This document shows positions 1 to 64,000 of a stretch of DNA of 64,000 nt, piece by piece. A model generated the notes under the pieces. The model was given only the letters and a program-made list of their open reading frames with translations. It did no database searches and had not been told where the DNA came from. The position numbers were made by a program, and so were the translations under genes. Each line of letters starts with the position of its first letter. The stretch's first letter is position 1. The stretch is from Rhodobacter viridis (GTDB lineage: Bacteria; Pseudomonadota; Alphaproteobacteria; Rhodobacterales; Rhodobacteraceae). Where the stretch lies: contig NZ_QJTK01000001.1 in assembly GCF_003217355.1 (NCBI RefSeq), positions 434,001 to 498,000 of the forward strand, in the 5' to 3' direction.

Positions 1-1498
1 TAATGCCGGTCAGGGTCACGGGCTCTGATCCCAGATTGAAGAGGCAGGTGAGCGTTTCCGATGCAGCTTCGCGGACGAAACCGAGCACCGGATCGGGCAG
101 ATCGAGGAAGCGACTCTGCCCTTCCTTCAGTGCCGCGGAGGCCCGGCGGAAGGCGAGCATGGCACGATAGTGATGCAGGACCGATTCGGGATCCGCGTCC
201 TGCGCCGCAACATGGCGGGCAAGCTGGGGAGCCTTCACGGGCAACCAAGGTTTGACCACACTGAAACCACCCTGCGGCGATCCATCCCAAACCATCGGGG
301 TCCGACAGCCATCGCGCCCCTTGTTCTCGGGCCAGAAGCGCAGGCCGGGCGGGTCGGTGAGCTCTTCATAGGCGAGCTCCGTTTCGGTCTGACCCAGTTC
401 CTCGCCCTGATAGAGACCGATTGTACCCTCGAACGAGGCAAGCATCGAGATGGCGAGCTTCGCAATCGCATCCTGCGCCCCGTGGCGAGCCCAACGTGTC
501 ACATGGCGGTTCACGTCGTGGTTCGAGAATGACCATGATGGCCAGCCATCCGGCGCGCCGTTGAAGAAGCCTTCAAGGACCTTGCGGAAGTGCGCGGGCG
601 TGAACTTCGGACCCAGCATGTCAAAGCTGTAGGCCATGTGCAGATGAGCATCGCCAGCCGTATATTCTTCCATCAGACGCAACGCGCGATGCGGAACTTC
701 CCCAACTTCGCCGACCATGCAGCGATTGTCGTACTCGTTGAGGAGAGAGCGCATTCTTGAAATAAAAACAAGGTTTTCTGGCCTGTTCTTATCATAGGCG
801 TGATCTTGCATGTCATAGGTGGAAAGCGGCGGCCAGCGTTCCGGATCGGGCGGCATCGGCGGGTTGTCGCGGAGCGCGCCATCGTGAATGTAGTAGTTCA
901 CCGTGTCGAGGCGAAAGCCGTCGACGCCACGATCCAGCCAGAACCGCAAGACGTCGAGCATCTCGTCCTGAACTTCAGGGTTGCGCAGGTTCAGGTCTGG
1001 CTGCGAGATCAGGAAATTGTGCAGATAATACTGACCGCGCTCTGGCGCCCATTCCCAGGACGAGCCGCCAAAGACCGATTGCCAGTTGTTCGGGGGCGCC
1101 CCATCGGGCTTCGGGTCAGCCCAGACGTACCAATCCGCCTTTGTGCCGCGCTTTTTCGAATCGGCAAACCAGGGATGGCGGTCGGACGAATGGCTGAGTA
1201 CCTGATCTATGATCACTTTCAGGCCAAGCTCATGCGCGCGCGCCACAAGCGCATCAAAATCAGCCAAGGTGCCGAAAACGGGATCGATGTCGCGATAATC
1301 CGATACGTCATACCCCATGTCGTCCATGGGGGAGCGAAAAATCGGGCTCAACCAGATCGAATCGACGCCGAGACTTGCAACATGCGGCAACCGATCGGTG
1401 ATGCCTTTGAGGTCTCCGATCCCGTCAGAGTTCGAATCCTGAAAGCTGCGCGGATAAATCTGGTATATGACCGCACCGCGCCACCAATCTCTGCCCAT
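1..1498 (-). CDS. alpha-glucosidase, GH13 family (3' end cut by window edge)
   Basis: Hydrolyses terminal alpha-linked glucose from short alpha-glucans; likely cytoplasmic, since no signal peptide is visible. The frame begins MGRDWWRGAVIYQIYPRSF, the classic GH13 opening, and shows the nucleophile region DGFRLDTVNYY, the acid/base region VGEVGE and the SNHDVNR motif carrying the third catalytic Asp. About 499 codons are present and the frame is still open at base 1. An ATG at 1504 is in frame, but GGAG ends directly against it and sits 6 bases from the ATG at 1498, so 1498 is preferred. Divergent from glgP, so it fits glycogen or maltodextrin breakdown. The exact substrate (maltose, sucrose, trehalose) cannot be told from sequence. 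Confidence 0.9.
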   Translation of the reverse strand, partial: MGRDWWRGAVIYQIYPRSFQDSNSDGIGDLKGITDRLPHVASLGVDSIWLSPIFRSPMDDMGYDVSDYRDIDPVFGTLADFDALVARAHELGLKVIIDQVLSHSSDRHPWFADSKKRGTKADWYVWADPKPDGAPPNNWQSVFGGSSWEWAPERGQYYLHNFLISQPDLNLRNPEVQDEMLDVLRFWLDRGVDGFRLDTVNYYIHDGALRDNPPMPPDPERWPPLSTYDMQDHAYDKNRPENLVFISRMRSLLNEYDNRCMVGEVGEVPHRALRLMEEYTAGDAHLHMAYSFDMLGPKFTPAHFRKVLEGFFNGAPDGWPSWSFSNHDVNRHVTRWARHGAQDAIAKLAISMLASFEGTIGLYQGEELGQTETELAYEELTDPPGLRFWPENKGRDGCRTPMVWDGSPQGGFSVVKPWLPVKAPQLARHVAAQDADPESVLHHYRAMLAFRRASAALKEGQSRFLDLPDPVLGFVREAASETLTCLFNLGSEPVTLTGI

Positions 1499-1643
1499 CG
1501 TCATCTCCGTGCCAATATATCGAGCAAGCATAGGCTCATTCCATGCCGCGGCAATGACATAGCGCGCAAAGGGGCGGGTTCGGCTTGACGGCGGCGGGGC
1601 GGCATCCCATCAAGGGGGCGGGAGAACGAAGAAGGGTTTGACA
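1499..1643. promoter_or_regulatory. divergent intergenic region between glucosidase gene and glgP
   Basis: This gap must hold the promoters of both divergent units. I see no convincing sigma-70 pair, palindrome or repeat. A TATATT lies in the minus direction near 1515 but lacks a good -35 match. Confidence 0.3.
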
Positions 1644-4040
1644 GTGAGAGATGTAAGCGCGCCCAGCGTCGAGGCTTTCCGGACGGAAATCCTGCGGCAT
1701 CTGACCTACTCGATGGGCAAGGATGCAGGCCATGCCTCGCTTTACGACTGGCGCATGGCCCTGAGCCTTGCGCTGCGTGATCACATTGTCGAGCCATGGT
1801 TTGACGCCACCCGGCAAACCTACGAAGAGGGACGCAAGCGGGTTTATTATCTCTCCATGGAATTCCTGATCGGGCGCATGCTTGAGGATGCCGCGATCAA
1901 CCTTGGCATGCGCGCGATTGCGCGCGAGGCGATTGAGGGGCTGGGGCAGGAATGGCACCGCGTCGTCGAAGACGAGCCGGACGCGGCGCTTGGCAATGGC
2001 GGTCTCGGGCGCTTGGCTGCTTGCTACATGGAGAGCATGGCGACGCTGGGTTGCGCCGGTTATGGGTACGGTATTCGCTACGAACATGGGCTTTTCCGGC
2101 AGTGGTTCGAAGGCGGGCGCCAGGTCGAGACTCCGGAAGACTGGCTGAAACAGCGCCATCCTTGGGAATTTGAACGCCCCGAGGTGTGTTATGAGATCGG
2201 CTTCAAGGGAACGGTCGAGACCATCAACGGCAAATCTGTCTGGGTTCCGGCGGAAACGGTGATCGCCGAAGCCTTTGACATGCCTGTTATTGGTTGGCAC
2301 GGACGCTGGGCGAACACTTTGCGGCTTTGGGCAGCAAAACCGACGACCCTGTTTGATCTGGCGCGGTTCAATCACGGTGATTTCGCGGCGGCTGCGGAGC
2401 CGGAGGCGCTGGCGCGCACGCTCAGCAGGGTGCTTTATCCGGATGATACGACATTCCAAGGCAAGGAACTGCGGCTGAAACAGGAGTATTTCCTGACCTC
2501 TGCCGCGCTTCAGGACATTCTGCGCCGTCATCTTACGGCGGGTCTTTCGCTGACCGATCTGCCCGATCACGTCGCGATTCAGATGAACGATACCCATCCG
2601 GCGATCGCCGGGCCGGAGCTGATCCGGCTGCTCAGCGACGTGCATGGGATGAGTTTTGACGAGGCGCTCGAAATCGGCGTGAAGTGTCTGGGTTATACGA
2701 ACCATACGCTTTTGCCCGAGGCACTCGAACGCTGGGCGACGTATCTGATGGGTTCTGTTCTGCCGCGGCACATGCAGATCATCGAAGCGATCGATGCCTG
2801 GCACCTGCGGTTGAATCCGACGCGGCCGCACTACGTCGGGATCGTGAAGCACCATGAGGTGCGGATGGGCGAGTTGGCCTTCATCACCTCGCACAAGGTG
2901 AACGGGGTGTCCGCCCTGCACACCGAACTGGTGAAGAAAAACCTTTTCCCCGAACTTGACAGGCTGCATCCCGGGCGGATCATCAACCAGACGAACGGGG
3001 TGACACCCCGACGCTGGCTGCGCATGGCCAATCCTGCGCTGTCCCGGCTGATCTCCGGGGCGATCGGGCACGGCTGGGAAGCTGACCTTGATCGGCTGCG
3101 CGAACTCGATAAATTGAGCGAAGACAGTGCGTTCCGAGACGACTTTTCTACAGCGAAGCGCGAGAACAAGGTTGCTTTGGTAAAGTGGATTGCAGAGTCG
3201 CAGGGGGTTGTGGTCAACCCCGATGCGCTTTTCGATATTCAGGTCAAGCGCATCCACGAATACAAGCGTCAGCTTCTGAACATCCTTCAGACCATCGCCG
3301 AATGGCATGCGATCCGTTCAAACCCGACGGCCGATGTCGTGCCGCGGGTGAAGATTTTCGGCGGCAAGGCCGCGCCCGGCTACCAGGCGGCGAAAGAGAT
3401 CATCCGGCTCATCAATGACGTCGCGCGCGTTGTGAACAACGATCCCTATGTTGGCGATCGTCTGAAAATCATCTACCCGCCGAACTACAACGTTTCGATG
3501 GCCGAGCGTCTGATCCCGGCTGCGGATCTGTCCGAACAGATTTCGACCGCGGGCAAGGAAGCCTCGGGAACCGGGAACATGAAGTTCGCCCTGAACGGTG
3601 CATTGACGATTGGCACACTCGATGGGGCCAATGTGGAAATTCGTGAGCAAGTCGGGGCAGAGAATTTCTTCCTGTTTGGCCTGACTGCGGAAGACGTTAT
3701 GGAGCGCCGCAGGGACCCCGAGCATGCACGTCATGCGATCTTGAAAAGCCAGCCGCTGCAGGATGTGCTGCAGATGATCGCGGAGGGGCGCTTCTCGCCC
3801 GATGAACCTAGTCGCTATCATGGGTTGGTGCATAACATGTGGCATAGCGATTATTTCCTGGTTGCGTCCGATTTCGAAGCTTATCGTGATGCACAAATGG
3901 AGGTTGACCAGACGTTTGCCGAGCCGGAGCGCTGGTGGAAAATGGCGATTTTGAACACGGCGCGGATGGGGTTTTTCTCCTCCGATCGCGCCATTCGTGG
4001 TTACATGACGGATATCTGGGGGACCGAATCCGCCCTGTGA
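1644..4040 (+). CDS. glgP: glycogen phosphorylase
   Basis: Releases glucose-1-phosphate from glycogen using phosphate and pyridoxal phosphate; cytoplasmic. Full family length, about 798 residues, with the N-terminal KRVYYLSMEFLIGR block, the substrate block ALGNGGLGRLAACY and the PLP-lysine region GTGNMKFALNG at about residue 647. GAAGGG at 1631-1636 sits 7 bases before a GTG at 1644; an in-frame TTG at 1638 is possible but badly spaced. First gene of glgP-glgB-glgC-glgA-glgX-pgm; glgB follows after 9 bases. Codon choice in the glg genes looks looser than in the downstream cbb operon (judged by eye). Confidence 0.95.
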   Translation: MRDVSAPSVEAFRTEILRHLTYSMGKDAGHASLYDWRMALSLALRDHIVEPWFDATRQTYEEGRKRVYYLSMEFLIGRMLEDAAINLGMRAIAREAIEGLGQEWHRVVEDEPDAALGNGGLGRLAACYMESMATLGCAGYGYGIRYEHGLFRQWFEGGRQVETPEDWLKQRHPWEFERPEVCYEIGFKGTVETINGKSVWVPAETVIAEAFDMPVIGWHGRWANTLRLWAAKPTTLFDLARFNHGDFAAAAEPEALARTLSRVLYPDDTTFQGKELRLKQEYFLTSAALQDILRRHLTAGLSLTDLPDHVAIQMNDTHPAIAGPELIRLLSDVHGMSFDEALEIGVKCLGYTNHTLLPEALERWATYLMGSVLPRHMQIIEAIDAWHLRLNPTRPHYVGIVKHHEVRMGELAFITSHKVNGVSALHTELVKKNLFPELDRLHPGRIINQTNGVTPRRWLRMANPALSRLISGAIGHGWEADLDRLRELDKLSEDSAFRDDFSTAKRENKVALVKWIAESQGVVVNPDALFDIQVKRIHEYKRQLLNILQTIAEWHAIRSNPTADVVPRVKIFGGKAAPGYQAAKEIIRLINDVARVVNNDPYVGDRLKIIYPPNYNVSMAERLIPAADLSEQISTAGKEASGTGNMKFALNGALTIGTLDGANVEIREQVGAENFFLFGLTAEDVMERRRDPEHARHAILKSQPLQDVLQMIAEGRFSPDEPSRYHGLVHNMWHSDYFLVASDFEAYRDAQMEVDQTFAEPERWWKMAILNTARMGFFSSDRAIRGYMTDIWGTESAL

Positions 4041-4049
4041 GGTGAAGGA

Positions 4050-6218
4050 ATGTCGATGATCTTGTCTGCCGAGGCACTGGCGCTGGCCGAGGGCCGGCAT
4101 GACGATCCTTTTTCACTACTGGGGTGGCACCAGGCGGAGGGCGGTGGTCGCATCGTTGCTCTGGTTCCTGGGGCAGAGCAGCTATGGGCATTTTCCTCGG
4201 ATACCGGGAATGAAGTTGAACTTCACTCGGTAACATCCGGGCTTTTCGAAGGAAAGTGGGAAGGCGGCAAATACCGCCTGCGGGCAAGAAATGCGTACTC
4301 GACTTGGGATTTCGAGGATGCCTATGCCTTCGGTCCCGTGCTGGGCGAGATTGACGAGTACCTGATCGGCGAGGGAACACACCGTCGACTTTGGCAAGTT
4401 CTGGGCGCCCACGTGATTTGGCACGAGGGCGTCCGGGGTGTTCATTTCGCTGTCTGGGCGCCTTCCGCACGGCGGGTTTCGGTCGTTGGCAATTTCAATA
4501 TCTGGGACGGGCGCCGGCATCAGATGCGTCGGCGCGGCTCGACCGGGGTTTGGGAAATCTTCATCCCCGGCTTGATGGCGGGTGAGGTCTACAAATATGA
4601 AATCCTTTCGAATGATGGTGTCGTTCAACCTCTGAAGGCGGATCCGGTTGGCTTTGGGGCCGAACATCCGCCGCAGACAGCCTCTCAGGTACGAGAGTTG
4701 GGCTTGCATCTTTGGGGAGACGCAACTTGGGTTGACGGGCGGCAAAAGGTTCACGACATCCATGCACCGATCTCGATTTATGAAGTGCATCTGGGGTCGT
4801 GGCGTCGCGCATGGGATCAAGGCGGGCGCCCTCTTAGTTACCACGAACTGGCAGGTCAGTTGATCGATTATGTCGTCGATATGGGCTTCACGCATATCGA
4901 ACTCTTGCCGATAACCGAATTTCCGTTCGATGGATCCTGGGGGTATCAGCCTGTCGGGCTTTACGCACCGACGATCCGTCACGGCCGCCCCGAGGAGTTT
5001 GCAGCTTTTGTTGACGCCGCCCACCGTCGCGGTGTCGGTGTCATCCTCGACTGGGTCCCGGGACACTTCCCGACAGATGAACACGGGCTGAGGTGTTTTG
5101 ATGGAACCGCGCTTTATGAGCACGCTGACCCCAGAGAGGGCTTCCACCAAGATTGGAACACCCTGATCTACAATTACGGTCGGCGCGAAGTTAAGAATTT
5201 CCTGCTTGCGAACGCGCTCTTCTGGCTTGAGGAATACCACCTTGACGGGCTGCGCGTGGATGCCGTTGCTTCGATGTTGTATCGAGACTATTCACGCCGT
5301 GATGGTGAATGGGTTCCGAATATTCACGGTGGCCGCGAAAACCTTGAGGCGATCGATTTCCTGAAATCGGTCAATGCAGAGGCCTATGGGGGGGCTCCCG
5401 GAATCATGACCGTGGCTGAGGAGAGCACCGCTTTTCCTGGTGTTACTCGGCCGGTCCACATGGGCGGGCTGGGCTTCGGTTTCAAATGGAACATGGGCTG
5501 GATGAACGACAGTCTGCGCTACTTTGCGCGCGACCCGATTCATCGGCGCTGGCATCACAATGAGCTTACGTTTGCAAGTTCATACACTTATAGTGAAAAC
5601 TTCATATTGCCGATCAGCCATGATGAGGTTGTGCATGGCAAGGGGTCGATGCTTGGCAAGATGCCCGGAGATGGCTTGCAGAAGTTTGCAAACCTGCGCG
5701 CGTTTTATGCGTTCCAATGGGCGCATCCGGGCAAGAAGCTCCTGTTCATGGGGCAGGAGTTCGCCCAAGGGCGGGAGTGGGCGCATCAGGGAGCGCTGGA
5801 ATGGCAGCTTCTCGATGATCCGCTGCATCGGGGTATGCAGGCGCTCGTGCGGGATCTGAACAAGCTTTACCGTGAGACCCCAGCGCTGCATTGGGGGGAC
5901 TGCGACCCCTCGGGCTTCGACTGGATCGAGGCGGATGATGCCGAGAATTCGGTTTATGTCTTCGAGCGCCGGGCACCAGACGCAGATCCCGTGATCGTCG
6001 CGGCAAACCTGACCCCGATCGACCGGACGTATCGCATCGGTTTGCCACACGCAGGAACCTGGTGCGAAATCTTCAATTCCGACAGCGGTTATTATGGGGG
6101 CGCAAACTGGGGCAATCTTGGCGCGATCGGAGCCGATGAAATAGCTACAGCACGCCGTCCGTTCAGTGCCGAGGTTTATCTGCCGCCACTCTCCGTGGTG
6201 ATGTTCACGCCCGCCTGA
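4050..6218 (+). CDS. glgB: 1,4-alpha-glucan branching enzyme
   Basis: Cuts alpha-1,4 chains and re-attaches them as alpha-1,6 branches. About 722 residues, normal for the two-CBM48 type: an N-terminal domain beginning around FSLLGWH, a second CBM48 around [19 protein letters not shown], then the GH13 barrel with [11 protein letters not shown] (nucleophile Asp about residue 405), TVAEEST (acid/base Glu about 457) and [12 protein letters not shown]. An in-frame ATG at 4056 is better spaced from AAGGA than the ATG at 4050, so the true start may be two codons later. Lies 9 bases after glgP. Confidence 0.96.
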
Positions 6219-6237
6219 GGCGTAAGGGAGGAAGAGA

Positions 6238-7509
6238 ATGAAACCGCAACCGAACCAGAGGCTTTCGTCACAAGCCATGGCTTTCGTTCTGGCGGGCGGT
6301 CGGGGGAGTCGCCTGAAGGAACTGACCGATCGGCGTGCGAAACCTGCGGTCTATTTCGGCGGCAAGACTCGGATCATCGATTTTGCACTGTCGAATGCGC
6401 TCAACTCGGGCGTTCGGAAAATGGCGATCGCAACGCAATACAAGGCGCATAGTCTCATTCGCCACATGCAGCGCGGATGGAACTTCTTTCGGGCAGAACG
6501 CAATGAATATCTTGATATTCTTCCGGCAAGCCAGCGGATCGACGAAAGCAAATGGTATCTCGGCACCGCGGATGCGGTAGCTCAGAATATCGACATCATC
6601 GAAGATTATAACGTCAAGTATGTAATCGTCCTGGCGGGCGATCACATTTACAAGATGGATTATGAGGTGATGTTGCTGCAGCATGTGTTGAGCAAGGCCG
6701 ATGTGACGATCGGGTGCCTCACCGTACCGCGCGCCGAGGCTTCGGCCTTTGGCTGTATGGCGGTGGATAAAACCGGGCGCATTACCGACTTCATCGAAAA
6801 ACCTGCCAACCCACCGAGCCTTCCGGAAGATCCGACACATTCGCTGGTTTCGATGGGGATTTATGTTTTCGACTGGGTGTTTCTGCGGGAGTTGCTGATC
6901 CGCGACGCCGAAGATCCGCACTCGAGCCACGATTTCGGACACGATCTGATCCCGCAGATCGTCAAATACGGCAAGGCGATGGCGCATCGGTTCTCGGAAA
7001 GCTGCGTCACATCCGGTCTGGAGCACGAACCCTATTGGCGCGACGTCGGGACGATCGATGCGTTTTGGCAGGCCAACATCGACCTCACCGAATTCACGCC
7101 GAAGCTTGATCTTTACGACAACGCCTGGCCGATCTGGACCTACGCCGAGATCGTTCCTCCCGCGAAATTCATTCATGACGAGGATGGGCGCCGCGGCAGT
7201 GCTGTTTCATCGCTTGTTTCGGGGGATTGCATTGTCTCGGGTTCCGAGGTGCGTAACTCGCTGCTCTTCACCGGATGTCGCGCGCACAGTTGGTCGATGC
7301 TCCAACATGTCGTGGCTTTGCCCTATGTCGATATCGGAGAACGCGCGCAACTGACGAATTGCGTCCTTGACCGCGGCGTTAAGGTTCCGCCTGGTCTCGT
7401 CGTCGGCGAGGACCCGGAAGAAGACGCAAAGTGGTTCCGCCGTACCGAAGGCGGGATTGTCCTGATCACGCAAAGCATGATTGATGCCCGCGCCGCGATC
7501 CTGGATTGA
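6238..7509 (+). CDS. glgC: glucose-1-phosphate adenylyltransferase (ADP-glucose pyrophosphorylase)
   Basis: Makes ADP-glucose from glucose-1-phosphate and ATP, the committed step of glycogen synthesis; family members are allosterically controlled by glycolytic intermediates. 423 residues. The nucleotidyltransferase signature [14 protein letters not shown] is at about residues 16-29, followed by the AKPAVYFGG lysine region and the adenylyltransferase block [12 protein letters not shown]. The C-terminal part carries left-handed helix-type repeats. GGAGG lies just before the ATG. Third gene of the glg operon. Confidence 0.97.
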
Positions 7510-7565
7510 GACTGCTCTAACGTAGCTTCGAGCTGAAATTGATAGGCTGTATGAAGGAGACGGGG

Positions 7566-8995
7566 ATGAGGCGCGTTCTTTCCGTTGCTTCCGAAGCAGT
7601 TCCGCTGGTCAAAACGGGCGGACTGGCTGACGTTGTGGGGGCTTTGCCCGAAGCGCTGTCGGGGCAGGGCTGGGACATGAGGGTGATGATCCCCGCCTAT
7701 CGCGGCGTGATTGATCGGTTGGGAAGGACGACCGTGGTCTGGAGTGATCCGGACATCTACGGTGCTTCGGCGGAACTCCATCTCGGCAAGATCGGCGCCA
7801 TGCATGTGATGGCTCTCGATGCCCCGCATCTGTACGACCGTGCAGGCGGGCCTTATTCCGACATCCATGGCGATTTCGGGGACAATGCCGAGCGCTTCGC
7901 CGCGCTGTGCTGGGCCGCTGCTGCCGTCGCGCGCGACGGCGCAGGTGATTGGAAGCCTGACATTTTGCATGCGCATGACTGGCAGGGCGCCCTTGCCCCT
8001 GCCTATCTTCGTTATTCAGGGTCGTCGCTGCCAAGCCTGGTGACGATTCACAACATCGCTTTCCAAGGTCGCGTGGGTGCGGAAAAGATGGGGGCCTTGC
8101 GTCTGCCGCGAGAAGCTTTTCATCGCGACGGATACGAGTTCTGGGGCGACATCTCGACCCTCAAGGCCGGGCTGACAAGCGCGGACGCGATCACGACAGT
8201 CAGCCCTCGTTACGCGGATGAATTGATGCGTGGCGAATATGGGCAAGGCCTCGAGGGCGTCATCGCTGCACGCGCGGGCGTGGTTATTGGTATCCTGAAT
8301 GGCATCGACGCGGGGGTCTGGAATCCGGAAAAGGATACCGATTGCATTCCCTTCTCCGCGAACTCTCTGGCGGCGAAATCAAAGAATCGCAAGACGTTGC
8401 AGGCTGAGTTTCAACTTGAGAAAAAGATCGATGGGCCTCTCGTGATCTTGGTCTCCCGGCTGACTGCGCAAAAGGGAATCGACCTTCTCCCGGCGGCTGT
8501 CGAAGAGCTTGTTGCCCGAGGCGGGGCGCTTGCAGTGCTCGGCTCCGGAGATGCCTGGGCAGAGGATCTGGTGCTCGGATTGGCAGCCCGGTTCCCCGGC
8601 CGTGTCGGGGTTCGTATTGGGTATGATGAAGCGCTGAGCCATCGAATGTTCGCCGGCGGAGATGCCGTGCTCGTTCCGTCTCGCTTCGAACCCTGCGGGC
8701 TGACACAGCTTTATGGGTTACGGTACGGATGCCTTCCTTTGGTCGCAGCGGTCGGAGGTCTGGCCGATACGGTGATCGGAGCGACACCCGCAACCCTCGC
8801 AGCGCAAGCCGCGACGGGTTTCGTATTCCACCCTGTCGATGCGCTGGCCCTGCGGCAAGCGACGCGGCGGCTGTGCGAGTTGTATGCCGACCGCAAGACC
8901 TGGACAGCGATGATGAAGCGCGCAATGAAATCCGAGCTTGGCTGGGAGAGCTCGGCAGCCCGCTACGCTGCGCTCTACGAGCGGCTTCTCGCGCA

Positions 8996-8999
<4 letters not shown>
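7566..8999 (+). CDS. glgA: glycogen synthase, GT5
   Basis: Transfers glucose from ADP-glucose to the glycogen chain. 477 residues from the chosen ATG; MRRVLSVASEAVPLVKTGG places the ADP-glucose-binding KTGG motif at residues 16-19, as in the family. The GT-B second domain shows LVSRLTAQKGIDLL and the ESRFEPCGLTQLYG-like block (here PSRFEPCGLTQLYG). AAGGAG at 7554-7559 is 6 bases from ATG 7566; an upstream TTG at 7539 in the same frame has no site and would add nine unlikely residues. The stop overlaps the ATG of glgX. Confidence 0.95.
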
Positions 9000-12642
<3,643 letters not shown>

Positions 12643-12649
12643 TCTTCTG

Positions 12650-12692
12650 ATCAAGGCGCCGCCACCCAGAGGGAAGCGGCGCCTTGATTTTC
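12650..12692 (+). terminator. terminator of the glg operon
   Basis: Thirteen-base inverted repeat ATCAAGGCGCCGC (12650-12662) / GCGGCGCCTTGAT (12676-12688), followed by TTTTC, 8 bases after the pgm stop. A clear intrinsic terminator. Confidence 0.85.
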
Positions 12693-12747
12693 ATTGCGGG
12701 ATAGCAAAAAGTCCGATAATCGGTATTATGTAAATATTATGTGCAAT

Positions 12748-12769
12748 CTGACCCCGATTATGGGGTCAG
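12748..12769 (-). terminator. hairpin at the 3' end of qor
   Basis: Perfect 8-bp stem CTGACCCC / GGGGTCAG around a 6-base loop. It includes the qor stop codon (12758-12760). Downstream on the minus strand the sequence is AT-rich but has no clean U run, so it may act as an mRNA 3' end rather than a strong terminator. Confidence 0.5.
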
Positions 12770-13729
12770 AATCGTGCATCCGGTTGTTTTGCGAGCCTCA
12801 AGCGCCGTATGCGCCGAGGCAACATCCGCCAAGTCATAACGTTGACCAATCTCGACCTTGATCTTGCCTGCCAAGATCAGATCAAACATCTCGCCGCTGG
12901 CCTGACGCAGCCAACCCGGTTGCGCCGTGTGGTGAAAGAGCGTCGGCCGCGTCAGTCGTAGCGACCCGCGCGCAAGATCGTTGATCCGGAAGTCCAGCGC
13001 GGGCCCCGAGCTTTGACCAAAGCAGACAAGCGTCCCGAAGGTCTCCAGCACTTCGACAGATTTCTTCACCGTCACGGCACCGACGGAATCGTAAACTGCC
13101 TTCACGCCCTTGCCATCGGTCAGACGCATCGTCTCGGCGACGAAATCCGTCGTTTTGTAGTCGATCACCGCATCATAGCCATGCGCGAGCGCCAGCGTGC
13201 ATTTTTCGGCCGTGCCCGCCGTGCCAATCGCCCGAACGCCTTTGTGCTTCAGCCACTGCCCGGCCAGCAGTCCGACGCCGCCCGCCGCGGCGTGCACCAG
13301 CACGCAATCGCCGGCACGTACCGGGTAGGAATGGTGGATCAGGTAATGCACGGTCAGGCCCTTGAGCATCACGGCAGCGGCGGTCTCGTCGCTGATCCCA
13401 TCGGGAATGGGCACCAGCTGATCTGCCGCAATCACGCGATGGCTGGCATAGGCGCCATTGCGCCCCGTATAGGCCACGCGCAGGCCGACCGGCAGATCAA
13501 CCCCGGGACCGACCGCCTCGATCACGCCCGCCGCTTCACCCCCGGTGACCAGATCCGAGGGCACCTCCCAAGGATAGAGTCCGGTGCGGAAATAGACGTC
13601 GATGTAATTCAGACCGACCGCGGTTTGGCGCAGGGACACCTCGCCCGGTCCGGGCCGTGGCACCTCACGCTCGACGCGACGAAAGCTCTCGACCCCGCCC
13701 GGAGCGGTGACGACCATGGCATAACTCAT
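12758..13729 (-). CDS. qor: NADPH:quinone oxidoreductase, zinc-free MDR family
   Basis: Soluble NAD(P)H-dependent quinone or enone reductase. 323 residues: GroES-like N-terminal domain (RPGPGEVSLRQTAVGLNYIDVYFRTGLY) and a Rossmann domain with VLVHAAAGGVGLLAGQW. The cysteine lobe of zinc alcohol dehydrogenases is absent, as in QOR/zeta-crystallin proteins. AAGGAG precedes the ATG. It lies directly downstream of cbbR on the same strand (81-base gap), an arrangement described for the R. capsulatus cbbII locus, so the two may be cotranscribed. The physiological substrate is unknown; any tie to redox control of CO2 fixation is inference. Confidence 0.9.
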   Translation of the reverse strand: MSYAMVVTAPGGVESFRRVEREVPRPGPGEVSLRQTAVGLNYIDVYFRTGLYPWEVPSDLVTGGEAAGVIEAVGPGVDLPVGLRVAYTGRNGAYASHRVIAADQLVPIPDGISDETAAAVMLKGLTVHYLIHHSYPVRAGDCVLVHAAAGGVGLLAGQWLKHKGVRAIGTAGTAEKCTLALAHGYDAVIDYKTTDFVAETMRLTDGKGVKAVYDSVGAVTVKKSVEVLETFGTLVCFGQSSGPALDFRINDLARGSLRLTRPTLFHHTAQPGWLRQASGEMFDLILAGKIKVEIGQRYDLADVASAHTALEARKTTGCTILTP

Positions 13730-13810
13730 TGCATTCTCCTTCCGACCGACGGCCGCGATCCCGAACCAACCCTTGAGCGCGCTCCGTTTCAGACGAGAAT
13801 GAACCCGCGT

Positions 13811-14752
13811 TCAGGATGCGTCAATCGCCGGAATCGTCGGAAAATAACTGCCTTTCAACGCGATGATCGCGTCCCAGAGCCGATCCGCAACCGGTCTTGG
13901 CACCTCGTCCTCGCGCCGCACCATGAACCAGTTGCGCACGATCGGCAGACCTGGCGCGGGCAATTCGACAAGCCGACCGGAGCCAAGCTCTTCGGTCACC
14001 GTATGCAGGCTGAGGAACGCGATCCCCAGCCCGGCCATCACCGCCTGCTTGATCGTCTCGTTGCTCTCCATCTCCATCGTTTCGAACGCGCGCCCATCGG
14101 CGACGCGATCCAGCCATCGCTCCATCAGGATGCGCGTCCCCGACCCCGCCTCGCGCGTCAGGAACACCTCGTCGAGCAGGGAATCCGCACTGACCCCCTG
14201 CCCCAGCAGCCGATGCCCCGGCGGCACGACGACCGTATGCGGATGCGGCCCAAGCGTCTCGGCCAGAACCTGTGGCCGCCGCGGCGGGCGCCCCATGATC
14301 GCGATCTCGAAAGCGCCGCGCTCGAGTCCCTCGATCGTGGTTTCGCGGTTGCCGACACGCAGCGCCACCTCGATGTCCGGGTGCGAAAGACTCAGGGCCT
14401 TGACCAGCCTTGGCGCGAAATATTTGGCCGTCGAGACCACGCCCAGCGTAACGCGGCCGGTTTTGCCCCGCGACAGGGCCGCCAGATCGGCCCCGGCCTG
14501 CGACAAAGCGTCTTCGATCCGCTTCGCCGCCGCCAGCATCGCATGGCCCGCATCGGTCAAATCCGATCCCGCGCCATCGGCCGCCCGCTGCAAAAGACGC
14601 ACTTGAACTGCGTCCTCCAAGCCCTTGATCTGAGTGTGAATTGCGGGAGTGGTTAACCCAAGCGCCTGCCCCGCCGCCGTCAGCGACCCCCATTTCGCCA
14701 CAGCCCTGAGCGCGCGCAGTTGTTTCATCGTGATCCCGTCGAGGCGGACCAT
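13811..14752 (-). CDS. cbbR: LysR-type regulator of the Calvin cycle operon
   Basis: Activates the divergent cbb operon; family members sense cycle or redox metabolites such as RuBP, ATP or NADPH. 313 residues: N-terminal winged helix-turn-helix (LRALRAVAKWGSLTAAGQALGLTTPAIHTQIKGLED), then the LysR substrate domain beginning about residue 95 with RVTLGVVSTAKYFAP, typical of CbbR. Start at 14752 (MVRLDGITMKQL) has AGGA 9 bases upstream; an in-frame ATG at 14728 and an open frame up to 14827 are the alternatives. Being the regulator divergent from cbbF, it corresponds to CbbRII. The operator-like repeats next to its ATG suggest autorepression. Confidence 0.93.
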   Translation of the reverse strand: MVRLDGITMKQLRALRAVAKWGSLTAAGQALGLTTPAIHTQIKGLEDAVQVRLLQRAADGAGSDLTDAGHAMLAAAKRIEDALSQAGADLAALSRGKTGRVTLGVVSTAKYFAPRLVKALSLSHPDIEVALRVGNRETTIEGLERGAFEIAIMGRPPRRPQVLAETLGPHPHTVVVPPGHRLLGQGVSADSLLDEVFLTREAGSGTRILMERWLDRVADGRAFETMEMESNETIKQAVMAGLGIAFLSLHTVTEELGSGRLVELPAPGLPIVRNWFMVRREDEVPRPVADRLWDAIIALKGSYFPTIPAIDAS

Positions 14753-14755
14753 GTT

Positions 14756-14769
14756 AAATTTTCCTGAAA
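14756..14769. promoter_or_regulatory. CbbR half-site, cbbR-proximal
   Basis: AAATTTTCCTGAAA, only 3 bases before the cbbR ATG (minus strand) and matching 12 of 14 bases of the copy at 14787-14800. Spacing 31 bp, about three helical turns. Binding here would cover the cbbR translation start region. Confidence 0.55.
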
Positions 14770-14782
14770 GCGAGTTGCCGAA

Positions 14783-14800
14783 TTTCAAATTTGCATGAAA
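14783..14800. promoter_or_regulatory. CbbR operator dyad, TTTCA-N8-TGAAA
   Basis: Perfect dyad TTTCA (14783-14787), 8-base AT-rich centre, TGAAA (14796-14800), with the T-N11-A form of LysR-type sites. It lies 46 bases before the cbbF ATG, in the 93-base cbbR-cbbF gap. Best candidate for the main CbbRII binding site. Confidence 0.65.
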
Positions 14801-14845
14801 CCACTTTCGGCGCAACGTCCGGGCCAACCGAATGAGGAGGAGGCC

Positions 14846-15841
14846 ATGGCGATCGAGCTTGAAGGTCTCGGGCTAAGCCCGGAACTGGCAGATGTGATGA
14901 CCCGGCTGGCGCGTGTGGGGGCAGATCTTGCTCGTACCATTGCCCGGAACGGGGTGGAAGCGGACCTTGCCGCGGGTGTTGGCACGAATGCCGGGGGCGA
15001 TGGTCAAAAGGCGCTCGACGTGATGGCGGACGACGCTTTCCGCGAGGCGCTGACCGGAACGGCCGTCGCCTATTACGCCTCCGAAGAACAGGACGAGGTG
15101 GTGACGCTCGGCGAAGGCACGCTGGCGCTGGCCATCGACCCGCTCGACGGGTCTTCGAACATCGACGTGAACGTGTCGATCGGCACGATCTTCTCGATCT
15201 TCCCGGCCACCGATGATCCGAACACCAGCTTCCTGCGCAAGGGATCGGAGCAACTTGCGGGCGGCTACATCATCTACGGGCCGCAATGTGCGATCGTCTG
15301 CACTTTCGGCAAGGGCGTGCACCACTGGGTGCTCGATCTCGACACCCGCAACTTCAAGCGCCTGCCCGACATCAAGATGCTGCCGCAGGACACGTCGGAA
15401 TATGCGATCAACGCCTCGAACTACCGCCACTGGCCCTCGCCCATCCGCGCTTTCATCGACGATCTCGTCGCTGGCGCCGAGGGTCCGCGCGGTCGCAACT
15501 TCAACATGCGCTGGATTGCGTCGCTCGTCGCCGAAACCCACCGGATTCTCATGCGCGGCGGCGTGTTCCTGTATCCGGGCGACGAACGCAAGGGCTATGC
15601 CCGCGGCCGTCTGCGCCATGTCTATGAATGTGCGCCGATCGCCTTTCTGATCACGCAAGTGGGCGGCGGCGCCACCGATGGCTGCGAAGACATCCTGTCG
15701 GCCCTGCCCGACAAGCTGCATGCCCGCACCCCCTTCGTCTTCGGCTGCGCGGCCAAAGTGGCCCGCGTCACCGCCTACCACGACCTGCCCGGGGAGGAGA
15801 CCTCGGCACTTTTCAACACCCGCGGTCTTTTCCGGAGCTGA
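14846..15841 (+). CDS. cbbF: fructose-1,6-/sedoheptulose-1,7-bisphosphatase
   Basis: Removes the 1-phosphate from FBP and SBP in RuBP regeneration; cytoplasmic, Mg-dependent. 331 residues, class I FBPase fold; the metal and substrate loop [10 protein letters not shown] is at residues 98-107, EEQDEVV precedes it, and GGVFLYPGD carries further substrate contacts. GAGGAGG is 5 bases before ATG 14846; the in-frame ATG at 14795 lies inside the operator region and is rejected. First gene of the cbbII operon, with strong C-ending codon bias throughout. Confidence 0.96.
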
Positions 15842-15844
15842 GCC

Positions 15845-16723
15845 ATGTCGAAAAAATACCCCATCATCTCTGTCGTCGGTTCCTCGGGCGCCGGCACTTC
15901 GACGGTCAAGGCCACTTTCGACCAGATCTTCCGCCGCGAAGGCGTGAAAGCCGTGTCGATCGAGGGCGACGCCTTCCACCGCTTCAACCGCGCCGACATG
16001 AAGGCCGAACTGGAACGCCGCTATGCGGCGGGCGACGCGACCTTCTCGCATTTCTCCTTCGAGGCGAATGCGCTCGAGGATCTGGAACGCGTCTTCCGCG
16101 AATATGGTGAAACCGGCGCCGGTCGCACCCGTCATTATGTGCATGATGCGAAGGAAGCCGAGAAGTACGGCGTCGAACCCGGTCACTTCACCGACTGGGC
16201 GCCCTTCGAGGAGAACACCGACCTTCTCTTCTACGAAGGCTTGCACGGCTGCGTCTCGACCGAGGGCATCAATATCGCCGCCCATGCCGACCTGAAGATC
16301 GGCGTCGTGCCGGTGATCAACCTCGAATGGATCCAGAAGATCCACCGGGACCGCGCGCAACGCGGCTACACGACCGAGGCCGTCACTGACGTGATCCTGC
16401 GCCGCATGCACGCCTATGTGCACTGCATCGTGCCGCAATTCTCGCAAACCGACATCAACTTCCAGCGCGTGCCGGTGGTCGACACCTCGAACCCGTTCAT
16501 CACCCGCTGGATCCCGACGCCGGACGAAAGCCTGATCGTGATCCGCTTCCGCAATCCGCGCGGCATCGACTTCCCCTACCTCACCTCGATGATCCATGGC
16601 TCCTGGATGAGCCGGGCGAATTCGATCGTGATCCCGGGGAACAAGCAGGATCTGGCGATGCAGCTGATCCTGACACCGCTGATCGAGCGTCTGGTCCGCG
16701 AAGGCCGCCGCGCGCGCGCCTGA
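15845..16723 (+). CDS. cbbP: phosphoribulokinase
   Basis: Phosphorylates ribulose-5-phosphate to RuBP, the acceptor for RubisCO. 292 residues, the octameric proteobacterial type: P-loop GSSGAGTS at residues 12-19, the lid/catalytic region [15 protein letters not shown], the acidic FYEGLHGC block and [19 protein letters not shown]. Begins 3 bases after the cbbF stop. This class is usually activated by NADH; that is known for the family, not visible here. Confidence 0.97.
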
Positions 16724-16806
16724 GGCGAATGAAATCAAGATATTGGCGAGGTCCGGCCAAACCGGGCCCGCCGCTGGAAGAAACGGCTCATCAGGGAGGA
16801 GGAGCC

Positions 16807-18780
16807 ATGAAGGATCTGGATATGGCGCAGGAAACGCGGATGGCCAATGCCATTCGGGCGCTGGCGATGGATGCGGTGGAAAAGGCGAAATCCGGGCATC
16901 CCGGCATGCCGATGGGCATGGCCGATGTGGCCACGGTGCTGTTCAACCGCTTCATGAAGATCGATCCGTCGACGCCGAAATGGCCCGATCGCGACCGTTT
17001 CGTGCTCTCGGCCGGTCACGGATCGATGCTGCTTTATGCGATCCATCACCTGCTCGGCTATGCCGACATGGACATCGAGCAGCTGAAGAATTTCCGCCAA
17101 CTCGGCGCCCGCACCGCTGGCCATCCGGAATATGGCCATGCCGACGGCATCGAGGTGACGACCGGGCCGCTGGGTCAGGGGATCTCGACCGCGGTTGGCA
17201 TGGCACTCGCAGAGCGCATGAAGAATGCCCGCTATGGCGATGATCTGGTTGATCATTTCACCTACGTTATCGCCGGTGATGGGTGCCTGATGGAAGGCAT
17301 CAGCCACGAGGCGATCGACATGGCCGGGCACCTGAAGCTTGGCCGCCTGATCGTGCTTTGGGATGACAACCGCATCACCATCGACGGCGACACCGACCTG
17401 TCGACCTCGACCGATCAGAAGGCGCGCTTTGCTGCCGCAGGCTGGCATGTGCAATCCTGCGACGGTCATGCCCCGAACGAGATTGCCGCCGCGATTGAGG
17501 CCGCCCGCAAGGATCCGCGTCCTTCGATGATCGCCTGCCGCACCGTGATCGGCTTTGGCGCGCCGAACAAGCAGGGCGGCCATGACGTGCACGGCGCGCC
17601 GCTTGGCGCCGAGGAAATCGCCGCCGCGCGGGCCTTCCTCGACTGGCCGCATGCCCCTTTCGAGATCCCTTCCGAACTCACCGCGGCCTGGGGCCGGGTT
17701 GCGGCACGGGGGGCTTCGGCGCGGGCCAACTGGGAGGCGCGGTTGCAAAACCACGCTGCCCGCGCCGACTTCATCAAGGCGGAGGCCGACGACACCTCGG
17801 CGCTTCCGGCCGCCATCACCGCCTACAAGGCGAAGCTCTCGGCCGACAAGCCGAAGGTGGCGACGCGCAAGGCCAGCGAAATGGCGCTCGAGGTGGTGAA
17901 CACCACCCTGCCCCATTCTGTTGGCGGCTCGGCCGACCTGACCGGCTCGAACCTGACCCGCTCGAAGGGCATGGTCTCGGTCAAACCCGGTGCCTATGCG
18001 GGCAACTACATTCACTACGGCATCCGCGAGCACGGGATGGCGGCGGCGATGAACGGCATCGCGCTGCATGGCGGTCTGCGCCCCTATGGCGGCACCTTCA
18101 TGGCTTTTGCCGATTACTGCCGCCCGTCCATTCGCCTCTCGGCGCTGATGGGGGTTCCGGTCACCTATGTGATGACCCATGACAGCATCGGCCTTGGTGA
18201 AGACGGACCGACCCACCAGCCGGTCGAGCATCTGGCCTCGCTGCGGGCGATCCCGAACCTGAACGTGATCCGCCCCGCCGATGCGGTCGAGACCGCCGAG
18301 GCATGGGAAATCGCCATGACCTCGAAGCACACGCCGACGCTTCTGGTGCTGTCGCGGCAGAACCTGCCGACCGTGCGCACGACGCATGTGGCCGAGAACC
18401 TGACCGCCCGAGGCGCCTATCTGATCCGCGACCCCGAGGATCGTCAGATGACGCTGATCGCCACCGGGTCGGAACTCGAAATCGCGCTGACCGCCGCCGA
18501 TCACCTGGCGAAAGAGGGCATCCGCGCCGCCGTCGTCTCGGCCCCCTGCTTCGAGCTGTTCGCGTCGCAACCGCGCGACTATGTGACGAAGGTTCTGGGA
18601 ACCGCGCCGCGCGTTGGCTGCGAGGCTGCGATCCGGCAGGGCTGGTGCATGCTGCTCGGCCCGGGCGATGCTTTCGTCGGCATGACCGGCTTTGGCGCCT
18701 CGGCCCCGGCGCCGCAGCTCTATCAACACTTCAATATCACCGCAGAGGCAATTGTCTCTGAAGCAAAAAACTTGATCTGA
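16807..18780 (+). CDS. cbbT: transketolase
   Basis: Thiamine diphosphate enzyme moving two-carbon units between sugar phosphates in RuBP regeneration. 657 residues: [17 protein letters not shown] at the N-terminus, [20 protein letters not shown], the ThDP/Mg motif [13 protein letters not shown] through [10 protein letters not shown], and the pyrimidine-domain [29 protein letters not shown] lies directly before ATG 16807; an in-frame ATG at 16729 has no site and is rejected. Lies 83 bases after cbbP. Confidence 0.96.
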
Positions 18781-18788
18781 GGGAAAAG

Positions 18789-19790
18789 ATGACCGTCAAA
18801 GTTGCCATCAACGGTTTTGGCCGCATCGGCCGCAACGTGCTGCGCGCCATCATCGAGTCGGGCCGCACCGATATCGAAGTCGTCGCGATCAACGACCTTG
18901 GCCCGGTGGAAACCAACGCCCACCTGCTGCGTTTCGATAGCGTGCACGGCCGCTTCCCGGCGACCGTGACCACCGGCGAGGACTGGATCGACGTCGGCCG
19001 CGGCCCGATCAAGGTCACCGCGATCCGCAATCCGGCTGAACTGCCCTGGGGTAATGTCGATGTGGCGATGGAATGCACCGGCATCTTCACCACCAAGGAA
19101 AAGGCCGCCGCCCACCTGCAAAATGGCTCGAAGCGCGTTCTGGTCTCGGCGCCGTGCGACAATGCCGACAAGACGATCGTCTTCGGCGTCAACCACGGCA
19201 CGCTGACCGCCGCCGATCTGGTCGTCTCGAACGCCTCGTGCACGACGAACTGCCTGTCGCCGGTGGCGAAGGCGCTGAATGACGCGATCGGGATCTCGAA
19301 AGGCTTCATGACGACGATCCACAGCTACACGGGCGACCAGCCGACGCTCGACACGATGCACAAGGATCTCTATCGCGCCCGCGCAGCTGCGCTGAGCATG
19401 ATCCCGACCTCGACCGGCGCTGCCAAGGCCGTGGGTCTGGTTCTGCCGGAACTGAAGGGCAAGCTCGATGGCGTTGCGATCCGCGTGCCGACGCCGAATG
19501 TCTCGGTCGTCGATCTGGTGTTCGAAGCCGCCCGCGACACCACCGTGGCCGAAGTGAATGCCGCGATCCGCGCCGCCGCCGATGGCCCGCTGAAGGGCGT
19601 GCTGGGCTATACCGACCAGCCCAACGTGTCCTCGGACTTCAACCACGACCCGCATTCCTCGGTCTTCCACATGGATCAGACCAAGGTGATGGAGGGCCGG
19701 ATGGTCCGCATCCTGAGCTGGTATGACAACGAATGGGGCTTCTCGAACCGCATGGCCGATACCGCCGTGGCGATGGGCAAGCTGATCTGA
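18789..19790 (+). CDS. cbbG: glyceraldehyde-3-phosphate dehydrogenase
   Basis: Reductive Calvin-cycle step from 1,3-bisphosphoglycerate to glyceraldehyde-3-phosphate. 333 residues with the Rossmann [13 protein letters not shown], the catalytic SNASCTTNC block (nucleophile Cys151) and [11 protein letters not shown] at the C-terminus. No C-terminal CP12-like extension. Residue 33 to 37 (AINDL) has the Asp typical of NAD preference, though cofactor choice cannot be settled here. Eight bases after cbbT; followed by a strong GC hairpin and repeat element before cbbA. Confidence 0.96.
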
Positions 19791-19796
19791 ACCAAG

Positions 19797-19845
19797 CCGG
19801 GGGCGCTGCCCCCGGACCCCCGGCGTATTTCGGCCAAGAAAAAGG
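19797..19845 (+). repeat. dispersed intergenic repeat, copy A (hairpin plus AT core)
   Basis: A 49-base unit: perfect hairpin CCGGGGGC-GCT-GCCCCCGG (19797-19815), then ACCCCCGG and the core GGCGTATTTCGGCCAAGAAAAAGG. It matches 42 of 49 bases of the inverted copy at 31347-31395. Within the operon it may stall or process transcripts between cbbG and cbbA. Confidence 0.8.
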
Positions 19846-19869
19846 CCGCGAACTCAAGGAACTGAGAAA

Positions 19870-20934
19870 ATGGCACTGATCACCCTTCGGCAACTGCTGG
19901 ACCACGCTGCGGAATATTCCTACGGCGTGCCTGCGTTCAACATCAACAACATGGAACAGGGTCTGGCGATCATGGAGGCCGCCAAGGCCGTCGATGCGCC
20001 GGTCATCATCCAGGCTTCGCGCGGCGCGCGGTCCTATGCGAACGATATCATGCTGGCGAAAATGATCGAGGCGCTCGCCGCGATCTACCCGGATATCCCG
20101 CTCTGCATGCACCAGGACCACGGCAACAACGAAGCCACCTGCATGACCGCGATCCGTCACGGCTTCACCTCGGTGATGATGGACGGCTCTCTGGAAGGGG
20201 ATGCGAAGACCCCGGCCAGCTACGAGTATAACGTTGACATCACCGAGCGCGTCTCGCGCATGGCGCATTGGGTCGGCGCCTCGGTCGAAGGCGAACTGGG
20301 CGTTCTGGGCTCGCTCGAAACCGGGCAAGGCGAGGCCGAGGACGGCCACGGCGCCGAAGGTGTGCTCGATCACAGCCAGTTGCTCACCGACCCCGATCAG
20401 GCCGTCGATTTTGTCAAGAAAACCCAGGTCGACGCGCTGGCCATCGCCTGCGGCACCTCGCATGGCGCCTACAAGTTTTCGCGCAAGCCCGACGGCGAAA
20501 TCCTTGCCATGTCGGTGATCGAGGCGATCCACAAGAAGCTGCCGAACACCCACCTCGTCATGCATGGCTCGTCCTCGGTGCCGCAGGATCTGCAGGACAT
20601 CATCAACGAATTCGGCGGCGCCATGCCGCAAACCTTCGGCGTGCCGGTTGAAGAAATCGTGCGCGGCATCAAGATGGGTGTGCGCAAGGTCAACATCGAC
20701 ACCGACTGCCGCATGGCGATGACCGGCCAATTCCGCCGCATTGCCGAGCAGAACAAGGCCGAATTCGACCCGCGCAAATTCCTGAAGCCCGCGATGGATG
20801 CGATGCGCGATCTGTGCCGCGCCCGTCTCGAGGCCTTCGGCACCGCAGGCCATGCCAGCAAAATCAAGGTCATCCCGATGGATGACATGGCGAAACGCTA
20901 CGCCAGCGGTTCGCTCGCGCCCAAAACCGCCTGA
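19870..20934 (+). CDS. cbbA: fructose-bisphosphate aldolase, class II
   Basis: Zinc-dependent aldolase condensing triose phosphates to FBP and, in the Calvin cycle, forming sedoheptulose bisphosphate. 354 residues, CbbA type: the first Zn/catalytic block [35 protein letters not shown], the zinc histidine region [10 protein letters not shown], and [18 protein letters not shown] lies upstream of the ATG. It sits after the hairpin repeat and 18 bases before cbbM, so cbbA and cbbM form a hairpin-bounded pair. Confidence 0.96.
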
Positions 20935-20952
20935 TCGAAAGGACCCCTCATC

Positions 20953-22329
20953 ATGGATCAGTCAAACCGTTACGCCCGGCTCGACCTCAAGGAAGCCGAT
21001 CTCATTGCGGGCGGGCGCCATGTGCTCTGCGCCTATATCATGAAGCCCAAGGCGGGCTACGGCTACCTTGAAACGGCCGCCCATTTCGCCGCCGAAAGCT
21101 CGACCGGCACCAACGTCGAAGTCTCGACCACCGACGACTTCACCCGCGGCGTCGATGCGCTGGTTTACGAGATCGACCCGGCCAAGGAGATCATGAAGAT
21201 CGCCTATCCGGTCGAGCTTTTTGACCGCAACATCATCGATGGCCGGGCGATGCTGTGCTCGTTCCTGACGCTGACGATCGGCAACAACCAGGGCATGGGC
21301 GACGTCGAATACGCCAAGATGCACGACTTCTACGTGCCGCCCTGCTACCTGCGCCTGTTCGACGGCCCGTCGATGAACATCGCCGACATGTGGCGCGTTC
21401 TGGGCCGCGACGTGAAGGACGGCGGCATGGTCGTGGGCACGATCATCAAGCCGAAGCTGGGCCTGCGTCCGAAGCCCTTCGCCGATGCCTGCTACGAATT
21501 CTGGCTGGGCGGCGACTTCATCAAGAACGACGAACCGCAGGGCAACCAGACCTTTGCGCCGCTGAAGGAAACCATCCGTCTCGTCGCCGATGCGATGAAA
21601 CGGGCGCAGGATGAAACCGGCGAGGCCAAGCTCTTCTCGGCCAACATCACCGCCGACGATCATTATGAAATGGTCGCCCGTGGCGAATACATCCTCGAAA
21701 CCTTTGGCGAAAACGCTGATCACGTCGCCTTCCTCGTGGATGGCTACGTCACTGGCCCGGCGGCGATCACCACTGCCCGTCGGTCCTTCCCGCGGCAGTT
21801 CCTGCACTATCACCGCGCGGGCCACGGCGCTGTGACCTCACCGCAATCGATGCGCGGCTACACCGCCTTCGTGCTCTCGAAGATGTCGCGTCTGCAGGGC
21901 GCCTCGGGCATCCACACCGGCACGATGGGCTATGGCAAGATGGAGGGCGATGCCTCCGACAAGATCATGGCCTACATGCTGACCGACGAGGCGGCGCAGG
22001 GCCCGTTCTACCATCAGGACTGGCTGGGCATGAAGGCCACGACGCCGATCATCTCGGGCGGCATGAACGCGCTGCGCCTGCCCGGGTTCTTCGACAACCT
22101 CGGCCATTCGAACGTGATCCAGACCTCGGGCGGCGGCGCCTTCGGTCACGTCGACGGCGGCACCGCCGGGGCGAAATCGCTGCGTCAGTCCTGCGATGCG
22201 TGGAAGGCGGGCGTCGACCTCGTCACCTATGCGAAATCGCACCGTGAACTGGCCCGCGCCTTCGAGAGCTTCCCGACGGACGCCGACAAGCTCTATCCGG
22301 GCTGGCGCGACGCTCTGGGCGTGAAGTAA
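20953..22329 (+). CDS. cbbM: ribulose-1,5-bisphosphate carboxylase, form II
   Basis: Homodimeric form II RubisCO fixing CO2 onto RuBP, with low CO2/O2 specificity. 458 residues. Catalytic Lys166 in TIIKPKLG and carbamylated Lys191 in [14 protein letters not shown] fall at the same numbers as in the Rhodospirillum rubrum enzyme; loop 6 reads [12 protein letters not shown]. No small-subunit gene follows, as expected for form II. AAAGGACC precedes the ATG. The hairpin just after the stop may protect this message. Confidence 0.98.
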
Positions 22330-22341
22330 GGCTTGACCATC

Positions 22342-22363
22342 GGGCGGGGGGACACCCCCGCCC
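22342..22363 (+). promoter_or_regulatory. intercistronic hairpin between cbbM and cbbE
   Basis: Perfect 9-bp stem GGGCGGGGG-GACA-CCCCCGCCC, 12 bases after the cbbM stop, with no U run. More likely an mRNA stabiliser or partial attenuator than a full terminator, because cbbE and later genes follow in the same direction. Confidence 0.65.
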
Positions 22364-22385
22364 ACACCCCTCTTTGGAGACCGAC

Positions 22386-23072
22386 ATGACCTTCGACCGT
22401 TCCATCAAGATCGCTCCCTCGATCCTTTCTGCCGACTTTGCCGATTTCGGCCGCGAGATTCAGGCCATCGAAGCGCAGGGCGCCGACTGGGTGCATGTCG
22501 ACGTGATGGATGGGCACTTCGTGCCGAACCTCACCTTCGGTCCGCCCGCCGTTGCGGCCTTCCGCAAGCACGTCAAGACGGTGATGGACGTGCACCTGAT
22601 GATTTCCCCGGTCGATACCTACATCGACGCCTATGCCGCCGCGGGCGCCGATGTGCTCACCGCTCATGTCGAGGCTGGCCCGCATATCCACCGCACGATG
22701 CAGGCGATCCGCGCCGCCGGCATGAAATCGGGCGTCGCCGTGAACCCCGGCACGCCGATCGAAGCGATCGAGCATATCCTCGACATCACTGACGTCGTCT
22801 GCATCATGACGGTGAACCCCGGTTTTGGTGGCCAGAAATACATCGACATGACCGCCAAGGTGCGCAAGCTGCGGGCACTGATCGGCGATCGCCCGGTGCA
22901 TATCGAGATCGACGGCGGCATGGACCCGGTCACCGCGCCGCTGATGGCGGCGGCAGGAGCTGACGTGTTCGTCGCGGGCTCGGGCGTCTTCAAGGGCGGC
23001 TCGGTCAACACCCCCGAAGTCTACGGCAAGAACATCGCGGCGATCCGAGCCGCGGCTCAAGCGGCGCTCTGA
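22386..23072 (+). CDS. cbbE: ribulose-5-phosphate 3-epimerase
   Basis: Converts xylulose-5-phosphate to ribulose-5-phosphate for phosphoribulokinase. 228 residues, TIM barrel with IAPSILSADFADF, the metal block VHVDVMDGHFVPN, CIMTVNPGFGGQKY and IEIDGGM. GGAGA at 22376-22380 is well placed for ATG 22386; a TTG at 22374 lies inside that site and is rejected. Next gene starts 8 bases after its stop. Confidence 0.96.
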   Translation: MTFDRSIKIAPSILSADFADFGREIQAIEAQGADWVHVDVMDGHFVPNLTFGPPAVAAFRKHVKTVMDVHLMISPVDTYIDAYAAAGADVLTAHVEAGPHIHRTMQAIRAAGMKSGVAVNPGTPIEAIEHILDITDVVCIMTVNPGFGGQKYIDMTAKVRKLRALIGDRPVHIEIDGGMDPVTAPLMAAAGADVFVAGSGVFKGGSVNTPEVYGKNIAAIRAAAQAAL

Positions 23073-23080
23073 GGGTCGCG

Positions 23081-23632
23081 ATGGCCGTTTCTCCTCCGGT
23101 CTGCGACTTCGGCTGGAAAGCCCCGGACTTCCGCCTGCCCGACACCTCGGGCAGGCTCTGGAGCCTTGACGACCTCCGCGGGCCGAAAGGCCTGCTGATC
23201 ATGTTTATCTGCAACCATTGCCCCTATGTTCAGGCGATCCTCGACCGGCTGCAGCGTGACGCCGAGGCGCTGATCGATCGGGGCATCGGCGTCGCCGCAA
23301 TCTCGGCGAATGATGTCGAAAGCTACCCTCAGGATAGCCCCGAGAACATGGCACGACTGGCCTCGGAGCGCGGCTTCCGATTCCCCTATCTCTTCGATGA
23401 AACACAAGCTGTCGCAAAGGCTTATGATGCGATCTGCACGCCGGATTTCTTCGGATTCAATGCCGATTGTCAGCTGCAGTATCGCGGTCGCCTGGATGCA
23501 TCTGGCCGCACCGCTGGGCCTGCAGATGCCCGGCGAGAGCTTTACGAGGCAATGCTGAGGATCGCCGAAACCGGTCAGGGGCCGCGCGATCAGATCGCGT
23601 CGATGGGCTGCTCGATCAAGTGGAAGTCGTGA
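23081..23632 (+). CDS. thioredoxin-fold (AhpC/TSA-like) protein inside the cbb operon
   Basis: A cytoplasmic redox protein; no signal peptide or membrane segment is visible. 183 residues: APDFRLPDTSGRLWSLDDLRGPKG opening, then a CNHC active site (Cys44, Cys47) in MFICNHCPYVQ, unlike the CGPC of thioredoxin, followed by a peroxiredoxin-like core and the conserved C-terminal GCSIKWK. Such proteins are listed only as thioredoxin-family. Start ATG lies 8 bases after cbbE, and its TGA overlaps the cbbZ ATG (TGATG), so it is coupled to the Calvin operon. Target unknown. Confidence 0.85.
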   Translation: MAVSPPVCDFGWKAPDFRLPDTSGRLWSLDDLRGPKGLLIMFICNHCPYVQAILDRLQRDAEALIDRGIGVAAISANDVESYPQDSPENMARLASERGFRFPYLFDETQAVAKAYDAICTPDFFGFNADCQLQYRGRLDASGRTAGPADARRELYEAMLRIAETGQGPRDQIASMGCSIKWKS

Positions 23633-24291
23633 TGACACCGGCGCTCATTTTCGATCTCGACGGCACGCTGATCGACTCGGCTCCGGCCATCCACAAGGTT
23701 TCGAACGACGTGCTGACGGGGCGTGGTTATGCGCCCCTCAGCCTCGAGCAGATCCGCAGTTTCGTCGGTCAAGGAGCGCCCCACCTGGTGCGCTGCCTGC
23801 TGACGACGGCAGGCGAAGACCCCGAAGGTCCGCTTTTTGAGGCGATCTATGCCGACCTTGTCACCCGCTATGAAACGGATGTCGAAGGAAACACCCTTTA
23901 TCCGGGTGTGATCACGGCCTTGGACCGTTTGCGGGCGATCGGATGCCCAATGGCGATCACCACCAACAAGCCTTACAAGCCCGCTCTCGCCGCGATCGCC
24001 CATGTCGGTCTGACGGATTATTTCGAGCTTGTCATTGGCGGCGACAGCCTGCCGACGCGCAAGCCGAACCCCGAGATGGTGCATGAGGCGCAAAGAATAT
24101 TGGGCCGGGATCACGCTCTTTACATCGGCGACAGCGAGATCGACGCGCAGACGGCCGAGAACGCGGGACTGCCGTTCGTGATCTACACCGAAGGCTATCG
24201 CAAGACCCCGGTCGACGCCTTGCCCCACGCCGTGAAGTTCAGCGATTTCAAAGACCTGCCAAGCATCATTGAGGGATGGACATGGAGCTGA
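23632..24291 (+). CDS. cbbZ: phosphoglycolate phosphatase
   Basis: HAD phosphatase clearing 2-phosphoglycolate made by the RubisCO oxygenase reaction. 219 residues: motif I FDLDGTLIDS (nucleophile Asp near residue 8), cap region, motif II TTNKP, motif III lysine in RKPNPEM and motif IV YIGDSEIDAQTA. The ATG overlaps the previous stop (TGATG). The frame is open further upstream, but that part overlaps the thioredoxin-fold gene and is not protein-like. Its position in the operon supports the CbbZ assignment over a general Gph. Confidence 0.93.
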   Translation: MTPALIFDLDGTLIDSAPAIHKVSNDVLTGRGYAPLSLEQIRSFVGQGAPHLVRCLLTTAGEDPEGPLFEAIYADLVTRYETDVEGNTLYPGVITALDRLRAIGCPMAITTNKPYKPALAAIAHVGLTDYFELVIGGDSLPTRKPNPEMVHEAQRILGRDHALYIGDSEIDAQTAENAGLPFVIYTEGYRKTPVDALPHAVKFSDFKDLPSIIEGWTWS

Positions 24292-24965
24292 AAGCGCTGA
24301 TTTTCGACGTCGACGGCACTTTGGCGGAAACCGAGGAAGTGCATCGTCAGGCGTTCAACGAAACCTTCGCCGCGCGCGGGATCGATTGGTGCTGGTCGAA
24401 AGACGATTATCGGACGCTTCTGCGCACCACTGGCGGCAAGGAACGGATGGCGAAACACCGGGAAAATGTGGGCTACGGCCCCACCGATTCCGAGATCGCC
24501 GAACTGCACAAGGCAAAGACAAAACGCTATGTCGAAATCATTGCCTCGGGTCAGGTCGATCTTCTGCCCGGTGTCGCGGATCTGATCGACCGGGCGCAGG
24601 CTGTGGGGCTTCGCATCGCGATTGCGACCACCACGACCCGCGCCAATGTCGATGCGCTGATTGCCGCCACCTTCCGTCGCCCCCCCGAAGCCATCTTCGA
24701 GGTGATCGCCGCCGGGGATGAGGTCGCAAGGAAGAAACCCGCGCCGGATGTCTATCTGCTCGCCCTGAAGAGCCTTGATCTGCCGCCCGAAGCCTGCATC
24801 GCCTTCGAAGACAGCCGCGCCGGTCTTGCGTCGGCCAAGGCCGCCGGACTTCGGGTCGTTCTGACGCCGTCGGAATATACCCGAGGCGATGATTTCTCCG
24901 CTGCGGATTGGCTGATCCCCGATCTGAGCGCCGCCGCCACCAAAGAGATTCCAGAATTGCCCTGA
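24282..24965 (+). CDS. cbbY: CbbY, HAD-family sugar bisphosphate phosphatase
   Basis: CbbY proteins dephosphorylate xylulose-1,5-bisphosphate, a misfire product that inhibits RubisCO. 227 residues: motif I FDVDGTLAETEEVHRQAFN, WSKDDYRTLLRTTGGKERM typical of CbbY, motif II TTTTR, lysine in RKKPAPDVY and motif IV AFEDSRAGL. GAGGG is 6 bases before ATG 24282; the ATG at 24276 is too close to it. Overlaps the end of cbbZ by 10 bases. Confidence 0.94.
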   Translation: MELKALIFDVDGTLAETEEVHRQAFNETFAARGIDWCWSKDDYRTLLRTTGGKERMAKHRENVGYGPTDSEIAELHKAKTKRYVEIIASGQVDLLPGVADLIDRAQAVGLRIAIATTTTRANVDALIAATFRRPPEAIFEVIAAGDEVARKKPAPDVYLLALKSLDLPPEACIAFEDSRAGLASAKAAGLRVVLTPSEYTRGDDFSAADWLIPDLSAAATKEIPELP

Positions 24966-25025
24966 GGCCCTTGCACCCATCGGCCCCGCAGTCCAGAGTG
25001 AGCGCGGAACTTGCCGGAGGAAGAC

Positions 25026-25466
25026 ATGGACCTGCGCTACCTGACGCCCGATTTCGCCGTGGCACCGCAGATCGCTCTTGAGGAGATCGCCGAGGCCGCC
25101 AAGCGCGGCTTTCGCACCCTGATCAACAATCGCCCTGACGAGGAGGTCGATGCCTCCCTTTCGCATGAGGTGCTGCAGGCCGCGGCCGCGGCTGCCGGTC
25201 TTGCCTATGTGCATCTGCCCTATTATCCGGGCGAACTGACCGCAGATCTGATCGAGGGGTTCGAGACCGCTCTCGCCTCGGCACAAAAGCCGGTTCTTGC
25301 CTGGTGCCGCTCGGGCACGCGGTCGTCGCACCTCTGGGCAATGAGCCAGGCCGGCGTTCTGCCACTGGATGAGATCGTGCAAAATGCCAAAAATGCGGGC
25401 TATGATCTTGGTGCGCTGGTGCCAATGATGCGTGCCAAGGCCGCCAGCAAGACCGCCGAGACTTGA
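25026..25466 (+). CDS. DUF442/TIGR01244-family phosphatase-like or sulfurtransferase-like protein
   Basis: 146 residues with a protein-tyrosine-phosphatase-like fold and an active-site loop AWCRSGTRSSHLW. Here the arginine is four residues after the cysteine gap (C-X4-R), closer to rhodanese loops than to the C-X5-R of true phosphatases, so a persulfide role is at least as likely. GGAGGAAG lies immediately upstream of ATG 25026. Sixty bases after cbbY on the same strand, so possibly the last cotranscribed gene; its link to carbon fixation is unproven. Confidence 0.8.
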   Translation: MDLRYLTPDFAVAPQIALEEIAEAAKRGFRTLINNRPDEEVDASLSHEVLQAAAAAAGLAYVHLPYYPGELTADLIEGFETALASAQKPVLAWCRSGTRSSHLWAMSQAGVLPLDEIVQNAKNAGYDLGALVPMMRAKAASKTAET

Positions 25467-25613
25467 AGACCGAAACCCAATCTCTTGGTAAAAAAGCATA
25501 ATTGCACAGAAGCCTGAGGGATGGTGCAGTCTGCGACCATGTGACTTCAGCGAAACCAAGCTGGTCAATGGGCTTGCGTCGATAGGGTTCCACATGGCAA
25601 AAGTGTGATCTGT

Positions 25614-25623
25614 GCAAGCTTGC
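25614..25623. promoter_or_regulatory. palindrome before the orphan luxR gene
   Basis: Perfect 10-base palindrome GCAAGCTTGC, 19 bases before the start codon. It is lux-box-like in position but lacks the standard outer CT...AG bases. Possible autoregulatory site. Confidence 0.35.
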
Positions 25624-25642
25624 GAGGTGTGAGACGCGCGCA

Positions 25643-26395
25643 ATGCTGGATCATCTTGAACAACTTCTGGTCGCCGAGGATATCGGCACCATTTGGAACA
25701 TGCATTGTGTCCAGATGGAGAAATTCGGGTTCGATCGCCTGATCTACGGGTTCACCCGGTTCCGCGCCACGCAGAACTTCGGTTCTCTCGACGACACCCT
25801 GATCCTGTCGAACCATGATCCCGCCTATCTGAATTCCTTCCTGGGGGCTGGCCTGTTCTCGGAAGCGCCGATGGTGAAATGGGCGCTGGATTCGGTTGGC
25901 TCGTGCTCCTGGCGCATCGTCGCCGAGCGCGCGGCAGCCGGAGAGCTGAGCGACGGCGAAAAGCGGGTCCTCGAGCTCAATCGTCGCTTTCAGGTTCTGG
26001 CGGGCTATTCGATCGGGTTCCCCGATACGTCCGCGCGCGCCAAGGGGGCAATCGGGCTCTGCGCGAAGCCCGGCCTGACGCAAGCCGATGTCGATGCGAT
26101 CTGGGAAGAGCATGGCCGCGACCTGAGGGTGCTGAACTCGATCATGCACCTGAAGATCAGTGCCCTGCCCTTCTCGACCACGCGGCGCCCGCTGACGGCG
26201 CGGCAGCGCGAAGTTCTGGAATGGGTCGGTGACGGCAAGACCTCTGCCGATATCGCGCAGATTCTCGGCCTGACCATCGCGACGGTTGAAAAGCATCTGC
26301 GTCTGGCGCGCGAGGCGCTCGAGGTCGAAACGACGGCCCAAGCCCTGCTTAAAGCCTCGATGCAAAAACAACTTTTCATCACGTCGGCGTCGTAG
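25643..26395 (+). CDS. LuxR-type regulator with autoinducer-binding domain (orphan)
   Basis: 250 residues: an N-terminal autoinducer-binding domain (about 1-165) with HDPAYLNSF and CSWRIV carrying the Asp, Pro and Trp usual in the ligand pocket, and a C-terminal LuxR helix-turn-helix (about 188-235) reading LTARQREVLEWVGDGKTSADIAQILGL. No luxI-like synthase lies in the window, so this is a solo LuxR that may sense acyl-homoserine lactone made elsewhere or another ligand. It is not next to gtaI, so it should not be called gtaR on position. A weak GAGG precedes the ATG. Confidence 0.85.
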   Translation: MLDHLEQLLVAEDIGTIWNMHCVQMEKFGFDRLIYGFTRFRATQNFGSLDDTLILSNHDPAYLNSFLGAGLFSEAPMVKWALDSVGSCSWRIVAERAAAGELSDGEKRVLELNRRFQVLAGYSIGFPDTSARAKGAIGLCAKPGLTQADVDAIWEEHGRDLRVLNSIMHLKISALPFSTTRRPLTARQREVLEWVGDGKTSADIAQILGLTIATVEKHLRLAREALEVETTAQALLKASMQKQLFITSAS

Positions 26396-26569
26396 GCCAA
26401 GGTCAACCTATCCAAAAGGCCTGCGACATTCGTGCACGGTAAGGAAAACCTGACTACTCCGAATCTTCGAAATTGGGCTAACTACAGATGTTCCGTGAGT
26501 GGTGGCTTCGGCCAGGAACGGGGAAGCAGTCGAAGATTGATCCGACGAGATCCCACCCGGTTTTCCGGT

Positions 26570-26615
26570 ACGGCCCAGCGGGTTTATAGTCACCCGTCTG
26601 GGCCGTTTCAATTTG
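26570..26615 (+). terminator. terminator of luxR gene or of an unannotated transcript
   Basis: Stem ACGGCCCAG + CGGGT (26570-26583) pairs with ACCCG + CTGGGCCGT (26592-26606) with one bulged T, followed by TTCAATTTG. It is 175 bases after the luxR stop. Confidence 0.6.
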
Positions 26616-26670
26616 CGCATATAAAACTTGGATTTACACCCATGCCGTCGCGTCAACCGGCATTCAAAGA

Positions 26671-26698
26671 AAAACGCCGCCCCGAAGGGCGGCGTTTT
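26671..26698 (-). terminator. rpsB-tsf terminator
   Basis: Perfect 12-bp stem AAAACGCCGCCC / GGGCGGCGTTTT with a 4-base loop, giving TTTTTCTTTG on the minus strand. A strong intrinsic terminator 20 bases after the tsf stop. Confidence 0.88.
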
Positions 26699-26718
26699 CA
26701 TTTGCTGAAGGGCAGCGC

Positions 26719-27627
26719 TTACGCGCCGACCATCTTCGCCACTTCCGCAGCGAAATCTTCTTCTTTCTTCTCGACGCCTTCGCCGACAACCAGACGCGCG
26801 AAGCCGGTGATCTCGACGCCCGCTTCGGTCGCGGCTTGCGCCACGGTGATATCGGGGTTCATCACGAACTTCTGGTTCACGAGGGTCGATTCCTCGAGGA
26901 ACTTCTTCATCCGGCCCGGGATGATGTTGTTGTGGATCACTTGCTCGGGCTTCGGTTTGGCCGAGGTGGCGTTCTCTTCCAGCGCCTTGGCGGTTTGCAC
27001 CTGCAGCTCGCGCTCCAGAACGGCCGGATCAAGGCTCGACTCGTTGAGGGCCATCGGAGCGGTCGCGGCGATGTGCATCGCGAACTGCTTGCCGATTTCT
27101 TGCGCCTTGGCGGCATCGCCCTTGAGCGCCACGAGCACGCCGATCTTGCCCATTTCCGGGGCGGCGGCGTTGTGGACATACGACACGATGGTGTCGCCTT
27201 CCAGAACGTGCAGACGACGGAAGGTCATGTTCTCGCCGATGCGGGCGATGGCTTCGCCGATCACCTCGTCCACGGTCTTGCCGTTGAGGGCAGCGGCCTT
27301 CACCACCTCGACCGATTCACCGATTTCGAGCGCGGTCTTGGCAACGTCACGCACCAGAGCCTGGAAATCGGTGTTCTTGGCAACGAAGTCGGTTTCCGAG
27401 TTGATCTCGACCGCAACGCCACGGCCGGTGGTCACGGCGACGCCGATCAGGCCTTCGGCGGCAACGCGATCGGCCTTCTTGGCGGCTTTCGCCAGGCCCT
27501 TCGTGCGCAGCCAGTCGATGGCGGCATCCATGTTGCCGTCGCATTCGGTCAGCGCTTTTTTCGCGTCCATCATGCCTGCGCCGGTGGTTTCGCGCAGTTC
27601 TTTCACCATCTGAGCGGTGATCGCCAT
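26719..27627 (-). CDS. tsf: translation elongation factor Ts
   Basis: Guanine nucleotide exchange factor for EF-Tu. 302 residues: UBA-like N-terminus with [21 protein letters not shown], then the core with the [11 protein letters not shown] exchange motif (Asp-Phe contacting EF-Tu). AAGGAG precedes the ATG. Transcribed behind rpsB with a 72-base gap, the near-universal rpsB-tsf arrangement, and followed by a strong terminator. Confidence 0.98.
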
Positions 27628-27699
27628 GGGAACTCTCCTTGGAATGAGGTGAGGGCGGGGTTACCCCCGCCCGATGAAGCTTGTGTGACGGCCGGGGCG

Positions 27700-28455
27700 T
27701 CAGGCCTCGGCGGCGTGCTCGACCGGGGCTTCTTCGAGAGCCCCCAGATCCACACCGGCGGCGCCCATCTGGGCGCTCATGCCGTCGAGGGCTGCGCGCG
27801 AGACGAGGTCGCAGTAGAGCGCGATGGCGCGGGCGGCGTCATCGTTGCCCGGGATCACGTAATCCACGCCTTTCGGCGAGCAGTTGGTGTCGACCACGGC
27901 CACGACCGGGATACCCAGCTTCTGCGCTTCGAGGATGGCGAGGTCTTCTTTCGACACGTCGATCACGAAGAGCAGGTCCGGCAGACCGCCCATTTCGCGG
28001 ATCCCGCCGAGCGACGCCTGCAGTTTGGCCTGCTCGCGTTCCATGCCCAGACGCTCTTTCTTGGTCAGGCCTTCAGCGCCCGCCCCCATGACTTCGTCGA
28101 TGTGCTTCAGACGCGCGATCGACTGCGACACGGTTTTCCAGTTCGTCAGCGTGCCGCCGAGCCAGCGGTGGTTCATGTAGAACTGCGCGCAGCGTTCCGC
28201 GGCATCGGCGACGGCTTTCGACGCTTGACGCTTGGTGCCGACGAACAGCACCCGGCCGCCCTTGGCGACGGTCTCACGGACCACGTTCAGAGCCGCGTCC
28301 AGCATCGGGACGGTCTGGGTCAGGTCGATGATGTGGATGCCGTTGCGCTCGCCATAGATGAACTCCGCCATGCGGGGGTTCCAGCGTTGCGTCTGGTGGC
28401 CGTAGTGAACGCCAGCTTCAAGAAGCTGACGCAGCGAGAAATCGGGAAGCGCCAT
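27700..28455 (-). CDS. rpsB: 30S ribosomal protein S2
   Basis: Small-subunit protein bridging head and body and needed for S1 binding. 251 residues; [46 protein letters not shown] and [21 protein letters not shown] are all family signatures. GGAAAGGA lies before the ATG. First gene of the rpsB-tsf unit with a leader of over 100 bases. Confidence 0.98.
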
Positions 28456-28571
28456 GTTCCATTTCCTTTCCGGTTTGCGCCTGAGCGGAGGATTTCAGGG
28501 TTGCCCCCAACCGGTGGACCGAACGAGGATGTCTCCCGTCGTTGGCCCGCCTCCGCCTGTGAAGTGCGCGC

Positions 28572-28600
28572 CTCTTAGACCAGCCCGGACCATCTGGCAA
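28572..28600 (-). promoter_or_regulatory. possible rpsB promoter
   Basis: TTGCCA (28600-28595) and TAAGAG (28577-28572) separated by 17 bases on the minus strand, about 115 bases upstream of the rpsB ATG. Confidence 0.4.
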
Positions 28601-28671
28601 GCCCCCGGCGCCTGTCTTCGGTCCGGCGCGGATGTTTTGGGCCTGATCATCGGGCTTCCTTCACAATTCCC

Positions 28672-28699
28672 CCTTATCTTGCCCAAAATATCCCGGGGG
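28672..28699 (-). repeat. dispersed intergenic repeat, copy C (core only)
   Basis: On the minus strand it reads CCCCCGGGATATTTTGGGCA followed by AGATAAGG, nearly the same as the core of copy B at 31347-31395 and in the same orientation; the GC hairpin arm is degenerate here. Confidence 0.7.
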
Positions 28700-28769
28700 A
28701 AGGCGCGAAAGCGCCGACGGGGCAGCGCCCCCCTTGCCTCCCCGGTCAAGCCGTAGCACCTAAGGAACC

Positions 28770-29666
28770 ATGAACGACACTCCCGACATTCTCTGTATCG
28801 GTTCCGTGCTCTGGGACATCATCGGCCGGGCGCCAGTGCACATGCGGGCGGGCTCCGATGTGCCCGGTCGGATCACCCGCCTGCCCGGTGGCGTCGCGAT
28901 GAACATCGCGATGACCCTGACCCGCTTCGGCCTGCGCCCCGCCATCCTCACGGCGATCGGCCGCGACACGCAGGGCGCCGAACTGATCCAGTCGGCCGAA
29001 CTGATGGGGATCGATTGCCGTTTCCTCTATCGCTCGGACGACCTGCCCACCGACCGCTACATGGCGATCGAGGGGGCGAACGGCCTTGTTGCCGCGATTG
29101 CCGACGCGCACAGCCTCGAGGCGGCGGGCGACAAGATCTTGCGGCCGCTCGCCGACGGGCGGTTGGGGAGTGCCGAGGCACCCTGGACCAGACCGGTCGC
29201 GCTGGATGGCAACCTGACCCAGACGCTGCTCGCGGAAATCGCCCGTTCGCCCCTCTTTGTCGCGGCTGATTTGCGCGTGGCGCCCGCAAGCCCCGGCAAG
29301 GCCGAGCGGCTGGCGCCCCTCCTCACCCATCCCAACGCGACGATCTATGTGAACCTCGAAGAGGCCGGGATCCTGTGTCAGCGTGACTTTTCCGGCTCCG
29401 AGGCCGCCGCCGAGGGGCTTCTGGACCGCGGCGCCGCGCATGTGCTCGTCACCGATGGCGGCAGCGCCGCCGCTGATGGTCGGCTTGGTCAGGGCGTCAT
29501 CATCGCCGCCCCGCCCCCTGTCCTCGTCACCCGCGTCACCGGCGCGGGCGATACCTTCATGGCCGCCCATCTGGTGGCCGAATGCGACGGCGCGGATCGC
29601 GAAACCGCCCTTGCCCGCGCCCTGGCCGCCGCCGCCCGCTACGTCTCCGGAGACAAACCCATATGA
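28770..29666 (+). CDS. psuK: pseudouridine kinase, PfkB family
   Basis: Phosphorylates pseudouridine to its 5'-phosphate during RNA-nucleoside salvage. 298 residues: N-terminal PfkB region (DILCIGSVLWDIIGRA, PGGVAMNIAMTLTRFG) and the C-terminal anion-hole motif TGAGDTFMAAHL with the catalytic Asp. The PfkB fold alone would not fix the substrate; the overlap (ATGA) with psuG does. AAGGA upstream of the ATG. Confidence 0.88.
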   Translation: MNDTPDILCIGSVLWDIIGRAPVHMRAGSDVPGRITRLPGGVAMNIAMTLTRFGLRPAILTAIGRDTQGAELIQSAELMGIDCRFLYRSDDLPTDRYMAIEGANGLVAAIADAHSLEAAGDKILRPLADGRLGSAEAPWTRPVALDGNLTQTLLAEIARSPLFVAADLRVAPASPGKAERLAPLLTHPNATIYVNLEEAGILCQRDFSGSEAAAEGLLDRGAAHVLVTDGGSAAADGRLGQGVIIAAPPPVLVTRVTGAGDTFMAAHLVAECDGADRETALARALAAAARYVSGDKPI

Positions 29667-30580
29667 CGACCCTGCCCCTTGCCTTTTCCCCCGATGTCCG
29701 CGCCGCGCTTGACGCGGGTCAGCCCGTCGTCGCGCTCGAAAGCACGATCATCACCCATGGCATGCCCTATCCGCAAAACCTCGAAACCGCGCGCCGGGTC
29801 GAGGCAGAGGTCCGCACCGCCGGGGCAACGCCCGCCACCATCGCGGTGATGGGCGGGCGCATCCATATCGGCCTGACCGCCGCGGAACTGGAAACGCTGG
29901 CCCAGGCGCAGGGGGTGATGAAGCTCTCGCGCGCCGATCTGGCCGTCTGTCTGGCGCAGGGCCGCACCGGGGCCACCACCGTTGCCGCGACGATGATCTG
30001 CGCGCATCTGGCGGGGATCTCGGTCTTTGCCACCGGCGGGATCGGTGGCGTGCATCGCGGCGCCGAGGACAGCTTCGACATTTCCGCCGACCTGACCGAA
30101 CTGGGCCTGACGCCGGTCACCGTGGTCGCTGCGGGCGCCAAGGCCATCCTTGATCTGAACAAGACGCTTGAAGTCCTTGAAACGAATGGCGTTCCTGTCA
30201 TCGCCTTCGGTCAGGACGATTTCCCCGCCTTCTGGTCGCGCAGCTCGGGCCTGAAAGCTCCGCTGCGTGCCGACAGCGCCGCCGAGATCGGCCGCGCCCA
30301 TCTGATGCGCGCTCGCCTTGGCCTTTCCGGTGGCCAACTCGTCGCCAATCCGATCCCGGCCGAGGCCGAAATCGCCCGCGAAGACATCATTCCGGCGATT
30401 GAATCCGCGCTCGCCGAGGCCGAGGCGGAGGGGATTGCCGCGAAAGCCGTCACTCCCTTCCTGCTCGCGCGGATTTTTGAGCTGACCGACGGCCGCTCGC
30501 TCGACGCCAATATCGCCCTTGTTTTGAACAATGCCCGACTTGCTGCCGCGATTGCGGCCGAAATCTGCGCACAAAGGTGA
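29663..30580 (+). CDS. psuG: pseudouridine-5'-phosphate glycosidase
   Basis: Cleaves the C-C glycosidic bond of pseudouridine-5'-phosphate to uracil and ribose-5-phosphate. 305 residues with the family signatures VALESTIITHGMPYPQN, GRIHIGL, LSRADLAVCLAQGRTGATTVAATM and FATGGIGGVHRGAEDSFDISADL. Its ATG overlaps the psuK stop, so the two are coupled. The frame is open upstream inside psuK, but the start at 29663 gives the family N-terminus. Confidence 0.95.
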   Translation: MTTLPLAFSPDVRAALDAGQPVVALESTIITHGMPYPQNLETARRVEAEVRTAGATPATIAVMGGRIHIGLTAAELETLAQAQGVMKLSRADLAVCLAQGRTGATTVAATMICAHLAGISVFATGGIGGVHRGAEDSFDISADLTELGLTPVTVVAAGAKAILDLNKTLEVLETNGVPVIAFGQDDFPAFWSRSSGLKAPLRADSAAEIGRAHLMRARLGLSGGQLVANPIPAEAEIAREDIIPAIESALAEAEAEGIAAKAVTPFLLARIFELTDGRSLDANIALVLNNARLAAAIAAEICAQR

Positions 30581-30640
30581 GGGCTGCATTGCAGCCCCCG
30601 CCCGGCATCCCTACCTGAAATGGGCAACGAGAGGCACAAC

Positions 30641-31339
30641 ATGACAGACCCGCATCCCGGCCACGAGCATCCGCACAAGCGCAGCCTGCTTGCCGCGCTT
30701 CGGGCTTCGTTCTTCACCGGACTGATCGTGATCTCACCGATTGCGGCGACGATCTGGCTGATGTGGACGCTGGCGGGGATGGTCGACGGCTGGGTGCTGC
30801 CCTTCATCCCCGCGCATCTGCAGCCCGAGACTTATGTCGGCACCAATCTGCGCGGCGTCGGCGTGGTGATCTTTCTCGTCTTCACCATCACCGTCGGCGC
30901 GCTTGCACGCAACTTCATCGGCCGCGCGGTGCTCCGCTTTGGCGAGGGGCTGGTCGACCGCACCCCGGTCGTGCGCTCTGTCTACAATGGCGTGAAACAG
31001 ATTGCGGAAACCGTGCTCAGTCAGGGCGATGCGAAATTCGACCGCGCCTGTCTGATTGACTATCCACGCCCCGGGCTGAAGGCGATCGCCTTCGTTTCGG
31101 CGCGGGCCAAGGGCGAGATCGCGCTTCAGGGCAGTCCCGCCGATCCGCTCATCTCGGTCTTCCTGCCGACGACGCCGAATCCGACCTCGGGTTTCCTGCT
31201 CTATCTGCCGGAAAGCCAGATCACCTATCTGGACATGTCGGTGGAAGACGCGGCGAAGCTGATCATCTCGGCAGGTCTCGTCTATCCTTCGGAAAAGAAG
31301 CTTGAGCAACAGGGCAAGGCCCCGAAAAAGGCCGCCTGA
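30641..31339 (+). CDS. DUF502 family inner-membrane protein
   Basis: 232 residues. Two transmembrane segments near residues 22-45 (FFTGLIVISPIAATIWLMWTL) and 58-80 (GVGVVIFLVFTITVGALA), then the family signature RTPVVRSVYNGVKQIAETVL and SVFLPTTPNPTSGFLLYLP. A Lys-rich tail ends the protein. Function unknown; plant relatives (COV1) act in membrane trafficking, which is no guide here. GAGAGG lies before ATG 30641; an ATG at 30620 in frame has no site. Confidence 0.85.
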   Translation: MTDPHPGHEHPHKRSLLAALRASFFTGLIVISPIAATIWLMWTLAGMVDGWVLPFIPAHLQPETYVGTNLRGVGVVIFLVFTITVGALARNFIGRAVLRFGEGLVDRTPVVRSVYNGVKQIAETVLSQGDAKFDRACLIDYPRPGLKAIAFVSARAKGEIALQGSPADPLISVFLPTTPNPTSGFLLYLPESQITYLDMSVEDAAKLIISAGLVYPSEKKLEQQGKAPKKAA

Positions 31340-31346
31340 CCGCGCC

Positions 31347-31395
31347 CCTTTATCTTGCCTCAAATATCCCGGGGGTCCGGGGGCAGAGCCCCCGG
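31347..31395 (-). repeat. dispersed intergenic repeat, copy B (full length)
   Basis: Inverted relative to copy A at 19797-19845; 42 of 49 bases agree, and the 8-bp GC hairpin is perfect in both. It lies between convergent genes, 8 bases after the DUF502 stop. Confidence 0.8.
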
Positions 31396-31400
31396 TGGGT

Positions 31401-31422
31401 CGCCTCGGCCAAAGCCGAGGCG
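31401..31422. terminator. hairpin between DUF502 gene and bdhA
   Basis: Perfect 9-bp stem CGCCTCGGC-CAAA-GCCGAGGCG next to repeat copy B, 8 bases beyond the bdhA stop. No U run on either strand; probable 3' end of one or both messages. Confidence 0.55.
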
Positions 31423-31429
31423 AAATAAG

Positions 31430-32203
31430 TCAGAGCGCCGTCCAGCCGCCATCCACCGAAATCGTCGTGCCTGTGATCTGCGCCGCGGCTTCCGAGCACA
31501 GGAAGACCGTCGTCCCGCCCAGTTGCTCGACCGTGGCGAACTGCTTCGACGGCTGGCGCGTCAGCATCACTTCGCGGATCACCGTCTCGCGGTCCATGTT
31601 GTGCACCTTCATCTGATCGGGGATCTGCGCCTCGACCAGCGGCGTCAGCACATAGCCCGGGCAGATCGCATTGCAGGTGATCGGCTCCTCGGCGGTTTCC
31701 AGCGCCACCGTCTTCGTCAGCCCGACGACGCCGTGTTTCGCGGCGATATAGGCGGATTTGAACGGCGAGGCCGTGAGCCCATGCGCCGAGGCGATGTTGA
31801 CGACCCGCCCCCAGCCCACTTTGCGCATCATCGGCAGCGCGGCAGCGGTGGTGTGGAAAGCCGACGACAGGTTGATCGCAATAATCGCATCCCATTTCTC
31901 GACCGGGAACTGATCGACCGGCGCCACATGCTGGATGCCCGCATTGTTCACGAGGATGTCGCAACGCCCGGCCTGGGTCACCAGCGCCCGGCACTCCTCG
32001 CCTTTCGACATGTCCGCCTTGATGTAGCGCGCGTTCACCCCGAATTCGGAGCCCAGTGCCGCGGCCAGCGCATGATCCTCATCGCGATCGGTGAACGAGT
32101 TCAGCACCACATCGGCCCCGGCCCGCGCCAGTTCGCGTGCGACGCCAAGTCCGATTCCCGAGTTCGATCCGGTAATGATCGCCGTCTTGCCCTTCAGGCT
32201 CAT
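31430..32203 (-). CDS. bdhA: 3-hydroxybutyrate dehydrogenase, SDR family
   Basis: NAD-dependent oxidation of (R)-3-hydroxybutyrate to acetoacetate, part of polyhydroxybutyrate turnover. 257 residues: GSNSGIG cofactor motif, NNAGIQHVAPV, catalytic Ser in VNIASAHGL and YIAAK (Tyr-X3-Lys), and the family's C-terminal TTISVDGGWTAL. GGAGGACATC precedes ATG 32203; the open frame extends upstream to 32311 but lacks sites. The upstream region holds a promoter followed by a terminator 78 bases before the ATG, suggesting attenuation or a separate small RNA. Confidence 0.92.
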   Translation of the reverse strand: MSLKGKTAIITGSNSGIGLGVARELARAGADVVLNSFTDRDEDHALAAALGSEFGVNARYIKADMSKGEECRALVTQAGRCDILVNNAGIQHVAPVDQFPVEKWDAIIAINLSSAFHTTAAALPMMRKVGWGRVVNIASAHGLTASPFKSAYIAAKHGVVGLTKTVALETAEEPITCNAICPGYVLTPLVEAQIPDQMKVHNMDRETVIREVMLTRQPSKQFATVEQLGGTTVFLCSEAAAQITGTTISVDGGWTAL

Positions 32204-32277
32204 GATGTCCTCCTGCCAATGTCTTTTCAAACACCACCCCACCGCGAACGGTTCCGCAACTGCGAAAGGAATGCCGG

Positions 32278-32355
32278 AAAGAAAAAGACGCCCGCGCAAG
32301 GCGGGCGTCAAGTCATGAGGCAGGTTTCATACAGGCAAGAAACCTATCGAGCAGT
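32278..32355 (-). ncRNA. predicted small RNA or transcription attenuator upstream of bdhA
   Basis: On the minus strand, a promoter (TTGGAA-17-TATAAA) points to a start near 32355. The roughly 75-base transcript would hold a hairpin GGTTTC (32344-32339) / GAAACC (32328-32323) with a 10-base loop TTGCCTGTAT, a short single-stranded part, and an intrinsic terminator GACGCCCGC / GCGGGCGTC followed by TTTTTCTTTC. No sensible reading frame. It could be a stand-alone sRNA or the bdhA leader with an attenuator. Confidence 0.6.
32281..32309 (-). terminator. intrinsic terminator upstream of bdhA
   Basis: Perfect 9-bp stem 32287-32295 / 32301-32309, loop of 5, followed on the minus strand by TTTTTC. 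No minus-strand protein gene precedes it. Confidence 0.8.
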
Positions 32356-32361
32356 GACTCC

Positions 32362-32390
32362 TTTATAGACCCGCGCGACGTCGCTTCCAA
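32362..32390 (-). promoter_or_regulatory. sigma-70 promoter of the small RNA/bdhA leader
   Basis: TTGGAA (32390-32385), 17-base spacer, TATAAA (32367-32362) on the minus strand. One of the best-matching promoters in the window. Confidence 0.6.
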
Positions 32391-32465
32391 GGGAAAAGTT
32401 TGCTTGCCCGCGCAGCAGGCGCTAGCTTGTCGCCTGAAAATACAGGCAAACGGGAGATTGTTGCG

Positions 32466-34289
32466 ATGCAGGGATCGGTGTTTTTCCGTGCTCTCGCCCT
32501 TGTGATATTGGCTTTCGGCGGGGTTTCGGCAGGCTTTCCGGTCCGGTCCGAACCGATGTCGGGAATCGCCATGCAAGGGAAGCCGGCCCTCGATCCGACG
32601 CGGGTGCACCTGCCCTATGCCGACCCGAATGCCCCCTCCGGCGGGCAGATTCGCATGGGCGAATCGGGCAGCTTCGATTCGCTGAACCCGTGGATCCTGC
32701 AAGGACGGCCCGCGCAGGGCATCTCGGCCTATGTCACCGAATCGCTGATGCTGCGCAGCTATGATGAGCCGTTCACCCTCTATGGCCTGCTGGCCGAAAG
32801 CATCGAAACTGACGCGCGCCGCTCGTGGGTCGCCTTCACCCTGCGCCCCGAGGCCAAGTTTTCCGATGGCAGTCCGGTCACCGTGGAGGATGTGATCTGG
32901 TCCTTTGAGACGATCGGAACCGAGGGCGCCCCGCGCTATCAGACCGCCTGGAAGAAGGTGAAGGCGATCACCCGGACCGGCCCGCGCAGTCTGCGCATCG
33001 ACTTTACCGAGCCGAACCGGGAATTGGCCCTGCTGATGGGGCTGCGCCCCGTCTTGTCGAAGAAACAGTGGCAAGGCCATGATTTTGCCTCCGAAATGCA
33101 GATGGCGCCGGTGGGCTCCGGTCCCTATGTCGTCGAGACTTATGACATGGGCCGGTCAATCACGCTCAAACGCAATCCCGACTGGTGGGCCAAGGATCTG
33201 CCGATCACGCAGGGTTTGCACCATCTCGACCGCCTGCGCTGGGACTATTTCGGCGATCAGAACGTGATGTTCGAAGCCTTCAAGGCGGGCGAGCTCGACC
33301 TTTACCGCGAGACCAATGCCGCGAACTGGCACAGCGAATATGATTTCCCGGCAGTGCAGGATGGCCGCATCCTCAAGGAGGAGATCGCCAATCACGTTCC
33401 CTCGGGGATCAAGGGGCTGGTGATGAACACGCGCAAGCCGGTCTTTGCCGACTGGCGGGTGCGGCAGGCGATGATCCTCGCCTTCAACTTCGAGTTCATG
33501 AACAGAACCCTGACCGGAGGTGCCGAGCCGCGGATCTCGTCCTATTTCGCGAATTCTGCCCTGGCGATGCAGCCCGGCCCTGCCACGGGAAAGGTCGCGG
33601 ATCTGCTTGCGCCCTATGCCGCCACTCTGCTGCCCGGCACGCTCGAAGGCTATGAATTGCCGGTCGGGGATGGCAGCACGCAGAACCGTCGCAACATGCG
33701 CGCAGCCCTGAAACTGATGGAAGAGGCGGGATGGACGGCTGCCGATGATGGCGTTTTGAAGAACGCCGCGGGCGAGCCTTTCCGGTTCGAGATCGTGCCG
33801 CAGCAGGGCGCGGCCGAATCACAATCGGTGGTCGACATCTATATCGAGGCGCTGCGGCGGCTCGGCATCTTTCCGGAGGTGACAATCGTCGATGACGCGC
33901 AATTCCAGGCCCGCAAGACGAGTTACGACTTCGACATGACCTGGATGTTCGTCGCCACGTCGCTCTCGCCCGGCAATGAGCAGTATCTTTACTGGGGATC
34001 GAAGGGCGCCGACGCGCCGGGCTCACGCAATCTGATGGGGATGCACGATCCCGCAGCCGACGCGATGATCGCGGCGCTGCTGTCGGCAGAGACGCCCGCG
34101 GATTTCACCGCCGCCGTGCAGGCGCTCGACCGGGTGCTGACCGCAGGTCGCTACGTGATCCCGATCTGGTATGCGCCGGTCACGCGGGTCGCACACAGTC
34201 GTGACCTTCACTTTCCGGCAACCGTTCCATTATACGGAGATTGGCCGGGCGTGACGCCCGATGCATGGTGGCATGAGGCGAAGAAATGA
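32466..34289 (+). CDS. extracellular solute-binding protein, family 5 (peptide/YejA-like)
   Basis: Periplasmic binding protein for an ABC importer of oligopeptides or related compounds. 607 residues: signal peptide about 1-28 (FFRALALVILAFGGVSAGFPV), then SBP_bac_5 features such as GSFDSLNPWILQG, TLRPEAKFSDGSPVTVEDVIWSF and GSGPYVVETYDMGRSITLKRNPDWW. Closest in type to microcin C/oligopeptide YejA. No permease or ATPase gene is adjacent, so it is an orphan. Start at 32466 gives the signal peptide; the frame is open back to 32400. Stop overlaps the next small gene. Confidence 0.9.
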   Translation: MQGSVFFRALALVILAFGGVSAGFPVRSEPMSGIAMQGKPALDPTRVHLPYADPNAPSGGQIRMGESGSFDSLNPWILQGRPAQGISAYVTESLMLRSYDEPFTLYGLLAESIETDARRSWVAFTLRPEAKFSDGSPVTVEDVIWSFETIGTEGAPRYQTAWKKVKAITRTGPRSLRIDFTEPNRELALLMGLRPVLSKKQWQGHDFASEMQMAPVGSGPYVVETYDMGRSITLKRNPDWWAKDLPITQGLHHLDRLRWDYFGDQNVMFEAFKAGELDLYRETNAANWHSEYDFPAVQDGRILKEEIANHVPSGIKGLVMNTRKPVFADWRVRQAMILAFNFEFMNRTLTGGAEPRISSYFANSALAMQPGPATGKVADLLAPYAATLLPGTLEGYELPVGDGSTQNRRNMRAALKLMEEAGWTAADDGVLKNAAGEPFRFEIVPQQGAAESQSVVDIYIEALRRLGIFPEVTIVDDAQFQARKTSYDFDMTWMFVATSLSPGNEQYLYWGSKGADAPGSRNLMGMHDPAADAMIAALLSAETPADFTAAVQALDRVLTAGRYVIPIWYAPVTRVAHSRDLHFPATVPLYGDWPGVTPDAWWHEAKK

Positions 34290-34402
34290 AGAAGGTGATC
34301 GTTCTGATGGTGCTGGCGGCGACGCTTGCAGGCTGCAACACGGTGGCGGGCGTCGGGGCCGATGTGACGGATGGCGCCCACAAGGTGCAAGGCTGGTTCT
34401 GA
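34286..34402 (+). CDS. entericidin-like small lipoprotein
   Basis: 38 residues: MKKVIVLMVLAATLAGCNTV, a lipoprotein signal peptide with lipobox LAGC, so the mature part is Cys plus about 21 residues (AGVGADVTDGAHKVQGWF at the end). This matches entericidin A/B-type envelope lipoproteins. Its ATG overlaps the stop of the solute-binding protein (ATGA), so it is translationally coupled to it. Role unknown; entericidin B is a stationary-phase lytic lipoprotein in E. coli. Too short to be found by length alone. Confidence 0.75.
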   Translation: MKKVIVLMVLAATLAGCNTVAGVGADVTDGAHKVQGWF

Positions 34403-34499
34403 TCGGCAATCCGTCGATCAGACCGAGTTTTTCCTTTTCAGGCCGCAATTTGCGGCGCAAGATCGAGGCGTGAGGACGGTCTCGAAGCAGGAGGTCAAG

Positions 34500-34817
34500 A
34501 TGAAATGGCACCATGTGCAGGACAATTGGCCCGCCTTCTTCGAGGCGATCATCGACCGCTGGCCCGATGCGGACGAGGCCGAGCTTGACGAGATTGACGG
34601 TGATCAGCGGGCCTTCATCGCCTATATCATCGAGCTCACAGGGCAGGAGCCCGAGGAAGCGCGCGCCGAAATCCGGGAATGGCTGACCGGCGAGTTGCCC
34701 TCGGACGTGGTGATGGATCCCCGTCACGACAATCATTCGATCGCCCTGTCGAAGAAGTTCGTCCCCGAGGGCGAAGACGAATACGACGACGATTCCCGTT
34801 TCGGCGACGAGGAATGA
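34500..34817 (+). CDS. acidic CsbD-like protein
   Basis: 105 residues, very acidic, ending DEYDDDSRFGDEE. The N-terminus (MKWHHVQDNWPAFFEAIIDRW, then ELDEIDGDQRAFIAYI) follows the spacing of the CsbD stress-protein family: W-X8-W, a helix, and a conserved IDGD/AG-K-R-like turn. A second helix segment EARAEIREWLTG completes the bundle. GGAGG lies upstream of ATG 34500. Function unknown; CsbD proteins are stress-induced in other bacteria. Confidence 0.75.
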   Translation: MKWHHVQDNWPAFFEAIIDRWPDADEAELDEIDGDQRAFIAYIIELTGQEPEEARAEIREWLTGELPSDVVMDPRHDNHSIALSKKFVPEGEDEYDDDSRFGDEE

Positions 34818-34883
34818 CCCGCTGCACGGCAAGCTGATCCTGCCGCGCTTGCAACCGCGGTCATCGCGGCTTAGCAAAGTGGG

Positions 34884-36422
34884 ATGTTGTCGATCCATCA
34901 GTCCCCCGCCTTTGCCCCGCCGCCGGCTGCCTTCAACATGGCGGCCCATGTTCTTGCGCATGCCGATCGCCTTTCCGACCGCTCGGCCTTGCAGATCGTC
35001 GGCCCCTCGGGTGCCGAACGCTGGTCTTTCGGCCGATTGGCCGCCGCGGTGCGAGGTACGGGGGCAGGTCTGCTGAAGGCTGGCCTTGTACCAGGCGATC
35101 GCGTGCTTCTCCGCCTCGGCAATACCCCCGAGTTTCCGGTCGCCTTTCTGGGGGCCATTGCGGCGGGTCTTGTTCCGGTGCCGACCTCGCCCCAACTGAC
35201 CGGCGAAGAAATCACGAAAATGGCGGCGCAGATTTCACCCGCAGCCGTCGTGGCCGGAGAGGGGATATCGCTTCCCGATAATCCGCGGATGATCCTGACC
35301 GAGACTGATCTGCGTGGGTTCGAAGCGCTTCCGCCCTGTGATTATCAGATGGTTTCTCCCGATCGGCTCGCCTACATCGTCTTCACGTCGGGCACATCCG
35401 GGTCGGCACGGGCGGTCTGTCATGCACACCGCGCGATCTGGGCGCGGCAGATGATGCACGACGGCTGGTATGGCCTGAGCAGCTCCGACAGATTATTGCA
35501 TGCCGGTGCATTCAACTGGACCTATACCCTCGGGACCGGTCTGATGGACCCTTGGACTGTCGGAGCCACCGCCTTGATCCCGGCTCCGGGCGTCGATCCG
35601 GCGATGCTGCCCTTGTTGTTGCGTCGGTTCGACGTGACAATTTTCGCAGCAGTGCCAGGCGTCTACCGACAGCTTCTCAAGCATCACCAGACGTTGAACC
35701 TGCCCCGACTGCGCCACGGCCTGAGCGCAGGAGAAGCCTTGCCCGCACTGACACGACGCCACTGGACCGACGCCAGCGGCACCCCGATCTTCGAAGCGCT
35801 GGGCATGTCGGAATGCTCGACCTTCATTTCCTCCTGTCCGATGCACCCGGCCCCCGAGGGCACTATGGGATGGCCTCAAGCCGGTCGCCATGTCGCAGTC
35901 CTGTCGCCCGAGGGCGTGCCTGTACCCCGTGGCGAACCCGGCGATCTGTCGGTGCATTGCACGGACCCCGGGCTCTTCCTTGGTTATTGGGGTGCCGAGG
36001 CCGAGGCGCGCGCAAAGTTTACACCTGATGGTCAGTGGTTCCGGACAGGTGACATCGTCACCATGACCGAGGCCGGGGCGATCACGTATCAGGGGCGCGT
36101 CGACGACATGATGAACGCGGGCGGCTTCCGCGTCAGCCCACTGGAGGTAGAGGCTGCAATGGTCACTTGTCCGGACGCTGGCGAGGTCGCTGCGGTCGAG
36201 TTGCGCATCTCGGAAGAGACAAGCCTCGTCGCGCTGGCCCATACCGGGTCGGCCTCGGAAGAAGCGCTCTCGACGCATGCTGCCGCACACCTGGCACGTT
36301 ACAAGCAACCCCGAATCTACCGTCAATTTCCCGCCTTGCCACGCAATCGCAATGGCAAAATTGACCGGAAAACACTGCGCAACACATGGCCGGAACTTGC
36401 AGGAAGCGGAGCAAGCCAATGA
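34884..36422 (+). CDS. AMP-forming acyl-CoA synthetase/ligase
   Basis: Activates an unknown carboxylic acid to its AMP ester and then CoA thioester. 512 residues, ANL superfamily: A3 loop FTSGTSGSARAV at about residue 168, A5 EALGMSECS, A7/A8 WFRTGDIV and GRVDDMMNAGGFRVSPLEVE, and the A10 lysine in RNRNGKIDRKTLR. The A3 loop has SAR where most members have x-P-K, so the P-loop lysine is replaced by Arg. No clear Shine-Dalgarno before the ATG. Its stop overlaps the next gene. Codon usage looks less biased than in the cbb genes. Confidence 0.88.
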   Translation: MLSIHQSPAFAPPPAAFNMAAHVLAHADRLSDRSALQIVGPSGAERWSFGRLAAAVRGTGAGLLKAGLVPGDRVLLRLGNTPEFPVAFLGAIAAGLVPVPTSPQLTGEEITKMAAQISPAAVVAGEGISLPDNPRMILTETDLRGFEALPPCDYQMVSPDRLAYIVFTSGTSGSARAVCHAHRAIWARQMMHDGWYGLSSSDRLLHAGAFNWTYTLGTGLMDPWTVGATALIPAPGVDPAMLPLLLRRFDVTIFAAVPGVYRQLLKHHQTLNLPRLRHGLSAGEALPALTRRHWTDASGTPIFEALGMSECSTFISSCPMHPAPEGTMGWPQAGRHVAVLSPEGVPVPRGEPGDLSVHCTDPGLFLGYWGAEAEARAKFTPDGQWFRTGDIVTMTEAGAITYQGRVDDMMNAGGFRVSPLEVEAAMVTCPDAGEVAAVELRISEETSLVALAHTGSASEEALSTHAAAHLARYKQPRIYRQFPALPRNRNGKIDRKTLRNTWPELAGSGASQ

Positions 36423-37042
36423 TTCCTCTTGATATCTTCGCGGACCCCGTTTGCCCGTGGTGTTACCTTGCCAAAGCTCAACTCGACCGCGCGCTTGAGG
36501 CACGGCCCAATCATCCCTTTCTGATTTCATGGTATCCGTTCCAGCTGAACCCGACCTTGCCGCCCGAGGGCATGGACCGCGGAGCTTGGCTGCACGCGCG
36601 TTTCGGGGCTGACGCTGACCGCATCGACCTTCCCGTGCTTGAAGCGGCACGGACGGCCGGTGTCGAGATAAACTTGCCAATAATCGCCACGGTGCCGAAT
36701 ACACTGAATGCGCACCGCCTGCTTCATTGGGCGGGAATCGAGGGCGCGCAAACACCTGTCATGGCGGGTCTGCTGCGCGCTTATTGGCGTGAAGGCCTCG
36801 ATATCGGGGCATCGGAGGTTCTCGTGAAAATCGGTGCGGATGCTGGCCTCTCCGCAGATGTGCTTCGGCGGCTGCTGGCAAGCGATGCCGATATCGATGT
36901 CGTGCAGACGCGCGAAACACATGCACGGGATCGCGGTATTACTGCCGTGCCCACGTTCATTCTTGACAATGTGCATGTGATCACAGGCGCCCAACCTGCG
37001 AAGCTCTGGATGCGGGTCATCGACGATCTCGCCGCGACGTAG
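36419..37042 (+). CDS. DsbA-family (FrnE/2-hydroxychromene-2-carboxylate isomerase type) protein
   Basis: 207 residues, cytoplasmic by lack of a signal peptide. The N-terminus IPLDIFADPVCPWCYLAKAQLDRAL has a CPWC redox motif in the FrnE-like DsbA subfamily, with the cis-Pro region AVPTFILDN near the C-terminus. May be a disulfide/thiol oxidoreductase or a glutathione-dependent isomerase. The ATG overlaps the stop of the acyl-CoA ligase (ATGA), so the two are coupled. Substrate unknown. Confidence 0.88.
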   Translation: MIPLDIFADPVCPWCYLAKAQLDRALEARPNHPFLISWYPFQLNPTLPPEGMDRGAWLHARFGADADRIDLPVLEAARTAGVEINLPIIATVPNTLNAHRLLHWAGIEGAQTPVMAGLLRAYWREGLDIGASEVLVKIGADAGLSADVLRRLLASDADIDVVQTRETHARDRGITAVPTFILDNVHVITGAQPAKLWMRVIDDLAAT

Positions 37043-37134
37043 TTACGCGTTTTCGCACATCTTTGTGCGCGGCTGCGCTCTGGCCTTATACGTGCGTTCG
37101 GATATGGTTCCGGCCGAACCTTGAAAGGCTGCGC

Positions 37135-38352
37135 ATGTCCGACACTCACGCTTCTGCGGCGCCCCCCCGCATCCCCGTTTTCGAATTCACCGCGTTGATG
37201 GCGCTGCTGGCGGCAACGGTCGCCTTTTCCATCGATGCCATGTTGCCCGCGCTGCCGGAAATCGCAGCCAAGCTGACACCCGAAGCCATCAACCGGGCGC
37301 AGCTTGTCCTGACCTTCTTCGTTCTCGGGATTGGGGTCGGCACCTTCGTTGCGGGTCCACTCTCCGATGCGATCGGCCGAAAACGCACCATTCTCGTCGG
37401 GGTCAGCATCTTCGTGATTGGCGCCGCCATCGGTGCACAGGCGCAAAGCCTCGAGGTGCTTTTGGCCGCGCGATTTGTTCAGGGATTGGGCGCGGCGGCA
37501 CCACGTATCGTGCCAATGGCCCTTGTGCGCGACATGTATGCCGGACGCGAGATGGCAAAGGTCACGGCCTTCATCATGATGGTCTTCATTCTCGTTCCCG
37601 CGCTGGCCCCCTCGGCAGGTCAGCTCATAATCGGCTTCGCGGGGTGGCGCGGGGTCTTCTATGCCTTCATCCTCTTCGCCCTGATAGGCCTGACCTGGCT
37701 CAGCCTGCGGCAACCGGAAACGCTCGCGGTTGATCGGCGACGTCCGCTTCACCCGACCTTGCTTTGGGACGGTACGAAGGAAGTGCTCAGCGACCGTGAC
37801 GTGCGGCTCTACATCCTGACCATGACACTTGGGTTCGGGCAGATGTTCGCGCTGCTTTCCTCGTCGCAACAACTGTTTGCGGCCTTCGGTGCAGTTGAGA
37901 CCTTTCCGAAATGGTTCGCCCTGATGGCCGTTCTTGCGGGCTCAGGCACGGCTTTCAACGCCATGTTCGTGATGCGCCTTGGTATGCGCAGGATGGTGCG
38001 CGGAACCTACATGATGCAGGTCGTCTCCTCGGGTGCAATGCTCGCCCTGATCCTTGGGGGCGCGGTGACGCCCCCAAACGGTTTCGTGTTCCTGTTCGCC
38101 TGGACCGTAACCGTCTTTATGATGGCAGGGATCACATTCGGAAACCTGAACGCGCTCGCGATGCAGCGCATGGGGCATCTTGCGGGACTTGCCGCCTCGG
38201 TCGTATCCGCGATTTCAACGATGGGTGCGGTATTGATCGCGGCCCCGGTCGGGCTGATGTTCGATGGGACCGCGCTGCCGATCGTGATGGCGACGCTGAC
38301 CTGTTCGAGCCTTGCCGTGATCCTGATGGGTCTCGTGCGCGAGAACGCATAA
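37135..38352 (+). CDS. Bcr/CflA-family MFS drug exporter
   Basis: Inner-membrane proton-driven exporter, 12 transmembrane segments, 405 residues. The MFS loop motif GPLSDAIGRKRTILVG lies after helix 2, and RFVQGLGAAAPRIVPMALVRDMY with helix 5 matches Bcr/CflA. AAAGG is 6 bases before ATG 37135; an open frame begins at 37063 but without a site. Ninety-two bases after the DsbA-family gene, so possibly cotranscribed with the ligase cassette. Substrate unknown. Confidence 0.9.
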   Translation: MSDTHASAAPPRIPVFEFTALMALLAATVAFSIDAMLPALPEIAAKLTPEAINRAQLVLTFFVLGIGVGTFVAGPLSDAIGRKRTILVGVSIFVIGAAIGAQAQSLEVLLAARFVQGLGAAAPRIVPMALVRDMYAGREMAKVTAFIMMVFILVPALAPSAGQLIIGFAGWRGVFYAFILFALIGLTWLSLRQPETLAVDRRRPLHPTLLWDGTKEVLSDRDVRLYILTMTLGFGQMFALLSSSQQLFAAFGAVETFPKWFALMAVLAGSGTAFNAMFVMRLGMRRMVRGTYMMQVVSSGAMLALILGGAVTPPNGFVFLFAWTVTVFMMAGITFGNLNALAMQRMGHLAGLAASVVSAISTMGAVLIAAPVGLMFDGTALPIVMATLTCSSLAVILMGLVRENA

Positions 38353-38376
38353 GGGGGCCGTCACGCCCCCTTTTTC
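38353..38376 (+). terminator. terminator of the MFS gene, overlapping the mfd 3' end
   Basis: Stem GGGGGC (38353-38358) / GCCCCC (38365-38370) then TTTTTC. Begins one base after the MFS stop and includes the last mfd codons on the other strand. Confidence 0.8.
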
Positions 38377-41300
38377 TTTTCGGTCTTTTTTGCTGCGACG
38401 ACTTTCTCCGCAAGATCGCGCGCGATCGAAAAAGCGCCCTTGATCTTATCGGCATCGTTGGCCCAGTCGCGGCGCACGACAACCTTGTTGCCATTGATCT
38501 TCGCAGCGCCGCGTTCCGTATTCAGGAATTCAACCAGCCCGGCAGGGTTCGGGAACTTATCGAGATGGAACTGAACGGTCGCACCCTTCGGCCCGGCATC
38601 CATGCGCGAAATCTGCGCGCGCTTGCACATCGCCTTGATCCGGACAACCAGCATCAGCGTGTTCACTTCCTTTGGCAAGGGACCGAAGCGATCAATCAGT
38701 TCCGCCGCGAAACCCTCCATCTCGACCTTGCTCGCAAGGCTCGACAGACGCCGATAAAGCCCCAGGCGCACATCAAGATCCGGGATGTAACTTTCTGGAA
38801 TCATGACAGGAACGCCAAGATTGATCTGCGGTGACCAATCCCCGTCATCGGCCGTCTCGGTGAGTTCACCAGACTTCAGCTTGGCGATCGTTTCCTCAAG
38901 CATGGCCTGATAGAGCTCGTAGCCAACCTCCTTGATATGGCCCGACTGCTCTTCGCCCAGTAGGTTCCCGGCCCCGCGCAAATCGAGATCCTGGCTCGCC
39001 AGCGAGAAGCCCGCGCCAAGGTTGTCGAGGCTCCCCAGAAGCCGCAACCGCTTCGTTGCCTGCGGGGTCAGCGGCAACCGCGGCTTCGTCGTAAGGTAGC
39101 AATAGGCGCGCATCTTCGAGCGCCCGACACGGCCGCGGATCTGGTAAAGCTGCGACAGGCCGAACATGTCAGCCCGATGCACGACCATCGTGTTCGCCGT
39201 CGGAATGTCGAGACCGGATTCGACAATCGTCGTTGCCAGTAGGACATCGTGCTTGCCATCGTAGAAGGCATTCATCCGGTCATCGAGTTCGCCGGCCGCC
39301 ATCTGTCCATGCGCGATGATGTAGCTGACCTCGGGCACATGGCTGCGCAGGAAATCCTCGACTTCCGCAAGGTCCGAAATCCGGGGCACGACGTAGAAGC
39401 TCTGACCGCCGCGATAATGTTCACGCAGCAGCGCTTCGCGGATCGTGACGGTATCGAACTCGCTGACGTAAGTGCGGATGGCCAGACGATCGACGGGGGG
39501 CGTTCCGATAATCGAGAGGTCCCTGACCCCCGTCAGGCTCAGTTGCAACGTCCGGGGAATGGGCGTTGCGGTCAAGGTCAGCACATGGATCTCGGAGCGC
39601 ATCTCTTTCAGGCGCTCCTTGTGCTGAACGCCGAAATGCTGTTCTTCGTCAATGACTAGCAGGCCGAGATTGCGGAACTTTACGCCCTTGGCAAGCACGG
39701 CATGGGTGCCGATGACGATGTCTACCGTGCCATCCGCAAGGCCTTCGCGCGTCGCATTTGCCTCCTTGGCCGAAACGAAGCGCGAGAGCGGCTTCACCGT
39801 CAGCGGCGTGCCGCGGAAGCGTTCGATGAAAGTCTTGGCGTGCTGACGCGCAAGCAGCGTCGTGGGGGCGATCACCGCCACCTGCATGCCAGAACTGGCC
39901 GCGACGAAGGCGGCCCGCATCGCCACTTCGGTCTTGCCAAAGCCGACGTCGCCCACAACCAGACGATCCATCGGACGGCCCGCCGCAAGGTCGGTCACCA
40001 CGTCCTCGATCGCCGCCAGCTGATCGTCGGTCTCGGTATAGGGGAACCGGGCGGCGAAGGTCTCCCAGTCATGATGCGCGGCTTCGAGAATCGGTGCTGC
40101 CCGGAGCAACCGCTCTGCAGCGATCCGCATCAGCCGGTCGGCAATCTGGCGGATCCGCTCCTTCAGCTTCGCTTTCTTCGCCTGCCATGCCCCACCGCCG
40201 AGCTTGTCGAGCAGCCCTTCCTCATGCCCGTAGCGCGAAAGCAGCTCGATGTTCTCGACCGGCAGATAGAGCCGATCCCCCCCGGCATATTCGAGCAGCA
40301 CGCATTCATGCGGTGCCCCAAGCGCCGTGACGGTCTCGAGGCCCTTGTAGCGGCCGACGCCATGATCGACGTGCACGACAAGGTCACCGGGCGAGAGGCT
40401 TTGCGCTTCGGTCAGGAAGTTCTCGGCCTTGCGCTTGCGGCGCGGTTTCGCAACCAGCCGGTCGCCCAGAACATCCTGCTCCGAGATGACCGTGAGCCCC
40501 TCGGCCTCGAACCCTGCATCGAGTGCCCAGACCGCAAGCCCCAGCCCCTCGATGCCGCGGGCATCGGAAATCAGCTTCGCCCCGGAAAGACCTTCGTCTT
40601 CCAATAATCCTTTCAAACGCTCCCGCGCGCCCTCGGACCAGCTCGCGATCACCACCGGACCACGCTGCAATCTCGCTTGCACGTGGTCTTTCAAGGCACC
40701 GAAAAGACTGACATTTTCCAGCTGACGTTCCGGTGCGAAATTTCTGCCGATCTTCGCTTCGGCATTCAGGATACCCGGCCCGGGCGGCGCTTGCAGCACC
40801 TGCAGTTTCAGAACGCGATGCTTCGCAAGCTCGCTTTCCCAGCCCTTGCCGTCGAGATACAGCAGATCCGGCGGCGCGGGTTTGTAGACCGTATCCAGCC
40901 GATCCCGCCGGTTCATCGCCTCGCGTCGGGTGTCGTATTGATCGGCGATCCCGTCCCAACGCGCGGCCCGCTGCGGCTCGATCTGATCGTCGAGCATCAC
41001 CGTCGCATCTTGCAAATAATCGAACAGGGTCTCCAGCCGATCGTGGAAGAAGCCCAGCCAGTGCTCCATCCCGGCGTGTTTGCGCCCGGCAGAAACCGCC
41101 TCGTAGAGCGGATCATCCGTGCCGCCTGCCCCGAATTCGATCCGATAATTCTGCCGGAACCGCGTGATCGAGGCCGGATCGAGGATCACCTCGCTCACCG
41201 GGGCGAAATCGATCTGGCTCAGCTTTTCGGTGGTGCGCTGGTTCGCCGGATCGAAGCGCCGCGCGCCATCCAGAACATCGCCGAAAAGATCAAGCCGCAC

Positions 41301-41807
41301 CGGACCGCCTTCCCCCGGCGGATAAATGTCGATGATTCCGCCACGCACGGCGTAATCCCCCGGCTCCGACACCGTCGACACCGGCGAAAACCCCATGCGG
41401 ACCAGAAATTCCTTCAGCCCCTTTTCATCGATCCGCTGCCCGACCCGTGCCGAAAAGCTCGATCCCGCGACGAGCCCCCGCGCCGGGACCCGCTGCGTTG
41501 CCGCGGCAAGCGTCGTCAGCAGCACGAAGGGTCCCGTGATCACACCCGAAGCGAGCGTCGCCAGCGTCGCCATCCGCGCCGCCGAAATCTCGGGGTTCGG
41601 CGAAACGCGATCGTAAGGAAGGCAGTCCCAGGCCGGAAAGGTCAGAACCGCCGCCTGCGGATCAAAGAAGGCCAGCGCCGCGCGCATTGCCTCGAGCCGC
41701 CGGTCATCGCGGGCCACATGAATGACAGGTCGCCCCTTGGCCAGTTCCTTGGCCAGAAGTTTCGCGTCATAGCCCTCGGGGGCGCCTGAAAGAAGAAAGT
41801 GCTGCAT
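38361..41807 (-). CDS. mfd: transcription-repair coupling factor
   Basis: DNA translocase that removes stalled RNA polymerase from lesions and recruits UvrA. 1148 residues: UvrB-homology N-terminal module, RNA polymerase-interacting domain around LSPGDLVVHVDHGVGRYKGLETV, then the SF2 motor with Walker A VGDVGFGKTEVAMRA, the DEEQHFG box and RIGRVGRSKMRAYCYL-type motif VI (GRVGRSKMRAYCYL here), and the C-terminal TRCF domain. Ends in a Lys-rich tail. Start follows family length; full length and intact. Confidence 0.97.
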   Translation of the reverse strand: MQHFLLSGAPEGYDAKLLAKELAKGRPVIHVARDDRRLEAMRAALAFFDPQAAVLTFPAWDCLPYDRVSPNPEISAARMATLATLASGVITGPFVLLTTLAAATQRVPARGLVAGSSFSARVGQRIDEKGLKEFLVRMGFSPVSTVSEPGDYAVRGGIIDIYPPGEGGPVRLDLFGDVLDGARRFDPANQRTTEKLSQIDFAPVSEVILDPASITRFRQNYRIEFGAGGTDDPLYEAVSAGRKHAGMEHWLGFFHDRLETLFDYLQDATVMLDDQIEPQRAARWDGIADQYDTRREAMNRRDRLDTVYKPAPPDLLYLDGKGWESELAKHRVLKLQVLQAPPGPGILNAEAKIGRNFAPERQLENVSLFGALKDHVQARLQRGPVVIASWSEGARERLKGLLEDEGLSGAKLISDARGIEGLGLAVWALDAGFEAEGLTVISEQDVLGDRLVAKPRRKRKAENFLTEAQSLSPGDLVVHVDHGVGRYKGLETVTALGAPHECVLLEYAGGDRLYLPVENIELLSRYGHEEGLLDKLGGGAWQAKKAKLKERIRQIADRLMRIAAERLLRAAPILEAAHHDWETFAARFPYTETDDQLAAIEDVVTDLAAGRPMDRLVVGDVGFGKTEVAMRAAFVAASSGMQVAVIAPTTLLARQHAKTFIERFRGTPLTVKPLSRFVSAKEANATREGLADGTVDIVIGTHAVLAKGVKFRNLGLLVIDEEQHFGVQHKERLKEMRSEIHVLTLTATPIPRTLQLSLTGVRDLSIIGTPPVDRLAIRTYVSEFDTVTIREALLREHYRGGQSFYVVPRISDLAEVEDFLRSHVPEVSYIIAHGQMAAGELDDRMNAFYDGKHDVLLATTIVESGLDIPTANTMVVHRADMFGLSQLYQIRGRVGRSKMRAYCYLTTKPRLPLTPQATKRLRLLGSLDNLGAGFSLASQDLDLRGAGNLLGEEQSGHIKEVGYELYQAMLEETIAKLKSGELTETADDGDWSPQINLGVPVMIPESYIPDLDVRLGLYRRLSSLASKVEMEGFAAELIDRFGPLPKEVNTLMLVVRIKAMCKRAQISRMDAGPKGATVQFHLDKFPNPAGLVEFLNTERGAAKINGNKVVVRRDWANDADKIKGAFSIARDLAEKVVAAKKTEKKKGA

Positions 41808-41845
41808 GGGCGAGAGGTATCGGAACGCGCTGACCTGTCAAGGGC

Positions 41846-42379
41846 TCAGCCGAGCGGAGACAGCTGCAGGTTTTGAAACATCCCCCAAAGCGCGGTCACG
41901 CAGATTGCGCACATGCCAACCGCCTGTACCGAGACCCGATGCCGGATCAGGATCCGCGCCACGGTTTCCACCTCGGGGTCTGCGGCCAGCACCTTTTCGA
42001 GCCGGGCCGCCGTGCGCAGGCTCAAGAGCCCGACGCCGCTCAGCGGCACGACGATCAGCGCCACCGCCTGCGCGAACTCCATCCGGAAGACGAAGCCCAG
42101 AACGACGATCAGGCTGAGCAGGAACGAGGCAACCAGCGTCAGCGTCACCCCCGCCTCGCGGCCGATCGACAGGATTCGGCGCACGTTGACGCTGGCGAGC
42201 ATCAGCATGTCTTCGGCCACCGGGCCGCCCTTGCGCCGCGCCCGCACGATCAGATCGAAAGGCACCCCAAGGACATAGTGCGAGGCCGTGGACCAGGTCA
42301 CTGCCAGCGCGATCCAGTACCAGAGGTTCGAAAACGACCGCATGTCGATCAGGTCGAAGATCGTTTGCAGAATGTCCAA
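41846..42379 (-). CDS. small multi-span membrane protein ('component of SufBCD complex' family)
   Basis: 177 residues with about four hydrophobic segments (NLWYWIALAVTWSTASHYVLG, VTLTLVASFLLSLIVVLGFVF, ALIVVPLSGVGLLSL and AVGMCAICVTALWGMF). The database label linking it to SufBCD is inherited; no suf gene is nearby and nothing in the sequence supports Fe-S work. I place the start at the TTG 42379 (LDILQTIFDLIDMRSF); an ATG at 42418 is an alternative without a ribosome site. Divergent from hemB. Confidence 0.7.
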   Translation of the reverse strand: MDILQTIFDLIDMRSFSNLWYWIALAVTWSTASHYVLGVPFDLIVRARRKGGPVAEDMLMLASVNVRRILSIGREAGVTLTLVASFLLSLIVVLGFVFRMEFAQAVALIVVPLSGVGLLSLRTAARLEKVLAADPEVETVARILIRHRVSVQAVGMCAICVTALWGMFQNLQLSPLG

Positions 42380-42518
42380 GGTCTTGCCCGCCCGTTGCCT
42401 TCTCCCGGTTTCGCGCATCGGCGCCGCGGTTGCAAGCGCGCCTTGGCGCGGGCGCGACAATGCGGGTCTTGAGCCAGCCCGCGATCCGTGGCACCCACGG
42501 CGACGAAGGAGACCGCCC

Positions 42519-43517
42519 ATGACCCTGATCACCCCCCCCTTTCCCACCAATCGCCTGCGCCGGATGCGCCGCACCGAAGCCCTGCGCGACCTCGCTCAGG
42601 AAAACCGGTTGTCGGTCAAGGATTTGATCTGGCCGATCTTCATCACTGACGTTCCCGGTGCGGATGTCGAAATCTCCTCGATGCCGGGGGTTGTGCGTCG
42701 GACCATGGACGGCGCGCTCAAGGCCGCCGAAGAAGCCGCGACGCTGGGCATTCCCGCGATCTGTCTCTTCCCCTACACCGATCCCGCGGTGAAGACCGAG
42801 ACCTGCGAGATGGCCTGGCAGCATGACAATTTCGTCAACCGCGTGATTGCCGCAATGAAACAGGCGGTGCCCGAGGTTGCGATCATGACCGACATCGCGC
42901 TCGACCCCTACAATGCGAACGGCCACGACGGTCTGGTGCGCGATGGCATCATCCTGAACGACGAAACCACCGAAGCGCTGGTCAAAATGGCGCTCGCGCA
43001 GGCCGATGTCGGCGCCGACATCCTTGGCCCCTCGGACATGATGGACGGCCGCGTCGGCGCGATCCGCACCGCGATGGAGGCCGCCGGTCACAAGGATATC
43101 GCGATCCTCAGCTATGCGGCGAAATATGCCTCGGCCTTCTATGGTCCGTTCCGCGATGCGGTCGGCGCCTCGGGCGCGCTCAAGGGCGACAAGAAGACCT
43201 ATCAGATGAACCCGGCGAACAGCGCCGAGGCGCTGCGCAACGTCGCCCGCGACATCGCCGAGGGCGCCGACATGGTGATGGTGAAGCCGGGCATGCCTTA
43301 CCTCGACATCGTGCGTCAGGTGAAGGACGCCTTCGGGATGCCCACCTATGCCTATCAGGTTTCGGGCGAATACGCGATGTTGATGGCGGCGGTGCAGAAC
43401 GGCTGGCTCAACCATGACAAGGTGATGCTGGAAAGCCTGATGGCCTTCCGCCGCGCTGGCTGTGATGGCGTTCTGACCTATTTCGCCCCCGCGGCGGCAA
43501 AACTGATCGGCGCCTGA
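42519..43517 (+). CDS. hemB: delta-aminolevulinic acid dehydratase (porphobilinogen synthase)
   Basis: Joins two 5-aminolevulinate molecules into porphobilinogen for heme and bacteriochlorophyll. 332 residues; Schiff-base lysines in SYAAKYASAFYGPFR and MVKPGMPYLD. The usual Cys-rich zinc site is replaced by DIALDPYNANGHDG, an Asp-type site; the R. capsulatus enzyme is known to be metal-independent. AAGGAG precedes ATG 42519; the frame is open back to 42288 but that part is not conserved. Confidence 0.97.
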   Translation: MTLITPPFPTNRLRRMRRTEALRDLAQENRLSVKDLIWPIFITDVPGADVEISSMPGVVRRTMDGALKAAEEAATLGIPAICLFPYTDPAVKTETCEMAWQHDNFVNRVIAAMKQAVPEVAIMTDIALDPYNANGHDGLVRDGIILNDETTEALVKMALAQADVGADILGPSDMMDGRVGAIRTAMEAAGHKDIAILSYAAKYASAFYGPFRDAVGASGALKGDKKTYQMNPANSAEALRNVARDIAEGADMVMVKPGMPYLDIVRQVKDAFGMPTYAYQVSGEYAMLMAAVQNGWLNHDKVMLESLMAFRRAGCDGVLTYFAPAAAKLIGA

Positions 43518-43625
43518 TCGCGCATCGGACCCAAACAGCCGCGGGCGCAAGTGACAAGCGTTCGCGGCTGCGCTAATCTCGCTCCAACCGGTCCGATCAA
43601 GGCCGGACAGACATGGAGCGAGCAG

Positions 43626-44183
43626 ATGACAGAACTTTCCAGACGGTCCCTTCTCGTGCTCGGCGGTGCCAGCCTCGGCCTTGCCGCCTGTGGCAATGGC
43701 GTGGGCTCGAACGGTGGCGCCACAATCGATGCGCGCGTCGATGCCACGCGCGACTACATGTTGCGCAGCTTCCCCTCGACCAAACAATTGCTGAGCAAAT
43801 CGGTCGGCGTACTTTACATGCCGCTGATGACCGAGGCGAGCTTTGGCTTCGGCGGTGCCTTCGGGCGCGGTGCGCTGCGCATCAACGATGTGACGGTGGA
43901 TTACTATTCTGCCGCCTCGGCCTCGGTCGGCTTCCAGATCGGCGCGCAGCAATATGCGCATGCGCTGTTCTTCATGACCGAAAAAGCGCTGGCAGATTTC
44001 CGCAAGGCCGATGGCTGGGAACTGGGCGCGGATGCGCGCTACGCCCTGCCCGATGGCGGCGGCGCGATCGGCACCGACACGACAACGACGCTGGCTCCGG
44101 TGGTGGTGCAGGTCTTCGGCCAATCCGGCCTGATCGTCGGCGCCTCGCTGGCCGGGACGAAATACACCCGCATCATTCCCTGA
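43626..44183 (+). CDS. SYLF (Ysc84) domain lipoprotein
   Basis: 185 residues: signal peptide with a twin-Arg-like RR start (MTELSRRSLLVLGGASLGLAAC) and lipobox LAAC, so an exported lipoprotein. The body is a SYLF domain, with SKSVGVLYMPLMTEASFGFGGAFGRGALRI and a C-terminal GLIVGASLAGTKYTRI. SYLF domains bind phosphoinositides in eukaryotes; the bacterial role is unknown. GGAG is 7 bases before ATG 43626. Confidence 0.85.
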   Translation: MTELSRRSLLVLGGASLGLAACGNGVGSNGGATIDARVDATRDYMLRSFPSTKQLLSKSVGVLYMPLMTEASFGFGGAFGRGALRINDVTVDYYSAASASVGFQIGAQQYAHALFFMTEKALADFRKADGWELGADARYALPDGGGAIGTDTTTTLAPVVVQVFGQSGLIVGASLAGTKYTRIIP

Positions 44184-44204
44184 AACGATCCTCCAGAAAA
44201 CCGA

Positions 44205-44230
44205 AAGGCGCGGAAATTTCCGCGCCTTTT
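44205..44230. terminator. bidirectional terminator between convergent genes
   Basis: Near-perfect palindrome AAAGGCGCGGAAA / TTTCCGCGCCTTT with T-rich flanks on both sides, between the SYLF gene (+) and the transglycosylase gene (-). Confidence 0.85.
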
Positions 44231-44258
44231 CATTTGGTTGCGAGGCGAAGCTTAGACT

Positions 44259-44879
44259 TCAGCCGCCGTAGATGACCTTGACGTAATTTGTCGTCTCTTC
44301 GTAATCGGGCACGCCATCGGCCTTGTCCACAGCCTCGGGACCGGCGTTGTAGGCGGCCAGCGCCAGCCGCCAATCCCCGAAGCGGTCGTACATCATGCGC
44401 AAATACCGTGCCCCGCCTTCGAGGTTTTCCAGCGGATCGGTCGCATCGACGCCCAGCAATTGCGCCGTGCCCGGCATCAACTGCGCCAGCCCTGTCGCCC
44501 CCTTCGGCGAGACCGCGCCGGGGTTCCAGCCGCTTTCCTGTTGCACGAGCCGCAGAAACAGATCCTCGGGCACCCCATTGCGTGCCGCGGCGGCCTTGGC
44601 ATGGGCCAGATATTCTCCCTTGTAGCGCCCGCTGTAGCGCGGCAGCGCAACATTCGAACTGAGACCGCCCTTCGGCGCATCGGGCCGCAGGCGCACCGAA
44701 TTGTCGTATTGCCCGGAGAGACGGCCATCAAGCAGCGCGAATTGATTGCGTCGGACCAGTGATTGCGACTTGGACGAGGCGCGGCCCAGGACCAGCCCCT
44801 CCGCATCGGCCTTACTGATGGCTGAGGGACTGACCGTCACTGCCATCGCAAGTCCAACCGCTGCAACGATTTTTCGCAT
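44259..44879 (-). CDS. lytic transglycosylase, SLT domain
   Basis: Periplasmic peptidoglycan cleaving enzyme forming 1,6-anhydro-muropeptides. 206 residues: signal peptide about 1-24 (IVAAVGLAMAVTVSPSAISKADA), a linker, and a C-terminal SLT domain from about residue 95 with the catalytic Glu115 in QQESGWNP, GLAQLMPGTA, NLEGGARYL and ALAAYNAGPEAV. Single-domain Slt of the kind often tied to secretion or turnover. No specific partner nearby. Confidence 0.92.
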   Translation of the reverse strand: MRKIVAAVGLAMAVTVSPSAISKADAEGLVLGRASSKSQSLVRRNQFALLDGRLSGQYDNSVRLRPDAPKGGLSSNVALPRYSGRYKGEYLAHAKAAAARNGVPEDLFLRLVQQESGWNPGAVSPKGATGLAQLMPGTAQLLGVDATDPLENLEGGARYLRMMYDRFGDWRLALAAYNAGPEAVDKADGVPDYEETTNYVKVIYGG

Positions 44880-44911
44880 ACAAAACCCTGAAGGTGCCCT
44901 CTTCGGGCGGA

Positions 44912-44940
44912 ACTATAAGGGCAATTCCGGCGAATGCCTA
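44912..44940 (-). promoter_or_regulatory. possible promoter of the lytic transglycosylase gene
   Basis: TAGGCA (44940-44935), 17-base spacer, TATAGT (44917-44912) on the minus strand, 33 bases upstream of the ATG. Confidence 0.4.
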
Positions 44941-44984
44941 GCGTCTTGCGCCGAGGCACGTTTTATGGGCAAAGTATCGCCGAC

Positions 44985-45022
44985 GCTTCAGATCGGGGCC
45001 GCTTCATCGCGGCCCCTGAAGC
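44985..45022 (+). promoter_or_regulatory. long hairpin in the ssb leader
   Basis: GCTTCA (44985-44990), a 4-base bulge, GGGGCCGC, loop TTCATC, GCGGCCCC, TGAAGC (45017-45022): 14 paired bases, ending 45 bases before the ssb ATG. No U run follows, so it may control ssb mRNA stability or translation. Confidence 0.5.
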
Positions 45023-45067
45023 ATTTAGAGGCAACGCCGGATCGCTCCGGCCACTACGGAGAGTTTC

Positions 45068-45601
45068 ATGGCAGGATCGGTGAACAAGGTCATTCTGGTC
45101 GGCAATCTGGGCCGAGACCCGGAAGTGCGCAGCTTTGCCAATGGCGGCAAGGTCTGCAACCTGCGCATCGCCACCTCGGAAACCTGGCGCGACAAGCAAT
45201 CGGGCGAGCGCAAGGAACGCACCGAATGGCACTCTGTCGCGATCTTCAACGAGGCGCTCGCCAAGATCGCCGAGCAATATCTGCGCAAGGGCTCGACCGT
45301 CTATATCGAGGGGCAACTCGAAACCCGCAAATGGACTGACCAGCAGGGGCAGGAACGCTATTCGACCGAAGTCGTTCTGCGTCCCTACACCGGCAACCTG
45401 ACGCTGCTTGGCGGCCGTGACGGCGGCGGCTCGGGCGGTGGCGGTGGCGGCGGCGGCTACGGCGGCGGCGCGCAGGGCGGCGGTTATGGTGGTGGCTACG
45501 ACGACGGCCCGGGCTATGGCGGCGGCAGTGGCTCCTCGGCCCCCTCGGGTGGCGGCGGCGGCGGTGGCCGCCCGGATTTCGACGACGACATTCCGTTCTG
45601 A
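45068..45601 (+). CDS. ssb: single-stranded DNA-binding protein
   Basis: Binds ssDNA in replication, repair and recombination. 177 residues: OB fold about 1-110 ([56 protein letters not shown]), a Gly-rich linker about 117-165 of GGG/YGG repeats, and the acidic protein-interaction tip [12 protein letters not shown] lies before the ATG. Monocistronic with its own terminator. Confidence 0.97.
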
Positions 45602-45605
45602 CGAC

Positions 45606-45630
45606 AAGGGGGCCGAAAGGCCCCCTTCTT
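45606..45630 (+). terminator. ssb terminator
   Basis: Stem AAGGGGGCC-GAAA-GGCCCCCTT followed by CTTC, 5 bases after the ssb stop. Confidence 0.85.
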
Positions 45631-45657
45631 CATCACGATGCCATCTGATCGGGGCAC

Positions 45658-46530
45658 TCAGCCCAAGGCACGCAGCCGCGCGATCAGGCTCGAGGTATCC
45701 CAGCGCCCGCCGCCCATCTTCTGCACATCCTTGTAGAACTGATCGACGAGCGCCGTCACCGGCAGGCTCGCGCCGGTCTCGTTTGCGGTGGCAAGGCAAA
45801 TCCCCAGATCCTTGCGCATCCAGTCGACGGCAAAGCCGAAATCGAAGCGGTTTTCCGCCATCGTCTTCGAGCGGTTCGTCATCTGCCAGCTGCCCGCCGC
45901 ACCCTGACTGATCACCTCGACCAGCGCCCCGGCATCCAGCCCGGCCTTCTCGGCGAAATGCAGCGACTCGGCCAGCCCTTGCACCAGACCGGCAATCGCG
46001 ATCTGGTTGCACATCTTGGCGAGCTGCCCCGCGCCGCTCTCGCCCAGCCGCCGACAAATCCGGGCGTAAGCGGCAATCACCGGCTCGGCCGCGGCATAAT
46101 CCGCTTCGCTCCCACCGCACATCACCGAGAGCACGCCATTCTCGGCTCCCGCCTGACCGCCCGAAACCGGCGCATCGACGAAGCCAAACCCCTTCTGCGC
46201 CGCAATCGCCGACAGCTCGCGCGTCACCTGCGCCGAAACGGTGGTGTGATCGACGAAAATCGCCCCCGGCGCCATCCCGGTGAAAGCCCCCGTCTCACCA
46301 AGGCAAACCTGACGCAGATCGTCGTCATTGCCGACACAGGCCATGATGAACTCTGCCCCCGCGGCCGCTTCAGCCGCCGTAGCGGCACGGGTGCCCGCAT
46401 GATTGGCGACCCAGGCCTCGGCCTTCGCCGGGCTGCGGTTCCACACCGTCACCGCATGCCCGCGCGCCGCCAGATGGCCCGCCATCGGAAAGCCCATCAC
46501 GCCCAAGCCAAGAAACGCCACCTTTGCCAT
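45658..46530 (-). CDS. beta-hydroxyacid dehydrogenase (3-hydroxyisobutyrate/tartronate semialdehyde reductase family)
   Basis: NAD(P)-dependent oxidoreductase of 290 residues: N-terminal Rossmann FLGLGVMGFPMAGHL, substrate loop DAPVSGGQAGAENGVLSVMCGG and the catalytic lysine in GQLAKMCNQIAIAG. The family includes MmsB, GarR and GlxR; the substrate cannot be assigned. GGGAGC precedes ATG 46530; an open frame continues to 46608 without a site. Confidence 0.9.
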   Translation of the reverse strand: MAKVAFLGLGVMGFPMAGHLAARGHAVTVWNRSPAKAEAWVANHAGTRAATAAEAAAGAEFIMACVGNDDDLRQVCLGETGAFTGMAPGAIFVDHTTVSAQVTRELSAIAAQKGFGFVDAPVSGGQAGAENGVLSVMCGGSEADYAAAEPVIAAYARICRRLGESGAGQLAKMCNQIAIAGLVQGLAESLHFAEKAGLDAGALVEVISQGAAGSWQMTNRSKTMAENRFDFGFAVDWMRKDLGICLATANETGASLPVTALVDQFYKDVQKMGGGRWDTSSLIARLRALG

Positions 46531-46642
46531 CACCGCTCCCTCTGCACGCGTTTGCGCGTTGAACATTGCCTGCCTGTGACTTAGTAACGCCCCCGCCTGC
46601 CCCGTCAATTCTCTCCGTCAAATCCCGGTCCGAGGTCGCCGC

Positions 46643-49117
46643 ATGTATCGCCTGTTCACCTGGTTGGTCCGCATCGTCTCGGCTGTGCTTGCGCTCGCGC
46701 TCGTCGCCGCGTTCGGCGTCTGGTATTTTGCCACCCGCTCGCTGCCCGATTACGACGCGACCTATCCGATGGAGGGGATTTCGGCCCCGGTCGAGATCGT
46801 CCGCTCGACCGAGGACGTGCCGCATATCTTCGGCAAGACCGATGCCGATGTCTATTTCGCGCTGGGGCTCGCCCATGCGCAGGACCGGCTCTGGCAGATG
46901 ACGCTCGCGCGCCGCACCGTGCAGGGGCGGTTGAGCGAGGTCTTTGGCGAAAAGACCCTGAAAACCGACGAGCTGATGCGCCGGCTCGACCTTTACGGCG
47001 CGGCGCAGGCCTCGGTCGCGGTGCAGGATCCGGCGACGAAATCGGCGCTTGAGGCCTATGCGCGCGGCGTCAACGCCTGGATCGAAGAGGTGAACCGCTC
47101 GGCACTCGGCCGTGGCGCCCCCGAGTTTTTCCTCTTCGATGCCGAGATCGCCTACTGGACCCCCGCCGATTCGATCGCGCTTTTGAAGCTCTTGGCGGTG
47201 CAGAACTCCACCCAGATCGACGCCGAGGTCCTGCGCGCGCAGCTCTCGATGCTGGGTCAAGGCTGGGCGACGGACCTGATGCCCGAGGTTCCCGGCCCCG
47301 GCACGATCGCCCTGCCGCGCTATTCCGCGCTGTTCCCCGATCTTTCCGCCGCACAGGTGCAAACCGCCAGCGATGCCGAGGGGCCGCTCTCCCCCTTTGC
47401 CAGCCGCGATTTCGGCGCTGCTTCCAACGCCTTCGCCGCCGCGCCCGCGCGCTCGGCCGCGGGCGGTTCGCTTCTGGCCAATGACCCGCATTCCCCCTTC
47501 ACCGCGCCCTCGCAATGGTATCTCGCGCGGCTCGAGCTTTCGACCGGCGGCGTGATCGGCGCGACGATTCCGGGCATTCCCGCGATCCTCACCGGCCGCA
47601 GCGAGGCGCTGGGCTGGGGCATCACCGCCTCCTGGGCCGATGACGAGGATCTTTTCGTCGAGGAACTCGATCCGAAACAGCCCGAACGCTATCGCACGCC
47701 CACCGGCTGGGCCGATTTCACCACGCGCAAGGTGATCGTCTCGGTCAAGGACGCCGCGCCGGTGACGCTCACCCTGCGCTGGACAGAAAATGGCCCAGTC
47801 CTGCCCGCCGGTCACTTCGATCTGGGCAAGGTGACGCCGCCCGGCCATGTGATGAGCCTTGGCTGGTCGGCACTCTCGCCCGCCGATACCTCGATGAGCG
47901 CGGCACTGAGGATCATGCAGGCGAAAACGGTGCCGGATGCGGTTGACGCCGGTGAAGGCTTCATCGCCCCCTCGATGAACCTGACGCTCGCCGATGCGAC
48001 CTCGGTGGGCATGGTCACGCTGGGTGCGCTGCCGCTGCGCGATCCCGCCAACGCCACCGAAGGCCGCATGCCGCAGCCGGGCTGGCTTTCGGCAAACCGC
48101 TGGCATGGCCGCCTGCCCTATGACAGCAATCCGCGCCTGCTCGAGCCCGAGGGCGGGATCGTCGTCAATACCAACAACAAGCTGATCGACCGGCCGTTTC
48201 CGCTCCACGTCAGCTACGACTGGGGCGACAGCCAGCGCGTCGCCCGCCTGACCCGCCTGATGGGCGAGCGCGAGGTGCATTCGCGCGAAAGCTTCATAGC
48301 GGTGCAGACCGACACCGTTTCGCCCGCCGCGCGCGGCCTGCTTCCACTCGTCGGCGCCGATCTGTGGTTCACCGGCACCCCCGCGCCCGAAGGCACGCCC
48401 GAGCGGTTCCGCCAGCGCGCGCTGGAACTCCTCGCCGCCTGGGACGGCGACATGAACGAGCACCTGCCCGAACCGCTGATCTATGCCGCCTGGATGCGCG
48501 AATTCCAGAACCGGCTGATCCGCGACGAACTCGGCCCGGAACTCGCCGCCAAATTCATCCATATCGAGCCGCTTTTCATCGAACATGTGCTGCGCAACGT
48601 GAATGGCGCCGCGCGCTGGTGCGACGTGCTGCAATCGGCGCCGGTCGAGACCTGCACCGACATCGCCCGCATCTCGCTTGATGCGGCGCTGCTCGGCCTG
48701 AAGGAAAAATACGGGCCACAGATCGAAAGCTGGCGCTGGGGCGACGCGCATGAGGCGCATCACGACCACACGGTTCTGGGGCAAAACCCGATGCTGGGCT
48801 GGCTGATGAACATCCGGCAATCGACCTCGGGCGGCGATTTCACCCTGAACCGCGGCCTGACCGCAGGCACTGGCCCGGAGCCCTTCGCGAATGTTCACGG
48901 CGCGGGCTATCGCGGGGTCTATGATTTCGCCGATCCGGATTCCTCGGTCTTCATCATCGCCACGGGGCAATCGGGCCATCCGTTCTCGCCGCATTACGAC
49001 GATCTGGCCGATCTCTGGCGGCGCGGCGAATATATCCCGATGTCGCTTGATCCGGCTCTGGCGCGGGCAGCGGCCGCCGGGATCACCCGGCTGGAACCGC
49101 TCACGCCCAAGGAGTGA
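46643..49117 (+). CDS. penicillin acylase family amidohydrolase
   Basis: Ntn-hydrolase made as a precursor that self-cleaves into two chains. 824 residues: an N-terminal hydrophobic segment at 10-30 (signal anchor or signal peptide), an A-chain with STEDVPHIFGKTDADVYFALGLAHAQDRLWQM, and the B-chain nucleophile Ser261 in FGAASNAFAAA, followed by LLANDPHSPFTAPSQWY. Substrate may be an acyl-homoserine lactone, N-acyl peptide or beta-lactam side chain; sequence does not decide. GAGG is 7 bases before the ATG. Confidence 0.9.
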   Translation: MYRLFTWLVRIVSAVLALALVAAFGVWYFATRSLPDYDATYPMEGISAPVEIVRSTEDVPHIFGKTDADVYFALGLAHAQDRLWQMTLARRTVQGRLSEVFGEKTLKTDELMRRLDLYGAAQASVAVQDPATKSALEAYARGVNAWIEEVNRSALGRGAPEFFLFDAEIAYWTPADSIALLKLLAVQNSTQIDAEVLRAQLSMLGQGWATDLMPEVPGPGTIALPRYSALFPDLSAAQVQTASDAEGPLSPFASRDFGAASNAFAAAPARSAAGGSLLANDPHSPFTAPSQWYLARLELSTGGVIGATIPGIPAILTGRSEALGWGITASWADDEDLFVEELDPKQPERYRTPTGWADFTTRKVIVSVKDAAPVTLTLRWTENGPVLPAGHFDLGKVTPPGHVMSLGWSALSPADTSMSAALRIMQAKTVPDAVDAGEGFIAPSMNLTLADATSVGMVTLGALPLRDPANATEGRMPQPGWLSANRWHGRLPYDSNPRLLEPEGGIVVNTNNKLIDRPFPLHVSYDWGDSQRVARLTRLMGEREVHSRESFIAVQTDTVSPAARGLLPLVGADLWFTGTPAPEGTPERFRQRALELLAAWDGDMNEHLPEPLIYAAWMREFQNRLIRDELGPELAAKFIHIEPLFIEHVLRNVNGAARWCDVLQSAPVETCTDIARISLDAALLGLKEKYGPQIESWRWGDAHEAHHDHTVLGQNPMLGWLMNIRQSTSGGDFTLNRGLTAGTGPEPFANVHGAGYRGVYDFADPDSSVFIIATGQSGHPFSPHYDDLADLWRRGEYIPMSLDPALARAAAAGITRLEPLTPKE

Positions 49118-49127
49118 GCGGTGAAAG

Positions 49128-49182
49128 GGCGTATTTGAACCAAGAAAAAACAGCCGCTTTTTCTCGGCCTAAATACGCCTTT
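49128..49182. terminator. bidirectional terminator built from two inverted repeat copies
   Basis: Left arm GGCGTATTTGAACCAAGAAAAA (given here as its first and last parts GGCGTATTT...CCAAGAAAAA, 49128-49149) pairs with the inverted right arm at 49158-49179 over 18 of 22 positions, loop ACAGCCGC. Lies between convergent genes and both arms match the core of repeat copy A. Confidence 0.75.
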
Positions 49183-49203
49183 TCAACGACTTGCAAAGCA
49201 AAC

Positions 49204-50442
49204 CTAAAGTGATTGAAAGCGGGTTTTCTGCGCCTCGGTCCAGCGCAGGAGCAGCTTCCAGCCGTCTTCGCCCTGCACCTCGTCACGGATCACGCCCTGC
49301 GCATGCAGCCAGGCATGTTCCTTGCCCGCGGTGAAAGGCAGGTCGATCTCTTCCTCGATCCGCTCATCGCCCAGACGGGTTTCGATCGCCGCCAGAAGCG
49401 CCGGAATGCCCTCACCTGACAGCGCCGAGACTGCCTGCACATCCGAACGCCGCGCGTCCTGACCCAGGAGTCCCGCCCGCACCGCCTCGGACAGGGCGTC
49501 GATCTTGTTCCAGACCTCGATCAGCGCCACATCCTCGGCCACGCCCAGGGATTCAAGGATCTCGCCGACGTCTTCGGCCTGTTCCTCGGTCTCGGGGTGG
49601 GAAATGTCGCGCACATGCAAGATCAGATCGGCTTCCAGCACCTCTTCAAGCGTCGCGCGGAAGGCCGCGACCAGTTCGTGTGGCAGGTCCGAGATGAAGC
49701 CTACGGTATCCGACAGGATGATCCGCCGACCGGAGGGCAGCACAAGGCCGCGCATCGTCGGGTCGAGCGTTGCGAACAGCATGTCCTTGGCCAGCACCTC
49801 GGCTCCGGTCATGCGGTTGAAAAGCGTCGATTTTCCGGCGTTCGTATAGCCCACGAGCGCGACGATTGGGAACGGCACCTTGCGCCGCGCCGCGCGGTGC
49901 AATTCGCGCGTCTTCACCACCTTCGCCAGCTGCCGCTTCAACCGGATCACCTGATCGTCGATCGCACGCCGGTCGGCCTCGATCTGGGTTTCGCCAGGAC
50001 CACCGACGAAGCCGAAACCGCCACGCTGGCGCTCGAGGTGGGTCCAGGCCCGAACCAGCCGCGTGCGCTGATAGGACAGTGCCGCCAGTTCAACCTGCAG
50101 CACGCCTTCGCGCGTCCGCGCCCGATCGGCGAATATCTCGAGGATCAACCCGGTCCGATCCAGAAGCTTGACGCCCCATTCCTTTTCCAGGTTGCGCTGC
50201 TGGATCGGGCTCACAGGACCGTCGACCAGCACCAGATCCACCTCGGCCGCGGTGAGGCGCTCTTTCAGCTCGGCCATCTTGCCGGTGCCGAAAAGATGCC
50301 CCGCATGGGGTTTGGGCAGGCGCACGATTTCGTGGCCCATGATCTGCAAATCAGGCAGGGCAGCCGCAAGCGAAACCGCTTCTGCCAGCCGCAACTCCGG
50401 CTCGCGCCGGGCATCGACCGTCTTCAGGTCGGGGTGCAGCAC
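49204..50442 (-). CDS. hflX: GTPase HflX
   Basis: Ribosome-associated GTPase that splits stalled ribosomes. 412 residues from GTG 50442: N-terminal HflX domain (GTGKMAELKERL, DRTGLILEIFADRARTREG), G1 GYTNAGKSTLFN, G3 DTVGFISDLPHELVAAF and G4 NKID. The frame stays open upstream and reads [15 protein letters not shown] from a CTG at 50487, which overlaps the hfq stop as CTGA and is 8 bases after a GAGG; this CTG may be the true start. Directly follows hfq. Confidence 0.92.
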   Translation of the reverse strand: MLHPDLKTVDARREPELRLAEAVSLAAALPDLQIMGHEIVRLPKPHAGHLFGTGKMAELKERLTAAEVDLVLVDGPVSPIQQRNLEKEWGVKLLDRTGLILEIFADRARTREGVLQVELAALSYQRTRLVRAWTHLERQRGGFGFVGGPGETQIEADRRAIDDQVIRLKRQLAKVVKTRELHRAARRKVPFPIVALVGYTNAGKSTLFNRMTGAEVLAKDMLFATLDPTMRGLVLPSGRRIILSDTVGFISDLPHELVAAFRATLEEVLEADLILHVRDISHPETEEQAEDVGEILESLGVAEDVALIEVWNKIDALSEAVRAGLLGQDARRSDVQAVSALSGEGIPALLAAIETRLGDERIEEEIDLPFTAGKEHAWLHAQGVIRDEVQGEDGWKLLLRWTEAQKTRFQSL

Positions 50443-50483
50443 CCAGACGCGGGTCGGACGGTCTTTGGAAAGGATGGGGTCGC

Positions 50484-50717
50484 TCAGTCTTCGCCCTCGT
50501 ACAGAGAGATCGGCGAGCCGGGCATGATGGTCGAGATCGCGTGTTTATAGACCAGCTGCGACTGGCCATCGCGGCGCAGCAGCACGCAGAAGTTGTCGAA
50601 CCAGGTGATCACGCCCTGCAGTTTCACCCCGTTGATGAGGAAGATCGTGACCGGAACCTTGGTCTTGCGGACGTGATTGAGAAACGCATCCTGAAGGTTC
50701 TGTTTGTCGGCAGCCAT
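50484..50717 (-). CDS. hfq: RNA chaperone Hfq
   Basis: Hexameric Sm-like protein that helps sRNAs pair with mRNAs; in Rhodobacter it was first known as nrfA, needed for nifA expression. 77 residues: [29 protein letters not shown] (Sm1) and [10 protein letters not shown] (Sm2 with the KHA/YKH core). Short C-terminal tail, as in alphaproteobacteria. Stop overlaps the probable CTG start of hflX. Confidence 0.97.
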
Positions 50718-50834
50718 TTTTTCTTATGCCTTTTTTTGTGTTTTGTCCTGTCGCGCGGGGCCGGGTTCGGTCTCCCGTGTCAAGTATGCGCAAAGGTGCA
50801 CGAGATTCCAGCCAAAAAGCAGTGACTTGTTCGT

Positions 50835-50858
50835 GGGGCACGGAAAATGCCGTGCCCC
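50835..50858 (-). terminator. hairpin after ntrX
   Basis: Perfect 9-bp stem GGGGCACGG / CCGTGCCCC, 6-base loop, 36 bases past the ntrX stop on the minus strand. No adjacent U run; probably the 3' end of the ntr message, separating it from hfq. Confidence 0.55.
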
Positions 50859-50894
50859 TGTCGCCTTCGGGGCGCAGTCAGGCGGGTTGCGACC

Positions 50895-52325
50895 TCAAAG
50901 GTCATCCCCCGCGGTTTCGATCTCGTCCTCCTCGGCCTCGTCAAAGCCCGCGCCGCCCCGGCCCGATTTCGCCGAGGTGACGACGCCGAGCGACTTCAGC
51001 TTGCGGTGCAGCGCCGAGCGTTCCATGCCGACGAACGCCGCCGTGCGCGAGATGTTGCCGCCAAAGCGGTTGATCTGCGTCAGCAGATATTCGCGTTCGA
51101 ACAACTCGCGCGCCTCGCGCAGCGGCAGCGACGCAAGCTGACCGCCCAGAACGATGCGCCCTTCCTCGGGTTGCGCGGCATTGCCGGGCAGTTCCCGCGC
51201 CTCGATCGGGCCGGTGCCGTCGCCAAGGATCAGCACGCGCTCGATCACGTTGCGCAACTCGCGGATGTTGCCGGGCCATTCCATCGTCTGCAGACTGGCC
51301 ACCGCTTCTTCGGACAGCGCCCGCTGCGCCAGCCCCTGGGTGCGGTTGAAAACGTCGATGAAATGGGCGGCGATCAGCGGCACATCCTCGCGCCGTTCGG
51401 CCAGCGAGGGCACGGCGATCGGCACCACATTCAGCCGGTCGTAAAGCTCCTGCCGGAAGCGCCCGGCGGCGATTTCCGCTGGCAGGTTGCGCGTGGTCGA
51501 GGAGATCACCCGCAGATCGACCCGCACCTTGTCCGAGCCACCCGCGCGGGTGAATTGCTGCTCGGTCAGCACGCGCAGGATCTTCGACTGCGTCCCAAGC
51601 GGCATCTCGGCCACTTCGTCGAAATAGATCACGCCGCCATGGGCTTGTTCGAGAAGGCCTTTTTCGATTCCGCGCTCGGTCGTCTCGCGACCGAACAGCA
51701 CCTCTTCCATCCGCTCGGGCGCGATCGTCGCGGAGTTCACCGTGACAAAGGGCGCCGCCGCACGGGTCGAATGCTGGTGGATGTAGCGCGCCGCAGATTC
51801 CTTGCCCGAGCCGGGATCGCCCGTCAGCATCACCCGCCCGTTCGATTTCGTCACCTTGTCGAGCTGATCCTTCAACCGCCGGAACGCCGCAGAATTGCCG
51901 ATCATGTCGCCCGAATGCAGGTCCCGCCGCCGCAGGCTCGAATTCTCGCGCCGCAACCGGCTGGTCTCCATCGCGCGCGAGATCACAACCATCAGCTGGT
52001 CGATGTTGAACGGCTTCGAGATGAAATCGTAAGCGCCCTGCTTGATCGCCGCGACCGCGATCTCGATGTTGCCATGGCCCGAGATGATGATGATCGGAAT
52101 GTCGGGATTGTCCCGCTTCACCGTCTTCAGGATGTCGATCCCGTCCATCCGGCTGTCCTTGAGCCAGATGTCCAGGATCATCAGCGCCGGCGCCTCGGCG
52201 TTGATCGCCTCCATGCAGGCATCGGAATTGGCCGCCGTCCGCGTCGCGTAACCCTCGTCCTTGAGGATGTCGGCGATCAGCTCGCGGATGTCCTTTTCGT
52301 CATCGACGATGAGAATGTCGCTCAT
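50895..52325 (-). CDS. ntrX: response regulator NtrX
   Basis: Partner of NtrY. 476 residues: receiver domain with phospho-Asp52 (MILDIWL), AAA+ domain with Walker A TGDPGSGKES and DEVAEMP, and a C-terminal Fis-type helix-turn-helix (NISRTAAFVGMERSALHRKLKSLG). Between ELLFG-like EVLFGRE and EQAHGG the GAFTGA loop needed to contact sigma-54 is missing. The ATG overlaps the ntrY stop (ATGA). NtrYX links nitrogen and redox/envelope control in alphaproteobacteria. Confidence 0.95.
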   Translation of the reverse strand: MSDILIVDDEKDIRELIADILKDEGYATRTAANSDACMEAINAEAPALMILDIWLKDSRMDGIDILKTVKRDNPDIPIIIISGHGNIEIAVAAIKQGAYDFISKPFNIDQLMVVISRAMETSRLRRENSSLRRRDLHSGDMIGNSAAFRRLKDQLDKVTKSNGRVMLTGDPGSGKESAARYIHQHSTRAAAPFVTVNSATIAPERMEEVLFGRETTERGIEKGLLEQAHGGVIYFDEVAEMPLGTQSKILRVLTEQQFTRAGGSDKVRVDLRVISSTTRNLPAEIAAGRFRQELYDRLNVVPIAVPSLAERREDVPLIAAHFIDVFNRTQGLAQRALSEEAVASLQTMEWPGNIRELRNVIERVLILGDGTGPIEARELPGNAAQPEEGRIVLGGQLASLPLREARELFEREYLLTQINRFGGNISRTAAFVGMERSALHRKLKSLGVVTSAKSGRGGAGFDEAEEDEIETAGDDL

Positions 52326-54571
52326 GGCTCACTATCCTTGATGGCGCGCAGCCCGGTCCGGGCGCGGGGCAGTCTGATTTCGGCACAGGCCCCCGCATGG
52401 GCGCCAGTGTCAAAGGGGGGCGCATCGGTCAGAACCAGCATGCCGCCGTGTTCTTCGATGATCTTCTTCACGATCGAAAGGCCAAGGCCGGTGCCCTTGG
52501 CGCGGGTGGTGACATAGGGCTCGAAGAGCCGCGCCCGGTCGGGCGGCAGGCCGATGCCATTGTCCATGATGCGGATCTCGACCGCTTCTGGCTCTTCGGT
52601 CAGGCTGACCCGGACCTCTGGCGCGAAACCGTCGGGGGCGCCCTTTTCGATCAGGCTCTCGATCGCTTCGCCAGCATTCTTGATCAGATTGGTCAGCGCC
52701 TGGCTGATCATCGTCGCATCAAGTTCGACCACCAGAGGCCCGTCCGGCAGATCGGCCGAAAGCTTCGCCCCGTGCAGGGATCCCTCCTGCAACAGCACCG
52801 CATCGCGGGTCAGTTGCACGATGTCATGATCGCGCCGGTTCGGCTCCGGCATTCGGGCAAAGCGGGAAAATTCATCAACGATCCGGCGCAGATCATCGGT
52901 CTGGCGGATGATCACGCCGGTCAGTTGCTCCAGCGCCTCGGCCTCTTCCGCTGCGACCTGGCGGCTGAACTTGCGCTTGATCCTCTCGGCCGAGAGCTGG
53001 ATCGGCGTCAGCGGGTTCTTGATCTCATGCGCAATGCGCCGCGCGACATCGCCCCAGGCCGCCATCCTTTGCGCCGAAACCAGTTCGGTCACGTCGTCAA
53101 AGGCCACCACATAGCCCTCGCGCCGCCCCGAAGCGCGCCGCTCGGCCATCCGCACCAGCAGGCTTTCGAGCCGACCATCGCGGGAAACCCGCACTTCCTC
53201 TTGCACGACGGAGTGCAGACCGTCCTGCAACCTATTGAAAAGAGATATAAACTCTGGAACTACTTCGGAAAGCGCGCGATCGGTGTCGCGTGCGGGCGAC
53301 AGCTTCAGCGCCCGCATGGCAGAGGGGTTGAGAAAGTCGATCCGCCCCTCGGCATCGAGACCGATCACCCCCGAGGTGACCGAGGACAGCACGGAATCAA
53401 ACATCCGCCGCTGCTCATCGGTTTCCCGATGCGAGGCGACAAGCTCATCGCGCTGCCCCTTGAGTTGCCCGGTCATTCGGTTGAAGACTTGCCCAAGCGT
53501 GGCGATTTCGTCATCGCCTTCTTCCTCGATCACACGGGCATCGAGATCACCGCGCCCGACCCGCTCGGCCGCCGCCGCCAGTCGCCCGATCGGACGCGAC
53601 AGACGCTCCGCAAACCACAGACCCGCCCAGATCGCGGCCAGGATCAGGATCAGCGCGAAGCCGACGTAGATCAGGCCGAACTCGAACAGCACCCGCCCGC
53701 GCGAGGATTCAAGCTGCTGGTAGAAGCGCACGGTCTCGCGCGTGTTGTCGAGAAGCGAGAGGATCTGGCCATCGACCGCACGCGAGACATAAAGGTAGCG
53801 GTCGACATAGGCGTCGAGCTTGATCAGCGCCCGAAATTCCGAGTTCGACCAATCCTCGATCAGAACCGTCTCGCCCCTGGCGGCTTGAACCACCTTCTCG
53901 GGCGGCGGGGTTTCATAGTCGAAGAGATAGGAGCGATCCCCACGCGCGACGATTTCCGCCCCGCCATCAATCACATAGGCTTCCTTGAGGCCGCGCTGGA
54001 TGCCTTGTTGCCCCGACACAAGCCATTCGCGCAAATCGCCATCATCGGCAAAGGTCGCCGCCTGACGGCGCAGGTTGAGAAACCCGGCCAGCGCCTCGGC
54101 ATCCTGCACAAGATCGTGGCGGTGCTCTTCTTGATAGGCTTCAGCGGCGGCAAGCGAGGTGCCGACGACCGAGCGCACCCGATCCGAGAACCAGCCCTCA
54201 AGCCCGATGTTGACAGTCAGACCCGCGAACAGTGCCACCAGCACGGTCGGCACCAGCGCAATACCGGCAAAGACCCCGGTCAACCGCAGCGTCAGCCGCG
54301 AGCCCGTCGCCCGCGCGCGGCGCGCCGCCATCATCTGGGTCAGACGCAACAGGATCAACCCGGCCAGAACAAGGAAATAGACGAAGTCGCTGAGCAGGGT
54401 CAGGCGCAGGGCGATGCTGTCAGCACCCTGCCCCAGCGGCCCCAGAACCACGAAGGTGATGATCGCCAGCGCCGGGCCCAGCACCGCCAGACCGAAGACG
54501 AAGCCACTCTGCACCCGGCGCTGGCGCCGCAACCGCGCCAGTTTCTCCCAAGCTGAGCCACTCCTCGTCAT
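52322..54571 (-). CDS. ntrY: sensor histidine kinase NtrY
   Basis: Membrane kinase phosphorylating NtrX. 749 residues from ATG 54571: three or more N-terminal transmembrane helices, a periplasmic loop, another transmembrane helix, HAMP (RLSRPIGRLAAAAERVGRGDLDARV), PAS (SVTSGVIGLDAEGRIDFLNPSA), the His box AHEIKNPLTPIQL and the ATPase blocks NLIKNAGEAI, DNGIGLP and GTGLGLSIV. A TTG at 54631 extends the frame by 20 residues but is weakly supported. Starts 75 bases after ntrC. Confidence 0.94.
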   Translation of the reverse strand: MTRSGSAWEKLARLRRQRRVQSGFVFGLAVLGPALAIITFVVLGPLGQGADSIALRLTLLSDFVYFLVLAGLILLRLTQMMAARRARATGSRLTLRLTGVFAGIALVPTVLVALFAGLTVNIGLEGWFSDRVRSVVGTSLAAAEAYQEEHRHDLVQDAEALAGFLNLRRQAATFADDGDLREWLVSGQQGIQRGLKEAYVIDGGAEIVARGDRSYLFDYETPPPEKVVQAARGETVLIEDWSNSEFRALIKLDAYVDRYLYVSRAVDGQILSLLDNTRETVRFYQQLESSRGRVLFEFGLIYVGFALILILAAIWAGLWFAERLSRPIGRLAAAAERVGRGDLDARVIEEEGDDEIATLGQVFNRMTGQLKGQRDELVASHRETDEQRRMFDSVLSSVTSGVIGLDAEGRIDFLNPSAMRALKLSPARDTDRALSEVVPEFISLFNRLQDGLHSVVQEEVRVSRDGRLESLLVRMAERRASGRREGYVVAFDDVTELVSAQRMAAWGDVARRIAHEIKNPLTPIQLSAERIKRKFSRQVAAEEAEALEQLTGVIIRQTDDLRRIVDEFSRFARMPEPNRRDHDIVQLTRDAVLLQEGSLHGAKLSADLPDGPLVVELDATMISQALTNLIKNAGEAIESLIEKGAPDGFAPEVRVSLTEEPEAVEIRIMDNGIGLPPDRARLFEPYVTTRAKGTGLGLSIVKKIIEEHGGMLVLTDAPPFDTGAHAGACAEIRLPRARTGLRAIKDSEP

Positions 54572-54646
54572 GGACACGACGGGTCCCCCGGATTTCCGCC
54601 GCGGCGAATCCGTGAGGTGGATTTGCCACAATTACCTGTGGCCTAT

Positions 54647-56023
54647 TTACATCAGTTTGCGCCGCCTTGTCACCTGAATATCCAGATCGGTGATCTTTTT
54701 GCGCAAGGTATTGCGGTTGATCCCCAAAAGATCCGCACATTTGGCCTGATTGCCGCCGGTGGCATCGAGCGCGATTTCGATCAGCGGCGCTTCCATTTCC
54801 GCCAGAATCCGGTCGTAAAGCCCGGGCGGCGGCAGGTTTCCGCCATGCAGATCGAAGTAACGCCGCAGGTGCCGCGCGATCGAGGCCGAGAGTTTCTCGC
54901 CCTCGCCGCCCGCGCCGCGCAGCGGCTCGACCGCGGGCTGATTGCCCAGAACGAATTCGACCTCGGCCCGGGTGATCTCTTCCTCGGAGGCCGTCACCAC
55001 AAGCCGCCGGACGGTGTTTTCCAGCTGCCGGACGTTGCCCGGCCAGGCATAGGCCCGCACCAGCGCCATCGAATCCGCCGAAAAACGCCGCATGCCCAGA
55101 CCATCGCGCTCGGCCCGGCCGAGGAAATGCTCGGCGAGCAGCGGAATGTCTTCAACCCGCTCGCGCAGCGCGGGCACGGCCAGCGTCACGCCGCCCAGAC
55201 GGTAGAACAGATCCTGCCGGAACCGGCCCGCCTCCATCAGCGCGCCCAGATCGACCTGGGTCGTCGCCATGATCCGCGGCGCGGGATCGGGCAGCGCGTC
55301 AAGCATCCGCACGATCCGCCCCTGCGTCTCGTCGTCGTAATCGCCGACCTCGTCGAAAACCAGCGAGCCGCCCTTGACCCGGGCAAGCAGGCTCGAGGGG
55401 CCATCGGCCCCCATCAGATCGGCCGCCTGCGCCACCACGAAGGGCAATGTGCGGCGGTCTGAGAAATCGTGAATCGCCTTTGCGATCAGCGATTTGCCCG
55501 TGCCGGATTCGCCCATGATCATCACCGGCAGATCGGCGTTCATCACCCGCGCCACCAGCCGGTAAAGCGCCTGCATCGCCGCCGTCCGTCCGACAAGCGG
55601 CAGATCGGTGCCCTCGGGGCGCGTGGTTTCAACGACTTTCGGCACCACCTGCGCGCGCCGCTTCAGCTCCAGCGCCCGCGCCGCCCGCTTCATCAGATCG
55701 GGCAGGTCGAAGGGCTTCGGCAGATAGTCATAGGCATCGGCTTCGGCCGCCTGAATCGCCGTCATGATGGTGTTTTGCGCCGAGATCACGATCACCGGCA
55801 GGCCCGGACGTTCCCGCGCGATCCGCGGCAGCGCCTCGAGCCCGTTGCCATCGGGCATGATCACATCGGAGATCACCAGATCCCCCTTGCCCTCTTCGAC
55901 CCAGCGCATCAGCGTCATCAAGGACGCCGTCGCATGGACCTTGCAGCCCGCGCGGGTCAGCGCCTGGGTCAGAACGGTGCGGATCGTGCGGTCGTCGTCG
56001 GCGACGAGAACGGTGCCATCCAT
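54647..56023 (-). CDS. ntrC: nitrogen regulator NtrC
   Basis: Activates nitrogen-starvation genes. 458 residues: receiver domain with phospho-Asp53 ([11 protein letters not shown]), AAA+ domain with Walker [10 protein letters not shown], and a C-terminal Fis-type helix-turn-helix ([20 protein letters not shown]). The GAFTGA loop is absent, replaced by [25 protein letters not shown]-type sequence around residue 210. In R. capsulatus NtrC is known to act with sigma-70 RNA polymerase, which agrees. Starts 3 bases after ntrB. Confidence 0.96.
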
Positions 56024-56026
56024 CGG

Positions 56027-57094
56027 TCAAAGCTCCTTCGGGGCGACGGGCAAGGAAATGCGGAAAAGGGTGCGGCCAGGAACGCTTTCAACGCTGATCC
56101 AGCCGTTATGTTCGGAAATGATCTTCGAAACGAGGGCAAGGCCAAGGCCGGTGCCGTTCTCCCGCCCCGAAACAAAGGGTTCGAAAATCGAGCTGGCGAT
56201 ATCGGCAGGAATGCCGGGACCGTCGTCGATCACCTCGACCTGCAGCGGCAGGCGCTGGCCCCCGCCATCGGGTCGACGCAGCCGCAGCGCATAGTCGTAA
56301 AAGGTGCGCAGACGGATCGTGCCTTGCCCCTTCGACGCTTCGGAGGCGTTCTTCAACAGGTTCAGGAACACCTGCGTCAGCTGATCGGCATCACCGAGCG
56401 TCGGCGGCAGCGAGGGGTCGTAATCCTCGACGATCAGCATGTGCGCGCCGAAACCGACGCCTGCGGATTTCCTTGCCCGATCAAGCACATCGTGGATGTT
56501 CACGGGTTTCATTTCGGGCGGACGCACATTGCCGAACTGTTCGACCTGCTCCAGCAGTTTCACGATCCGGCGGGTCTCATCCACGATCAGATCGGTCAGC
56601 TCCAGATCCTCGCCCGAAAGCCCCATCGACAGCAGTTGCGCCGCCCCGGCGATGCCCGCGAGCGGGTTCTTGATCTCATGCGCCAGCATCTCGGCCATGC
56701 CGATGGCCGAGCGCGCCGCCGATTTCACCATGCTTGCGCGACCCAGCCGGTCGGCGATCTCACGCGGGGAAATCAGCAACAGCACCGTTTCCGGGTCATC
56801 GGCAATCGGCGCGGCCTGCAGATTGCATTGCACCGGCGCCCGTTCCCCCGTCGTCAGATCGACGTCATTGACGAACAAGGCCGAGCGGTTCTTGCGCACC
56901 CGGGCGAAAATCTCTTCGAGCGGTGCGGAAATCGCCAGCCGCTCGCCAAGCGCCTGCCCCTTCAGCGCGCGCGCCGAGAGGTTGAGGAACAATTCCGCCG
57001 CCGGGTTGATCTCGATCACCCGGTCGTTGACGTCGAGCATCAGCGCGGGCAGCGGCAGCGAGTTCCAGATGATGCCGGGCGGGGGCAGGTTCAT
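56027..57094 (-). CDS. ntrB: nitrogen sensor kinase/phosphatase NtrB
   Basis: Soluble histidine kinase controlled by PII proteins; phosphorylates NtrC at low nitrogen. 355 residues: N-terminal PAS domain (LPLPALMLDVNDRVIEINPAAE), His139 in AHEIKNPLAGIAG, and ATPase motifs NLLKNASEAS, DDGPGIP and GTGLGLALV. Its ATG overlaps the dusB stop (ATGA), so dusB-ntrB-ntrC is one coupled unit. Confidence 0.95.
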   Translation of the reverse strand: MNLPPPGIIWNSLPLPALMLDVNDRVIEINPAAELFLNLSARALKGQALGERLAISAPLEEIFARVRKNRSALFVNDVDLTTGERAPVQCNLQAAPIADDPETVLLLISPREIADRLGRASMVKSAARSAIGMAEMLAHEIKNPLAGIAGAAQLLSMGLSGEDLELTDLIVDETRRIVKLLEQVEQFGNVRPPEMKPVNIHDVLDRARKSAGVGFGAHMLIVEDYDPSLPPTLGDADQLTQVFLNLLKNASEASKGQGTIRLRTFYDYALRLRRPDGGGQRLPLQVEVIDDGPGIPADIASSIFEPFVSGRENGTGLGLALVSKIISEHNGWISVESVPGRTLFRISLPVAPKEL

Positions 57095-58077
57095 GCGGCA
57101 TCCCTGTCGGAAAAGGCGCTGCGGATCAGCGCGAGCGTCGCAGCGGGATCGGTCGAGCGCATCATCTCGGCGCGCAGCGGGGCGTCGGCCGCCTCGGCAT
57201 ACCAGCCCAGATGCTTGCGCGCGATGCGCAGCCCCAGATCGCGGCCATAAAAACTAAGGATACCCTCGTAATGCTCTGAAATCAGATCCGAAAAGGCGGA
57301 CCCGGCGGGCAACGTCGGCATTGCCTTGCCAAAGAGAGACGCCGCGATCTGCGCCAAGCGCCACGGCGCGCCTTGCGCACCGCGCCCGACCATGACGCCC
57401 GCCGCGCCGCTCTGATCGAGCGCCGCACGGGCCGAGACAGCGTCAACGATGTCGCCATTCGCCACGACCGGCACCGAAACGGCTGCACGCACGACGGCAA
57501 TCGCGCTCCAATCCGCCTCGCCGGTATAAAACTGCATCCGCGTGCGCCCGTGAATCACGATCATCTTCACCCCGGCCGCTTCGGCCCGGACGGCAATTTC
57601 CGCAGCGTTCAACTGCTCCGTGTCCCACCCAAGCCGCATCTTCAGCGTCACCGGCAGATCGACCGCGCCCACCACAGCCTCGATCAACCGCAGCGCATGG
57701 TCGGGATTGCGCATCAGCGCCGCACCCGAAAGCCCGCCGGTCACCTTTTTCGCCGGACAGCCCATGTTGATGTCGATGATCTCGGCGCCCATGTCGGCAA
57801 CGATCTTTGCAGCCTCGGCCATCGGCGCCGCTTCGCGCCCCGCCAACTGCACAGAGGTCGGCAGCCCGGCCGTCAGCTCCGCCTGCGCCTTGGCCCGGAC
57901 CGAGGGTTTGGCGGTCAGCATCTCTCCGCTCGCCACCATTTCAGACACGACAAGCCCCGCGCCGAACCGCGCCACCATGCGCCGGAACGGCAGATCGGTG
58001 ATGCCCGCCATCGGCGCCAGCAGCACCGGAGGGTCGAGGCGAATGTTATCGAGGCTGATCGTCACTTGGTCTCTCAT
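57091..58077 (-). CDS. dusB: tRNA-dihydrouridine synthase DusB (NifR3)
   Basis: FMN enzyme reducing uridine in the tRNA D-loop; R. capsulatus NifR3 is the founding member by gene name. 328 residues: LLAPMAGITDLPFRR, catalytic Cys in INMGCPAKKVTGGLSGAAL, KMRLGWD and the FMN phosphate site GVMVGRGAQGAPW. I use ATG 58077; a GTG at 58065 behind GAGAGA gives 324 residues and is equally plausible, and the frame is open to 58119. First gene of the ntr operon. Confidence 0.93.
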   Translation of the reverse strand: MRDQVTISLDNIRLDPPVLLAPMAGITDLPFRRMVARFGAGLVVSEMVASGEMLTAKPSVRAKAQAELTAGLPTSVQLAGREAAPMAEAAKIVADMGAEIIDINMGCPAKKVTGGLSGAALMRNPDHALRLIEAVVGAVDLPVTLKMRLGWDTEQLNAAEIAVRAEAAGVKMIVIHGRTRMQFYTGEADWSAIAVVRAAVSVPVVANGDIVDAVSARAALDQSGAAGVMVGRGAQGAPWRLAQIAASLFGKAMPTLPAGSAFSDLISEHYEGILSFYGRDLGLRIARKHLGWYAEAADAPLRAEMMRSTDPAATLALIRSAFSDRDAA

Positions 58078-58119
58078 TTGCAACTGCCCAAGGAAGTAGC
58101 GTCCGATCCGAGGAATCAC

Positions 58120-58259
58120 AATTGCGTCCGCACATCTGACCCATCACTTGGGCGAGAAAAATCGGCAACCGCACATAATTTAGGCAAAACGGCTGCGGCT
58201 CCGTGTGCATTGCACCCGCGCCGTGCATGTCCTAAGCCTTTGGCAAGCAAGGAGGCATC
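58120..58259. promoter_or_regulatory. divergent region between dusB-ntr operon and ispDF
   Basis: Contains the perfect palindrome GTGCA-T-TGCAC (58205-58215) and a second GTGCATG nearby. AAGGAGG before the ispDF ATG. No confident promoter hexamers; the palindrome could serve either operon. Confidence 0.4.
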
Positions 58260-59399
58260 ATGACGGTTGCGGTGATCATCGTCGCGGCAGGTCGCGGCAC
58301 GCGGGCGGGCGAAGGCCTGCCGAAACAGTGGCGCGATCTGGCCGGGCGGCCGGTTCTGGCTCAAACGGTCGAGGCTTTCGCGGGCGTCGGCCGCATTCTG
58401 GTCGTGCTGCATCCCGACGACATGGGGCTTGGCATGGACTTGCTGGGCGGTTCGGTCGTGCTGGTCGCAGGTGGCGCGACGCGGTCGGAAAGCGTGAAGA
58501 ACGCGCTTGAAGCGCTTGAAGGCTCGGATGTGACGCGGGTCCTGATCCATGACGGCGCCCGGCCGCTGGTTCCGGCCTCGGTCACGGCGGCGGTTCTGTC
58601 TGCGCTCGACACCACCCCGGGCGCAGCGCCCGCGCTGCCGGTCACCGATGCGCTCTGGCGCGGCGAGAACGGTCTTGTTGCCGGCACGCAGGACCGCGAG
58701 GGGCTCTATCGCGCCCAGACCCCGCAGGGCTTCCGCTTCCCCGATATTCTCGCGGCGCACCGCGCCCATCCGGGCGGCGCCGCCGATGATGTCGAGGTCG
58801 CGCGTCACGCGGGGCTTTCCGTGGCGATCGTTCCGGGGCATGAAGACAATCTGAAGATCACCTATGCGCCGGACTTTGCCCGCGCCGAGGCGATATTGCG
58901 TGAACGAAAGGGGCTGACGATGGATGTGCGACTGGGCAACGGCTATGATGTGCATGCCTTCTGCGAGGGCGATCATGTGTGGCTGTGCGGGGTGAAAGTG
59001 CCCCACACCAAGGCGCTGCTCGGCCATTCCGACGCCGACGTGGGCATGCATGCGCTGACCGATGCGATCTATGGCGCGCTGGCCGAGGGCGATATCGGCC
59101 GTCACTTCCCGCCGACCGATCCGCAATGGAAAGGCGCCGCCAGCTGGATCTTCCTTGAACATGCCGCGAAACTGGCGAAATCGAAGGGATTCCGTATCGG
59201 CAACGCCGACGTGACGCTGATCTGCGAGCGCCCGAAGGTTGGCCCGCATGCGATCGCGATGGCCGCCGAACTCGCCCGGATCATGGACGTCGAGCCCTCG
59301 CGCGTGTCGGTGAAGGCCACGACTTCGGAGCGGCTCGGTTTCACCGGTCGCGAGGAAGGCATCGCCTCGATCGCCACCGTGACGCTGATCGGCGCGTAA
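58260..59399 (+). CDS. ispDF: bifunctional IspD/IspF isoprenoid enzyme
   Basis: Two steps of the MEP pathway in one chain: CTP-dependent cytidylylation of methylerythritol phosphate and formation of the 2,4-cyclodiphosphate. 379 residues. IspD domain about 1-220 ([30 protein letters not shown]); IspF domain from about 221 ([60 protein letters not shown]). The fusion is common in alphaproteobacteria. AAGGAGG precedes the ATG. Followed after 1 base by pgpA. Confidence 0.97.
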
Positions 59400-59400
59400 G

Positions 59401-59895
59401 ATGACGGCCCGCTGGCTGCAGGCCATCACAACCTTCGGCTTCGTCGGCCGGTTGCGCCCGGCGCCGGGCACCTGGGGCACGGCGGCGGGGCTGGCCGTGC
59501 TCTGGGCGATCGAACGCTTCGCCGGATTCGGCCCGCTTGTGGCGGCAACGGCTGTGATCACAGCAATCGGCTTTTGGGCGGTGGCACTTGAGTTGCGCGA
59601 TCGCCCGGGCGAGGACCCTTCGGAAATCGTCATCGACGAGGTGGCTGGCGTCGGTGTCGCCCTCCTCTTCCCCGCCGCCGGGTTCTGGATGCGGGACATG
59701 TCGATGGTCTGGCCGGGGCCGCTGGCGGCTTTCCTCTTCTTCCGTCTCTTCGACATCTGGAAGCCTTGGCTTGTCGGCCGCGCCGACCGTCGCGGCGACG
59801 CGGCGGGGGTCATGCTCGATGATCTCTGGGCAGGTTTGTTCGCGGGGATCTGCACCGTGATCGGAGCCGGGATCTATCACGGTCTCATCCGATGA
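59401..59895 (+). CDS. pgpA: phosphatidylglycerophosphatase A
   Basis: Inner-membrane enzyme removing phosphate from phosphatidylglycerophosphate to give phosphatidylglycerol. 164 residues with several membrane helices; RLRPAPGTWGTAAGLAVLWAI and EIVIDEVAGVGVAL carry the conserved GTWGT and D-E residues of the PgpA family. Starts one base after ispDF and its stop overlaps the cinA-like ATG (ATGA), so the three form a tight operon. Confidence 0.93.
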   Translation: MTARWLQAITTFGFVGRLRPAPGTWGTAAGLAVLWAIERFAGFGPLVAATAVITAIGFWAVALELRDRPGEDPSEIVIDEVAGVGVALLFPAAGFWMRDMSMVWPGPLAAFLFFRLFDIWKPWLVGRADRRGDAAGVMLDDLWAGLFAGICTVIGAGIYHGLIR

Positions 59896-60359
59896 TCGCC
59901 GTGGAAGTTCTTGATTCCGCGCGTGCAAAAGGCATTCGCATTGCGACGGCCGAAAGCTGCACCGGCGGCATGGTGGCCGTGGCTCTGACCGAGATCCCCG
60001 GCTCCTCCACCGTCTTCGAGCGCGGCTTCGTCACCTATTCCAATGCGGCAAAAGTCGAGATGTTGGGCGTGCTGCCTGCCACGCTCGACGCTTTCGGCGC
60101 AGTATCGGAACAGGTGGCGCAGGAAATGGCAGAAGGGGCGCTGGCCCATTCCTCCGCCGATCTGGCGGTTTCCATCACCGGCATTGCAGGCCCCGGCGGG
60201 TCAGAGTTCAAACCCGAGGGCCGGGTCTGCTTCGGCATCGCCCGTCGCGGCGGCGAAACGCACACCGAAACGCAAGATTTCGGCGCGCCGGGACGCTCGG
60301 CGGTTCGGACAAAGTCCTGCGACCATGCCCTGTCGCTGCTCGCCGCGGCCATTTCGTAA
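59892..60359 (+). CDS. CinA C-terminal family, nicotinamide-nucleotide amidohydrolase (PncC-like)
   Basis: Deamidates nicotinamide mononucleotide in NAD salvage (family knowledge). 155 residues, only the C-terminal CinA domain: the ATAESCTGGMVAVALTEIPGSS block holds the nucleophile Ser, followed by GFVTYSNAAKVEMLGV and SITGIAGPGGS. ATG overlaps the pgpA stop. The competence-protein name is historical. Confidence 0.9.
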   Translation: MIAVEVLDSARAKGIRIATAESCTGGMVAVALTEIPGSSTVFERGFVTYSNAAKVEMLGVLPATLDAFGAVSEQVAQEMAEGALAHSSADLAVSITGIAGPGGSEFKPEGRVCFGIARRGGETHTETQDFGAPGRSAVRTKSCDHALSLLAAAIS

Positions 60360-60379
60360 TCTGCCGCAAATCCCGGCTT

Positions 60380-60396
60380 GGCGCATAAATTGCGCC
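60380..60396. promoter_or_regulatory. dyad upstream of the ammonium transporter
   Basis: Perfect GGCGCA-N5-TGCGCC, with another TGCGCC at 60417-60422, 118-134 bases before the ATG. Candidate NtrC or other activator site. Confidence 0.35.
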
Positions 60397-60513
60397 CAAA
60401 GCTTGGGCAAACCAAATGCGCCCATGATTTAAGCGCCATTTGCGACCGCTTGCGCCTTTTCACGGCGGTTTCGGCATGCTTCGCCGCTCCCAAACCGACG
60501 AGGAGGATTCGGG

Positions 60514-61692
60514 ATGAACGGGGCAGATACCGCCTGGGTCAGCATGGCGACGGCACTTGTGCTGTTGATGACGCTGCCGGGCCTCGCGCTTTTCTACGGC
60601 GGGCTCGTGCGTGCGCGCAACGTGCTGTCGATCTTCATGCAGTGCTTCGCGCTGGCCGCGGCCATGAGCATTCTCTGGCTGCTGGCAGGCTATTCCATCG
60701 CCTTTGGCGGTGTCGGCGGTGTCTGGGGCGGTCTCGGCCGTGTCGGTCTGATCGGCGTCACGGTCGACAGCCTGCACGGCACCCTGCCCGAGGTGCTGTT
60801 CTTTGCCTTCCAGATGACCTTCGCCGTGATCACACCGGCGCTGATCCTCGGCGCCTTCGTCGAGCGGGTGAATTTCTGGTGGGTCTTCACCTTCTCGGCG
60901 CTCTGGATGCTGCTGGTCTATGCGCCGGTCGCGCATTGGATCTGGGGCGCGGGCTTCATGTCGGACGGCGGTCTGTTCGGCGCAAAGGGCACGCGCGATT
61001 TTGCGGGCGGCATCGTCGTGCATGAAACCGCCGCGCTGGCGGCGCTGCTGCTGGCCGTGATGATCGGGCCGCGCCGCAACCGCCACACGCCGCCGCACAA
61101 CCCGGGCATGGTCGCCATCGGCGCGGGTCTGCTCTGGGTCGGCTGGTTCGGCTTCAACGGCGGATCGGAGCTTGCGGCCGATGGCACTGCCGCGATGGCG
61201 ATTACCGCAACGCATCTGAGCGCCGCCGCCGCCTCACTGTCATGGATGTTCTGGGAACGGATCAAGTTCGGACGGGCCTCGCTCATCGGCATCGTCACGG
61301 GCTCGATCGCGGGACTTGCCTCAGTGACCCCGGCCTCGGGCTATGTCTCGCCGCTGCAAGCGGTGATTATTGGCACGATCGCGGGCATCCTTTGCCAGGA
61401 AGCCGTGCTTCTCGTGCGCGAGCGGATGAAACTCGACGACTCGCTTGACGTCTTTGCCGTGCATGGTGTCGGCGGGATCTTCGGCACGATCATGGTCGCC
61501 GTGTTCGGAGCGGCGAGCTTCACCGCGCAACTTGGCGCCCTTCTGATTGTCGGGATTTACACCCTTGCGCTGACCTGGGTTCTGGCCCGCGCTGTCGCGC
61601 TGGTCTTCCCGATGCGCGTCGACAAGGAATCCGAGACGAACGGTCTCGACATCTCGACCCACGGCGAGCGCGCCTACGACTTGAACTCCTGA
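60514..61692 (+). CDS. amt: ammonium transporter, Amt family
   Basis: Inner-membrane ammonium channel/transporter. 392 residues, about 11 transmembrane helices; LPGLALFYGGLVRARNVLS is the Amt opening, the pore histidines are in DFAGGIVVHETAAL and VFAVHGVGGIFGT. No glnK gene is adjacent, unlike the usual glnK-amtB pair; R. capsulatus is known to have both AmtB and a separate AmtY, and this stand-alone gene fits AmtY. AGGAGGA precedes the ATG. Ends at a strong terminator. Confidence 0.95.
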   Translation: MNGADTAWVSMATALVLLMTLPGLALFYGGLVRARNVLSIFMQCFALAAAMSILWLLAGYSIAFGGVGGVWGGLGRVGLIGVTVDSLHGTLPEVLFFAFQMTFAVITPALILGAFVERVNFWWVFTFSALWMLLVYAPVAHWIWGAGFMSDGGLFGAKGTRDFAGGIVVHETAALAALLLAVMIGPRRNRHTPPHNPGMVAIGAGLLWVGWFGFNGGSELAADGTAAMAITATHLSAAAASLSWMFWERIKFGRASLIGIVTGSIAGLASVTPASGYVSPLQAVIIGTIAGILCQEAVLLVRERMKLDDSLDVFAVHGVGGIFGTIMVAVFGAASFTAQLGALLIVGIYTLALTWVLARAVALVFPMRVDKESETNGLDISTHGERAYDLNS

Positions 61693-61716
61693 TCACAAGT
61701 CCCTGTCAGATAACAG

Positions 61717-61742
61717 AAAGGCCGCCGATGGGCGGCCTTTTT
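61717..61742 (+). terminator. terminator of the ammonium transporter gene
   Basis: Perfect 10-bp stem AAAGGCCGCC-GATG-GGCGGCCTTT running into TTTTT, 24 bases after the stop. Its flanks may also serve the convergent RatA-like gene. Confidence 0.88.
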
Positions 61743-61764
61743 CATGATCGAGATAGGCAGTATC

Positions 61765-62235
61765 TCAGCTCTGCACGCGCCCGGACCAGCCGTAAAGCGC
61801 GATGGCCCGATCCTCGAACGCCTTCACGATCATCCGCATCGCCTGATCGAAGACGATACCAATAACCCCTTGAAGCAGCGCATTCTTGAATTCGAAATCG
61901 ACATAAAAATCGACTTCACAGCCGCCCGGCCGATCCGAGAATTGCCACCACGAATGCATGTGCTTGAACGGCCCGTCGAGGTATTGCGTATCGACGCGGA
62001 AGTTTTCCGGGTCCAGCACCACCCGCGATCCGAAGCGCTCGCGGAAGACCTTGAACGAGATCACCAGATCCGCTTCCATCAGTTCCGTGCCCGGGCGCGG
62101 TCCCGGCTTGCGGGCGCGGATGCGCGCCGCCGAGTTCCAGGGCAGGAACTCCGGATACCGCGCGACATCGGCCACCAGCGCATACATCTGCGCCGCCGAA
62201 TAGGGCATGAAACGCTGTTCAGTGTGCCGCGGCAT
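61765..62235 (-). CDS. RatA/COQ10-family START-like protein
   Basis: 156 residues; a START/polyketide-cyclase fold with [24 protein letters not shown] and [26 protein letters not shown], then [16 protein letters not shown]. Homologs bind ubiquinone (COQ10, needed for respiration) or act as ribosome anti-association factor (RatA); the sequence does not decide, although the ubiquinone role fits a respiring phototroph. GGGAGA precedes ATG 62235; divergent from hpt. Confidence 0.9.
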
Positions 62236-62316
62236 CGTGCCCGTCTCCCTTTTCCCGCGCCTCTTCTTGCGATAAAGCAACTGAATTGCAAGGGCCGAGA
62301 GGCCGCAGGAGGAACG

Positions 62317-62865
62317 ATGTCGCAAAGCGGTTACGTAATCGACCAGATGATCTCGGCCAAAGCCATCGCGGCCCGCGTCGAGGCGCTGGGGGCCGAAATC
62401 ACCGAGGCGTTCAGAGACACCGACCGTCTGGTCGTCGTGGGGCTTTTGCGCGGCTCCTTCGTCTTCATCGCCGATCTGATCCGCGAAATCGGCGTGCCCT
62501 GCGAAGTCGATTTCCTCGAGGCTTCAAGCTACGGGAATGAAACCACCTCGACGCGCGAAGTTCGTGTTCTCAAGGACTTGCGCGGCACAATTGGCGGGCG
62601 CGACGTGCTGGTTGTCGAAGATATCGTCGACACCGGCCATACGATTTCGAAAGTCATGGAGATGCTGCGGGCGCGCTCACCGCGGCGGATCGAATGCTGC
62701 GCCATGCTCGACAAGCCCTCGCGCCGCGAAGTCGATGTGAAGGCGCGCTGGACAGGCTTCCAGATCCCCGACGAATTCGTCGTCGGCTACGGTCTCGATT
62801 ATGCGCAAAACCACCGCAACCTGCCCTTCATCGGCACGGTGCGTTTCACCGAACCGCAGAAGTGA
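62317..62865 (+). CDS. hpt: hypoxanthine phosphoribosyltransferase
   Basis: Salvages hypoxanthine/guanine with PRPP. 182 residues: flexible-loop [14 protein letters not shown] motif [15 protein letters not shown], and the purine-contact [28 protein letters not shown] lies before ATG 62317; the open frame reaching back to 61744 overlaps the opposite gene and is rejected. Confidence 0.95.
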
Positions 62866-62866
62866 C

Positions 62867-62906
62867 ACGGCCTTCCGGGCCGGGGTCCGCCCCAGCCCGG
62901 AGCCGT
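62867..62906. terminator. hairpin between hpt and helX
   Basis: ACGGC, TCCGGGC and GGGG pair with CCCC, GCCCGGA and GCCGT around loop TCCG: 16 pairs with a 2-base bulge and one mismatch. Between convergent genes; no U run. Confidence 0.6.
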
Positions 62907-62910
62907 CTGG

Positions 62911-63441
62911 TTACTCGCCTTCGCCCGCCAGCAGCGGGTCCAGCTTTTCTGTGATCACATCCTCGGTCAGCGGCCCGGCGATACGGGTCACGATCCGCCC
63001 CTCGCCATCGACGACGAAGGTTTCGGGCACCCCGGCGACGCCCCAATCCAGCCCCATCTTGTTGCCCGGATCGGCCCCGAGCTTCGTGTAGGGGCTGCCC
63101 ATCTCGCCAAGGAAGGCCTGCGCCTTCTCGGGCGTGTCTTTCCAGTTCACACCCATAATCGCGATTCCGTCCTGCTTCAGACCGATCAGATTCGGATGCT
63201 CGACGCGGCAAGGCGCGCACCAGGAGGCCCAAAAGTTCACCAGCTTCATCTTGCCATCGCGCAGATCGGCGTCGGTGAACGGCACCTCGGCCCCCAGCTG
63301 CACGAGCTGCACGGGCGGCGCCTCTTTCCCTGCAAGCGCGGTCGGCATGTCATTCGGGTCGTTCTGCTGCATGGCAAAGTAGCCTGCGCCAACAAAGCCC
63401 GCCATCACGATGAGCGGAAGAAACATCAAGGGTTTAGCCAT
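62911..63441 (-). CDS. ccmG: periplasmic thiol:disulfide oxidoreductase for cytochrome c maturation
   Basis: Reduces the heme-binding cysteines of apocytochrome c. Known in R. capsulatus as HelX. 176 residues: N-terminal membrane anchor about 5-24 (LMFLPLIVMAGFVGAGYFA), then a thioredoxin fold with Cys75 and Cys78 in NFWASWCAPCRVEHP and GVPETFVVDGEGRI carrying the cis-Pro. Its ATG lies 8 bases inside the end of helD. Last gene of helABCDX. Confidence 0.96.
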   Translation of the reverse strand: MAKPLMFLPLIVMAGFVGAGYFAMQQNDPNDMPTALAGKEAPPVQLVQLGAEVPFTDADLRDGKMKLVNFWASWCAPCRVEHPNLIGLKQDGIAIMGVNWKDTPEKAQAFLGEMGSPYTKLGADPGNKMGLDWGVAGVPETFVVDGEGRIVTRIAGPLTEDVITEKLDPLLAGEGE

Positions 63442-63592
63442 CGGTCTTCATCCGTTCCTCTTGCGCTTTGAGCGCCCGTTTCACCTTCGCGCCGCGCATC
63501 AGCGTCACCAAGATCAACCCAGCGAGCAGCGCCAAAGTCGCCCCCCAGGAGCCGAGGATCGTGACGGTGTATTTTCCGAACTCCGGCATCAT
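63434..63592 (-). CDS. ccmD: heme exporter protein D
   Basis: Small membrane protein releasing holo-CcmE from the CcmABC complex; HelD in R. capsulatus. 52 residues: a single transmembrane helix (VTILGSWGATLALLAGLILVTL) and a charged, Lys-rich cytoplasmic tail. Its ATG overlaps the helC stop (ATGA) and its end overlaps the helX start, so translation of all three is coupled. Confidence 0.93.
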   Translation of the reverse strand: MMPEFGKYTVTILGSWGATLALLAGLILVTLMRGAKVKRALKAQEERMKTDG

Positions 63593-64000
63593 GCCATGCG
63601 CTCCCTTTGTTCCAGCGCCTTCAGCCGGCGGGACCGGATTTCCGTGCGGGTGCGCAGCAACAGCAGCGTCACGAACAGCATCCCGAAGCCGCCGATCGAC
63701 AACACCAGAGGTTGCCAATAAACATCCGCAATGTGCTGCTCCTTGTCGAGGCTGAGCGTCGACCCCTGATGCAGTCCCTGGTTCCAGAAGATCGCCGCAT
63801 AGCGCGAGAGCACCGCGAAGACCGAGCCCACCAAGCACAGCACGCCGGTCAGATCGGCGGCGGTATCGGGGTTCTCGATCGCCTCCCACAACGCCATGTA
63901 GCCCAGATAGAACAGGAACAGGATCAGGAACGAGGTCAGGCGCGGGTCCCATTCCCACCAGGTGCCCCACATCGGCTGCCCCCAGAACGCCCCGGTGATC
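63589..64000 (-). CDS. ccmC: heme ABC exporter permease CcmC (5' part cut)
   Basis: Loads heme onto CcmE; HelC in R. capsulatus. The window holds the C-terminal 137 codons, beginning ITGAFWGQPMWGTWWEWDPRLTS. This is the Trp-rich WGxxWxWD heme-handling motif, followed by about three transmembrane helices. The start and N-terminal helices lie beyond the right edge. Confidence 0.95.
   Translation of the reverse strand, partial: ITGAFWGQPMWGTWWEWDPRLTSFLILFLFYLGYMALWEAIENPDTAADLTGVLCLVGSVFAVLSRYAAIFWNQGLHQGSTLSLDKEQHIADVYWQPLVLSIGGFGMLFVTLLLLRTRTEIRSRRLKALEQRERMA

Follow-up and report, generated by a model that had tools for sequence, protein, structure and literature searches.

In this work we have examined a short unit on the minus strand of the window, by which we mean the whole stretch of 64,000 nucleotides of Rhodobacter viridis DNA that was analysed. 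The unit lies upstream of bdhA, the gene for 3-hydroxybutyrate dehydrogenase, and near the start of a divergent transporter gene. Comparison across genomes makes it probable that this locus is a stand-alone, single-copy gene for a trans-acting base-pairing sRNA of about 75 nt, which is present family-wide and targets the start site of a gene encoding a Hint_2-domain protein. The properties of a trans-acting sRNA that can be read from DNA are found here, namely a promoter of its own and a Rho-independent terminator with a U-tail, both seen in the sequence and conserved, and a conserved seed which is computed to be complementary to the start region of an unlinked mRNA, that of the Hint gene.

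Anatomy of the proposed sRNA gene

The elements of the gene and its surroundings are the following, with the basis of each assignment in brackets.

32394..32402, minus strand: conserved CAAACTTTT block, which abuts the -35 element on its upstream side (a single base makes up 78-94% of each column from -46 to -38 across 152 aligned loci)
32362..32390, minus strand: promoter TTGGAA-17-TATAAA (sequence and conservation)
32281..32355, minus strand: predicted sRNA of about 75 nt, its start placed at A32355 (fold, conservation, covariance model)
32316..32355, minus strand: 40-nt core ACTGCTCGATAGGTTTCTTGCCTGTATGAAACCTGCCTCA, predicted target-pairing region (identity across genomes)
32322..32345, minus strand: hairpin AGGTTTC/GAAACCT, 7 bp (sequence, all pairs conserved)
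32281..32309, minus strand: Rho-independent terminator, 9-bp stem at 32309-32287 and U-run to 32281 (terminator scan, covariation)
31430..32203, minus strand: bdhA, downstream neighbour outside the unit (TIGR01963, 370.7 bits, cut-off 307)
32440..32449, plus strand: ATACAGGCAA in the leader of the divergent gene, complementary to all 10 nt of the sRNA loop (ends 16 nt before the ATG)
32466..34289, plus strand: divergent gene for an ABC-transporter solute-binding protein, SBP_bac_5, below SBP (PF00496)
50484..50717, minus strand: hfq (motif and translation)

In the promoter, TTGGAA (32390-32385) is separated by a 17-nt spacer from TATAAA (32367-32362), and the start of the RNA, at 32355 or a few nucleotides before it, is predicted from its distance to the promoter and from the point where conservation sets in. 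The predicted 5' end reads ACUGCUCGAU and the 10-nt loop of the hairpin is TTGCCTGTAT (32338-32329, minus strand). Among the 152 aligned loci, a TTG stands 34 or 35 nt upstream of the predicted start in 137, the TATAA columns of the -10 element are 79-98% conserved, and, of the 138 loci in which a script detected both elements, 112 have a spacing of 17. The hallmarks of RpoHI/RpoHII promoters, as given in the accessible part of PMC3441632, match this promoter only partly. We infer that the unit is transcribed and that some inducing signal governs it. The CAAACTTTT block (32402-32394) may be a putative activator site or UP-like element, judging from its position and conservation; most loci keep it and several distant loci differ.

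The fold of 32360-32275 has an energy of -34 kcal/mol (z -5.3), and none of 200 shuffles was as good. A simple scanner picked up the terminator, finding two terminator-like sites where 1.1 were expected, and the promoter was absent from the output of a simple promoter scan that requires a T at the sixth base of the -10 element. Scan counts near those of shuffles make these motifs weak on their own, and it is therefore their conservation which shows the unit to be real. No family reached its gathering score when the window was scanned with Rfam. The preliminary description had read this promoter, a unit of about 75 bases, the hairpin with its 10-base loop and the 9-bp terminator followed by a U run, all of which are borne out by the sequence and its conservation. 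Its placements were likewise accurate: 78 nt between the terminator and the bdhA ATG (at 32203), the opposite-strand SBP gene nearby, beginning at 32466, and hfq within the window.

Conservation of the unit and covariation in its terminator

A BLAST-type search with a 161-nt query against 61 genomes, in which identity of the core was not demanded, found the unit in 37 of them, that is, in all 18 genomes of the same genus and all 19 other members of the family, and in none of the 24 genomes from other families of the class. The 40-nt core was identical in 35 of the 37, and the two remaining cores (loci L035 and L037, genomes G032 and G034) carried one substitution each. Named genomes were also scanned for 36 nt of the core, exact identity being required, and at least 118 such stretches were returned; these match by construction and are excluded from the invariance count. 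Among the exact-core matches listed were Paracoccus, Ruegeria (including Ruegeria pomeroyi), Sulfitobacter, Roseobacter, Leisingera and Thioclava, and also two genomes labelled Neomegalonema, which NCBI assigns to a different family of Rhodobacterales.

A covariance model of the sRNA, built from 38 sequences, was run on a sample of 196 genomes of the order and found a single copy in every one (E <= 1.1e-19); all 196 belong to the family of the window by the definition of the tool. In a sample of 289 genomes of the class, 28 gave a match with an E value of 0.01 or less. Four of these were genomes of the same family, scoring 97-106 bits; the other 24 matches reached at most 28.3 bits and were treated as noise, nothing comparable being seen outside the family in this sample. 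By these searches the sRNA occurs throughout the family of the window, which is Rhodobacteraceae in the broad sense to judge from the named matches.

For the analysis of covariation, 38 of 128 distinct sequences were chosen for their differing terminators, a choice which favours variable stems and makes the amount of variation unrepresentative but leaves compensation representative. Standard pairs occupy 99.3% of the pair cells in these sequences. In the terminator, eight of the nine pairs have compensatory changes on both sides, and two-sided changes fill 42 cells, where the shuffles gave 7.7 (0 of 500 as many); shifting the stem partner cuts pairing to about 50% or less. The preliminary description had proposed to look for conservation and covariation in the hairpin. 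Conservation is complete, all seven pairs being kept in 38 of 38 sequences, and since the pairs never vary, covariation says nothing either way about this stem.

Complementarity to the start of a Hint_2-domain gene

The Hint_2-domain gene (PF13403) of the window genome encodes a protein of 356 residues and is located at G000:C14:43129-42062. The leader of this gene, GAGGCAGGACAUACAGGCAAUGAAGCC..., is predicted to engage most of the 40-nt core in 34 pairs between -20 and +23 of the start codon, and the loop stretch UUGCCUGUAU of the sRNA faces the leader stretch AUACAGGCAA in the predicted pairing. Cofolding of the sRNA with this leader gave -92.0 kcal/mol, compared with -28.0 and -38.3 for the two apart. 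Orthologous leaders in other genera are variants of GAGGCAG-n-CAUACAGGC-AUG.

We collected 70 Hint loci, 30 from the protein search of the family and 40 retrieved afterwards, of which four had no start or a short leader and were unusable (L316, L333, L336, L337). L270, from a second genome of the same genus, was excluded, as were, in addition to the 70, seven loci of the genus known from earlier searches, and ten entries with uncertain starts or a match to the Hint domain only were left out by hand when their leaders had already been seen, leaving 55 leaders, one per genus. The background consisted of 759 gene starts from the window and 118 named loci, called crudely as the first ATG of ORFs of at least 150 codons; a first background set held 422 starts from the window and 60 of the 118 loci. 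The mean duplex energy of the 55 Hint leaders was -35.0, against -21.9 (sd 5.1) for the 759 other starts, with 33 of the 55 below the 1st percentile of the background and 43 below the 5th. Perfect runs of at least eight consecutive pairs occurred in 35 of the 55 Hint leaders and in 17 of the 759 other starts, and runs of at least seven in 46 and 76, respectively. With the ten left-out entries included, the mean of 65 leaders was -33.9 and 46 of 65 fell below the 5th percentile; our confidence in the stand-alone sRNA was nonetheless lowered slightly because these entries had been excluded by hand after their leaders were seen.

None of 300 dinucleotide-shuffled cores paired as well as the true core over the whole region and one did so on the non-coding leader, where one of 100 mononucleotide shuffles was also slightly better than the true core. 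The match to the Hint gene lies partly in conserved codons, and the leader by itself stands out too. Nominal p-values for these comparisons go down to 2e-34 and are overstated, because Hint orthologues share ancestry, and the duplex energies, apart from the single cofold, disregard accessibility. The near invariance of the core means that compensatory changes between core and leader cannot be shown. Taken with the invariance of the core, the covariation in the terminator and the presence in 196 of 196 genomes, this complementarity gives comparative support to an earlier suggestion, that of an unannotated small RNA with a target-pairing loop.

According to the mechanism that we propose, the 10-nt loop of the core and the following CCUGCCUCA would pair with the Shine-Dalgarno and start-codon region of the Hint_2 mRNA. 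The loop would nucleate on AUACAGGCAA at the start codon, after which the hairpin stem would open and the flanking segments zip up. The start site would thus be hidden from ribosomes, which would most likely block the initiation of translation and expose the mRNA to decay. We infer that the outcome is repression, assisted by Hfq.

How far the Hint gene accounts for the conservation of the core can be judged from its own distribution. In a protein search of 100 genomes of the family, 88 had Hint matches and at least 65 had a near-full-length orthologue listed, so that 35 of the 100 had no listed full-length orthologue, although weak-end matches may be unlisted. Four genomes without a listed full-length orthologue (G018, G020, G025 and G031) carry an unchanged core. 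Since the core is kept in such genomes, further targets must exist, and the divergent SBP gene would perhaps be one of them within the genus. Both genomes with a substituted core, G032 and G034, also lack a listed full-length orthologue; their substitutions agree with a relaxed constraint, in two cases only.

Could the conserved core act in another way?

Is the divergent SBP gene, rather than the Hint gene, the main partner of the sRNA? In that case the loop would bind to ATACAGGCAA, which closely precedes the ribosome-binding site of SBP. This match is perfect over 10 nt and the genome holds just four such sites, namely the sRNA itself, the SBP leader, a site before ftsW and one across the start codon of the Hint_2 gene; moreover, SBP is retained as a neighbour more constantly than bdhA, being adjacent in 141 of 148 testable loci. 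However, the exact site is present in only 3 of 37 genomes (L001, L008, L009), with versions of 7-8 nt in a few others, and the mean duplex energy of SBP start regions was -21.0 over 142 loci against -21.9 for background starts, a rough comparison since the SBP regions were 60 nt long against 78 nt and some starts were guessed. SBP as the main target, which we consider unlikely, was dropped on the ground that the site decays outside the window genome and two relatives. Its leader match suggests that it may instead be a lineage-specific target in the genus of the window.

It is also rather improbable that the RNA is not mainly a regulator of mRNAs and serves instead as a sponge partner or binds a protein, its core being kept constant by that other RNA or protein. 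The strict invariance over 40 nt and the lack of a listed Hint gene in 35 of the 100 sampled genomes would suit such a role, and sponging within an alpha-proteobacterial sRNA family is described for CrfA and SisA-D in the accessible part of PMC12559287. The conserved complementarity to Hint starts would, however, have to be explained otherwise.

The position of the unit had also led to the proposal that it could be a regulated bdhA leader, for example an attenuator tied to PHB or carbon status, at which transcription stops at the terminator unless a signal permits read-through into bdhA. The bdhA ATG follows the terminator closely in the window, and among 155 oriented loci (37 from the BLAST-type search and 118 with an exact core, at least one genome being present twice) bdhA comes next in 110 of the 140 that are testable. 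A cis-acting attenuator would be expected to be linked to its gene constantly, whereas in the other 30 testable loci the unit is still present with no bdhA within 600 nt; in seven of these bdhA lies 1.1-2.3 kb downstream, and in 23 there is none within the flank examined. In 114 loci the start of the sRNA and the bdhA ATG are anywhere between 120 and 581 nt apart, and in 68 of 115 loci a TGCnGCA-type motif separates the terminator from bdhA. Also speaking against read-through control are the complementarity of the core to an unlinked gene, Hint_2, and the fold of the unit alone (32360-32275), in which no structure rivals the terminator. The synteny led us to drop this proposal, which we regard as very unlikely; pairing at bdhA starts, too, is barely above average, with a mean duplex energy of -24.5 over 114 loci, slightly below the background of -21.9. 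The case illustrates how attenuation may wrongly be read into a terminator that precedes a metabolic gene.

Two observations on bdhA itself may be added. The motifs upstream of it (TGCnGCA/GCAGCAT/ATGCTGC; for example in L023, L025 and L064), which were found in 4 of 115 loci in one shuffle, are possibly PhaR-type operators, as we assume; they are absent from the gap between terminator and bdhA in the window. The bdhA start of the window (32242-32170, minus strand) forms a duplex of -35.0 with the core, the fourth lowest when set against the 422 starts of the first background set, and the sRNA may have a species-level effect on this bdhA.

That the locus encodes a small peptide (ATGAAACCTGCCTCATGA, MKPAS) is hardly credible and was set aside: an ATG does lie within the hairpin and its frame stops after 5-7 codons in 29 of 37 genomes, giving MKPAS in 20, but the frame runs on into the terminator in 7 of the 37 and lacks the ATG in one, no Shine-Dalgarno sequence is read ahead of it, and its first five codons lie inside a core that is fixed far beyond them in the 5' direction.

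Relation to known sRNAs

The stand-alone sRNA was compared with sRNAs already described in alpha-proteobacteria. StsR (RSs0827) of Rhodobacter sphaeroides, a 72-nt Hfq-associated sRNA according to the available part of PMC8307010 and termed an orphan in that of PMC8625941, was a strong first guess on the grounds of length and Hfq. Both are alpha-proteobacterial sRNAs of similar size, 72 nt and a predicted 75 nt or so. StsR was excluded by the sequence of Northern probe p-0827, as printed in the accessible part of PMC3688512, the complement of which shares no more than four consecutive nucleotides with our sRNA.

The alpha-R8 family (MmgR/SisA-D, RF00519) was pursued from a sub-threshold Rfam match. 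The partially available texts of PMC7143759 and PMC12559287 describe MmgR as a 77-nt RNA that limits PHB and alpha-R8 sRNAs as Hfq-associated and provided with a terminator. Our sRNA shares the terminator and a weak full-length match of 24.9 bits, but this is below the gathering score of 41, the single-stranded 10-mer UUUCCUCCCU, as defined in the available part of PMC12559287, is absent from it, and its neighbours are bdhA and SBP, not a gene for N-formylglutamate amidohydrolase. The identity was rejected for its score, its missing 10-mer and its different locus. The best RF00519-like match of the genome lies elsewhere, at G000:C1:390099-390177, with 29.1 bits, also below the cut-off of 41, and may be a diverged alpha-R8 RNA.

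Two further sRNAs of R. sphaeroides, from the same bacterial family, were ruled out as identities: the SorY model (RF02651) scores our sRNA at 16.9 bits against a cut-off of 111, and the CcsR (RF02791) motif CCUCCUCCC is absent from it. AbcR and GcvB are small RNAs whose unpaired seed covers the start sites of mRNAs for transporters and other proteins. For our sRNA the main target predicted is a Hint-domain gene instead, and a relation in sequence to these two was checked by the Rfam scan only.

The accessible part of PMC8625941 gives 79 listed sRNAs for R. sphaeroides, 38 of them orphan, and our sRNA may already be numbered in that catalogue. The sRNA tables of Ruegeria pomeroyi (PMC4809877) and Paracoccus denitrificans (PMC5107571), in the parts available, held no entry tied to the locus. 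A search of the literature for strings of the sRNA found them in one insect paper and in no related paper; probes printed with spaces and supplements are invisible to such a search.

What could be the role of so invariant an RNA? We suggest tentatively, as a reading that is quite possible though short of probable, that it is a core sRNA of the family, one per genome, with a 40-nt 5' region held constant by a broad, conserved regulon, 34 bases of this region pairing at the Hint start. It would then be a core regulator of the family at the post-transcriptional level, one whose target is concrete and testable, and, by a conjecture made without comparison, one of the least variable base-pairing sRNAs in alphaproteobacteria. 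It would also provide a regulator for the Hint protein, for which our literature search found none (Hint domain, sRNA and Rhodobacter together gave no result), and with it a first handle on a common Hint-domain protein of the family. The family includes abundant marine and freshwater bacteria as well as laboratory models.

Other complements of the loop

The loop complement ATACAGGCAA was also counted across genomes. In the 18 genomes of the same genus it occurs 79 times, 18 of these in the sRNA, as compared with 15 occurrences of the reversed pattern, an excess which is partly one orthologous site counted repeatedly and which includes some sites within coding sequence. The corresponding numbers are 61 (seven being the sRNA) against 23 in seven other genomes of the family, and 56 against 39 in 16 genomes from other families, which lack the sRNA.

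Searches for further shared targets gave weak candidates only, their conservation not being established. A double-site pattern matched 8 of 149 genomes of the family and was too strict, and the pattern GAGGCAGGN{0,15}ATG resembles a Shine-Dalgarno sequence and was uninformative. A recurrent match inside the gene of an apparent M23-type peptidase was set aside as coding constraint. In the window genome, the leader of ftsW (G000:C18:21022-21031, L041) contains the 10-nt loop complement, beginning 26 nt before the ATG, and the ftsW leaders of several relatives (among L190-L210) have GAGGCAG at that place instead. ACAGGCAA sites recur in close relatives just upstream of ruvC-like (L375, L401) and YbjN-type (L376, L393) genes, names which, like that of ftsW, we assigned from reading the proteins. 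Some genomes of the genus carry seed matches ahead of the starts of ftsW, ruvC and the YbjN-type gene, and these three are weak candidate targets of the sRNA.
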